Positions 1 to 64,000 of a stretch of 64,000 nt of DNA are shown here, in pieces. Location of the stretch: assembly GCA_963855995.1 (NCBI GenBank), contig OY979725.1, forward strand, positions 12,938,383 to 13,002,382. Direction: 5' to 3'. The stretch is from Muricea muricata (Eukaryota > Cnidaria > Anthozoa > Malacalcyonacea > Plexauridae). Each line of letters begins with the position of its first letter. The stretch's first letter is position 1. Both the position numbers and the translations under genes were made by a program. The notes under the pieces were generated by a model. That model searched no databases. It saw only the letters and a list, made by a program, of their open reading frames with translations, and was not told the origin of the DNA.

Positions 1-3000
1 AAGACACAAGCAATAAATACCAACCTAAAAATACATTCGGAATGTTAAGTTCCTTGGTATATATCGACAAGTGAACAGCTTTGTCAGTTTAAACACTGGT
101 CTTGAAGAGACCAGGGGCGAAAGAAAAGTATGCTGAAGATACTGCTGCGAAGTAAAGCAGGTTCTTGTAATAGTATTCAGACTTCATATGAAGAAACTCA
201 AGCCTGGTTTACTTCAACGTTATTTGTTGTAAGAACTCCTATCTTCACTCACACTATGAATACTGTCTACCGCCGGAATCACATGACTCATCCACTGGAA
301 AGCCTGAAAAAAAACAACAAAGCATCACTAGCTAAAAAAGCTCCCAAGAAACAGTACGAGTATTTGGGAATGCGATGTCTAGAGTACAAATGTTAAGTTG
401 TGGTACCTCGTCCTCCGTACAATCAGGTCTTTGTTCAGCCACCACCACTATTCTTTCCTCACGTAGAACTTCCACGCCAAATATCGCAATCCTGAGATGT
501 AAAGAAGAGAAACTATCGTGAGTTTGGTAAACTAGCATCAAATCTCATGCAAACTGGTCCTCATTGACAGGAAAAGTTTCTGCAAACTCTCGACTGTCGA
601 CCATTTTTTTTGTGATGACTGTGATCAAAACTTTAAACTAATTCTCCATCATCTAGATGATAAATACACTACATACCTTCCCCTGTAGACAAACTTGATA
701 GGATCTACAGCCAGGATGGTCGCCTTAAGATCGTCAGCATTATGTCGTCTGCCAGAGACTTTGATCAGACCGTCAACAGTCCCGCAAATAAATACCAAAC
801 CACCCTGCAAAATAAAGAAAAAATTTTAGATTTTAGTTTTCTGCACTCCTACTCGGCATCTTCGGCACAGAAAATGCTTTAACCTGAATAGTTTCCAGCA
901 TTTGATAGAACTGTGACTCACCGGTCCTAAAAATCCAAGTAATCCTGTGCGAACATATTCTGAATAATGCGAATATTGTTCCACAGGTCCACCGTCAGCA
1001 CCGAGAGGTTGAACCTTAAATATTCAAGAACTGTATATTGACATGTAATCTCAGGGCTACTTTCATTCGAGTACAAGTTAAGGTATGTAGAATCTTAACC
1101 AAACCTTCACAATGTCAGCAGTGCAGTCAGAAGGACACGAAAACATAGTCTCTCTATGAACCTGATAAGATCTAAACTGAATTCGACCTTCGGTGTGTGA
1201 TTTTCACTACTAATTTTCTGCTAAAGGGCATTCTGCTTCTATCTTTTTAAGGAGTGAAAGATCCTATCAATCACTAAAGCTGCTGTTATAGATACACCGA
1301 CTTGTGTTGCAATATATAACACTGCGGACATTGTAACACGTTCAGTCGACGCCGACTTGTCTTGTTTCAAAACATTGCAAGTTGTTGATCATGGATCAGA
1401 GTTTGTGAATTGTTGAGTGTAACACTCGTCTGTCCAAGCGCTGAGCTGCCCATCATTGTGAAGTTGTGGATGGACACAACACCTACCTTGAAGGTGTGGT
1501 TGGTTTTCCCCACCAGTCCAAAGTACGCACTGCCTACTGTACCGCTGGCGACACACAGTTCACCAACTTCGTCAGTTTTACAAAGTTTAGGCGGCCCATC
1601 CGGCTTGACGACCACAATTTTCACTAACAATAAAAATTGCACTTCAAAACACATCACATACTGTTTTAACGGCTTTATTTAAAGCCATATATATGTTCGG
1701 CTCTCGTATTCATCACAAGAATCCGTTTTCCAGCTGGTAAATCTTTAGAGACAAGACACATCAATCGAAGATTTCTACAATCTCACTTACCACCAGGAGG
1801 AACAGTGCCACAATCTTGCAAAGTAAGCGATGTCACAGACCCTTCTTTGTCAACCCTGACAACGCCATAACTTAAACCATTCAAAGATAAGACACCACGA
1901 CCCGTGGCGGTTGATCCTGGTTTGCCTGGCCTGAACAAATAACATGACGTATCCAGGCTCTGCTCAATTCCATGCAGTAATCAACTCAACTTGTGGACGA
2001 CTACATTTCCTATTTTTTTTAATTTTAGAGAGGGAAGAAAATCGGTCGAAATACCAAAAAAACTTTCGGACGATATAAACGAGGGCAGACTTCTTCTTTA
2101 TTTGCTAAATTACAAAATGCCGAAGCCAAAACGGTCTTCTACTTACGGTTGGATTTCTACTTACCGCCTGATGGCAATGGTCAATGTTTCTGACGAGCTA
2201 GCACAAGGACACAGTGATTCCGGCTTTAAACCTTTCATTTCGAAAGCACTGATGAACGCATCACACGCTGACAGAGACCCTGAAAAAAACAGCAGAGGTT
2301 TAGAACGGTCCATAAAATCACGTATCTCTTGCGTTTCACATTCCTTACAGGGATTCGCTCGATCTGCTAACAGCAACATTCGCAGTGAGCTGAGGTTCAC
2401 ATCTTTGATTTCCTTGGTGGCGTGGAGAGACCAGTGCAAGTCTCTGGAGGACACGAGTGCGCATGTCGCTGGAAAATGAAAAAAACAGAAGCTCTGTTAC
2501 AGAGAAGAAAAACAACGACCATTGATAAAAAACGCACGCCCGTTCATCAAATTCTGCAACACAGCTTAAGCTCCGAGCAAAAACGAGACAATGTTATCGC
2601 GGAGACAGTATGTTTCTTCTCCATTTTCCCCTGGTTGTCTCTTTAGGGAAACATTATTGTGGGAAAAAAATTTTCTTCTCATGAAGCAAATATCTATCTT
2701 TCTCGATTAGGCATGCAAGCTTTAAGCTTTGTGCAAACCAATATTTTTGAGAAAAATGTTTCATAGTTTGGCCATACTATGGAACAAGACAAAACATAGA
2801 TAGGAAGCAATGTTTTCTAGTTTCTCCAAAGCTTTACCTCTTTGTTTCGTAATAACTTGCAACCACATCGCAGGATTGGCTTTCAAGACACTTCCAGGGA
2901 CGAAAATCACGTGCATTCCGTTATAGACACTCTATACAATACGTAATAATACACAACATTGCCTATCAGTAAAGCTGAATATCAGTGCAAAACACTAAAA

Positions 3001-6000
3001 CTGGCGACTAAGCAAGAATTATTTGCAGGAATATAATAAACAGTTGTAACAATACCGTACCGTTAGGATAGAATGCCATAAACCAACTTCACGTTTGAAG
3101 TCCAACACACTGACCATAACTTCGCCTATAAACGAGAATCAAGGAATGAAATGCACTTTGCTTCCACAAGTACTGTGGCTGTAAATACACCAGAATTAGT
3201 GAAGGCCATTTTTGTTTTTCCTTGTAAACAATGCACGAGAAACTAAACCAACCTTATTCGACATTGGCGAGCTCTCACCACATTTATTAAATGTTCCTCA
3301 GATAGGACATAGAACTGAAGTATTGGGAAGATCTAAAAAAATCGATATACATACCTGCAGTGTAGGAACAAGCTTGTGTGACCATCTGACAATGCGTCAG
3401 CATGTTCGAACGAGTCACAGAGACACCGAGAACATTACCATCATTGCCTGTCGTGGACTAGAAATATCACAAGAGTACTTTCTATGACATAAACCGTTAC
3501 ATGGCGAATGAAGAAACCCCCTCAGCCCTATACACCCCAGGGCACCCACCTCAATATAAGCCGGTGAGCCACGATCCAGACTGGACGGAGGTCGCCAATC
3601 TTTCGGAGGTTTTGCTAGTTTCTCAGTGTAATACCAACGAACATTTGGCCATCCTAGGAACAAAATAAACAGGATTGAGGGATGGAAAACTGGAGTTTCC
3701 TGCCGAAAGGAAAGCCAGTAGCGAAGCCAGCCCGACAATTTGGCCATGCTATGGAAATTTAAACGATTAGCATAAATGATTATTCATTTCTTTAGAAATT
3801 CATTCCTTATACGGTCAAAAACACAGAAAAATTTACATTTGCGTAACCAAATGTCGAGCTAGCTTCGCTACTGATCGAAGCACAGGAGAGATAAACTATG
3901 AGAACTAATTGCATGTTTCACCCGCGCTTTCCAGCATATGTAAATGCAGATTCACGTCCTACTAAAGCTATGCTACTGCTTTTACATCATCATACTAGCT
4001 GACGATGATGACAAAAAGAACTGACCTTTAAAATGTACAACATTTCCCGTGTCATCCTTCGGTAGTGTTTTGAAACACATCTCAGTCGTGAAGACCCAGG
4101 TGATGCCACAACTACCAAGAAGAAACCCAACCTCCTGTCCACCTGGATCCTGAGATTTAGGAAAAGATTTTAAAATAAAAGTTCGGTTTAGTCCTTTTAT
4201 GATAGGTAATAGAGAAGGAGAATTGTATGAAATTGGTTGCGAGTAAAGCCCTTTCATTCTCTTCCCCCCTATCACCAGATATCATAAATTCATAAATGTT
4301 ATTGTATCAGTAATATATTACGTCTTTTGTCTTCGGTGGTTCAACTGCAACAGGGGTTACTCCAGCCAGTAAGGAACCGTAGAATGCTGTAGAAAAGCCT
4401 ACAATATCATCTGGATGGTATATTAGTGCAACCTGGAAATAAATTAGAAATATTTAGTTGGCATGAAAAATGGGTATGATATTCAGCATAAGGTGGGTGT
4501 TACCCAGGATTGTGCGAGGTTTCTTTGTTCAACTTTGAAAGGTATTTAAACTCTCGACCTACCCTGTCACCCATCATTATTGATGTTCCCTCTCTTGGGT
4601 TGCCAACTTTGTTTAAAATTGTGTAAGCAACTTTCTGTGCTTTGCTTAAAAGTTTTCCTAACAACAAATACAAAAAATAGTTGGTAATTAAACAACATTG
4701 AAGCATGACCACAAGTCTCAAGATAATATACCAGTCATGAAAACTGAGTTCTAAACTGTTCTTAACACTTGTGAACTTACCATATGTTAGAGTGCAAGAA
4801 GTTTTGCAATGGTTGTCAATTGTTGAAATGGCTGCCGCTTTATGGTGGCTTGTTCCATAACGATAGAGAGCTTCTTCTAAACTATTTCCCCACTGAGCCA
4901 GTTGCTAAACGTGAGAGAACACACATCAATACACTGTCACAGTAACACGATGACAGCAAGTATTGAAATAACAAGGATCACAAAGTCCATCCTTATAATA
5001 TAATTACAATTACTTCAAACATACCTGAAGTGGATCGCCTATTGATGGTTTGGTGGTCGTACCTTCCGGTTTTGGAGCACCTGGATCCAATTTTGGCTCT
5101 GGAAATTAACAATATAATATAATATATACAGTGTGTGTTATGTTATGATGCAACCCTCGAGACTACCTCAGTCTGTGTCTTAATGGTCAAGCAAAGCAGC
5201 ACACAGAACTAGGTTTAATTCCTGCTGAAAGGCCTACACTTATGAACTTATCAGCTGGAACTTAAACATCAGTACGATTACCACGCAAGGTTAAATAAAA
5301 CACATTTACTCTTTCAAAGCGTGGCAGGGAACGTACTGTACATCTCAAATGTTACAACAGCTCTATAAGTGACAATTATCAAAACTACAGATACTGTTGC
5401 AGTGTTGAACATAACTTTACCCTCAACAACATCATAATCATCGGTGAAAAACTGTTCCAGTGGTTTACGTTTTGGTCTCTGAAATGGTGAACATACTCAG
5501 TAAGTTTGTAAAAAAGTACAATGGCTGAGACAGTATATACTGGGGAGACATACTAGTACTTTAACGCTGGGAACATTGCCAACCATCTGAGGATACCCAG
5601 GGCCATACCTAGGTGTGTGTGGTATGTGTGTGTGTGTGTGGGGGGTACGAGGAGGGGAGCCCCCTGAAATTCACAAACCTCATTTGTGAAAAAGAAGTTA
5701 TGTTAGAAAAAAAGCAAAATTTACTGCTAAACTGACAGTAAATTTATGTTGCCATACAATACCTTTAAGGTGTTCAAAAGTTGTTGAATTTTAGTTGATA
5801 CCTTTCCTGGTGATGCAGCTGAAAGAAAGCAAGTTGTTTTCAATTTTAGGGAATATATTTTCATCTGTTAAAAACACTAAATCACGCACAGGCCTAGCAA
5901 GAACTTACGTCCATTACTAGAATCCGAATCAGAATCAAGTCTTATTGACACGACTTGCATCTGACTTCTTCGTTTTGCACCAGCTTTCGCACGGTCGCTT

Positions 6001-9000
6001 TCAACAACAACAGGTTGCGCTACAACGACCTCTTCCTCTTCTTTCGAGGCTACTTTGACAGCATTCGAGGCCGGCACATCTTCTACTGTTAATCTATATT
6101 TACTTGACACTTGATTGGGTGCTGTTATTGCTCCATTTGTCGGGTCATCAGCTCCGTCATAATCCGCAATTGGAATGTCGACTATAAAACGTCAGAGGAA
6201 CACCTGCTGTACAATTGCATGACATATCTAAGTGTAACTAAATAATCTTAATATAGTCAGACTCTTCAGGTTGCCATGAGATTTACTGTTTATTTTGCGT
6301 ACTGGTACCACTTTACCTTCCTCTAGTTCAGTTGGTCCTTTCTGTCTTAAAGATTGTCGTTTAAAAGGTGAAGGGCCGTGAGATTCAATTTGAGATTTTC
6401 GTTGAGCCAAAGCAGCCTGTACTACTTCAACACGCAGCACTAGATATTGCAAATTTTAAAATTAACACAAATCTAAATTAACCATCAGTCACTAGTTATC
6501 AGCAATCTGTCACATGCTACTCATGTTATGGCTAGTTGCCATGAGTAACACACACCAAAGCATAGTCTTAGCTAGCCAGCCGTCCAAATGTCTTTTAGGG
6601 GGGTTATTTTAAAATTAGTATGACCACTTAAAAAGATGACTTTTCGACAACTGACGATCATGTTTACTCTTGCCGGAAGTATTCTAGACTTGTATACAGT
6701 CTATTCTTAGCTGTACTTGATGGTGTGATACAGGTGACTGAGATGTGTGCGTGTCTCAATTCACGGCAATAATATTCTAACAATGGTTAACTTGTCTATT
6801 GTAATGTTGATAAGGAAGTCCCAAAAGTCACTCTTTGTGCCATGGATGAGTTTTCCAAGCACAATAGGTGCAAAAATGTCAACTAAAATGCTCTCTAGCG
6901 AATGTGTATCAACCGGGAAAGTGAAAAATACTTTAACCGTGGGGAGAATTGAACTCACAACCTTGATGTTACTAGCGTCACGTCTACAATCTGAGCTACA
7001 CAGTTCAAGTACGAGTATCGCATGTGGATTATTATATTTAAGTGCTGAATGTCATAAACATAACTTGTTCATAACAATCCAGCACAGAACAATACTCATT
7101 TTAACAATGATATACGATATGATGATGTTGTACACATGGTAATAATATTTGGAGTTTGATTCTCACCACAGTTAAAGCATTTTTCACTTTCCCGATTGAG
7201 ACGCAACCACTTGAGAGCATTTTATCCAAATATTATTATTATAAGTGTGTACAACATCACCATATTATAGATATATAAATAAATATATTCATCATTGAAA
7301 AACAATTTTTGTTCGTAAATTCATCTGAGTAGACAAGACATTTGAAAAGTCTTGCAAACCACCTGTCTTTGGCATTCATATGCAAAAACATTATTTGACA
7401 AGTAATATTTTTTTGTTTGCTTGGCACATGGCAGATGCTGTCTTTTCTCAAGCCAAGTATAAAGTAAATTAAGACTGCAAGTAATGAATAATGCATTTAT
7501 TATTTAGCACTGTTTTGCATAGAGCTAACATACATATCTAAAACAGTTAGCACATCTGAACATTTATGATTGTTGAATAAAAATATACTTACCAGGTAGG
7601 GCATGATAAGGGGAGTCTGTTCCAGGGTTAAACGAGTTTCGGTCAGGTTTTTCTTGAGGTTCTGGTGGGGTTCCTTTTCCTATTTAAAAATTATATATTC
7701 TAAATGAGCAGCTTTTACAGATGAGATAGCATTGTCTTTGACTCTGCAGTGTGTGAACTTTACTCAGTGAAACGAAAATGCCATATTTAGGTGTGGCATA
7801 GACCTTGACAGGATGACAATTTAGTAAATACAAAATAAAACATATTCCAGCGAAATAATCTTGTAAACTCGATATTCAGACAGATTCTGTCTGAAGATAG
7901 TTTTGAAATAAACTGAATTATTATGGTGTCAAATTGTTTTTTGTTTTTAACTTGAGTATTGAGTTTAAGTCAAATGCATTTTTTTGGAGCATGATTTATT
8001 TTGCATTAGCTGTGGCAATTACACATCCTGTGTATTCTAGCATTCACTCGATATCACCAGTATAATAAGCCTTACATACACCCATATTACTACAAAAGCC
8101 ATTTATATTGGATTCTATACTGATATTTTCGGTATACAAAACATGCCACTTTGAAGGTGGGGTCAAATGAAAAATAAAATAAAATGAGGTTGCCTTGTGG
8201 TCACCGCCAAGAATATGGTTATGCATTACGATGGTAGAAATTGTTCACAAATCCCACAACCATGTTACTGTAATTTCATTGCAATTTTCTACTTCTTGAC
8301 CTTTGCAATATTTTTATAACATTTCCTACCTTGCTGTAGCCTGGACAGAATTCTAGCCCGCTTTTTCTCATAGCCCTTCTGCGTTATGTCACCTTTAAAA
8401 ACAATCAGTCACCCTTGGTGAAACAATTTAAACACATCACGGATATTCCTATGTCACCTCACTGCTGGGCATTATAAACTATAATTCCTTCTCCACAGGG
8501 TAATAACAAACTATAGATTGTACATTTGTCGTTTATGCTTTTGACATAAGGGATAATAAGCATGTCTATGTAAAAATTCCCAGTGGATTAATTTCAGTTA
8601 AATTTTAATCGTTTGGACTTATTCACAAGCGAGACATACTTGACAATACGACATTAATTAATCTCATTTCCCTTACTCTCGAGAAATGGCCTAAACATTG
8701 CCATAAAAAGACTTGAATTCCGAATAGAAAGCCGAAAGGACGAAATCGCAAATAAAATAATATCAGACCCAAAAAAAAAACGAGCGTCTTTTATCTTCAT
8801 ACATTAAAAATGAACGCTTTCTGAGCGATTTTATGAAAAAGCTTTTTGAATTCGCTGTTGTCAAAGCTTGGTCACAGATCATTGAAATTCAGTAACCTTA
8901 GCGTTAAAAAACACTTGTAAATAATAAAACCTGACATTCCACGGATGCACTTGCAACTGATATAGCTTGGGAAGGAAAGCTAACTCAAAAGCAGAACAAA

Positions 9001-9336
9001 GCTTGACAGAGGTTCAAATTGTACAGTGTGTCATTCGCATACCACCCGAATGTTCGTGTAGACATAAATGCGTTTTGGGTATTTATTTTGGGATTTAGTC
9101 TATCAAAGGCCTCACACACTACAAATATACTGTATTCTATAAAAAATATAGCAAAAGACTGAACAGGAGTTTTAACAAGCCAATTATAGGCATCACAGAC
9201 AATATTTTACTGCGAATTAACACAGCAGTATGAACCAGTGTCATTCCGAAGGCCTACCTTCGTCGAGCTCTAGGTCCAAAGCTTTTAATTCCTCTTCGAG
9301 TCCGGGAGGATAGGATGAATAGTTTCTTTCTGCCAT
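1..9336 (-). CDS. DIP2: Disco-interacting protein 2 (DIP2), N-terminal half, runs off left edge
   Basis: DIP2 proteins carry an N-terminal DMAP1-binding domain followed by two adenylate-forming (AMP-binding-like) domains. Twenty-three exons can be chained in phase, giving 817 codons: 9258-9336, 8330-8392, 7593-7679, 6317-6439, 5909-6181, 5763-5818, 5421-5478, 5025-5098, 4781-4904, 4563-4657, 4322-4432, 4026-4149, 3550-3653, 3355-3457, 3061-3125, 2838-2931, 2349-2468, 2165-2279, 1791-1930, 1487-1623, 922-1014, 677-804 and 407-491. The start ATG (9336) is followed by a Leu/Glu-rich helix and the family motif GDITQKGYEKKRARIL. Other matches are KIQQLLNTLK, QEVGFLLGSCG, VLDFKR.VGLWH, CPCASS, CKTDEVGELCV, GRRHNADD and VVVAEQRPD. 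The first adenylate-forming domain is nearly complete; the second lies outside the window. The acidic stretch in the 5909-6181 exon is probably linker. I found no further exon in 1-406, so the next is probably off the edge. Confidence 0.95.
3717..3872. mobile_element. AGTGGCGAAGCCAGCC-type MITE, copy 1
   Basis: The ends are AGTAGCGAAGCCAGCCCGAC and AGCTAGCTTCGCTACT, with TTTGGCCATG / ACCAAATG sub-terminal repeats and the ATTCATTTCTTTAGAAATTC core. It lies in a DIP2 intron. Confidence 0.75.
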
Positions 9337-9497
9337 AATCACAGCGAACGTTCTAGCTCGGAGAACACAATAAATACGTCGTCGAACGGTAATATCATTT
9401 CTCTATATATCAGATTGTCCTTTCTCGTTTTCTCGACCAAAATATTTGTCACTTATGCGAGCCTGCAAATCGCGAGAATTATTCGTTCAGCGGGAAT

Positions 9498-10159
9498 ATT
9501 TTGGAGAGTTATGTCCGAACCACGCCCAAATCACGCCCACCTTTTCAAACGACCATGCCTAATTTGTTAAATCTCCCGATGTTTGCTTGAGTCATAATTC
9601 TACCTAATTCTCTCTTGTTAATATTATGAACATGTTAGAGAGTTATAATTTTTACATAACTCTAACGAGAGTCTAGCCTGTTCACAAACCTAACTCAAAA
9701 AGAGTAAGGTCTGTTAAGACTTGAAGCATTGCTTGTCCTGGCCGAGAGAAGAATGAGAACGAAATTAAGTTAAATATGCTAATTATTCTAGGTTTACATT
9801 GCAAATATTTGCTCCTAGTGCAATTTATCGTAGAGAATTTTTAAAGGAAAAGTGGACACGCTAACTTTAAAGCAAATTGAAAATTTTCTTCCAAAAAACG
9901 CCATTTTAAATACATTAATTGATGTATTATATTATAATATTGCATAAATTAATTCTTCAAAACCTGAGATTTAATTTATGCATGGACAAGAAATCTTCCA
10001 AGTATTCACAGACCTTAATCATTCCGATTTAGGTCTGTGCACAGGCTAACGAGAGTCATGATTTAGGAGAGTAACACTACAATTCATTCGTTCTAATCAC
10101 TATATTACTTTCTGTATATATAAAAAAGTGGGCGTGGTTCGGACATGACTTTCCAAAAT
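9498..10159. mobile_element. Inverted-repeat element, about 660 bp
   Basis: The left end (ATTTTGGAGAGTTATGTCCG then AACCACGCCC) recurs in reverse complement at the right end (GGGCGTGGTT then CGGACATGACTTTCCAAAAT). A second, shorter inverted pair around AACTCT and CTAACGAGAGTC lies inside. There is no coding capacity, so it is probably a non-autonomous DNA transposon or a nest of them. No clean target-site duplication was identified. Confidence 0.5.
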
Positions 10160-10295
10160 CATAACTCTTCCCGATAACTCTCCACTTGACAACTCTTCGT
10201 TTAGCCGGTCCCCTAACCAACCTAACGTTCAGGTCATACACGTAACAGTATTTTGCGCAAGAAAAGCAATCGGAGCGCCTGGGGACGAGGCTGCC

Positions 10296-10445
10296 GGTAA
10301 TAATTCCGTGTTCTCATATAAATCTTAATCCAAGCCCTAACCCAAACCCTAATCCTAACCAGCGTTTTATTTGTCATGTTTTTGATTAGATTTAGGACTT
10401 GGATTAAAATTTAATTTCGCGTACTGAGAACACGGAATTATTACC
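10296..10445. mobile_element. hAT-like MITE with 8-bp target duplication and telomere-like core
   Basis: The terminal inverted repeats are GGTAATAATTCCGTGTTCTC and its complement at the right end. AGGCTGCC occurs immediately outside both ends (10288-10295 and 10446-10453), an 8-bp target-site duplication as in hAT transposons. The middle carries several CCCTAA/CCCAAA/CCTAAC units resembling telomere repeats. There is no ORF. Confidence 0.75.
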
Positions 10446-10779
10446 AGGCTGCCTAACGTTCCAGTTACGATTACAGATAGTGACTGGATTACCATAAATT
10501 GAATGAGAGATTAGACTACGATTTGATTTCGAGTTTAGTTTGTAAATTACGTCAACCTACCGTCGTTTACATCATTCGATGAACATAATCTAATGTAATA
10601 TGTACGCATAAAATTCAAGTAATTCAAAGCAATAAAATGCAAAAATATATAAATAATTTATTATAATATAATTAATGATATACACTAATTGTCCAAGGCT
10701 ATATAATATATTTGAGTATAAAAATATTGCGTTCAATTCCACAAAGATTCGTTCCTTCATTTTTCCCTCAACTTTTTTC

Positions 10780-13700
10780 TCACAAGCCACTGCGCAACAA
10801 CGCATGTTGGACAAGGTCTTTAGCTTCTTCAGCACATCCCCAAAACAAGCTCAAACCCGCGCCACCATGGCCATAATTGTGAACAATCTACGAAAAATAA
10901 GCGCAAATTCAAGGATATGGTTACAGGTGGAGAAATTTTCTTGCTCTGATAACGAGATACGGCTCAAAGAAGATTAAAAACAATTGCACAACATTCTGTA
11001 CCGGTAAGTTTACTTTTAATCCATATGGTGTCTTCACATTCATCACTTCTGTTTCCAAACGTACCGAGTCTCGGAATGGCCTCAGGCCTACGCATTGATT
11101 GATAATTTTACCATTCTAAGAAATAAACAAAGAGATTTTAAATTCCTTCTTCCAGAGGGGTCGAAGGGTCAAAATTTGTCACATCGCCAACCAATACCTA
11201 CACAAGAAACGGAAGAAAAGTAACAATTAACTAAAACGTACTCTTATGGTTGGTTCAAATTCAGAAACTCTGTCAAGAATAGCTTCGGTCTCTCTATCAT
11301 CAACATTTCTATCCCAGTTTCCACGTTGAGATGTACCTCCAACAATGACATCGTGGAATCTTTAGTTTCAATAAAAACATAACCTTATCATACGGGTTTA
11401 TAAATGCATCGCTCTTCGTAATTTCTGAACAATTCTGCCTCCTCAAACCCCCGCGTTAACTAAAAAGTACAGCGTCCAAACAGGGCGTCATTAGGTAGCT
11501 TATATAGCGTGCGTTTCAAGCACTCTTCCCAATCGATCATTCTAGATAAGGGACCGTTCATTATTTATACCTCAGGGGGCACCGAAGAGAAATTAAAAAA
11601 AGTATATATAAAAAAATTACCCAACCGCTCTGGGTGTTCAAATTTTTTTTACCCAACCTCTAATAGAAATCCAAGATTTTAAAGCTGCCTTTGTAAACTT
11701 AACTCGAAATGACTGTTTTATTTGTTTTTGTCATTGCGTTTTTCATGTATATGTTATTAACTGCGTTCGTTTATTAGCTATTATTATTCATTGTAGTATG
11801 TTCTCGTATTCTCATTGGTCTTTTTTTTCACCCAACCTTTTAGAGGTTTCAAAAATCAGTTACCCACCCAATTTCTCTTCGGTGCCCCCCCTGAGGTATA
11901 AATAATGAACGGTCCCTAAGAAACATCCCCAGTCACATCTAGGGCTTAGCAGTTTACTAACTTTCTCACGAGGGGTTTTCGCTCGTAACGTTCGTCGAAA
12001 TCTGTTTTCTCATTTCAGACAGTAAAAGAACCTGTACCTTTAGTGTACTGTTGACTTATGACTGCACTATCTACATTTTCAACACTAACTATTTGACTAT
12101 TTAGAATTAGTTCAACAATTTTACTTTACCGAGGAAAAATGTAGGTCGCTATTCCCGCCTCCAACTCAGCTTTTCTTTTAATATAGTAGAAGTGTTTCAC
12201 CCAAGGCACATGCATCTAAATAAAACAAAATATTACCATAACATATTCTTACCTAGGATAGACATACGCATATCTTCCTTTCATGAACTCGTTTTTTCGT
12301 ATTATTTTGCAAGAATGCTTAATCCACGGGGCATGTATCTAAAATAAATCACATGTCAAAGGTCTGATTTATTTTGTTTTTTATTTCATTTAGCTTTGCC
12401 ACAAGGGTAGGGTCGCGACAACAGCGTGAGCCAATTATTGTGTGCCCGTAGTTCCCCTCCCACCCTGTCAACTTTCCCTCTGGAACTGAGGAAACCGGAG
12501 TACCCGGAGTAAACCCACGACTCCATTTATTATTAGATAGTCCTGAAAGTTTCTCGGAATTCCAGAATTGTTCTTTGGCACCAAAGTGGAGAGTAACAAA
12601 TCAATTCAGCAATGAACAGCATGCTACAAAACCTTACCCTTAAAATATGCCCTCTTGCCGGCTGAATTGCGGTGTCGTCGCACAACTCACGCGAACCAAG
12701 TCCTGAACAGTTCACTACCACATCAAACTTTCCTGCAAACTAGAAACGAAATTGCTTTTAAAGATTTTATCATCTTTACCCTAGGATTCATTATTCAGGG
12801 TTTAACAATTTTTTGTCAAAAATTGCTCTTAATAAACTAGTAGATAATCGATCGTCAAGAAGTAATGTGCAATTGAGCATAACGAAAAAGATGGCAGCTG
12901 TACATTTTACTAGAATGCAATGCGGGCATCAAGCAAAAACGACTGAAAAAGATGCCAAGAAAAACAGCCAAAGATATAAAACTTTAACAACCTCCTCGCT
13001 TATGCTTGTGCTTCAACAGACGTCAATTTACTTTTGAAACGATTTATGACCGCAATTCATTCTGGTAAAATTTACATCCGTCATATTTTTCGTTACGGTC
13101 AATAGACCTTTCCAGTAATTACGTCACAACTACATGGAAGCGAGGCTGAGGGACCACTCCCACACCGAGTGTCCCCTCAGCCTCGCTTTCATGTAGCTGT
13201 GACGTAATTACCGAAAAAGTCTATTGAATCTTGACAGCAAAAATAGTCAGATGAATGTAATGTATATCTTTGGCGCTCAGGTAATTTAGGTCAGGAAAAA
13301 AGATGGTACATACAGGGCCTTCAGCCAAAATTGTTACATTATTACCTCGGCAAATGAATGGACCTTTCTTTTAACAACTTTTCCACCATTTTCCTGAAAT
13401 CTGAGCATTATGAGACCAGCATTTGAGAGAGTGGACAAGTTTTGTAGCAACAATTTTAAGTTCACATATTTTCTTACATTGCTGTATTATACTGATGGCA
13501 CAAAAATCAATTGCACTAGTAATAGCTTTCCTGTCTCATTTATGATTGAAATAAGGGATACAAAAGAAGATGATACAAAGGAATCATTGCATGAATCAGC
13601 ATGTGTTCAAACAATCTTGACAGTTTGGTCTAATAAATTTTTAGAGAGCTCATTAAGAGGAAGCATTTCAGAGGCGGGTTGGATAGAAAGACCTAACAAT

Positions 13701-14866
13701 AGAAGTAAAATAGTGTCCACTAAGGTTAAACTTACTGTCCCAACTTGATTTGAAGATATGGAGTACCAGGAAACATCATACTTTTCATTGTAAACCCATC
13801 GCTTAATTAAAGAATAACAGCAGGCAAGCCCAGTAAGAGAAGACAATGATTTTCAACATGACTGTATAAAGCAAAACAGTTCATCTTCTTTGTTCTAGCT
13901 ATATAAAATTTAAACAACTTCAATTCTTACATGAGGTCGGAAGAGAACCCTAGCTTCCTGATATCTTCTTTTGACAATCTTTTGTAATACAGACACACAT
14001 CCTTTAGATCAGGTTCCTACATAAATACAGTTTCCCATGTTTTTTATACATTTTAACTATCTTGAAATAAGTAAGCCTAATATGAGCATATCATTGTTGA
14101 GCCCTGGATGAGTGAGGGCGTGGCATGGGGGAGGGGAGATACTCAGTGGAATTCACATTTTACCCTTTCTGATGTCAATTTCCCAGCAAAAACCTAGCCA
14201 AATGGGGTCTGGCCAAATGGGAAAACTGTTTTTTTCAGCAGACTTCAGTAATTTAATTACTCCATGTCAACCCCCTTCCTCCTGCATGATATTATAATCC
14301 CCCATCTTCACCTAACAGGTGAAGATGGGGGATTATTATAATATCATGCAGAAACTCAGGCATGGTTTGTGTTGAAATGGAGTTGGTTCGTACCTCGTGC
14401 ATGACGTGGTCATAAAGCACATATCCTGTGGTGTAACTCAACTTGTAGAGACAATCTGTGTCGAATTCTATTAGTGACTTTAGATAATGGAATGTAGCTT
14501 CGCCCCATTGTCTGGAAAAGACACATAACACTTTGCAAAGTTGCAACGAGGATTAAACTCGCGTGAACTGGACGGTTCAAATATCAACACTGACAACCGA
14601 TTTACAAAACAAACATTAAATTTAATACAGAATGACGTACAGGCGGCGCATCACCTTTGCTTGTGTTTTGCAGTGTTTTTCATCCAAATACCTGGAATTG
14701 AGGACCACAAGCCTGCACCGATATCACTCGTAAGGTGATCAGGACTGAATTCCTCCGCTATGATTGTCAAATCCAAACATGGGTCTGAATCTTGCAGGCA
14801 AATTGCAGTTGAAATACCCATTATTCCAGCGCCGACAATTGCAACCTTTTTGCGTGCTTGCGACAT
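10780..14866 (-). CDS. DDO: D-aspartate oxidase (FAD-dependent D-amino-acid oxidase family), complete
   Basis: This enzyme oxidatively deaminates D-aspartate/D-glutamate using FAD and is normally peroxisomal. Exons: 14655-14866, 14394-14511, 13931-14016, 13736-13801, 13346-13400, 12638-12727, then 12253-12338 OR 12130-12215, then 11242-11359, 11014-11115 and 10780-10887. All phases close and give 346 residues, the usual length. Visible motifs are the dinucleotide-binding VGAGIMG at residues 11-17, [12 protein letters not shown], the PARGHIL strand, [20 protein letters not shown] (the first Arg is the substrate-carboxylate Arg of the family) and the C-terminal [30 protein letters not shown] and VGLRP.R..VRL favour DDO over DAO. 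The protein ends SGL, close to but not a canonical PTS1, so peroxisomal import is uncertain. The acceptor of exon 6 could also be 12733; I chose 12727 because it keeps phase. Confidence 0.93.
11550..11916. mobile_element. MITE with long TIRs and TAA duplication (DDO intron)
   Basis: Terminal inverted repeats of about 45 bp begin GGGACCGTTCATTATTTATA and continue into CTCAGGGGG.CACCGAAGAG. The flanks are TAA on both sides (11547-11549 and 11917-11919), a 3-bp duplication typical of PIF/Harbinger-type elements. It is 367 bp with no ORF and lies in the intron after the lid exons. Confidence 0.75.
12130..12215 (-). other. DDO alternative lid exon, copy b
   Basis: This is a second 86-nt copy of the lid exon, 37 nt after copy a. 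It starts MHVPWVKH and ends TYIFP, plus CG, which also completes an Arg. Its acceptor (ATTTAG) and donor (GTAAAG) are intact and phase is identical. Including both copies would shift the reading frame, and the 37-nt gap is too short for a normal intron, so the two look mutually exclusive. Confidence 0.85.
12253..12338 (-). other. DDO alternative lid exon, copy a
   Basis: This 86-nt exon encodes a 28-residue segment starting IHAPWIKH and ending AYVYP, plus two bases (AG) that complete an Arg with the next exon. In the DAO/DDO family this stretch follows the PARGHIL strand and forms the active-site lid with its tyrosines. It has a proper acceptor (ATTTTAG) and donor (GTAAGA). Confidence 0.85.
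12360..12525. repeat. SINE-like interspersed repeat, copy 1
   Basis: This shares a long stretch with 49325-49505: a TTTATTT..ATTTAGCTT start, GCCACA.GG.CAGGGTC, CCCACCCTGTCAACTTTCC, and the compact block GGAAACCGGAGTACCCGGAG then AAACCCACGACT. It lies in a DDO intron between exon 6 and the lid exons. Confidence 0.65.
13099..13227. mobile_element. Near-palindromic foldback MITE (DDO intron)
   Basis: Two arms of about 60 bp pair with few mismatches: TCAATAGACCTTTCCAGTAA, then TTACGTCACAACTACATG, then GCGAGGCTGAGGG, each with its complement on the right. It is about 129 bp in total with no ORF. The right arm occurs with small differences (CGGTAA, CAGCTAC). Confidence 0.75.
14282..14351. repeat. 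70-bp perfect hairpin in DDO intron 2
   Basis: The left arm CTGCATGATATTATAAT plus CCCCCATCTTCACCT pairs with the right arm read backwards. The only difference is an extra 3 bp (AAT) in one arm, and the loop is 3 bases. It sits about 40 bp downstream of the exon 2 donor. It could be a small foldback element. Confidence 0.8.
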
Positions 14867-20861
<5,995 letters not shown>

Positions 20862-21435
20862 TACATTGTTGGGAAATAATTAGAAGACGTTTTGCGTGCA
20901 GACGTGGAAGACAGATGGTAATCGGAGTGCATGTTAATGATTCGTGTAGAACACTGAGGCTGGACCCAGCTATCCACATGTGATCAATACTATCCACAAG
21001 TGATCAATGCTATCCTCCGTTTCTAGCAATGTCTGGCTCTTACTTACTTGTCATGTTTTTGTGAATACCTCTTCAATGCAATGAGGAGGTGATTAAAACC
21101 TTTCTAAACTTTACGATATCTATCCTAGCTAATTGCTCCTCGTATACTTGATATTTTTCTATGGCAAAGTTTTCTATGAGCAAAAACTATTCTTTTGCGC
21201 AAGGAAATCTTAGGTCGATGGTAGACTAACACACAAGCACACAACATTGTATTTTGGACATTATAGAATTTGAAAAGATAAAATCAACTTATAAATAATT
21301 TCAACTGTACACAAGATAATCTAAAAATGGTTAATAAATAAACCAATTCTTTTTCTCCTAAATGTCGTCTCTCCCGTCAAGGATAGATGTCACTCAACGC
21401 ATATATAGATACCTTTGTTTTAAAAACGTTCTAGA

Positions 21436-24400
21436 TTAAAATTCACCTTCCGCACTCGGAACATGACTTAGTATGTGTTCGGTTGCTGCTTGGATAACCT
21501 ACAAGAGAAATGTATTTTAGAAAAGCTATTTGATGGCACAGGTTTAAGTTTTCGCCTGAAATGAAAGTTCAAAAATTGTTGTTAAAAACTTACGTCTAAC
21601 TGTTTCCCTCGAGGAAACTTATGAACGCATTCGTCCCAAACACAAGTTTTGAAGTCCACAGTTTGATTAATGTGGTCTGGAGAGAAGAATAAAATATATC
21701 TCTAAGTACATAACAAATGTTCTAGCTTTGATGCGCTGGAAAGAAACATCGGAGAAGATAGCAAATGCGACATTACCTTGTACGTGTTGTTTTAGATGGT
21801 TTAACATACCAAACTTTAGAGAGCAATCAGCCCACTAAAAAAGCAGGAGGACAAATAGATCAGGAATTGTGGGAGCCACTGAGTATTTTTACAAAGTACA
21901 AAACAACGGTAACTTCGAAAGTAAATATTTTGAATTTATTTTAGCTTTCGACTATATTTTAGTCATCGTCAGGAATGACAATGGTCAATAACAGTGATAT
22001 TTATATAGCGTGTATAAATAAATTGTAAATAGACACGGTTTTCGAGACGCTACATAGTCTTGCTAAATGAACATACTTTACAACAATGGTATTTTCGCAG
22101 ATCTATTTTGATTCCTGATACACGCCCATCGCGACATCCAGTGTAGATCTGAAGTTGCAAAGAAATTGTCATACTTGGTGAATAGATGTCGTTCAAAACA
22201 TCTATCTGAGGTAATGGCCAGTGACTTACCATGTCACCGATGACAGATAACGAAAATACCATATCTGTTTTGCCACCATACAACTGCAGCAGGTCACCCG
22301 TCTAAATTACCATATTAAATAAAACGTCTATTGAAGTCCAGTTTCATCAGAGGTCAACATAACTAAGCAACGTTTATACCTTGATATCAAAACACCGAAT
22401 AATCCGGTCAAGCGATGACGTCACCAGTACACCCCCCAAGGCTTGCACGCCGCTGACACTCATGGTATGACCCGTGTAGGAGCGAACTAACTCCCCCGTG
22501 TTGATGTTATGCGACTGAACTACAGTATCCGCTGACCCGCTGTACAGAATGTTCTCCACAACATGCATACACAACACTGTCAACTTGTGATCTTTTATAT
22601 GACGTAATAACAGACCAGTCTGAATGAAAAAAAATCACAAGTCACGCAATCAAGAATGCCAAGGTTCAACCGTAAGTGATAACTTCATAATACCAACTTA
22701 CACTTTGATCACGGACTGTGATCGTCGAGTCAAATGAGCCCGTACACAGAAGAGACCGCTGGCCTTTAGTTGCTGATGCCAGACAGCTTATTCTACTTGG
22801 TTCATGACAATTGAACTGATCTATACATTCGTTTGTCTGGAATTTAAAGACTGTCATGAATATGATTCCAATATGTTTAGTACAGAGTACAAACACAGAA
22901 CCCTAATTACCTGGCCTTAGTTAAGGCAAGTTCACAAGCTTTAACTTACCTTCAAATCTATAACTGCAACAAAGCCAGAACTTAGACCAACAAACAGTTT
23001 GCCAAATGCCTCATGTAAGCACATAACTCTTCCACGAAAACTGAATTTATGGGTACACGCGCCAGACTAGAATGTAGACGAACATTTGAGTAATAGCTAC
23101 GTAGCAAGACTCTACATTAACCAAAAATTTTGAACTATAAAAGCATTTATCAACGACAAATAAGGTGGACAGGATTAATGGCACGACTTGTACAATATAT
23201 GCTCAAATACGGTTTCTTCTTGTAGTAACACTGGTCCAAGAACACGACAATTACTTGACCTTTAATCTTTTATATGTTTACAAGATTTTTAAGATGATTG
23301 AAATGTGTGAGAAGAGTTGACTTACCTTGATATTATAAACTCTTACAGACTGGTCGTTTGCTCCAGTGAACAAGCGGTCAGTCAAGGCTCCGAAGCTAGA
23401 TATCTAAAATATAATTAGGCTGGAGCATTTTTGAAGGTGAAAATTATAGCTGTCACGTAAATGGACGAGTATAGAAGTACCTGTAGACAATTTACAGCTG
23501 ATTCATGTTCTTCGAACGTTTTTATGCATTTTCCAGTCTGCAAATAAAATGATAAATAACGTTACATTTGAAGCTTTTAAGATGAACTAGACTGCAATTA
23601 AAATCAAAGTAATTGTAAACCTATAAAACAAATCAGCTTTTACATTGGGAAAGTACGCTAGTCAAGTCCTCGACCTGGTTACTAGCTCCTCTATAATTGC
23701 GGTTGTATTTAAGGCGTGCGTTGGATTCAAATTTGACAATGAAACTGGGAGATATTCCTTTAGATGAAGCAAAAAACGAAAGCTTACCTTCAAATCAAAT
23801 GCTTTGACAGTTCGGTCGGCAGAAGCACTAAACAACTTCCCTTTATATGGCTACGAAAAAGAAATGAGCACGTAGCTAGGCATAGTTCTTGTACTGGAAC
23901 ATAACAATACACCTAACATACTTTACAATTCAAAAACAATCTAATGCCAATGGCCAAACTCGTCACTTACTAGTATACAGCAAACTGCATCAGTGTGTCC
24001 AATAAAATCCATTTCAACCGCAGTGCCAGAACTGCCTTCATCTAAACAAATTAATTTTTGTATATTAAATGGAGTGATTATGTTTCAAACTCAAATACTC
24101 TGGTTTTACCTTGTTTCGTTTCCAAACTGGGTACTGTACTGGATATCCTGTCTTGGTCACACCTGCAAAATCAGATCACAAACATCAAATTCTACTGCAA
24201 CAGTAATAGCTTTATCACTTTCTGTGGCAGAAGAGCTTGGCTTCCGATCTCCAAAGCGACCAGCGATAAAAATATCATTGAAACAGACTAGATCACAGAA
24301 AATTTGATGGTAATTGATGGTAATTTCTTAACTGTGGCAATATTTATTAGCCAGCGTGGCAGGCTCTTCGGGGAACAACCGCAATGAAGAGAAAAGCCTG

Positions 24401-27400
24401 CCTTCCATCCCGGGTAATTTTTATACCGCCCACTTTGTTCCCCGAAGATCCTGCCACGCTGGCTAATATTTATCAGTTGCATTACCTCAACTTGCTAGCT
24501 AAGCACTCCCTTTCTTTTTCAGCTAGAACCTGGGTAAAAATTTTTAAAAAATTATAAAAAAAGACGAAGGACCTACTGGAAAATAGGGAGAACAGTACAA
24601 ACCGACTTTTACTGAGCCCATAACTTTGCCAGTGCAGGTAGCGCAGTTAAAACTACACGAAAGATATAGGTTCTCTCACTGCCTGTATGATTAAAAAGAA
24701 TTCGACGTTTTGACCTTTGTCGGAAAATACTACAATGGCTCGAAAAGAATTCTATTTTTATTGCTTCAGGTGGTGAACTAAACTATATCCTCGTATGCAT
24801 TTGGGCCTTGTCATTCCATTTTAATAAAGGTTAACTGTCGATCTCTAGGGCCTTATCATGTCCTTTCCTATCACTCCAGCACCCGTACTGTACCTCTTTT
24901 GGTCCGTCGTCATCATTAACCGATGATTCATCAGTCGTGCTTGTAATTTCCAGACATCCCAAGAATTGATGTGATTCATTTGAGGAAATCCTGCGCGATG
25001 CATCTACAATAGTCGGAGTGGCCCCTTTTCTTGCTAGATGACTAGTTTCCGCGCAGTTCTTGCGAAGTACCAAAGTTCCATCGCTATTTAATGTGATCGT
25101 TGAGCCATTCGAACTTTCGAAGGTTTCAATTTCGGTCAAGTGTTTCTCTTGAGCGGCACCCCATCGAGACCCCTCCCACATCGGCCGCCGTGTGGTGGGT
25201 TTAAATTTACCATGACAAGACTGATCGGTACTCATTGGAGCACTTGTTGATACTCTAGGATGATGAGGATCACTTGAATGTCCAGTGCCTCGCGGTGCCA
25301 ATCTCGAAGGAGCATTCCCATAGTTACTTTGTTCATTCGAACCAGCATAGCCTGAGCTGCTTATATTATTGTTTTTCTCCGAACTGGTTTTCTTTTCATC
25401 TCTTTTCTCTTGGAAGGAAGCTTCCTTAGCATGGTGAACATGAGGATCTTTTCTGCCCAACTCTGGTACACTTTCATGCAAATCATCTGCTGGGTTGATA
25501 TGAAATCCCAAGCTACCGTTATTGTACGTCATATCCTCCACCTCATTACCTTCTTTTGTGCTTTCATCATCCCTTCGTGTACCCTCGTCAACTTCATTTC
25601 TTCTTCTTGTACCAATATCATCCTCGTTGCCCCTTCTTGCACTTTTATCACCACTAGTACCCCTTCTGGCACCTATATCACCATCATCTGTTCGTGCAAC
25701 ATCATCATCTAACAGCCCTGAAGTTCCTCGCGATTCCTGCTGGTCCTGTGCATCCTTCAGCATTTTCACCCTCTTCGCTCGAACAAGATCTATACTCTGT
25801 TTAATTTCCATTTCAGAGGACTGCAATTTCTCCAACTCCTGTTGCATTCTTTGCATTTTAAATTGAATTTGCGTGACTTGCAATTGAATCGAGGACAACT
25901 CCTGAATGTATTTTTGTTCTTCCCTCTCCAACTGTAGAAGGTCACTTACATTGAGCTTTACACCACTTCCTCCAGGTTTAGCTTCCGACTGCTGATCAGG
26001 TCCTGCCACACGTCGTCTCTTCGCAGGCTCGCTCAGACTCTGAGAGTCGATGGAACACCCTCGTTTTGGAATCGTCTTGGACCGCACTGGAGCGTCAGAG
26101 GATCGACTTGAAGTTGCATTCTGAAACTCGCTAGATTTACTAAGGCTTCCCAAATCGACCATCGCCGCACCAGGCATACGGTATGATTGGTTAGGCGGGT
26201 AATTAAACCGCGGCCCAAACGGCAGCCTTGGGCTGAACCCAGGAGAGCCAAACCCGGGCGATGTGCCTTTCTGTGATCGACCATGATATGCCTTCGACTT
26301 GTAGGAGTAACGCGGTCGAGTACGAGGTCTGAAGACTTGACTTGGAAAGCTGGAGAAAGGGAGGGTGCCAAAACCAGGACTGCGAGGAGATGCCGGGTTA
26401 TCTGCGCTATTTAGATCCATCATCCCATCCAAAGGTTTCATCCGCGCTGTCCCTCGGCGTTCGTGCAAGCGACTCGTGCTACTCAGGTCAATCATTGCTT
26501 CTGTTGCTGTGTCACTGTCGGGACGAGGTGACCGAGATTTGCCGAGATTCAGGTCAATCATCGCCTCTGTGTGATTCGCCTTACTCCTCGCAACTGAACT
26601 ACTTTGATGGTCATTTGTCCTGCTCCCACTTCCTAGATCGATCATGACTTCACGTTTATCAGATGTGTTTGTCACCTCACTCGATACAGGTGATCTTGAT
26701 GGGCTTCTCGACGCTGTATACCGTGTACCACTCTCTTTCCCGTGCTCACCAAGATCAATTACGCGTTCATTACCAGGAGAAGCAGTATCTCTAGAACTTC
26801 TGTCACTCCTAACTGGCGATCTTGAGGAACTTCTTGAGACAGCATGTCTTGCATGTTCCAAGTATTCATGAAACTGTTTGCCGCTTGCAAGCTCTATCAT
26901 GGGCTCTTTAATGTTCGGTGGGGTCAAGCGGTCGTTCCTAATGGGTGATCTGGATGCGCTTCTCGGCAAGGTGCTGTTATGAAACTGTTTATCAGGCCAA
27001 AGTTCTGTCATTCCTTCCCTTGAATTAGTTTGTCGAGACTGGCTTGGAACATCGTGCGAGACACTTAATGGGCTTCTGCCACGCAATTGTGGTACTCGTT
27101 CATTCAACTGGCTTGTGCTTGAATTAAGATCAATCATCGGTCCGCTCTCTGCAAGATCACCCAGAGGAGACCTGGAAAATAAATAATAGTTTTTTTGTTG
27201 TCTTTTACTAAAACGTAATTTTCGAAGGTGAAAATGGTAAAAAAAAACTTCATAACTATACCCCGCCAAAGGATAACGAGAGTTACATGAAAATTGATCA
27301 AAGAGTAGTCAAAATCACTCATCATTTGAACATTTCTATCCCTAGAAATCGTTAAAATTGCAGGAGAAATAGCAAGACTTCATTTATTCCTGTTTGACCA

Positions 27401-29163
27401 AAGTATCAGTGTATTCGCAAGCCGTGATGGTTAAAATGAACTCACCTAGACGAGCTTCTTGATGATAAGTGCAGTGGATCTCTGTGCTGTCCTAAATGAG
27501 TTGTTTCGCCAAGACAAATCACAGTTGCTTCGGGATTGTGAGATTCGGCATGCGCAGGTGATCTTGAATTACGTCCAGTTGCACGCAGGGATGAAGTCTC
27601 GTTCAGTTCGTTACCAAGCGTATCTCGTCCTAACGACCTGGCGTTCTCGGCCGAATCGCCTGTAAACGAAGCTCTTCTGGCGGCATCTGGTAGCTCTCTA
27701 GAACCACCCATCTTAGGACCAGCGTTACGATCAAACAGAGCTGGCTGGTGCATGCGCTTCCAGTCATACTCTGGACCTTTGTCCAAAATTCTAGAGCTCT
27801 CATTTGCTGATTCTTTGTGTGGGGATCTTGAATTCCTTCCCGTCAATGGCGGAGGACTATCCTTCAGAAGACTGACATAATGAGATCCCAAATCAACCAA
27901 TCCTTGGCGATGTAGTTTATCTGTAATACCGCCGTGATGGTCCAAGGATTGATCAGACCTTCTACCCTCGTAGGTCGACGAGCTAAATCGCCGTCTATTC
28001 AGCAGTTTAGCCGGCACGGGGATCGGGGGTGTACGCTCGGTGGGTGATACGGACTTACTTTTGACCACAGGAGAATTTGTGGTCGATATTTGGAAAGAGC
28101 TTGATGATGTCTGCGCATGACTGGGCTTTTCTCCGGAGCCTTGTCTGACGTCTGTACTGGATAAATATTTTGATTCAGAAGTCTGCGTTCGATCATTGCT
28201 TTCATCTTCCGAGTCTGTAACTTTCTTTGAAGAAAGTGTAAATCTTGATCTGGATTTATTAAAGTTAGGGACGACATTTCCCAGATGGCCTTCTTCGTGC
28301 CGTTTCGCGACACCGTATTTTGAAGCCAATACCCTGCGTATTTCTGGAGGAATTACTTTCTTGGAAAGATCAAGGACACCGCTTCCACCGTCATGATTCT
28401 TGGAAAACCTGTTACCGGAACCGGATAACCCTAAACCAGACAAACCTGGATTCTGACTGGGTTTTTCTTTACCAGATAATGTATTAGTGTTTGGAAGGGT
28501 TGACTCCCCTCGAAGTCCTAAATGGTCGCGTTCAGTATCGTCATCTGTGGAACACAGCACTATATCCGAGCCGGAATCAGATTTCTCCGTTTTAATGACT
28601 ACTCTCTCCGGGATATGGACTTTCGGGAGATTCCTCGCTTCAAGTAGTTGAGACCAAGTGAGATCAGGACCAGATTTCAAAGAACTTAGTGAATGTTCTA
28701 ACTGGGAACCCAGATCTACGGTGGGCGTATTCAAATAATGAGTGGATCTTGAAGACAACGAACTGTCCAACGAGAGTCGCTCACGTTTTATCTTTGCAGG
28801 TTTAATAGTGTTAGTGATATCTGCTTGTGATGTTGGAGTACTTACTGGCTGTGTCTTGTTTTCATCTGTGCTTGTTTGATGTTTCAAGTCAACACTTTTT
28901 TCAGTTTTTATTCCAACTGAACTCATCACGCTTGCTGTAGCGCTCTGTTCACCCTTGGGTGTTGTCGTTGAAGTACTTTGTCGCTTCAAACTCGTTTGAC
29001 GTGCGGTAATGTGATCAGGGAGATTTTGTCCTGTCTGTTCTTTGTCTGGTAGATACTCTTCTGATGCTATTGATGACTGATTCACAGTGGATGAGTTTGG
29101 GGATTGTTTTGAGTACGTATCTTCTGCTTTCATCTTACGTCTTGTGGCCTTCTTTCTGGACAT
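21436..29163 (-). CDS. ZNF106: ZNF106-like protein: long disordered region, coiled coil, WD40 propeller, zinc fingers
   Basis: Vertebrate ZNF106 is an RNA-associated nuclear protein with a disordered body and a C-terminal WD40 domain followed by zinc fingers. CDS exons here: 27446-29163 (ATG at 29163), 24889?-27171, 24110-24162, 23971-24041, 23788-23850, 23481-23537, 23326-23403, 22950-23066, 22702-22836, 22380-22619, 22230-22301, 22077-22148, 21777-21834, 21594-21676 and 21436-21498, about 1,700 residues. Matches include a coiled coil (VSDLLQLEREEQKY..), CHEPSRISCLASATKG, HNINTGELVRSY, IYTGCRDG and the terminal finger pair (CSLKFGMLNHLKQH; C-x4-C..H-x3-H). Two points are odd. The N-terminal C2H2 fingers of vertebrate ZNF106 were not found. 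The donor ending the 2.3-kb exon is unresolved (GT at 24888 keeps phase; the ORF otherwise stops at 24831). A 5'UTR exon probably ends at 30995. Confidence 0.88.
24335..24478. mobile_element. MITE with 40-bp TIRs in ZNF106 intron
   Basis: AATATTTATTAGCCAGCGTG then GCAGGCTCTTCGGGGAACAA at the left pairs with TTGTTCCCCGAAGATCCTGC then CACGCTGGCTAATATTTAT at the right. It is about 145 bp with no ORF. Confidence 0.75.
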
Positions 29164-31130
29164 TGTTTGTTCTATTTCAGACAATCTAAGCAAAAGATAC
29201 GTTTTCGTCTTAATTTATTTAAATGGAGGTTTCATGGGAGATGGAGGCTTATTTGGCAAGTTGGTATTTAGAGAGCAGGATTGTTAGAAAGGCTCTTACG
29301 TTGTTAGGAAGAGGGTTTAAAAGAGAGAGTCGTTTTTGTGTATCTTATTACAGAGAGGGTCTTATATTATTGGATAGAGAGTTTAATAAAGAGGGAGCTG
29401 TTTTCTAGAAGGACCTTTTTATTTAGTTTAGTTTTATTTTAGAGAGAGAGTTTCATTTTAGAGAGAGAGAGAGATTTATTTTAGAGAGAGAGTTTTATTA
29501 TAGAGAGAGAGTTTTATTTTAGAGAGTTGCATAAGAAACAGGTCATATTAACAGGGCTCCCATTATTAGAAATAGCAGGTGTTAACAGAAGGTGGTTTAT
29601 TTGAGATGGGGAAATTATTAGTGAGGTTTGTTTCCAAAGGGGCCTATTGGATAGGGGGGCAGTATCACAGAGGATGACATAATTAGTGAATAGCCCCCCC
29701 CCCCACCCCTTAAATTTAACTGATTACACAAAATTTTATCTGGATTATTACAGGAAAAGACAGAAACCGCTGACATACTCAAAATTATTGCCCTCTCTTT
29801 CCACCAGAAAACTCAAAATTGTTTACAATCATGATTTATACAAATGGCACAAGTGGGTTCAACTATTTGATTAAAAAAAAATATGTAAACCTAAGTACAT
29901 TGCATTTACTTTCAAATAACACAAGCCAGCTTAAAATTTTTGTGTATTTGGCTAGATTGGCACAGAATTGTGGCATGATTCCTTAGAGGTTTTTGTGTGA
30001 AATAATATATTTATGATTTTTGAGTTCACACAAGTCTCATATAAGCCTCAGTGCTGGACCCAAATGCTGAATTAATTAATGTTGTTTGTGCAGTTTAAAT
30101 TGTGTAGTTTTTGATCCTACTCTATTCAAATGTTCTGAACTGTCCATACAGCAGCCTAAAATGACTTTGTTGGAGCAAAAACAACCAAAAACATGATATT
30201 CATCATCATTTTTTCTGACATATACAGCTACATAGTTTTCATGATATGAAACCAGAACCACAAGTACTTTTCTGCACATATTGTAAGCAGTAAAACACTT
30301 AATCATACCATGGTCAGTGGCAAAGCCAGCCCGACATTTGGTCATGCAAATTCTTCAGTGTTTATAGACCGTATAAGGTTCAATTTCTTAAGAAATGAAC
30401 AATGATGATTTAAAATTTGCATAGCATGATCAAATTGCCAGGCTGGCTTTGCTACTGACCATGGCATCTGCTTCTTCAGGGAGGGGGTGTTTACAGCAGA
30501 CTTCACATTTTACCAACCATTGGTCCTACCATTTTCAATAAATTTACGAACCAAACATATTTTCCCAGGCATATTTTCTGTTCTAACAAAACTTGTGGTG
30601 TTGCATCCCCAGTACCCTCTCCTTGGTATGCCCCTGCATTCAAATGACAAGGAAAACAACTAATTGTATTCACACACTGGCTAGCTTGAAACATTACTGC
30701 ACACCCAGCAGGTACGATATCTGGTTTACCAGGGCAAGCTAGTATTAATAGCACAGACACCTATACATAACAATATGAAAAATCCCCTATACACCTCCAG
30801 TGTCAGTGATGTATCAATTAAAGTCGTTCAAGGCCAATCAACACACTCCACTATAAATGACAATATATTCGCCTACACACCACGCGACGACATAAACATA
30901 ACATAAATAATGGCAAACTATAAATACAAACTAGTGGCTATTCCATAACAGATTTGAAACTTTACTATTTTTGAAATAAAATGAACAACTTTACCTGTCG
31001 TTTCTGTATCACGCTGTCACAAAATGCTTTGAAGTAAACTCGTCCTTGTCCGACTTCAAGTCTCCTGCCCAGAGCAAAACAATAACACGAGGCGGCCAAA
31101 ATGCACAAGTGCGCCGTTTATACCAGCTTC
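29164..31130 (-). promoter_or_regulatory. ZNF106 5' region: first intron, probable noncoding exon and promoter
   Basis: The coding exon starts at an acceptor (TTTGCTTAG at about 29188) 22 bases before the ATG. A good donor (GACAG then GTAAAG, at 30995) preceded by CpG-containing sequence up to about 31.13 kb suggests a noncoding first exon. The intron holds an AGAGAGAG/TTTTATTT-rich simple tract (29405-29530) and a MITE (30309-30463). Confidence 0.4.
30309..30463. mobile_element. AGTGGCGAAGCCAGCC-type MITE, copy 2
   Basis: The termini TCAGTGGCAAAGCCAGCCCG and the facing GGCTGGCTTTGCTACTGA frame about 150 bp. The core includes a GTTTATAGACCGTATAAGG block and TTTCTTAAGAAATGAA shared with the copies at 3717, 42970 and 63137. 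Confidence 0.75.
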
Positions 31131-32398
31131 CTTTCCTCACTAAACTGTATTTTACTTTTTAAAACACAGAAAGCCAGAAAAAAGCCATGAAAATAAATTG
31201 CAATCTTCGTCAATCTATAGTATTGTCGTGCATAAACGAAGCAAAAACAGCGTTTGACTCGTTCGTATCCGCTAATTAGGAAAATCCGTTTCCCGTTTAA
31301 TGCCCTTTCCTGACAACAGATTTCCGTTCGACGTCAATGAAACAAGGAGCGGTTTCCGTTTCGACTTTTTCCGGCCTTTTTATTTGGCTGTGTCATTTTC
31401 CCTTTGGGTATATGAAATGTAACCTCATACTGAGAGTCCTTTAACGGCTTTAAGCACCTTCCCCTCCTGAATACAGTGATTATAGGAAATACACAGGGGG
31501 AGCCTTATTTGATAAATTGCAAAATAAAACATATTTCGAAGAAATACATCTTGTAAACTCAATACTCGAGTTAAAATGAAACGAGTGTTGAGTTTACAAG
31601 ATGTATTTCTTCGCAATATCTTTTAATTGTCGGTCAAGGTTTATAGTCTACCTTGAGTTGAAGACAAAACATCGACTAATAACCGAGTATACGTAATCAA
31701 CTCGTTTCTATATAACAACAACAGCTGATAACAACTAGTATAAGGGCCCAAATCAACCATTTACCATTCGAGAGTTCATGTTTGTCGCATCCGTCCCAAA
31801 AAAAATCAAGAAATATTTCTACTTTCTTTAGCAGAAGCAAAACGTTTTTCCTCTATATTACAGTAAAGCAGTTCGAACATAAACATAATTGAAAAACACT
31901 ATATCAACTGTAATTGCTCACTTTAGAAAAATTTGAGTTATAAAACCCCGATTGTTTTCGGCTATGTTTTAAACTACTTTTACCACAGTGGATTGTTTTC
32001 GTCCTTGTCATGTCTCCCCAAACATAGATAGACATACTAGTTACCAAAAACTTTGTTTCCTAGGTTTGTTCTCTAAAGATAGGGAGATAAGGGAAAATTG
32101 CTTTCTAACTTGTTTTCCAACAATTCAGCAAAAGGAGAGGGGAGTCGAGAATCATCCTTCCCAGCCTTCTATGTCAACAACCATTATGTCCCAGTACATT
32201 CCGATGAGCTTCACGCGTGCCTTTCCACATATACACCGTCGGTCTCAAATATTCATGTTCATCACGAAAAACTACAGGCGAAAATAAGTCTCGTTTTGGC
32301 CCTCCAGCACCTCATCAAAATGAAAATAAATTTTAGCCCTGCAGTTCAAAGACTGAAGAGGATATTTGAGACCCTCCACCTCAGGTATCCACAGCCAC
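31131..32398. other. Intergenic stretch between ZNF106 5' end and next gene's 3' end
   Basis: No gene is supported. It contains a strong hairpin (31538-31612) whose arms GAAGAAATACATCTTGTAAA.. pair with one mismatch, and whose sequence recurs partly near 7.83-7.89 kb. The 99- and 121-residue open frames at 31988-32463 show no family resemblance, and the second runs antisense across the terminal exon at 32399-32473. Confidence 0.5.
31538..31612. repeat. Hairpin (foldback) repeat
   Basis: Arms of about 31 bp (GAAGAAATACATCTTGTAAA..CTCG and CGAG..TTTACAAGATGTATTTCTTC) surround a loop of about 13 bases. A related single arm with AAAATAAAACATATT and ATCTTGTAAACTC sits near 7829-7875. Confidence 0.75.
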
Positions 32399-35300
32399 TC
32401 ACACCTGTTCCAAACTTTCCTGTAGTTCATCGATTTCCTTCATTATCGCCTCTTCAGAATTAATTTTAATAATCTGAAAAAAAGGAGGGCAAACTGGAGC
32501 ACTATCGCAAAGCTCAAAGACTTATCTAAGCCTTTGATCCACTACCTCTATCTATCTACCCAATCAGATGTGTCCCACCCTCAAGATTAGCCAACCAGGT
32601 TCCTTGTAAGTCAGGAAAAGGCAGCTAAACCTCGCTATTACCTGCAGATCTTCTAATACTTCTCCTTCGTCCTGCTTAGATTTCAGTTTTTCAATCTGTT
32701 GCAATTTCTTCTTTAAGCCTCGTATTCTCTTCTCAGTTTGTTCCTGTGGACTTTGACTGTCTGTAACTGTGTGTGTAGAATCTTCGCTCGCTTCAGTTTG
32801 GGAATGTTCAGCAGCCTCGCCAGGCCTGGAAAAATAAGCTTTAAAACTGCAGCTTTAGGCGATTCCATTCAAGTTTCCTGCACTCAGGAACATTTTAATT
32901 TCCCCAATAAAGAATAGACAGGAAAGCCGAGCCAAACTAATCGGACGTCACAACAGAAAACCCTATTCTTGCATGCGTTCAGGAAATTGTTTTGAATGAA
33001 TATTCCTGTTTACGATTTACTGAAACACAATAGAATGTTATTCCAAAGACATTGTCAAACCAATAGATTAGATTACAAACAGGCTGTGCTATACAGGGTG
33101 TATAAAAAAAAGTAGACAATTTTGAAACGGCTCTCAACCTCGCGAAGCGGCTTGAAGTATGAAGCTTTTTATTAATATAAATTGTTTGGGTACTTACGGT
33201 GTAGAATAAATGAAAATATTCTGAAATTTAAATGTTTCATACCCAGGGCTGTGCGTATTTTGAAACACATTAAAAATGGCTTGCGCACGAAATTTAAAGG
33301 CTTAAAAGTAATTTTGAGTTGGTAGGTAGAAAATATGTTACGTGTTTTATCGCTGTGCAAAATTTCAAGAAATTTGATTGAGTTTAAGCCACTCAAAACG
33401 TCGTGCGAACGTATATTTTTCTCAATAAGAATCGTTTTTCTGAAGAAATGTTCCAATTTTAATTAAATGTCCCTTGGGAGTTGTATGCAAATTAAATAAA
33501 TACATAAATTAAACATGCACAAAGCTAATTTTGCTAAAAATATGGAAGTTCGCGCCACGTTTTGAACGGCTTACACTCAAGCGAATTTTCTGAAATTTTG
33601 TACAGCAATACAACACCCGACAAATTTTCCATCTACCAAGTCAAAATTACTTTTAAGCATTTAAGTTTTGTGCGCAAGGCATATTTAAATTGCCGTAAAA
33701 GACAGAACCCCCCGGGTATTGAAGTTTTAAATTTCTCATGTTTTCGGTTTATTCTAGATTATAAGTACCAAAACCATCTATTTTAATAAAAAAAAACATC
33801 GCACATTGAGGCGCTTCGCGAAACAGAGAGCGATTTCAGATTTGTCTACTTTTTTTTTATACACCCTGTATATTTACAAAGTTCAGTCTTGGCAAGCTGT
33901 AGTTAGCCAATCAGGTGAAGAACAATGAAGGAGTGCGTGGGTTGATGAAGCGTTACAAAAATAAAGATAATTGTTTGCTTGCTTTGAGTCCACAGTTTAA
34001 TAACTCTGGCATTTTACGTTTTATGAATAGCGCTTCTAGTATAAGCAACTGATTAGGATTTGTTATATTTACATAAATACAAGATTTTAGAATTGGTGTA
34101 GACCAAGGAAGTAGAAAAACTATAGATTCATATTAATCTGACACTGCAGAGTAGCTACATACTCTATCCCATTATATATTAATGGCAACAGGCTTAAAAA
34201 CATGCAAACATAACAACAATCATTTAGTAAAACTACTGTCATGGTAATTTAGGAATTTTCTCAGCATGTAGAAACTACGACGCTATAGTGCGAGAGCAGC
34301 AGGAAAACAAACGTATATCAGTATATGGTGGTTTGATCTCTTACTACATCAGTTACAAATCAGAATTCCTGTGAAAATGTGCGATATCCAATCAGATAAT
34401 GAAGAAAGTGCACTAGTAGAAAGTACTGACACGATTGGTATAGATTTAGAACTCCTCCCAAAAGAACGTGGAAAGACAGTGAAATATATGTCAGCAGCGG
34501 TGTGTTTCACTACAGCCGCATTTGTAGTGTGGATTGGTATGACCTATCGACAAGATGTGTTCGTGTTTTACCCTAGTCTCATTATTGAAGCACGAAGAAA
34601 TATAACAGATTTTATGGTTTGTTACATGAAAGAGGAGAGCGTAACCTTTTCCTGCTTATTCACAGTTGCGTTGGTCTTATTTGGTGTAGAATTTGGTGCA
34701 TTAGTCGATCCTTTATCGCGTCTGGTTGAAGAATGCCATCATCGCCGTCAACGTTACGAAGGAAGTTGGGAGAAATTGATCAAAGCTTGTTTTAGTGGAA
34801 TCGTCCGGAGTCGAATATTCGCTTTAATACTCATAACAGCAACTGCCATAACTGTCATCATTGTGACAGAAAGACGTTCGTTTGAGCCAAGCTATTTTGC
34901 ATACATTTGCAGTGGTGTTTGCATAGGTCCGCTTATAACGCAATTTGTAGACCTGAACACAGAATCCAAAGTTTATCTTTCTACTTTGCTCGAGGAAAAT
35001 GGAATGAATACGGCCAATGTACTTGGGTGGTCTTACTATTTTGCCTATCTTAAACCAGCAGTGAAAATGTTTGTAGAACAAACACAACTCGGCCGCCATG
35101 CTGAACTGTCTTTACATAAACTGCTGTTGCTAATACCAGTTGATTATCCTACTGCAGACGACTTGCAGCAAATCGATAATAATATAGAGTTAAGTTTAAG
35201 TGAGCACTCTAATACGTATTCATTGCACTACTCTGTCTATCAGCTATTAACAGTCGACGAACAATTTGCCATACAATACGTTCAACAGCCTTTAAAAACT

Positions 35301-38300
35301 TTGAGATCTATGACGTCCTTTCAGGGAGACCAAGCCACAAATGTGAAGATCTTCGATGGGGAAGTGAAACTACTTTACAGAACATTGACTCAAATAGTTA
35401 CACAAGACGAGGATATTAATAAAACGTGCCTACTCGTGCCTATCAAAACTGAAAACATCTCAAGTTTACAAAACGGAGGGCTAGTTAAACGTATCATGGC
35501 TGCAGTTCATCGTTCCCCTACATTGGAGAAAACGATCCCGTGTAAAAAAACTGTGAAAGAACAACACAAGATAGAAAGCGTTTGACTTATCGTGCCACTG
35601 CGTCAAGATCTGTAATGCGTCTTCTATGCGTTGTATCAACCTCTATTCTTCGTATCTATTCCTCTTCTATTTTTCATACTTACGGGGGGACACCCTCCCC
35701 CCCACCACTTTTTGGATAGGGGGACAAATATCTATTATGCCCCACATAATTTAGATAATCACATTATTTGTACAAACTTTTAGCTTCAGAAATGTATTCT
35801 AATAATTTGCATTTATTTAATTAATAAAAATACCATGATTTGTAATCTTTCTAGAAAAATAAAAATAATCAAAAATGATGGGAAAATGCAATTGTAAATA
35901 AGCTTTGGCTTTGCGGGATAACAACTATAGCAATCAGTATGATATTTTTACTATTTGCATGTAAGACTGTGATTGTTCATTATTTTTATCGCTGCAAATT
36001 GTACATTGACTATTGTCGATGTTAATAAAGTTAATTAAATTAACACTGAAATATTATACGATCATTAAAACGGTGTGTTACGTTCTCAGGATTTTTAAAC
36101 AAGTTTGAATTTTTTATGAGTGAAAGAGACTATTTACCTAATCAGCGAGATAATTTAAAAATTAACTATGAATAAAGTACACATACAAGTACTTCCAAAC
36201 GACATATTATCAACAGGCAAATTAGCATCCACTAAATCGACGAATGTATTATGTTCGCTCGAGGATATCTGCACGGTTAGGGGGCTGGCAAGCCATTAAG
36301 CATCGCCTTGTTATGTCATTATACTCAACGTCTGTTGCGCTTCATTATTTATGGTTTATAATTCACTAACCTGGTTTGCAAAAATATGTCTCCTAGCGCG
36401 TTTTCCAAGGGCGAAAATACCAGGAGACAATGTCTCCCAGAAAAACTCTCACGGGGGAGGGAAGTTATAATTATCAAATCATTGTTATCAAAGATCTATA
36501 ATCAATCTTTGCAATGCCACTGAGTACGTTTTGATGCTTTTAATCTTACACACCAAGATCAATACAGATATTTTTATGTTTTGATCTTACCCAAACCCAA
36601 TATTTCTCAATCGTTGAAACAGTGTGACTTATTTAATTAGTATTTTTTCATGCACGAAACCTAAAATCAAGTGTAGATTTGTCAGCTGTTCCCGATACAC
36701 GAATACCTGCCATTTCCAACCCTTGTTGTGACAGCGAAAGGGTTACAACGCCATTAGCCATAAGCGTCTTAGTTCTTATTATGTCGAAATGGATAATGAA
36801 CAAATTGCAACCAGAGAGAATGTTACGTATGACTTTGAATTTGATCTTATTCCAAAAAAACGGGGGAAACGTCAGAAATATGTATGGGCATTGATATGTT
36901 GGATGGTAGCAATATTTTTACTGGTGATTGGTTTATCGGGTGAAGAATATGTGTATTCCATAGACGAATCACAGAAAAATACGACAGATTGCTTCAAAAG
37001 AGAGAAAAAGAGAACGGTTTCGGGTTTATTTACAATTGGGTTGATCATATTTGGTGTGATGGTTAGTAAACTGTTTGAACGTCTGTCGTTTCTAATTGGA
37101 GAGTGCTTTCAAGTAAGTGAGCGTTATGAAGGAAAACATCGCAAAGTGATAAAAGCAATCTGCCACAGTGGAAAATTTTGGACGAAAATAGGAATTTTGG
37201 CATTCATTAGCTTGCCGACTTACTTTGGTTTTATCCAGTCAGAAACGATTGAATTTGAGCTGAAACATCTTATAACCATTGCCAGCGGTATTGGCGTGGG
37301 CCCACTTATAGTTACCTTGCTTAACCTGAACGCAGAATCCGACGTTTACATTGCTACACTTCTTGAGAAAAGAGGATTGTATGCGAGCGACGAAATTGTC
37401 CAGGTTTACTATCGCAAGTACCTTTGTGATCAACTGGATAAATTTAACAATATCGTATTTACGGATGAATATCGCGACCTGTCATTGGAGAAATTGTTGT
37501 TGCTGATCACACTTGATCAAATCGAAGACGATCTAAGCAAGGAAGATAACGCAATTGTAAAGTTACGTAGCACTGACGATGATCCTGATAAATGTATCTC
37601 GGTTTATGAACTATCAGTCAGCGAAAACAGAAAGGTGGTCTATGCCATAGCATGTGCCAAAAAACCTTTAGAAATTTTGAAATTTATAAAATCGCATAGA
37701 GAGGGTGAACCAAAACGAACAACTTTTGTCGAGGAAGCGAAATTATTCTGCAGAGGATTGTCTGACAATTTAAAGGAACGCGGCCACCAAAGGTGTGTAC
37801 TCGTGCCCATAGCGGCACAAAATTTACAAAACGGATGCCTATCGAGATGTATTGTGGAAGTGGTGTATCGAAGTGAACAGGCTGGCTGTGTTCCTGGTTT
37901 CATAAAACTTAAAACTCGTCATGTTACAAACTATACTCGCATTGAAGAAGACAGTCATGACAACGGTGGTCCAAGAACATCAGGTATCAATTTTTCAGTG
38001 TACAGCGCGTTGAGAGGGACAGATGTATAAGTGACATATGTGGGCTTCCACGATTCAAGGAACTCAGCGTACTATACATTTTTTTCATATATTCAAATCG
38101 TCAAAATTTCAAGTAATTCTATATTATTGTTTTCATGGGTTTTAAGGTTCTCATTTTATTACAAGATTTTTTTAATCTAATTCTTTTAACTCGTCTTCCT
38201 CTTTTGTCAAATTTAATTCCCTTCCGTTTAGTAATGTAAAATTCAAATTTACGTATTCATATAAAATTAATTCAAAATCTATTATTGTACATCACAGGGC

Positions 38301-41300
38301 AGACAATTAGATACTGTATTGCAATGAAACACTATAAGATTGTCTATAAAATAGTCAGAATTTCTACGTCGGTCATGTTATTAAGCAGGCGTTGAGTATA
38401 ATAATATAGTTTGAAAAACAAATCAGCAATTTAAAAAACCGACCGCAAAATTATTTGACAAATGTACTTTCGTTTGCTGAAACCCGCAACAATCAGAGGC
38501 TAAAATGAACTCACAAAAATCAAGATTTCTACTCTGCAGGATACAAACTGAAAAATTGTAAACATGTTGATGGTCTGGATGCGTTGACACTACAAAGATT
38601 TTTTTGGCCTTAAAAGGTAACCTTGTTTGGGAAAATACCTCCCTCCCTACGATGCTTGTCAACGGAGAAAATACCAGGGAACAATGTCTCCCAGAGAAAT
38701 TCTCACAGGGCAGGAAGTCATTGTTGTCAAGTGATTGTTATCAAAGAACTAATCAATCTTTGCACTGTCATTGAGCATATTTCGATGCTTTTGATCTTAT
38801 AGACCACTGGGATACATTGTTTCACCCACTCATGTTTTACAATGGTTTATTTCACAACAAGCAGCCACCTCAGAAAAAAGGGTCAGGTGTTGGGGTGAAG
38901 TACGTGCGGATAAAACCGGAGGATAAGAGCGAATGTGGATGAATAAAGTGTACAAGACATGTTTAATATGTGTTTGTAAAACGTAACAACAGTTCAAATA
39001 TCCCGATTGCATGCATGCAAAGCTGTAGTACAAAAACTTAGCATATTTCGTTGCTTTTGATCTTATAGATCACTGGGATACATTGTTTCACCCGGTTTCC
39101 AATAGTCTATTTCACAAAAACTAGCAGTAACTGCCTGCCAGTGGCACCCACCTCAGTAAAAAGGGTTGGGGTAAAGTGCGCAAGGATAAGAGCAGAGGAT
39201 AAGAGCGATGGATAATGTGCCTAAGTTGTCTGTAATTTCACAATATTAACCAATTTTTTTTTTTGTTACTCGTTACATAACACAACGATTGTACCTTTTC
39301 TAAATCGCTTTTTCACTGAAATAGTAGCAATAGGTGGATAGACTAAATCTCTCTGTCTTACTGTCTTATATATGTGTTGAATTTAGATAGAGGAAAACTG
39401 GAGTACCGGGAAAAAAACATTCAAAACGCATGAGATCAACTCACGGAAACCATGCAAACCACACCATGCAATCCACACCATGCAAATAACCTCTTACACT
39501 ACACGGGCCTGTATCTTTTTAAAATATCTCTGCTCTATCCAGTCAACATTTTAGAAGAAGTTGATGCTAGCCTGTGCAATGTGTGTCGAGAAACAGAATT
39601 ATTTTTAGCCTGCAGGATACAAACAAAAAAATTGTAAACATGTTGGTCAGGACGCGCTGTTACTCAATAAACCTGGTTTGGGAAAATATCTCCCCTACGA
39701 CGCTTTTCAACCAGGAGACAATGCCTCCCAAAAAATTCTCAGTTCATTGTTATCAAGTCATTGTTATCAAAGAACTAATCAATCTTTGCAAAGTCATTGA
39801 GCATATTTCGATGCTTTTGATCTTACAGACCACTGGGAGACATTGTTTCACCCACTCATGCTTCCAATAGTCTATTTCACAACTGACACCAAAGTGCGCA
39901 CAAGAATAAAAGCCAAGGATAAGAGCAAGCGTAGGTAGATAAAGGATACTTTATATTAAGACATGTTTAATGTTTGTTTGGAAAACAGCCGTTCACTATT
40001 TCGCGCAAAGCTGCAGTACAGAACTTGGCATTGGCGAAGCAAATGATGTTTAGTTAACAGTTCAAATATTTTTAACACACGTGCATGCAGCAGGACTCTT
40101 GATTAAGCCTGAAGTAGAGTCCACATATTTTTTTTTAATTTGCATGATTAATTTGCAGTTTGATTTCCTCTCCAGCTTCGCTCGTACCACTCTCACACAA
40201 ACTGTCTCCATATGCAATTGTATAGTCCATGCCAGACGTCCCAGCCTCGTAAAACAAAGCTGTAACCTGACATTTTATCACTTCTTCCATGTCAGCATTG
40301 CCTAGCTACTGCACGCGAAGCATATTCCAACTTCCGCTTTTGCTTTCATTTTGTCGTTGCTCTTTGCTTTGATGTTGTCATTTCCACGCCCAACGTGACA
40401 ACACGCGCGCGTAAGTATATACTGGTTTGGTCTGTTACTGCAACAGTTATATTGATAATCTTTGCAATATTGGTGTCAAGATGCGCGATATACAATCAGT
40501 TCATGAAGAGAAAGTCCCTCAAATTACGGACACGATAGGTATAGATTTTGAACTCCTTCCAAAGAAACGCGCAAAGACAGTGAAATATATATCAGAAGCA
40601 ATATGTGCGATCACAGCCTCGTTTGTGATGGCGATTGGTATATTATTAAGTGTAGAATTTGAAGCACTGGTTGGCCCTCTATTAGTCAGGGAGGCAGAGG
40701 TCATTTTACCTACCTTCTCGAGGGACAAATCCATTTTGCTCTTAAATTGTCCGTTACATGCCTAATATAACAATTCTGAATGTTGTTTGGCCCAATTTAT
40801 CTTGTGGGCTTCGATCAACACGTTTTTCTTCAGTTTTATTATAAAACTATTATGTGGTCAAAAATAGCAAACTTTCAAGTTCATTCATTTGAAAAATGAC
40901 TTGTATCATCAGAAAGCTTATAAAAAACAACATATAAGACATGATTACGGACACCCTGGTTTTTCAAGCTGTTTTCGAGTTATTGCTGCTTCAAAACGGC
41001 AAAATGTCCTAAAATGACGCTAATTTCCTGGGCACTAATCTGAAAATAAGTTTTCGAATGCCCATAACTCAACAAAAATGTGGAAAATAAAAGTAACCAT
41101 AATAATGTGTTATATGTAGTTTTTTATTACCTTTTTGATAACGTAAGTGGTTTTTCCTAGAAATAAGTCCGAAATTTCGCCTTTTTTGACAATAATATAG
41201 TTTTATAGAAAATTTAAGAAAAAACGTGTTGGCTGGAGCCCACAAGAAAAATTGGGCCAAACAACATTCAGAATTGTTATATTAGGCATGTAACGGACAA

Positions 41301-42636
41301 TTTAAGAGCAAAATGAAATTGTCCCTCGGTATGGTAAGTAGACTTGTATTTTTGTACCTCTGCCTCCCTGACTATATCGCATGCGGTTGAAGATTGCTGC
41401 CTTCGCGATTTTGTCTTTCCACGCCGCCCACGCGATAACACACGCGCGTGATTGACGGTAACCGAGAAATCATTCAAGAACCACTTTATACCTTGATGAA
41501 TAACCGATTACGTTTAATATCTCTCTGCCCTTTGTGGTCAATATTTTTGGAAGAATTTGATGTTAAATGCATTTACTAAAACTAAATTAATACGTCTTAC
41601 TAGCTGTACTTAATTTCCTTTCTATCTCGCTCATGGAGACGATCTTCAGCATGCTTTGAACTGGAACTTTAAAGATTTTAATGATATTCAAAGCATTTTA
41701 AATCTGAATATGAACACTAGTTGGGATTGCAAATCAAAAACAGTTGAATAGTAATACTGAATTTCACTTACGGTACACATCCAGCCATTTGATCTTGCAT
41801 AATCCAGAGATCCTTTCTCAGTTTAGCTGCTAACTTATGATCCTTTAATAAACAAGACACTAAACTGATTTATATTCTATCTCACATACTGGTTTATTAA
41901 GCCCAGCTCTGAATCAAGCTGGTGAGCAAAACTGGTCATCACAAAATGGCAATTTCAAATCCACAACAAAATCTAACAGTACAGTATGCTGAAATTTGTG
42001 TTGGTAAAACAACAATTGTAATTAGAGTGCATACAATATTTAAAAAGTGGTTGGCTAAATGAAAAATTCCAACCTTAACCTTATCTCGCCTGTCTCAGTC
42101 TAATGTCTGACATGAAAAATGCAGTTTCGTATTTTACAACTTGCAGCAATTTTACTGTACACTCGTGAGCTTGCAAGAGCTTAGAACAAATCAAGCTTAG
42201 TTGACATTGGGATGTATTGGTGGTAACAACAACCAGATGGGTGGGGGGGGGGAAGGGGGGGTCCAGGTAACCTTCCATACATTTATAACCAAATTAAATC
42301 TAAGCATGTACCAGACTGGAAAGTTTGAAAATTGTGCACCCAAGATTTATGAAATATAATAGAAAATATATAGGAGACAACAAAATTGTTGTCCACCTGA
42401 TGTAATGGTTGCACAGAGAAAGTTTCCTCTCTTGAACAATCAAACCTTATTATCTTTCGCTTCTTGTAGCTGTGTCTTCAGCCTCTCCACAGGATCTTGT
42501 GTTTTCACATTCTTCACAACTTCTTCATTTTCATGGATAAGTCTATCAATCACGCCATCTTCTTTCAACTTTTGGGCTCTTTCCTTTGCCCGTTTTTCTG
42601 CACGCTTTTGATTCTTCTTTGCGGCTTTGCCCAGGG
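32399..42636 (-). CDS. C-terminal part of an eIF2A/PYM-type protein; 9-kb intron hosts STING genes
   Basis: Four exons chain in phase: 42446-42636, 41772-41842, 32642-32825 and 32399-32473 (stop at 32399-32401). The first encodes a basic stretch (LGKAAKKNQKRAEKRAKER) and a helical segment. The third encodes EKRIRGLKKKLQQIEKL, the signature helix near the end of both eIF2A (initiation factor that delivers Met-tRNA) and PYM/WIBG (exon-junction-complex remover); the fourth gives an acidic closing helix, also as in both families. The acceptor at 42636 shows that 5' exons exist, but I could not find them, nor the PYM TWRK motif or the eIF2A propeller, so the family is undecided. The intron 32826-41771 is unusually long and carries STING genes on the other strand. 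The 42446 donor (GTTTGA) is weak. Confidence is good for the last two exons and moderate for the link across the intron. Confidence 0.6.
33094..33868. mobile_element. Foldback TA-flanked DNA element, 775 bp
   Basis: The ends CAGGGTGTATAAAAAAAAGT and its complement are flanked by TA on both sides (33092-33093 and 33869-33870), the hallmark of Tc1/mariner-type insertion. The two halves are diverged inverted copies of each other: the minus-strand reading of 33172-33456 and the plus-strand reading of 33562-33786 give similar peptides (both with ITFK.L.FVRK). It is a long foldback element, not a gene. Confidence 0.8.
34377..35585 (+). CDS. STING1: STING-family innate immune adaptor, intronless copy A
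   Basis: STING is an ER membrane receptor for cyclic dinucleotides made by cGAS. A single uninterrupted frame encodes 402 residues; I start at the ATG at 34377 rather than an upstream GTG. Four hydrophobic helices (about residues 37-56, 90-110, 146-164, 173-192) precede a cytosolic domain from about residue 205, exactly the STING layout. Family matches in the ligand-binding domain are LGWSYYFAYL (216-225), KLLLLIPVD (248-256), YSVYQLL, QQPLKTLRSM and the amphipathic AKLF-like EVKLLYRTLTQI. The ligand-pocket Tyr of SYYFAYL is kept. By eye, positions matching human R238 and T263 are Tyr281 and Gln304. There is no TBK1-recruiting tail motif (PLR(S/T)D or pLxIS), as usual for invertebrate STING. 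The gene lies inside, and antisense to, the eIF2A/PYM-type gene. Confidence 0.93.
   Translation: MCDIQSDNEESALVESTDTIGIDLELLPKERGKTVKYMSAAVCFTTAAFVVWIGMTYRQDVFVFYPSLIIEARRNITDFMVCYMKEESVTFSCLFTVALVLFGVEFGALVDPLSRLVEECHHRRQRYEGSWEKLIKACFSGIVRSRIFALILITATAITVIIVTERRSFEPSYFAYICSGVCIGPLITQFVDLNTESKVYLSTLLEENGMNTANVLGWSYYFAYLKPAVKMFVEQTQLGRHAELSLHKLLLLIPVDYPTADDLQQIDNNIELSLSEHSNTYSLHYSVYQLLTVDEQFAIQYVQQPLKTLRSMTSFQGDQATNVKIFDGEVKLLYRTLTQIVTQDEDINKTCLLVPIKTENISSLQNGGLVKRIMAAVHRSPTLEKTIPCKKTVKEQHKIESV
36360..36560 (+). repeat. STING-flank repeat unit, copy 1 (upstream of copy B)
   Basis: This carries CCTGGTTTGCAAAAATATGTC, ACAATGTCTCCCAGA, ATTGTTATCAAAGA, AATCAATCTTTGCA and TTTTGATGCTTTT in order. 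The same order recurs at 38615-38830 and 39660-39895, and partly at 39040-39115. It lies just upstream of STING copy B. Confidence 0.7.
36789..38030 (+). CDS. STING1: STING-family protein, intronless divergent copy B
   Basis: A single uninterrupted frame encodes 413 residues and begins 1.2 kb after copy A on the same strand. It shares with copy A the N-terminal (E/D)LLPK(E/K)RGK-type block, four membrane helices (about 31-50, 77-93, 134-149, 160-178), the LN(T/A)ES.VY..TLLE linker, KLLLLI.(V/L)D, the SVYEL strand and EEAKLFCRGL. The first ligand-domain helix is altered: the family LAWSYY motif reads IVQVYYRKYL here, although its tyrosines remain. Residues aligned by eye with human R238 and T263 are not Arg or Thr (Pro266 and Lys292 by my alignment). 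The C-terminus, ending ALRGTDV, is unlike copy A. An upstream ATG at 36781 is in another frame. An older, diverged paralogue is likely; whether it binds cyclic dinucleotides is open. Confidence 0.88.
   Translation: MDNEQIATRENVTYDFEFDLIPKKRGKRQKYVWALICWMVAIFLLVIGLSGEEYVYSIDESQKNTTDCFKREKKRTVSGLFTIGLIIFGVMVSKLFERLSFLIGECFQVSERYEGKHRKVIKAICHSGKFWTKIGILAFISLPTYFGFIQSETIEFELKHLITIASGIGVGPLIVTLLNLNAESDVYIATLLEKRGLYASDEIVQVYYRKYLCDQLDKFNNIVFTDEYRDLSLEKLLLLITLDQIEDDLSKEDNAIVKLRSTDDDPDKCISVYELSVSENRKVVYAIACAKKPLEILKFIKSHREGEPKRTTFVEEAKLFCRGLSDNLKERGHQRCVLVPIAAQNLQNGCLSRCIVEVVYRSEQAGCVPGFIKLKTRHVTNYTRIEEDSHDNGGPRTSGINFSVYSALRGTDV
38031..40480. repeat. Tandem STING-flank repeat block between copy B and the broken copy
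   Basis: No gene is supported in these 2.4 kb. Three more copies of the flank unit occur (38615-38830, partial 39040-39115, 39660-39895). Each continues into GACCACTGGGA.ACATTGTTTCACCC, then a GTGCG..GGATAAGAGC and, in two of the three copies, an AGACATGTTTAAT block. Open frames here (for example 39574-39870) are just readings of the repeat. The pattern suggests serial duplications that carried promoter-like DNA with or without a STING gene. Confidence 0.65.
40481..41420 (+). pseudogene. Broken STING copy with internal deletion and transposon insertion
   Basis: The frame from ATG 40481 repeats the copy A start (DTIGIDFELLPKKR, KTVKYISEAIC) and first helix. It then jumps in frame over about 40 codons, losing the first luminal loop and much of helix 2, to VEFEALVGPLL. 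A 688-bp TA-flanked element interrupts it at 40685-41372. Beyond the element, ATCGCATGCGGTTGAAGATTGC still resembles copy A's next segment for some 30-50 bases. The ligand-binding domain is missing, so this cannot make a working STING. Confidence 0.85.
40685..41372. mobile_element. TA-flanked TIR element inserted in the STING pseudogene
   Basis: The ends GTCAGGGAGGCAGAGGT and ACCTCTGCCTCCCTGAC face each other. A second, longer inverted pair (TTAAATTGTCCGTTACATGC.. to ..GCATGTAACGGACAATTTAA, extending through AACATTCAGAATTGTT) lies inside. TA is duplicated at 40683-40684 and 41373-41374. It is 688 bp with no transposase ORF, a non-autonomous Tc1/mariner-like element. Confidence 0.85.
41421..41771. 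other. Intronic stretch, nothing recognised
   Basis: This is the rest of the long intron between the broken STING copy and the 41772 exon. The first 40 bases (TTTCCACGCC..CGCGCG) resemble sequence just upstream of the pseudogene start (about 40380-40415), consistent with a partial promoter duplication. Confidence 0.4.
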
Positions 42637-43827
42637 CTGAGGTGGAGAATGGATATTCATGTACCATAGGGGATTGTAGGTGAAATTTTGGACTTTCAAA
42701 TATGTATTTTGAGTGGTAAAAATGATTTACTTCATGAAAAACACATTTTTGGTGATTTATGTGAATTAAAATTGTTGAAACCACAGTCATGTAAAATTTC
42801 CAAAATGGTTTCGACTGGTCCAAAATGAACTTACAAAAAGAACACCTATCCAGTCATTTGAGTGAATTTGACATTTCTGGATAACTGGCTAATTTGGGCC
42901 CTTATTGCATTAACTGCTGAATAAACTAGAAGATCTAGCATCCAGGGCCAGCTAGCAGCCACCAATATCAGTGGCGAAGCCAGCCAAACATTTGGTCATC
43001 TAATTTGTTATGTCAATGTTTATAGACTGTATAAGGAATCAATTTCTAAAGAAATGAATAATGATGACTAAAATTTCCATAGCATGACCAAATTTTCAGG
43101 CTGGCTTCGCTACTGGCCTATATAGTCCAGGTACATTTTAAGTGCAGTATGCAAGTTGTCAGATATCCTCAGCCTAATATACTGATGTAGCTTCATGCAC
43201 CAGAGTTTGATGAGAAATTAAAACATAAATAAGCAGTAAAATTTATTTATTGATGTGTCCACCTATATTACATTTAGCATGCTCTTCAATGCATATATAA
43301 TATACTGCATGTTAGACTAGTTCTACCAAACAACAAAACCTAACCTGACATTGATGTATAGGTCTCCTATCAATATCCAAGGTCCACAAAAATCACCATA
43401 AAAAGTTCCAATATAGCATTATATGATAAAATAGCAGAAAAAAATAAGAAAATAATGATGATTTTTATACTAAGCAATTTTGAATCACATTTTGATATGA
43501 ACATGAGCCGGCAGTATATGTTCTAGTTCCCTGCCGTACTTCACGTAACATTACCAGTTTCGTAATTCGGCACTCCCACAACAGGTCATGTTTATATACA
43601 AAAATAGGGCAAATTAAAAAGAAACACTATAGACATGTTTAAATGCTTTCACTTTATTCTTGATTTATACAAAGCAATGAGTTCATTTATTGATTTGATT
43701 TAAATTTACCCTGGGATTATCTTAAATTTACAGTTAACCTAAATATTCGGGCTACACCGACTGAAATTCACTTCGATTCTCTGTTCCCGTCAGGATCAGA
43801 CGTAAAAGAAGTTTATTCAAATGTTTT
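42637..43827. other. Stretch between eIF2A/PYM-type gene and receptor gene A
   Basis: Missing 5' exons of the minus-strand eIF2A/PYM-type gene should start here, but no convincing exon was seen. The stretch contains MITE copy 3 (42970-43114) and otherwise AT-rich unique sequence, including the 3'UTR of receptor gene A. Confidence 0.4.
42970..43114. mobile_element. AGTGGCGAAGCCAGCC-type MITE, copy 3
   Basis: The ends are AGTGGCGAAGCCAGCC and GGCTGGCTTCGCTACT, with TTTGGTCAT / CATGACCAAA sub-terminal repeats and a GTTTATAGACTGTATAAGGA core. It lies between the eIF2A/PYM-type gene and the first receptor gene. Confidence 0.8.
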
Positions 43828-46800
43828 TCAAAGCAAAAGCCTCTCGCTTTCTTCAGTCGCCTCCTGTTTTTTACATCGTCTACAGGAAAAAAGTGCAAAC
43901 ATCAACTTGAACAAAAAAATGCAAAAAGAGATAATGGATCTCGTAAGCTTTCATTGATCCGCAGAGGATTTTTGTATATAGCATGAAACCAGAAAGCTAG
44001 ACAAGTAACATTCCACGGTCTAGTAGAAACTGGAGGTTCTCTTTCCATTTCCTAACCCAGATTTTGCCCTCATCTCATTGTCCCAGTGCACACTTGTGCA
44101 CACATCATATTGTCCCAGGAAATTGCTTCCATCTTAATTGAGTTCCAATTAACAATTCTTTTTGCTTACAATCCTAATCCCAGTGCATGGAATCCTATTT
44201 TTGCCCAGACAAAAACTAGGCAACTTCCAACTCCTACTTTACTTCCTTTGGGACGCCCAATCCAAAGAGAGGCTAAGACAGCGGACATTAATTATGCTTG
44301 AGAGACGTGAAATGAAACAAATTTTTTGTGCGCTTACACACGATGTGAACCCAAACCAAGTGCGCATGAATGACCTAAGTTTCCTCCGATAATCATGAAA
44401 TAGATCATTTAAGATGGAAAGAGTATTAGCAAACTAATAGTTGGATGAAATATTAAGACAAAGTCTTCTAACTTGAAGAAGACGATACAATGGATTTATA
44501 CCTGGGACAACAGATGCAACCAATAACAAAGATGACAAGAGACGCTATTGTGGCCAGTATAATCAGCAGACTACTGTCCTCTGATTTTTTCACTATAAAT
44601 GAAGCAAAAGAATTCCGTTATAAAAATTACAAAAACAGATCACTGCGGTTGTATATTGTGTGCCAAAGATTTCTGTAATTCGCAGTGAATGCCTGGCAGA
44701 AAATCATCACTTTTGATCAGGGAGAATATCTTTTCGAAAAATTAAAAATTATGTAATATGGAAAAGTACTGGCGGCACTACTGGTCAAAAAGCAATCAAT
44801 TTTTTGATCTAACTATAAGCTACTAAACTCCTCGTGAAATATAATTTAATTTGTTCCCAAATTTTGGGGTAGACTTATAATTGTCTTTACTTGACACGAT
44901 TAGCAAGTTCCACCAAATTTCACAAAGGAAAATAAAAGATATGAGATTAAAAACAGCAAAATGGGTTTCTACTTGATACCAAGTTCCAGGCTTCTTCTCA
45001 CGGTCAGATCAGTTAGTGATGTAAACATATGAACGCACCTTCTTTTAAACATAATCTTCCATCCTTCAAATGTTGAAATCCTTTCCTACAGCGACATTTG
45101 TAATCGCCAACAACGTTGATACAGCGAGCATTCTTGTCACAATTGTGAGCTTTTCTCTTGCATTCGTTCACGTCTTTATACAAAAAGGCACCAAAAATAA
45201 ATAAGCTGGATTACATCTTGGTGGATTGGGGTGCTATTGCTGGACAGTAAAAAACGAGCCTTGAGATTGTGAAGAAGCTACAATTTAAAATGTGTCGTTG
45301 ACAAAATATACCTAAGCAACGATCGTCTTCTAATTCAAATCCACGGACACACTTGCAAGAATAGGAGCCAACCGTATTGTGACATTTCGAGTGTCTAGGA
45401 CATGTATGCTCCTTGGAGCACTCATTTATATCTGAAATATCAAAGAAAAGAATAACATAGATTAAAATATAGGTGAAGACATGCATTACAACACTTCTAA
45501 AACATAGTTTCTACCTTTACATGTCTTTCCATTCCCAACGTAGCCTTTCTTGCAAACACATTGGTGTTTTCCATCTTTGTTTTTGCATTCTGCATGGGGC
45601 GAACAGGCGCCATGACCCATGCAATAATTTTTTTCTATTGCATGACAGAACAAATATATCAGTTAACAACAGAGAATTTACCTGATGTGTATTAGAAATC
45701 CATATCAATTTCATTCGGGTATTAATTTAAGTTCAATTAACTCATTCTTTTGATGAAATGGAAGCATTATTATATACCACTGCAAAATGTTCCATCTCCA
45801 AAGTAACCCGGGTTGCATTCGCAATTGTAGGATCCGATAATGTTTGTGCACTTCGCATGCTTATCGCAACGCAATTTGTCGGAACATTCATTCGCATCTG
45901 TAAAGAAAACAGTCTTCAATCAATCGCTAATTGGAAGAAAACATTCGAGATTGCTTGTTTAAAACGATTTTTCAATCACCATTTTGTGAATCAACTTTAA
46001 GATACTTGAAATCATACAATTTGACCAGTGAAAAGTAAAGGAATATACGAGTTATTTGTGTCCAAGCTCAAAAGTACAGAATGAACAAGAAGAAAAGGAC
46101 GTACGCAAAACCTTACCGATACATTTTGCTCCATTGTCGTATTCTTTAAAACCAGGCTTGCATTTGCATTTAAAGCCTGGTGAAGTATTAATACATTTTG
46201 CATTCATGCCGCAGTCATGTTGGTTGGTTAAACATTCATTGATATCTAGGACAAGCAGAAAATGGCAAGGTTAGCATCGTCATACAATAAGTTCAGGCTT
46301 TCACGTTTGGCGAAGGCGGGTATAATCTTAGATACTATGTAATTCAACAGTCGCTATACGCTATATTTAAAAAGTACATAGCAGTCTACCTTCGCACTCA
46401 TAAGACTCCATATCTTTCGAGAAACAATGTTGTGTTCTGAAATCACACACAGGAGGTTTTCTCATACATGGATCGGCTTTTGCTATATAGAAAATTTGCG
46501 TTTTTAAATTTCTAGCCGGCATCAAATCCTACTTGGGTTACTGTATGGCACTGTAAAACAACCATAACATTGTTACAACCGTTAGTAAGACAGAAAAAGA
46601 GAAAGCGTCTTACCTGCGAAGTCATCAGGTCTAATTTCAAGTAAATTTTATTTGGGTTATAAGCATGCTGGTATAAATCTTGATTTGACAGTTATGCGAC
46701 AAATCGTGCATCGACAATGGTTGTGATGGAGCATACGTATGTACGATAACTATCACAACCAATGCTTATCATGATAGCGGGAAAAATACCAGCCTATAGA

Positions 46801-49800
46801 ATGATCAGCTTTGTGATTCGCCTTTTGAAACAAAAGTCATCATTGTTTGTGATTCGTTCTTTAGAAAACCAGTTTCTATGGTTTACTGTCTTTCATTGTC
46901 ATAACCAACCCCTCACAAAACCTGTTAATAAAGGTTGGTGGCAATCCCGATGGCGGTATAAAGACTTCCAGTATCATTTATTGAAAAAAAGAATGGAAGG
47001 ACCGAAAAAGCATAGAGACGGTTTTCTGAAAAAGTGCCTGTAAAGTTTGCACAGTATTGTTGTATTTAAAAAGCTCTGTGATAGTTACGTACCGACGCAC
47101 TTCCCCTTCTCTCGTATTAGCCCTGGCATGCAGGGACACTCGTATCCATTCTCCTTATTACGGCACTCCTCTCCATCGCCACATTTGTGCGTTTGAATTA
47201 AACACTCATTAATGTCTAAAAAGTAATGGGCTTAAGCATTTCTCCGTTTGACACGCAACATTGAACTTGTGGGAGGGACAGTGGTATGGTTCAAAAACTG
47301 TTAAAGTAGCTCAGATGTACTATATAGAACATGAATGACACCAATATATGAAAACAGCTGTAACAGGAATATATGAATATTCAACACCTCCTCCCCCCCA
47401 AAACAAACCGCTAACCTCACCCCTGTATTTGGCCAGAAATTGTTGGGTAGGATCATAGTTAATAAAGCTAGATGGTTTGGAAACTCATTAGAACTACAAT
47501 ATAAGTCATTATCTATGTTGTTGTTCTGGTTTATGCAGAAATAAGGTCCTTCATCGTCACGTGCGTATTGTGTTCTTGCCTAACTAACCAATAACAACGT
47601 TTTAGGAAAGTTAGCCATGCGCAACTTGAACAATAGGGCAATTCAAAAATTGCTATTGGTGGATTTGGCAAAAACACAATACACACGTGACGATGAAGAA
47701 CCATATTTTGCATAAACGTTGACCAACATAGATAATGAGTTATATTGTTATTCTAATGAGTTTCCAAACCATCTACTCTATTAACTATGGTAGGATTGAC
47801 CACAAGATTCCTCTTCTCATAAGGAGTGCACGTATGTTTAATGACGCGTCCTGTATGAGGAGGATAGACAACAAAAAGAGCTTACCATGACATCGATGGC
47901 CCAGTTTTCCAGATGGCAATGGAGTGCTTTCGCAAGTGAAATTGCTGGAACATAAATTCTTGTTAAGTTTACAAGGATCAGCAGCTGTCCAACGAAATGA
48001 AAATGAGTTGGTATTGAGTTTACAAGAAGGGAGAAATTTTAAATGCTAGCAAACAAGCCACTCACGAACACACAACTTTGTTTCCTTGTCCTTCACTAAA
48101 CCTTTCGGGCACAGGCAACGGTATCCTGTTTTGTCCAGGTTTTTGCAGACTTCAGGATATGCACATAGGTTGTTAAATAGTTTACATTCATTAACATCTG
48201 GAAAGATATGATGGAATTACAACAAGACACTTATGGCTTGGTATGGTATGGTATATGGCATGGCATGGTATAGGATGGTACGGTATGGTATGGTATGGCA
48301 AAGCATGACATGGCATGGTCTGACATGACATGGTATGGTATGGTATCGTACCGTACCGTATGGTATGTAGTTCGTTGCTGGACAAGATGTTACATCACTC
48401 ACCGGAACATATAGCAGACTTCCGACCACTTTTACACGTTGTCTTACCCGGCTCACATGGACCTTTGCGACAGTAATCAGGTTCTGAAGAAAGTAGACGG
48501 TAAAGATATGGAGGCGGTGGGGGAGTTGTTTACACTTCGACTGCCAAACCTTGGAACCTTCGATCTACTAGGTAAGAAGAACAAAATGTCTTACTACAGC
48601 TGAAAATAAGATCCGAAGTAGAATTGCAAATTTGGTGGCGAAATGTTGTAAAATACGGAAATTATAGCCCTGCCAAGCTTGCAAATTTGTATATGTTTGT
48701 AGTATGGGGGGAAAAGTTACCATTTTCGATGCAATTTTAGCTCAAAAATGGTAACTTTTTCTGTGCGTAATACAAATGTATACGAAATTTGAAAATTTCA
48801 CAAGGCTGTATTTTTCCGTATATTCCAGCTTTGCACTGCTACGAATCTTAAGATTGTCTTTCTGGCTGCAGTAAAAGATTTCATTTCTTCTTCCAGTCCA
48901 TCGTATATTATGCAAATTATCAATTAAAAAACATTCCTACAAACCTAATTGAGGACATACTAGTTGTTCCGGAACGTCACGAAAAAGAAACCATTTCGAA
49001 ACAGTGTGTTTGCCTTCCTTTGTCAATCTCATCTTGTCGCAATATAGTTCGCCGTAGTCTCCAGTGCTTGCTATGGATTTCCTTTTGAAACTTCTGACTA
49101 GCCATAGTGACTCACAGTCACAAGGAAAGTCACCCTTTATAACCCTAAGTACAATCTTTTTGTTAGGGATAATTCAAACATGGTTGTCTTCAAAAATTTA
49201 AAATCTAAATTACAAAACCCAAAATGCGAACCAAAAATGCATCAAGGGTTGACTTCATGACTTCCAGTCAAGTAGCGAAACCCTATGTTACTATAAAAAC
49301 GCATGTTGTATCTGAGTGTTTTGGATTCTTTAATTTAAATTTTAGATTTTTTATTTTATTTTATTTTATTTCATTTATTTTATTTAGCTTAGCCACAGGG
49401 GCAGGGTCACCACAACATCGTCAGCCAATTACTGTATTACCTATCCCACCCTGTCAACTTTCCCTGTGGGAGGAAACCGGAGTACCCGGAGAAAACCCAC
49501 GACTTTTGGCAGAGCGTTGACTTTACTCTTTTCACATGAGGACTGGGTTCAAATCCACCTTACTGGGGATGAAACTCGGAACCTTAGAGGTGAAAGGCAA
49601 GTGATTTGATCACTACACCACCGAAGCCCCACAAAGGTAAACCTTTTTTCAATTAGCTGTATATTTATATATCAAGTATATCTATATATCAAGTATATTT
49701 GAAAGAAACAAATGAAAAATCCTGAGCCAAGCAGAGTCGAGAAAAAAAGCGTACACCAGAAGTCCTTCATAACTGAGTTTTCCAGTTTTTGCAAAAACAT

Positions 49801-50991
49801 CGCGTTCCGTCCACGGCCATGGGATACCTCGGTGTGGCCACTGTGAGCAATCCCAATAATATTGTTTAAGTTTGCATTGTTTTTTGAATCGAACTGGCCC
49901 TGAGAAAGACATTGAATTGTTAAAATAGAGTAGGGAAGCATCGAGTATTTCACTGTATGCTATGCTATAACATGGTATGGTATGGTATGGTATATGGTAT
50001 ATGGTATATGGTATATGGTATATGGTATATGGTATATGGTATATGGTATATGGTATATGGTATATGGTATATGGTATATGGTATATGGTATATGGTATGG
50101 TATATGGTATGGTATGGTATGGTATGGTATGGTATGGTATGGTATGGTATGGTATGGTATGGTATGGTATGGTATGGTATGGTATATGGTATGGTATATG
50201 GTATGGTATGGTATATGGTATGGTATATGGTATGGTATGGTATAGTATGGTATTGTATACTATGGTATACTATGGCATGGTATACTACGGTATGGTATGG
50301 TATGGTATAATATGGCATGGTATGGTATATGGTATGGTATGGTATGGTATGGTATGATGCTATACTTACTCGTTTTGCAGATTAGGTGTTCTTTATTTTG
50401 ATACGAAATAACGTCACTTCCTTTGTGTCCGAAATTAGCACATTTCAGGCTGCTAATATCTACAACTTTTTTCAATTCTTGCGGAACTTCTCGTAAAAAC
50501 CAAATCATGCTGCAGTCACAGACGTACGGATTGCCAGTGAGTCGGCTAAACAAAGGAAAACGTTCGATGAGTGACTTTGATGAGTACCTTGTGAGCAAAG
50601 TTAAGGCCCTGTCACACGGTGCAATTTTTCTTGTAACTTGCAACGCAATTCTACTCTTAAGAGATGTAAATTTGTGACAAATGTTTGCTATGTTAAAAAT
50701 ATATTAGCAACCTGTGATGGAAACTTGTATTTGCCAATTTTACAGCTCCCAAGAGTAGAATTGCATTGCAAGTTGCAAGAAAAATTGCACCATGTGACAG
50801 GGCCTTCAGCATACGTACATTTTTGCGACTTCGTTATAATCATACGGAACGTTTTGAAATCCCATATTTCGGCAGTCTTTAAAGCTTTTATTTATCGACC
50901 GGCAGTCTTTGATGGATGGCAACTTGCCATTTGCAACGATAAAAGACCACGCCAAAATATTGGCAAGAAGCGATCCTGTAGCAAATCGCAT
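43828..50991 (-). CDS. Receptor A: LRRNT-LRRCT-EGF repeat type I membrane protein, complete
   Basis: Sixteen exons chain in phase: 50819-50991, 50370-50545, 49755-49899, 48945-49144, 48403-48483, 48066-48197, 47886-47984, 47093-47215, 46390-46482, 46117-46245, 45778-45897, 45515-45634, 45312-45431, 45039-45173, 44502-44592 and 43828-43879. They encode 662 residues: signal peptide, short LRRNT-like Cys region, LRRCT cap ([13 protein letters not shown]), two further cap-like Cys modules (one with [11 protein letters not shown]), then ten Cys-rich modules. At least seven of these are EGF domains, several with the calcium-binding start D(I/V)NEC. A membrane helix ([21 protein letters not shown]) and a short tail with the di-leucine sorting signature ESERLL follow. 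It is divergent from receptor B across 170 bp. The ligand is unknown. The exon 3-4 junction is the least certain. Confidence 0.85.
47454..47789. mobile_element. MITE in receptor A intron
   Basis: CATAGTTAATAAAGCTAGAT then GGTTTGGAAACTCATTAGAA pairs with the reverse end TTCTAATGAGTTTCCAAACC. Inner segments (TTCATCGTCACGTG / CACGTGACGATGAA) also pair. It is about 336 bp with no gene. Confidence 0.75.
48232..48365. repeat. (TATGG)n-type simple repeat, degenerate
   Basis: Imperfect GGTATGGTATGGCATGG-like pentamers fill a receptor A intron. Open frames on the minus strand here are low-complexity readings. Confidence 0.85.
49325..49630. repeat. SINE-like interspersed repeat, copy 2, with tRNA-like tail
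   Basis: This matches 12360-12525 through GCCACAGGGGCAGGGTC, CCCACCCTGTCAACTTTCCC and GGAAACCGGAGTACCCGGAG. It continues past CCCACGACTTT into GGGTTCAAATCCACC (B-box-like) and GTGATTTGATCACTACACCACCG, a tRNA-related stretch. Confidence 0.65.
49971..50358. repeat. Long (GGTAT)n and (ATATGGT)n satellite array in receptor A intron
   Basis: Nearly 400 bases alternate between a 7-bp unit (GGTATAT) at 49990-50095 and a 5-bp unit (GGTAT) at 50095-50360. All six frames stay open, giving spurious YGMVW-type peptides. The array ends 11 bases before the LRRCT exon's donor. Confidence 0.95.
50605..50804. mobile_element. MITE next to the receptor A first-exon donor
   Basis: GGCCCTGTCACACGGTGCAA then TTTTTCTTGTAACTTGCAA faces TTGCAAGTTGCAAGAAAAA then TTGCACCATGTGACAGGGCC. 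It is 200 bp, about 60 bp per arm, and ends 14 bases from the exon edge at 50819. No clear target duplication was seen. Confidence 0.8.
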
Positions 50992-51161
50992 TGAGCAATG
51001 CTTTCAATTCATTTCAACGATCTTGCTCGTTCCTCTCTCATTAGCGCCTTTTCATGTCATTATGCGCGCTAATTATTCCAATTAGCGATTGATTGTCATT
51101 ATCTTCAGGTGACGTCATGATAAAGAACTTCCTAGATTTCATCTCTTCCTCAGTTGGGGGA
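50992..51161. promoter_or_regulatory. Divergent receptor A / receptor B promoter
   Basis: Only 170 bases separate the two start codons. The stretch holds GCGCCTTTTCATGTCATTAT and CGCGCTAATTATTCCAATTA, both conserved with small changes upstream of receptor C (54330-54375), and the palindromic TGACGTCA at 51110-51117. Confidence 0.6.
51110..51117. promoter_or_regulatory. TGACGTCA (CRE/ATF-type) site, receptor B
   Basis: This is a perfect CREB/ATF palindrome ending 44 bases before the receptor B ATG. The same 8-mer occurs at matching places before receptors C and D. Confidence 0.6.
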
Positions 51162-53435
51162 ATGAGTCGTCTGTTTTGGTTAGTTTGTTGCGTGTTACCA
51201 TGTCTAGCAATTGCTAGTGAATCCGATGATCAAGAAGTCGAGTTCTGGTACTGTATAAAGAGCATAAGCACTAGCTTAGAGGAAACACTGGACTGTAGAA
51301 ATCTGGATTATTATTATATTCCACATCACATCTTTGAACTTACTGCCAAACGAATGTGAGTATAATTTGATTACATTGCGAATTTTTTTCAGTCAAATTT
51401 TGGTTCTGTAATCATTAAGATTCCAAGGTGAATATATATAAAAACAAAACCACAAAACGTTTTGGCGTTTCTTTGTAGCTATCTTAGCGAAAATCCATAT
51501 TACTGTGACTGTGGCCTAGTCTGGTTCCTCCACGCACTTGAAGATAAATCTTTGAAAATCGAAATCGTCGATTTTGATCGCATGAAGTGCGCTGTACCAG
51601 AACGAATGAAAGGAAGGATGATAAAAGGTCTAACGTTATATGATGTCTGCTCTCCAGGTGAGTGCTTTCAAAGTGAAAACAATAGCTTTACAAAGCTAAA
51701 GATCTCTTCAATTGATGTATTCCGAATCGTTTCATTGCTGAAGAATGAAGATTCATAACATGACATGCAGGAATGAAGGAAATTTAACCACAGATTAACT
51801 TACTCGTTTCTTATTTTCCATGTAGAGGTCCCACAGCCTTGTGAACATTTGGGCTGCTCAGAAAATTCAAGCTGTGTTAAAGACAATTCAACGGGTCACG
51901 ACAAGTGTGTGTGCAAACCTGAATTCAAGGGAAATGGTACATTCTGCGAAGGTACGACAGCAGCGATATTGAAATTGCTGCATTTTAATATGGATTTTAC
52001 CTGTTAATGAACATGTTTTAGAAAGTTTGAGAAAATAACTCATCGGTGGATGGCGTTATTCGCGTTTCGTACAACCGACAATAGGAATTTCGGGAGCAGC
52101 AAGAACCCGTATACATGTTTTTACAAGGTACTTAGATACACCAAGAGTATTTAAAAGTTCTCACTTTTGTTTCCGTGATCTCTAGATGTGAACGAATGCG
52201 AACGACAAGATATTTGCCCAAAACTTGCTCAGTGTATCAACAAAATTGGTTCGTATCAATGTGTATGCAAAGACGGTTATACTGATTCTGCCGACAGGAA
52301 AGCTTGTGATGGTAGGTCGAGGATTCTGGCAAAGGTTATCAATGCTTTATGGAGTGAGTTTTAAAGAAATAAAAATAAAAACATCTTAATTTAATTTTCT
52401 CATTCGTTCTTAAAAATCCTTTATACTTCATGAGGAAAACATCAAGGAAATGACAACCCGACAAGAGGTTTTATTTGTGGGTAAAGATTCATCGTAATTA
52501 ACACAAACTTTGGTTTTAATTTTCTCTTTCTTCTTTACTATTTGTGAAAATAAATTCGCCAATCAACTGAGAAATAGTAACAACTTACTTATCTCTGTAA
52601 TTGCCATTTACACAGACATAGACGAATGTGAATCCGAAATATTCCGCTGTCCTAAAGATGCAGTTTGTAACAACACAAATGGTGGATATGACTGTGTCTG
52701 CAAACCTGGTTATCACAAGGTGAATAATGGAACAGAGAATATCTGTGCTGTGAAAATAGGTACCAATGGATTATTTGTCTTTATTGTAATATTAACGAAT
52801 ATGCCCGAATTATAACTTTAGCGACTTTCTCTGATGTTGATCTTTTCTTTTTGATCAGAAGAAGAGAATAATAACATATTGGAAAAGGGGATAATTCTCT
52901 TTGGGGGAGCTGGAGTGGCAGTTTTGGTCACATTTATTGTCTGTTGTTATTGTTGCTGTCATTTTTATAAAAGGTATTATTCTTCTGAAGCATTTAAAAG
53001 CACGGTTAAAGACTATAGAAAAGCAACCTTGTCCGAACTCTGTGACTGCAAATCTTTCAAGTACCAACCTTGAAGTTGTTGAAACACGTCTCCCTTTTCG
53101 CTATTACATTTCAGAGCTGTGAGGTTCAACCTTGCACTTATCTACAGGAAGCCTAAAAAAGCAGAAAGGATCAAAAGATCAAAGGCTTGTTACACCTTGT
53201 TGCCGAACAACTTGCGAGATTTCAACACAATTGTTACAACTTACGCGTGTATTTGTCTTTGTGCTAAACTGCTTCAACCTATTTCTTATGTTTCAGAATG
53301 CGTCCTAAGGAATCGGCTAACACCACGTGGTATTACGATGCGGAGGACGACTACGTTGAAGCCTCTAAGGCATATTATTACGAGGGATACTACCACGGTG
53401 AAGCTGATGCTTATCATGACACAGTGTATAGATAA
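51162..53435 (+). CDS. Receptor B: LRRNT-LRRCT-EGF type I membrane protein, complete
   Basis: Exons: 51162-51355, 51479-51657, 51826-51951, 52186-52311, 52616-52759, 52859-52973, optional 53148-53246, and 53297-53435. This gives 340 residues, or 373 with the optional exon. Order: signal peptide (LFWLVCCVLPCLAIASE), LRRNT-like pair of Cys, LRRCT cap (NPYYCDCGLVWFL), three EGF modules (the last two start DVNEC and DIDEC), and a membrane helix ending in CCYCCCHFYKR. The cytoplasmic tail is rich in Tyr and acidic residues (YYDAEDDY; YYYEGYYHGEADAY). I start at the ATG shared with receptor C (MSRL); an upstream ATG at 51117 is not conserved in frame. It is tandem with receptor C; the two share promoter, exon plan and 3'UTR sequence. 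Confidence 0.88.
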
Positions 53436-54479
53436 ATACATTCATTTATGTAAAATATATTTTTGTCCGTCTAAACGGAATTTGACGATTAATTAATCAA
53501 TGCAATTATCACTTATAGACCAAGAGCGAGGGAGTTTGGATAAAATATTACCCTAAGGGATGATATATATCATTCGGAAGGTCTATAAATTATATATTAT
53601 CCCAAAAAATAAGCCACAAAAAATAGAATGCAATACAGTTTAATGAATTGCAATACAATAACCTTTATTTTTATAGTTTTACATTATTTGCATTTTGCCG
53701 TCGAGATTGTTGAATATAGGATTTGGAATTTACTTGAACTGTTCTGGAAGGTCGTTGTTCAAGGCTAGAGCCAGCATTAACGCTGGTTGAATAAAGTTAC
53801 ACTGTTACGCTATTTTTCTCGTCTGTTCAATTTAAAACTTCAGAAACCAAGCTACTATTGATCAGAGTGTTTTTTTGTCTGAAGAAATATTCCCAAACTT
53901 TGGAACAAGGCGCCGAAAAATTTCTTTTCAATCTTACGTTAACATACAGGCTGAAGCCAACCTGCCTTTGAAGATTGAACAGCAATGCTCTGGCTTGTAG
54001 CGAAATAAAAGCTTTGTAATCTTGATTCAGGTCAAATTTACTTTGGGGAGGGGGGAGTATACATGCGTCATACAGCTGTCTCAATTACAGTTGTTCGAGA
54101 ACAAAGAGGAAAAGTCGAATGCAAACGCGATTTATTAGCGTTCCCAGCAAGCTTTTCGTGTTTTTATTTAACATTTTGCTTCGCTCTTGGACAGCGTTAA
54201 ATAGAACAAATTATGACGTGATGGCAAGAAGCAATCCCGTAGCAAGACTCATTGAATAACGCTTTCGCATCTCGTTCAAAATCATTTCAACGGTCCCGCT
54301 AGCTAACAATTCGTTCCCCCTTATTAGCGCCTTTCCATCTCATTACGCGCGGTAATTGATTCCAATTAATTAAGCTAATTGTCTAATTGATTCCACTGAT
54401 CCCAAATAGCTTTATGTGACGTCATGATAAAAAAACTTCATGTAACGACGTTGGATTTCATCTCTTCCTCAGTTGGGGA
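53436..54479. other. Receptor B-C intergenic stretch
   Basis: The first 80 bases are 3'UTR conserved with receptor C (ATGTAAAATATATT, TTTGACGATTAAT). The last 150 bases are promoter conserved with receptor B, including GCGCCTTTCCATCTCATTACG. Nothing genic was seen between. Confidence 0.55.
54417..54424. promoter_or_regulatory. TGACGTCA (CRE/ATF-type) site, receptor C
   Basis: The same palindrome as before receptor B, with identical flank TGACGTCATGATAAA, ending 55 bases before the ATG. Confidence 0.6.
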
Positions 54480-57400
54480 ATGAGTCGACTGTATTTGTTA
54501 GTTTTTTGCGTGTTAACATGTCTAGCAATTGCTAGTGAATCTAAACTAAATGAACTCTCGTACTGTAAAAAGAGTATAAGTACTAGCTTAGAGGTAACGC
54601 TGGACTGCAGGAATCTGGATTATAAGAACATTCCAACCCACATTTCTAAACTTGCTGCGAAACGAATGTGAGTATGACTTGATTACGTTGCGAATTTCTT
54701 TACGTCAACTTATCTTGCAAGTCGAAAGAGACATTAGTCTTACATCCTCAGGAGAAATATGGTGAAGAAATAAGGGGGCGGTCAATTACACGTCGTGTTG
54801 AAATCTTAGAACAAACGTCTTATCAACAAGCCGATATCAGGATTCCTTCGTCTGGCTTGCAAGAGCTTGTTGACGCCATGTCTGTTGCAAGTTGTCAATA
54901 TCAACTTGTAACAAGTTCAATGTGCAATGTGTGTTAACCACAAATTGTATGTTTCTTGACGTTCAATCAATCATAAAAAAGGTAAATAATCCTTTCATAA
55001 AAATAAAACGGCGAATTGTTTTGGCGTTTCTTTGTAGCTATCTTAGCGGGAATCCATATTACTGTGACTGTGATCTAGTCTGGTTCGTCAAGGCACTTGA
55101 AAAGAAATCCTTAAAAATAGAAATCGCCGATCTTGATCGCATGAAGTGCGCTGTACCAAAGCGAATGAAAGGGAAGATGGTGAAAGGTCTGACAAAAAAT
55201 GATGTCTGTCCAGACGGTAAGTTTTCACAGAGATACTATACAAGGGTACAAAGTTAAAGACACTGGCTTGCATTGATTATATTTTAAGTTATGCCCAACT
55301 CAATGGCAAAAAACGTCACTGAAAGTCCAAAAATATTTAGGCGGTCAAAATGATCATCGACAAAAATACCTTAAAGAGATGTTACAGTGTAAACAAACAC
55401 TTTTCTCACGTTTAGAACTGTATATTCGTATTCATGTTTCTTATTTCTGCTGCAGCACGGCCCTGTCTACGTATGAACTGTTCAGAATACTCAACTTGTA
55501 TTCAAGACTACTTAACGGATCTTGACAAGTGTGTGTGTAAACCTGAGTTCAAGGGAAATGGTACAGTCTGCGAAGGTAGGAGAGATTATATTTCCAAGAC
55601 AAATTGCTAAAGATCTATAGGAGGTCTTAAAAGCTGGCTTCGAGCAAATTTAGGATTAGGACGAAGTAGAAAACGCCTTCACATCATAAGAAGCGTTTGT
55701 TTGCCCGTTTTCCACTTCATGATATAACATAGCCTATACTTTTCAAGAACAAATATGCTGAGGAAGAATAAATGAATTCAAAACGACGACGAAATGACTT
55801 TGAGTCTTAACTGCTTGTCTGGTTTTATTCACATTTTGAATTGCAAGATATCTCCATTCTTCGGGATTTCTATCTCTCTTTATACTATCCATATAATTAC
55901 TACATATTATTTCAGATTTGGATGAATGCTCTCTGGAAACTCACAATTGTGCCTTCTACGAGGACTGCTACAACACAGTTGGAGGTTTCAATTGCCGCTG
56001 TAAACCAGGGCTAAAGATAGACAGCAAAGGTCAATGTGATGGTAAGTAATACCACAGAATAAGAAAGTATTGAAGGCCACTTTCGTCAGAGCGTTGCCCA
56101 AGTCTTCACGAGTGTTTTGAAGGTGCTTGCTCTCGAGCAACCACAGCACAGAGAAGGAAAGTCCAAACAAGGACTCCTCAATGGAAACCGGTAATTCATA
56201 GATATTGTTTGGGTGAAGGAGAGTTACAAATCATTTTCTAATTCTCTACAGTACCTGAGCCGTGTGAAAGCCTGTTCAGACCATGTCACTCGACCACGGA
56301 AGTTTGCGAGAACAAGAAACGAGGCTATCAGTGCCTTTGCAAAGAGGGATTTCATAAACAGTCTGGGAGCACCACATGTACAGGTAATGTAAATATGACA
56401 AGCCTTATTCTACAAAAAAATGGCATGCAAGATGTCTCACTAGTTCAAGAAGCTTGCCAGGAGTTCATCGACTTAACATTAAATTTCTGGGGTTTTCTAA
56501 GGCCCACAAACTTTTTCTAAATTCTAACTGCCATAGAAAAGCATAAAAACGACACTAAGGACACTGAACTTGCAAGAGATAATCTTAAACTCGAAAAGCT
56601 GAAGTTCAATATGCGATTTACATGCAGTGGATAGCGGGAAAATTTAAGAATTTGTTGATAGCAAGAACATTTAAAAGCTTTCACTCTTGTTCCTTAACCT
56701 CTAGATGTGAACGAATGCGAACGACAAGATATTTGCCCAAAACTTGCCCAATGTATCAACAAAATTGGTTCGTATCAATGTGTATGCAAAGACGGTTATA
56801 CTGATTCTGCCGATGGGAAGGCTTGTGATGGTAGGTCGGGGATTCAGGCAGCCCTTTAGCAAAAGATTATCACTGTATATGGAATGAATTTTACTGCAAA
56901 AAATGATAATGGGAATTCCATTTTTACAATCGTTCTAAAAAATCCTTTATAATCAATGAGGAAAATACCAGGGAAATAACAACCCTAGCAGAGGTTTTAT
57001 GTGTGATAAAGATGCATCTCAAAGAACACAACAACTTTGGTTTTAATTTTCTCTTTCTGCTTTGATGTTTTGGAAAAAAGTCATCTGGTACATAGTGCCA
57101 TAATCAATATCTGGGAATTTCCATTTACACAGACATAGACGAATGTGAATCCAAAAAACATCGCTGTCCCAAACACGCAGTTTGTTTCAACAGAAATGGT
57201 GGATATAAATGTGTCTGCAAGCCTGGATATCACAAGGAGAACAATGGAACTGCAATTACCTGTGCTATGAAAAAAGGTACCATTTGGTTATGTGTCTTGA
57301 TTGTAACAGACTCATAATTTTCCTGACTCTCTCTGATGTTGAACTTTTCCAGAAGACGAAAATGATACCAAGAACATCCTGGATGACAAGTTAATTCTCT

Positions 57401-58611
57401 ATGGTGGAGTCGCGGTTGCAGTTCTAGTCATATTCATTATTTGCTGTTGCTGCTGCTGCTGCTGGTGTTGCTGTTGTAGAAGGTATTGTCAGTTAAAAAT
57501 TTGAAACAGCTTTAAGCTTGCGTTTTTAAAATCTCAGTCAAATCTCGCTTGACCGCCAGGTCACATCCGCGCACGTTAAACTACATTGCAAAAGATTGCA
57601 ACTTGTTTAAAGTTCATTAAAACGTGTTTGAACGATTTTGCAACCAATATAATATGCTCAAAAAATATAGGCTAGATAAAATTTATTTCAGACAACCAGT
57701 TCATTCGTACAGTGTTGTTGACTTGTCACATTTTATTCAGGCCCAACAATTTTCTTCAATATTTTTGACAACAATTAATGAACAATGTTGCCACGAGAAG
57801 CTACTCTTAACTATACTAACCTTGAAATTTTTGTGAAGCATAACTCTTTTCGCCATCTTAGTTCAGAACTGCGATATTCAACCTTGTATTTCTCCAAATG
57901 TCTTTGCAGAAAGCCTACAAAAAAGCAGAAGGAATCAAAAGAAATGTTATTTGGCGATCAAGCGATGAAAGCGAATCAAGATTTACTGAACATGGCGATG
58001 GAGACTGATCCATTCTTATTACAACAGCAAGTTGCAATTGAGGAACAAATGTACATGCTCGGTATGCAACCGCAGCAAGAGTATATGCCTTATTTTGACG
58101 ATGAAACACACAAAATGCCGAAGAAAGGGTGAGTTCAGACGACTGTTTCGGTCGTACTTGAGTGAATGGAGACATTTTGTCTCCAACACAGGCAAAAACG
58201 CTCCAGAGACTTGCAAGCTGTCCATTGTCAACCAGTTACAACAAACTTGTCAAACTCATCAAGTTGCAACAAGTCTGTTAAAGTCACCGGCCATTTGCAG
58301 ACTTATTGAAACAGCTTGCAGCGAGGGTGTGGATAACAAGTTTGTTGACAATTTGCAACAGACTTTTCGTCAACAAGATGTCGCAAGCAATGCGAACGCA
58401 TCCTGATATCGACTTGTTGCAGGAGGTCAACAGACTTGTTGCAATGCAACTTGCGTGTTTTTGGCTGCGCCCTAAAATGGTAAATGCTTCAACCATTTCT
58501 TATATTTTCAGAGTGCGACTTAATGAATCTGCTATCACCACTTGGTCCTACGATGAGGAGGATGACTACGCTGAGGCTTCTGATGATGATTCTGACGAAG
58601 TGTATAAGTAA
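54480..58611 (+). CDS. Receptor C: LRRNT-LRRCT-EGF type I membrane protein, complete
   Basis: Ten exons chain in phase: 54480-54667, 55038-55216, 55456-55575, 55916-56041, 56252-56383, 56705-56830, 57133-57276, 57353-57482, 57910-58128 and 58512-58611, giving 487 residues. Order: signal peptide, LRRNT-like Cys region, LRRCT cap ([13 protein letters not shown]), five EGF or Cys-rich modules (two more than receptor B), and a membrane helix ([11 protein letters not shown]). The helix runs into an extraordinary Cys run ([12 protein letters not shown]) and then RR. A long tail exon with a Gln/Met-rich segment follows, and the last exon is acidic ([14 protein letters not shown]) and clearly homologous to receptor B's. 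One EGF exon (56705) is nearly identical to receptor B's 52186 exon. The ligand is unknown. Confidence 0.9.
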
Positions 58612-59176
58612 ATACGTCATGTTATGTAAAATATATTCTTGTCTGTATATACGCAATTTGACGATTAATAAATCAATGCAATTCTATGATTTGTCGTACC
58701 TTTACTTCGCACAAGACAACACAGCACAACGCAACGCAACGCAACGCAACGCAACGCAACGCAACGCAACGCAACACAACACAGCAAACACATTACATCA
58801 CAACACAACACAAAAACAACACAATACATCACAACACATCACAACACAACAAATCACATCACATGCATTTCTACACGTCTGTTTATTTGAATAGTTCAGA
58901 AACAGAAACTACTTTTAATCTAACAAAATTTAGTAAGAAATATTTATTAGCTTCTAAACTAGCTGCTGGGAAATTTCTTTTGAATTTAAGCTTGAACTCA
59001 GGCACGTTTAGCTAACCCAGTCCTGAAGAACACGGCCTTAGGGTCTTGACTCGAGCCAAATTTACATTCGGAAGTACGCATGCGCACGTATAAATATTTC
59101 GTCAACAAATTATCATGTATGACGTCATAATGGCATCGTAACACCAGCGCAATGTTGCTAAATTTAGCGTAATAAA
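58612..59176. other. Receptor C-D intergenic stretch with simple repeat
   Basis: This begins with the receptor C 3'UTR (AATAAA near 58667), followed by a (CAACG)n / (CAACA)n simple repeat at about 58717-58860 and then the receptor D promoter. Open frames across the repeat are low-complexity readings. Confidence 0.7.
59120..59127. promoter_or_regulatory. TGACGTCA (CRE/ATF-type) site, receptor D
   Basis: A third copy of the palindrome (in ATGACGTCATAAT), ending 49 bases before the receptor D start codon. Confidence 0.55.
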
Positions 59177-62032
59177 ATGGTGCAGTTACGTTATTTCTTG
59201 ATTTCACTTATCGTAGTTTTCTTGGTACAGCGAATAAATTTGGTGCAATGTCAAAATTGCGAGAGCTGTGATCTTGAAACAGAAATATGCGTAACCAAAG
59301 GAGGTTCGCCAGCATGCCATTGTATGCCAGGGTTCAGAAGAAACCCTGACACAGGAAAATGTGAAGGTAGTATAGACTATTAATTTATACAGCTTTAAAA
59401 AAGCTATAAACATACACAAACAAAAACACCACGGACTTGTTGCAAGTTGTGGATTTTCAGACTTGTTGTATAAAGTGTTAAAACTTTAAAGAAGATTTCA
59501 ATCGACTCGTTAGTAAATGGTATCTTTTTTATATATGAAGATATCAATGTCGCCAGCACCAACAGGAAAAGCAGAGCTAACTTCATACTTTATCTTGATA
59601 TTTCAATACATTATAATAAGCATAACATTACATGAAAGCTTAGAAAATTTTGCATCCCCGTGTTGTAGCTAAAATGTTTCTCGCTCGTGAGAGATTTTCA
59701 TACATCAACATTTACTAAAATAAAGCAAACACAACTATGTCAATCCAGGTCTGAAACTGCTCTGTATTGATCTAGACTTTGATCTTTGTCTTGAGAAGAA
59801 CAATTGTTCTGAGCATGCCCAGTGTATCAACACCATCACGGCGTATACGTGTGTCTGTAAGTCTGGCTACGTGGGTGATGGCAATAACTGTGAAGGTAGG
59901 TGAATGTTGCTGGTATGTGGAGGGAGGGGGTCTAGTATATTAAGAGGAAGGGTGCTTTGGTACATAGAGGCGGAGGGGGAATCTGATATATATCAGGGGG
60001 GGGGTGGTATATTGAGTCGGGTTCTTTAAGAGATTATATATTAAATACATGCAGATGTAAAATTGTGAAATGTGTTTATTCTTCCGTTCTGAAGAAAGGA
60101 TAGCAGGGATAACACCGTTATGAACAGATTATTAAAAAGCTTTCTTGAAAAATCTTGCTTTTAAAGTTTGTAGGACTAACGAGACAGCCCAGCTTATACA
60201 GCCCTACAATTCTTGGATTTCATATGAGTTTCATGCGTCGTAGATTCCAATGGGGGTCAGCTGTGAATCGAGACACAGTCATGAGAGCGAATTTAATGTT
60301 CATGGCATGTGTTGGGCTTGTGTTCCAACATGCAATTCCATATCATTAGCTTACTCCAGTACAGCGTACAGCGTATCAATACGGTTAGGGTTGAATCCCA
60401 CCTAGATTCATTACACAAGAGCATATATAGTGAAAGGCATGAACAGCGTGAGAATTTCTACACAATGATACTTTTATTTTCTCAATAATTAGACAAGGAC
60501 GAATGCAAGAACGCAGCCAGCAATGAATGTCATAAACACGCCATGTGCATAAATACACAAGGTGGATATGCATGCCGATGTAAAAAAGGATATGAGCAAC
60601 ACAAAGACGGCAGGGTGTGTATTAAAAAAGGTAAGTTGTGCAAGGGCACAAAAACCTCGATGATTAAAAGAGTGTTTATAAAAAATTAAAAGTGTTTCGT
60701 GGTTTGTTTTTAGATGAGATTTCTACTGGGACTTTTATCTTGGTTCTATCAATTGCTAGTCTTCCACTTTTAACGTGTACTATTCTTGCAATATGCATTT
60801 CCAAGAGGTAAAGAACACTTGTACTAGTACTTTTTAATCCAGCCATTGCCATAAACAAACCTGAGCTTACTGAACGAAAGCTACGCGATAGTACATGAAT
60901 TCACGCGGTGTTACCACAAAATTATACTGTGATTTATATTCACCATGAAAACACACAAGGAGAATGACTTGCCTTAAACTCTCTGGACGTGATTTTTCAT
61001 ACACACATACACTGTTTGATAGCGCATTACCAATCTAAACTGTTCCGACTATGGTGTACTAAAACAAAACCAACGGCTCTATATATTGTTGACAATTCTG
61101 TGCATACAACTAAATATACATGTGTGTCTACGGTGTTATGTACTCAGGTGAAAATGATGCTTGTGGTGTTACTCTGAGTTTATATCCAAACTGGGCAGGC
61201 TGAAAGGGGATAACATGGCAGGAGGTGGGGGGGGGGGGACGAACAAAGAGGAACGTAGAGGGAAATGGTAGAGCGGAAGGAGAATGAAGAATGGGTGGGA
61301 CAGGAAGTAGTTAAAACATATTATTCACTTGTACATAGGTGAAGATAAGGGGGGAAAGCAAAGAAGGGGAGAGTAAGAGGATGGGGGGGGGGAGAACGAG
61401 TGTTTGGGCAAGAAAACAGGTCAAGAGGGAGAGGAAAAAAGGAGGGCTGACAAGAGTAACAGTACAACCCCAAGTGTACTATATCTCATGATGATATTTC
61501 AACAGACGACTTCACAGCAGAGCACCTGAAAGTCAAGCGCAACGCTCTCCAGAAACACCACCATTGGATGACATCATACCACCGAGTAATCAACAACTCA
61601 TAGTTGGAACGGACAGTTATTATGAAGACACTATACCAATGAAACGGTAAGTTTCGTGGTTACAGTACATAACCATCCACTCATAAAGCCTTGTGGCTGG
61701 TGGTAACACACTTTCCGACAAAGGATCTTTTTTCAGAAGATGTTTTTCTTGTATCACTAAGGTGGTGAAGGTTGTGTGCTTTTGAATGCATTATCAAAAC
61801 AGGCAATGCAATATATACCACAGAAATACCCGTAATGTTTGCAATAGGAAATTATTATGAACAGCATGCAAACGTGAAGAGGATGAAGAGCGGCCTTGCA
61901 TAAACAGCTGTATCGTTTGCAATTAGCTCAAAATATTTTCATCAAATGTGATTATTTAGTATGCCTCCAACGGAGTCAGCGTGGAGTGAATGGCCAGATT
62001 ACGACGACAACAAAGAAAGTGACTCTGATTAA
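59177..62032 (+). CDS. Receptor D: short EGF type I membrane protein, complete
   Basis: Six exons: 59177-59366, 59776-59895, 60493-60630, 60714-60807, 61506-61646 and 61960-62032, giving 251 residues. Order: signal peptide (FLISLIVVFLVQRINLVQC), three EGF modules (CESCDLETEIC..; DFDLCLEKNNC..; DKDECKN..) and a membrane helix (FILVLSIASLPLLTCTILAIC). The tail has a Pro-rich PETPPLDDIIPP segment, Tyr-Tyr-Glu-Asp and an acidic end (SEWPDYDDNKESDSD). It lacks the LRRNT/LRRCT caps of the other three but keeps phase-1 EGF exons and the same final-exon style. The second exon could instead begin at 59749 (adds 9 codons); I chose 59776 because it gives the 120-nt phase-1 module common here. Confidence 0.85.
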
Positions 62033-63032
62033 CTTTGGATACTGGAGAACTTGACAAACATTAGACAGAATTACTATTGTACAACTACCTTAAGGAGGAA
62101 GATTGTTTATATCGGTTTTATAATGGTTTTCAACATGATCGACAAGAATATTCTTCAAAATATATTTGAACCTGAATGAGATCCTGTAGTGTAACTGTTA
62201 TGTTGCCAAGTTTTATAGTCCTGCACTGGGTCAAAGCTATACATATAATCTGTATATTTGATTCGCTACGGCTGCTAAAACAATCTGAATGATTTTAAAA
62301 ATTCGTTTCTGCCAAAGTTCGAAGTCTGTTTAGTTTAAACAGTGAATATGCTCAGGGAATTGGTGTTGGAACATGTTTAAAAAGTTGGAAAAATCACTAT
62401 CTGGTGGATAGCGCTATTTACCTCTCGTACAATCCACCCCAGAATATCAAACAACTTTATGTATTCATTGAACAACCAAATTAAAATATTTCAACCGAAA
62501 AAGAACACTAACGTGTTTAACTACATAATTATATTTAGTGTTTAAACTTAAGCCAAATCGTTCCCAAGATAAATGCGAGTGTGACTAAAATCCACCGTTT
62601 AAGCTGAATAGACTTCGAACAGCCGGTCCAAGGATGTAATATTTATATTACTGTAATATATTTACACATTGCATTCGATGTTTATTCATACAATCCTGCT
62701 GTGTGTGCACTATTTTTCAGAAAACTGAGCGTTCAACCATGCCAAACCCCACTTGAGATTGGTGAGCATAAATTTCAACGCTTTAGTCCAATGTTCTTCC
62801 GAGTTGAACTGTATTCTATTAATTATAATTAATGCGTGGTTAGAGCATATGTAATCAATTATAATTAATAGAATGACCAATTAAAATACATTCCAATAGT
62901 CAATGTTCTAATTTTCTTATTAGCAAGTGAAATTATGCTGCCGAAATTATATTCAGTATGATACAGGTTTTGGAGAGACGCATAATTAGTGAAGGAAAAT
63001 AAAGCACGAAATACGTCATTTCTTGTACTTAC
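62033..63032. other. Stretch downstream of receptor D
   Basis: This holds the receptor D 3'UTR and a dispersed repeat near 62395-62450 (AAAATCACTATCTGGTGGATA then GCGCTATTTACC) that recurs near 52038-52080 and, inverted, 63495-63545. A possible small exon-like segment lies at 62720-62759, followed by an AT-rich palindrome (AATTATAATTAAT.. around 62820-62870). Confidence 0.5.
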
Positions 63033-64000
63033 TTAATGGAATACGATCCACCGGTTCCACTTGAGTCAAAGATTTTTCCATTTTCCATTCTGTACAGGGT
63101 AATAAAATTAATATGAACCATAAGCGACTGTGCGTCAGTGGCGAAGCCAGCCCGACAATTCGGTCATGATAGGCAAATTTAAATCACTGTCATTATTCAT
63201 TTCTTTAGAAATTGATTCCTTATACGGTTTATAAACACTGAAAATTTGCATTTGCATGACCAAATGTCGAGCTGACTTCGCTACTGCTGCACGTTACTGT
63301 ACGAGTGTCTAAGGTCGGTTGTACGAAAGGTGAAAAGTGCTATCGACCGGATAGTGATTTTTTTAAACTTTCTAAATTTGTTTGGTAACTTTTAAAACCC
63401 ATATTAAAGTTCAGCATTTCCAAGTTCAAGTCGCCTTTCCTCTGTTGTAAGTTCAATATCCCTAGTGTCATTGTTTTTATGCTTTTCTGTAGCAATTGAA
63501 AAATCACAACCCGGTGCATAGCGCTGCCTACGTTTTGTACAACCGAAACCTGTATTCTGGATGCCGAAAACACGAGCTCTTCTCAAAATGTGGAAATGTT
63601 GATGAAGAAACGAGAAAATACCTGTAGGGTAGACAGAAACGTTTATCAACTTTTTCTACCTCTTCTTTAAACTAGGAAAGTGAAACGTAAGAGAAATGGT
63701 TTAAAATTGATTGAATTACAGTACTTGCCATGTCTGCAAGCAACATTAAAACCAGTTAACACATATGAAAGCACAACAATTCTTACCTCCTGAAGACACT
63801 CAAGGAATGCTACCATAGCATGATCAAATCTGAAAGTAGGACAATGCAATAATGTAAAATGAAATACAAAATATCTGACGCGCTATCACAACATTTGCTC
63901 ACTTTGTATCCCAAAAAAATCGAAATCCACCCGATGCATACCTGAAAAACGACGATAAATAACAAATAGTTTACCTTCTTGACAACGACACTGGCAACGT
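63033..64000 (-). CDS. Possible partial gene entering from the right edge
   Basis: Three exon-like segments with good splice borders occur on minus. 63975-64000 has a GTAAAC donor and is open to the edge. 63787-63829 has a TTTCAG acceptor and GTAAGA donor and reads FDHAMVAFLECLQE. 63033-63089 has a TACAG acceptor and GTAAGT donor and reads MENGKIFDSSGTGGSYSIK. The first two join in phase (via AG plus A); the link to the third is not established. I do not recognise a family, so this may be chance. Confidence 0.22.
63137..63286. mobile_element. AGTGGCGAAGCCAGCC-type MITE, copy 4
   Basis: The ends are AGTGGCGAAGCCAGCCCGAC and GAGCTGACTTCGCTACT, with TTCGGTCATG / CATGACCAAATG inside and the same TTTCTTTAGAAATTGATTCC core. 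It is the fourth copy in this window. Confidence 0.8.

Follow-up and report, generated by a model that had tools for sequence, protein, structure and literature searches.

Two homologous, probably mutually exclusive exons for the active-site lid in a D-amino-acid/D-aspartate oxidase family gene of Muricea muricata

A gene of the family that comprises D-amino-acid oxidase (DAO, or DAAO) and D-aspartate oxidase (DDO) was found in a 64,000-nucleotide stretch of the genome of the cnidarian Muricea muricata (contig OY979725.1, hereafter the window, in whose numbering all positions are given unless stated otherwise), and this gene carries two different versions of the exon that encodes the lid over the active site. 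The explanation that we favour, and that the sequence makes reasonably probable, is that of a single oxidase gene with an old tandem duplication of its lid exon, mutually exclusive splicing of the two copies and two substrate leanings as the outcome. Each transcript would join exons 6-7a-8 or 6-7b-8, and stray transcripts that contain both copies or skip the exon would be degraded as nonsense. The enzyme made with exon 7a (Lys224, Tyr240) would lean towards acidic D-amino acids (D-Asp, D-Glu) and that made with exon 7b (Tyr224, Phe240) towards neutral or bulky ones, and the swap would also alter lid dynamics and rate.

The whole gene lies on the minus strand (14866-10780) and has 10 exons with either 7a or 7b. 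Its model was built by hand from translations and then checked by script; with 7a or with 7b the coding sequence is of 1053 nt and encodes 350 residues from start to stop without internal stops, and all the introns are GT-AG. Exon 1 (14655..14866) holds the start codon and the GxGxxG dinucleotide-binding motif in the form GAGIMG, and matches the N-terminus of human DDO and DAO. It is followed by exons 2 (14394..14511) and 3 (13931..14016), by exon 4 (13736..13801), where a stretch of 16 residues was aligned with GWFHTSLILEGKNYLQ of DAO, by exon 5 (13346..13400) and by exon 6 (12638..12739; VVNCSGLG...RGHILR), which ends in phase 0. Downstream of the two lid exons, exon 8 (11242..11359) begins by completing the split codon that either copy leaves, exon 9 (11014..11115) encodes GLRPFR with the arginine for the substrate carboxylate, and exon 10 (10780..10887) carries the family signature HNYGHGGAG and a TGA stop. 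The predicted C-terminus, Ser-Gly-Leu (10783-10791), is presumably a non-canonical peroxisomal ending of the PTS1-like kind. Inverted-repeat, MITE-like stretches were also observed at 11549-11917, 10296-10445, 13099-13227, 14290-14340 and 12872-13103, four of which are intronic to the oxidase gene, the fifth lying directly downstream; perfect terminal repeats of 31 bp bound one in the intron between 7b and 8, and another, in intron 5, consists of arms of 61 nt that stand 7 nt apart and are complementary at 89%.

Exons 7a (12253..12338) and 7b (12130..12215) are each 86 nt long, begin in phase 0 and end in phase 2, and have an AG acceptor and a GT donor. Each encodes 28 residues and the start of a split codon, AG in 7a and CG in 7b, which exon 8 completes to Arg in both cases (AG|A or CG|A). 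The two are thus a tandem-duplicated pair, adjacent and homologous, of equal phase, each of which completes the reading frame. When both copies are joined the frame shifts and a stop is reached five codons past the junction-spanning Arg codon, and when neither is used the frame also shifts, with a stop inside exon 8. The layout given in the preliminary description, with two 86-nt exons of equal phase, intact splice sites, a spacing of 37 nt and a loss of frame upon joint use, was therefore reproduced in the script-checked model. When the window was searched for the lid segment by tblastn with isoform a as the query (E up to 10), no third copy was found, the sole hit besides 7a and 7b being an unrelated one (E 5.1).

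Joint use is thus opposed by the frameshift with its early stop and also by the gap between the copies (12216..12252), which is bounded by GT and AG and, at 37 nt, is probably too short to be spliced. Any branch point in it would be closer than 37 nt to the 7a donor; candidate branch adenines were found by a loose scan for TNA at positions 14 and 20 of the gap, and the only match to yUnAy lies 5 nt from the acceptor. The threshold from 5' splice site to branch point used in the literature is about 50 nt (PMC5740500, PMC7969005), and we infer that 7a-to-7b joining is blocked because the two sites are too close. Among the human mutually exclusive clusters reported in the first of these papers, 9% have a short distance between donor and branch point and 60% have exon lengths that break the frame (PMC5740500); the twin lid exons combine both features. 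Regarding the strength of the sites, the 7b donor (TCG|GTAAAG) agrees with the consensus at 5/9 positions, fewer than any of the other nine donors, and pyrimidines are slightly less frequent at the 7a acceptor (10/17) than at the 7b acceptor (12/17).

It had also been claimed that 37 nt is below the usual minimum for an intron, and this agrees with the intron lengths of the same genome. The other introns of the oxidase gene are of 126-893 nt, and 58 adjacent match pairs in kinesin and myosin genes gave estimates of at least 59 nt, with a median of 535, from a hand-picked and not wholly systematic set of rows (105 of 123 for kinesin and 40 of 102 for myosin, 145 of 225 together). The gap is therefore shorter than every intron measured, the shortest being of 59 nt by estimate and 71 nt by eye, although the rows left out, namely many with several internal stops, the contig 6 myosin array and some ordinary ones, might conceal a short in-frame intron. 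Seven places were inspected, at four of which introns of 71, 78, 83 and 78 nt were read by eye; two suspected short introns (L028 and L029) proved to be continuous reading frames, and at another place (L031) no intron was resolved by eye. The cluster of myosin-head matches at G000:C6:12490734-12663795, with equal or nearly equal scores and model ranges, is probably a tandem array.

The assignment of the gene to the family is clear. Both isoforms match Pfam DAO over the whole length (E 7.6e-34 for a and 1.9e-32 for b), and among PDB structures they match best that of human D-aspartate oxidase (6rkf; E 5.6e-61 and 2.4e-61, respectively), followed by D-amino-acid oxidases; isoform b scores slightly above a against human DDO and DAO and slightly below it against Pfam DAO. 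With human DDO (6rkf) and DAO (2du8) the protein shares the homology over the whole length, the FAD motif, the catalytic Tyr and the Arg for the substrate carboxylate, so that together with HNYGHGGxG the features of the DAAO branch of PF01266 are complete. The more specific label of D-aspartate oxidase, as first proposed, fared less well: membership of the DAO/DDO family stands, but it is doubtful that the enzyme is a DDO proper. In the alignment its identity is 36% to human DDO and 35% to human DAO, about equal, so overall similarity does not separate the two. In the acid-binding set of D-aspartate oxidase (Arg216, Arg237, His54), Arg237 is replaced by Ser and His54 by Gly, both in the constitutive part of the protein. 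The lid is of DAAO-like length, with 13 residues between 224 and 238 compared to 12 in DAO and 6 in human DDO (counted from anchors), the equivalent of DAO Tyr224 is Gly in both isoforms, and the pocket is aromatic in b and Lys/Tyr in a.

The position of the twin exons over the active-site lid, already noted in the preliminary description, was supported by the alignment with human DDO and DAO, and the pocket was mapped on an alignment of 53 rows that included prokaryotic relatives. The change of a lid Tyr to Phe pointed out there is real and falls at residue 240, Tyr in a and Phe in b, opposite DDO Tyr225 and DAO Ile230; a second change had been missed, at residue 224, which is Lys in a and Tyr in b and stands in the 53-row alignment opposite DAO Leu215 and human DDO Arg216. 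The catalytic lid Tyr238 (DDO Tyr223, DAO Tyr228) is present in both copies, and the carboxylate Arg (DDO R278, DAO R283) is conserved. As read from these alignments, exon choice would therefore swap two pocket residues together while leaving the catalytic Tyr and Arg unchanged. These positions are of known weight, since DDO Arg216 forms a salt bridge with the side chain of D-Asp and its R216Q variant gains D-Ala activity, DDO Tyr223 and Tyr225 are in contact with the bound substrate, and the side-chain pocket of DAAO is formed in part by Leu215 and Ile230 (PMC8260693), Leu215 being described as the key specificity residue (PMC5715370). Furthermore, pig DAAO with part of the lid from human DDO gained DDO activity (PMC6697736, citing Setoyama 2006), a laboratory counterpart of the exon swap that was engineered in that case and is natural here.

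The placement of Leu215 at 224 was the same in both MAFFT alignments, but that of Arg216 was unstable: it is found at 224 only by the 53-row alignment and by the count H+3, a 4-row MAFFT alignment sets it farther along, opposite the Lys (a) or Ala (b) of an MKG/EAG stretch, and in the phmmer alignments its counterpart is Arg227 for isoform a and Lys226 for isoform b, a basic residue in both. Prokaryotic loci related to the gene numbered 49, of which 31 were kept by a filter on Y/F/C238, R293 and G192, several of the 18 dropped being visibly in the wrong translation frame; no relative was found in viral contigs. Residue 224 is Val in 9 of the 31, Leu in 7, Ala in 4, and Ile and Ser in 2 each; Arg, Thr, Gln and Phe occur once, Lys does not occur, and 3 rows have a gap there. 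On the residues discussed, isoform a looks more DDO-like and isoform b more DAAO-like, although a, with its long lid and one basic residue in the pocket, would not be a copy of human DDO, and Lys224 alone may be insufficient for a D-Asp enzyme because the part common to both isoforms has Gly and Ser in place of His54 and Arg237 of DDO.

These same data bear on the strongest rival explanation, in which both exons are used but their exchange adjusts rate, stability or regulation, through lid dynamics, FAD affinity or an interaction surface, and not the substrate range. The central lid residues 225-237 differ widely between the copies, slow lid movement is reported to limit product release in human DAAO (PMC8260693), the shared part has neither His54 nor Arg237 of DDO, and the phmmer placement of Arg216 would leave a basic residue there in either isoform. 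Against it, both changed residues map to the side-chain pocket and one of them alternates between basic and aromatic, and a basic residue at 224 is unusual, being found as Arg in a single one of the filtered prokaryotic relatives. We therefore regard an effect on rate or regulation alone as unlikely, though with an appreciable chance of being right.

The second rival explanation, in which one copy alone is used, the second being a relic or entering transcripts at noise level, can be weighed by comparing the copies themselves. Ungapped, they are identical at 50 of 86 nt (58%) and at 12 of 28 residues; the coding identity of 49/84 nt was never reached in 10,000 codon-order shuffles (40 at most), nor was the BLOSUM62 score of 69 in 20,000 shuffles of the residues (31 at most), so the claim that the exons are homologous but different holds. 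An assembly or allelic duplicate was ruled out by the same low DNA identity. Synonymous differences are saturated (pS 0.82), whereas pN is 0.32 and dN 0.42 (Fisher p 5e-4). Neutral decay of either copy from the other was simulated, with one copy fixed and a single rate, at distances of 0.6, 1.0, 1.2 and 1.5 (20,000 runs per setting), and a run passed when its frame stayed open, both splice dinucleotides survived and 12/28 residues or more were retained, all three together; none of the 20,000 runs passed at 1.0, 1.2 or 1.5, of which 1.0-1.2 give about the observed third-position identity (12/28), and 0.2% passed at 0.6, the smallest distance tried. By eye, of the 10 positions of the segment common to human DAO and DDO, a retains 6 and b 7, five of them (P217, W218, H221, Y238 and P241) being kept in both. 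The duplication thus appears to be old and both copies look long constrained, and both are probably in use because saturated synonymous change with limited protein change hardly ever arises from simulated neutral decay. The use of a single copy would agree with the weak 7b donor and with the fewer pyrimidines of the 7a acceptor, but given this pattern, with frame and splice sites intact in both copies, we consider it distinctly improbable. Least credible of all is an on/off switch, in which one exon gives an active enzyme and the other, or double inclusion followed by nonsense decay, silences the gene, as the immediate stop upon double inclusion and the departure of the 7b pocket from that of human DDO might suggest, since b keeps the catalytic Tyr238 and, despite its slight lag against Pfam DAO, runs slightly ahead of a against the human enzymes.

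Mutually exclusive use of the lid exons with two substrate leanings, the explanation that we prefer, has further implications depending on the number of family members in the animal. Protein searches of the 453-Mb genome found no DAO/DDO paralogue outside the oxidase gene, within a sensitivity limited by matching exon by exon: all the matches lay in this gene, 10 with its own protein, 2 with human DAO and 3 with human DDO, and the search with Pfam DAO did not have the gene among its matches, so that a divergent paralogue could escape. The signature H[NH]YGHG[GSA]xG occurs once in the 453 Mb (0 in the reversed control) and, with one mismatch, at three more places, one of which has an in-frame stop; the other two were rejected as paralogues for having no further DAO similarity nearby. 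At one of these two (L027, YSLRLVHNYGHEGEG) 15 residues are similar to the oxidase gene, with an E of 0.005 that refers to a three-locus database, and stops are found upstream. The gene is thus apparently the only DAO/DDO member of this animal, and a single gene where humans have two makes a splice switch of specificities more plausible, provided that no divergent paralogue was missed.

On this basis it can be proposed, tentatively and as a possibility that we still hold to be doubtful, that the choice of lid exon lets one gene yield two oxidases, one of the D-aspartate type and one of the neutral D-amino-acid type. If so, splicing would do here what vertebrates do with separate DAO and DDO genes, and the breakdown of D-Asp and of neutral D-amino acids would be set tissue by tissue. 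The human pair of family members degrade D-aspartate and D-serine, and the splice event proposed here would remodel the pocket of an enzyme of their family and would bear on how the specificities of DAO and DDO can originate without gene duplication. As the two predicted enzymes differ in one 28-residue segment only, with two candidate specificity positions, they offer a clean test.

Twin exons for a substrate gate are known but rare. In COQ-2 the choice between exons 6a and 6e changes residues of the active site and with them the substrate, and its authors consider natural splice events that remodel a substrate pocket to be rare (PMC7434440); that enzyme is an unrelated polyprenyltransferase and its case was shown by genetics and chemistry, whereas the oxidase pair is known here from sequence alone. 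The fatty-acid gate exons of ACSL6/ACSL1 are likewise a mutually exclusive pair at the active site with Phe vs. Tyr (PMC1543647), in an unrelated enzyme, and the oxidase pair changes in addition a second pocket residue (Lys/Tyr). For human DDO four isoforms are predicted, by exon 4 skipping and alternative start, and for DAO splice variants are described as not reported (PMC8260693); in none of the DDO isoforms given there is the lid exchanged, unlike in the isoforms predicted for the Muricea muricata gene. No DAO/DDO gene with mutually exclusive or duplicated exons was found among the matches listed by the literature search, in which subscription journals are thinly covered, and to that extent the earlier statement that no such gene had been described stands.

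Elsewhere in the window, tandem STING-like genes were observed on the plus strand at 34272-35585, 36732-38030 and 40415-40765. The first is a single long open frame with matches to STING_LBD (E 1.7e-11) and STING_TM (E 1.6e-9), and the second, also a single long open frame, matches STING_TM barely over the cut-off (28.3 vs. 28.1 bits); the third is shorter, with an N-terminus that resembles by eye that of the first and no Pfam match. The repetitive open frames (HTIPY / WYGMV) that occur on both strands at 49682-50381 are spurious products of a long simple repeat.
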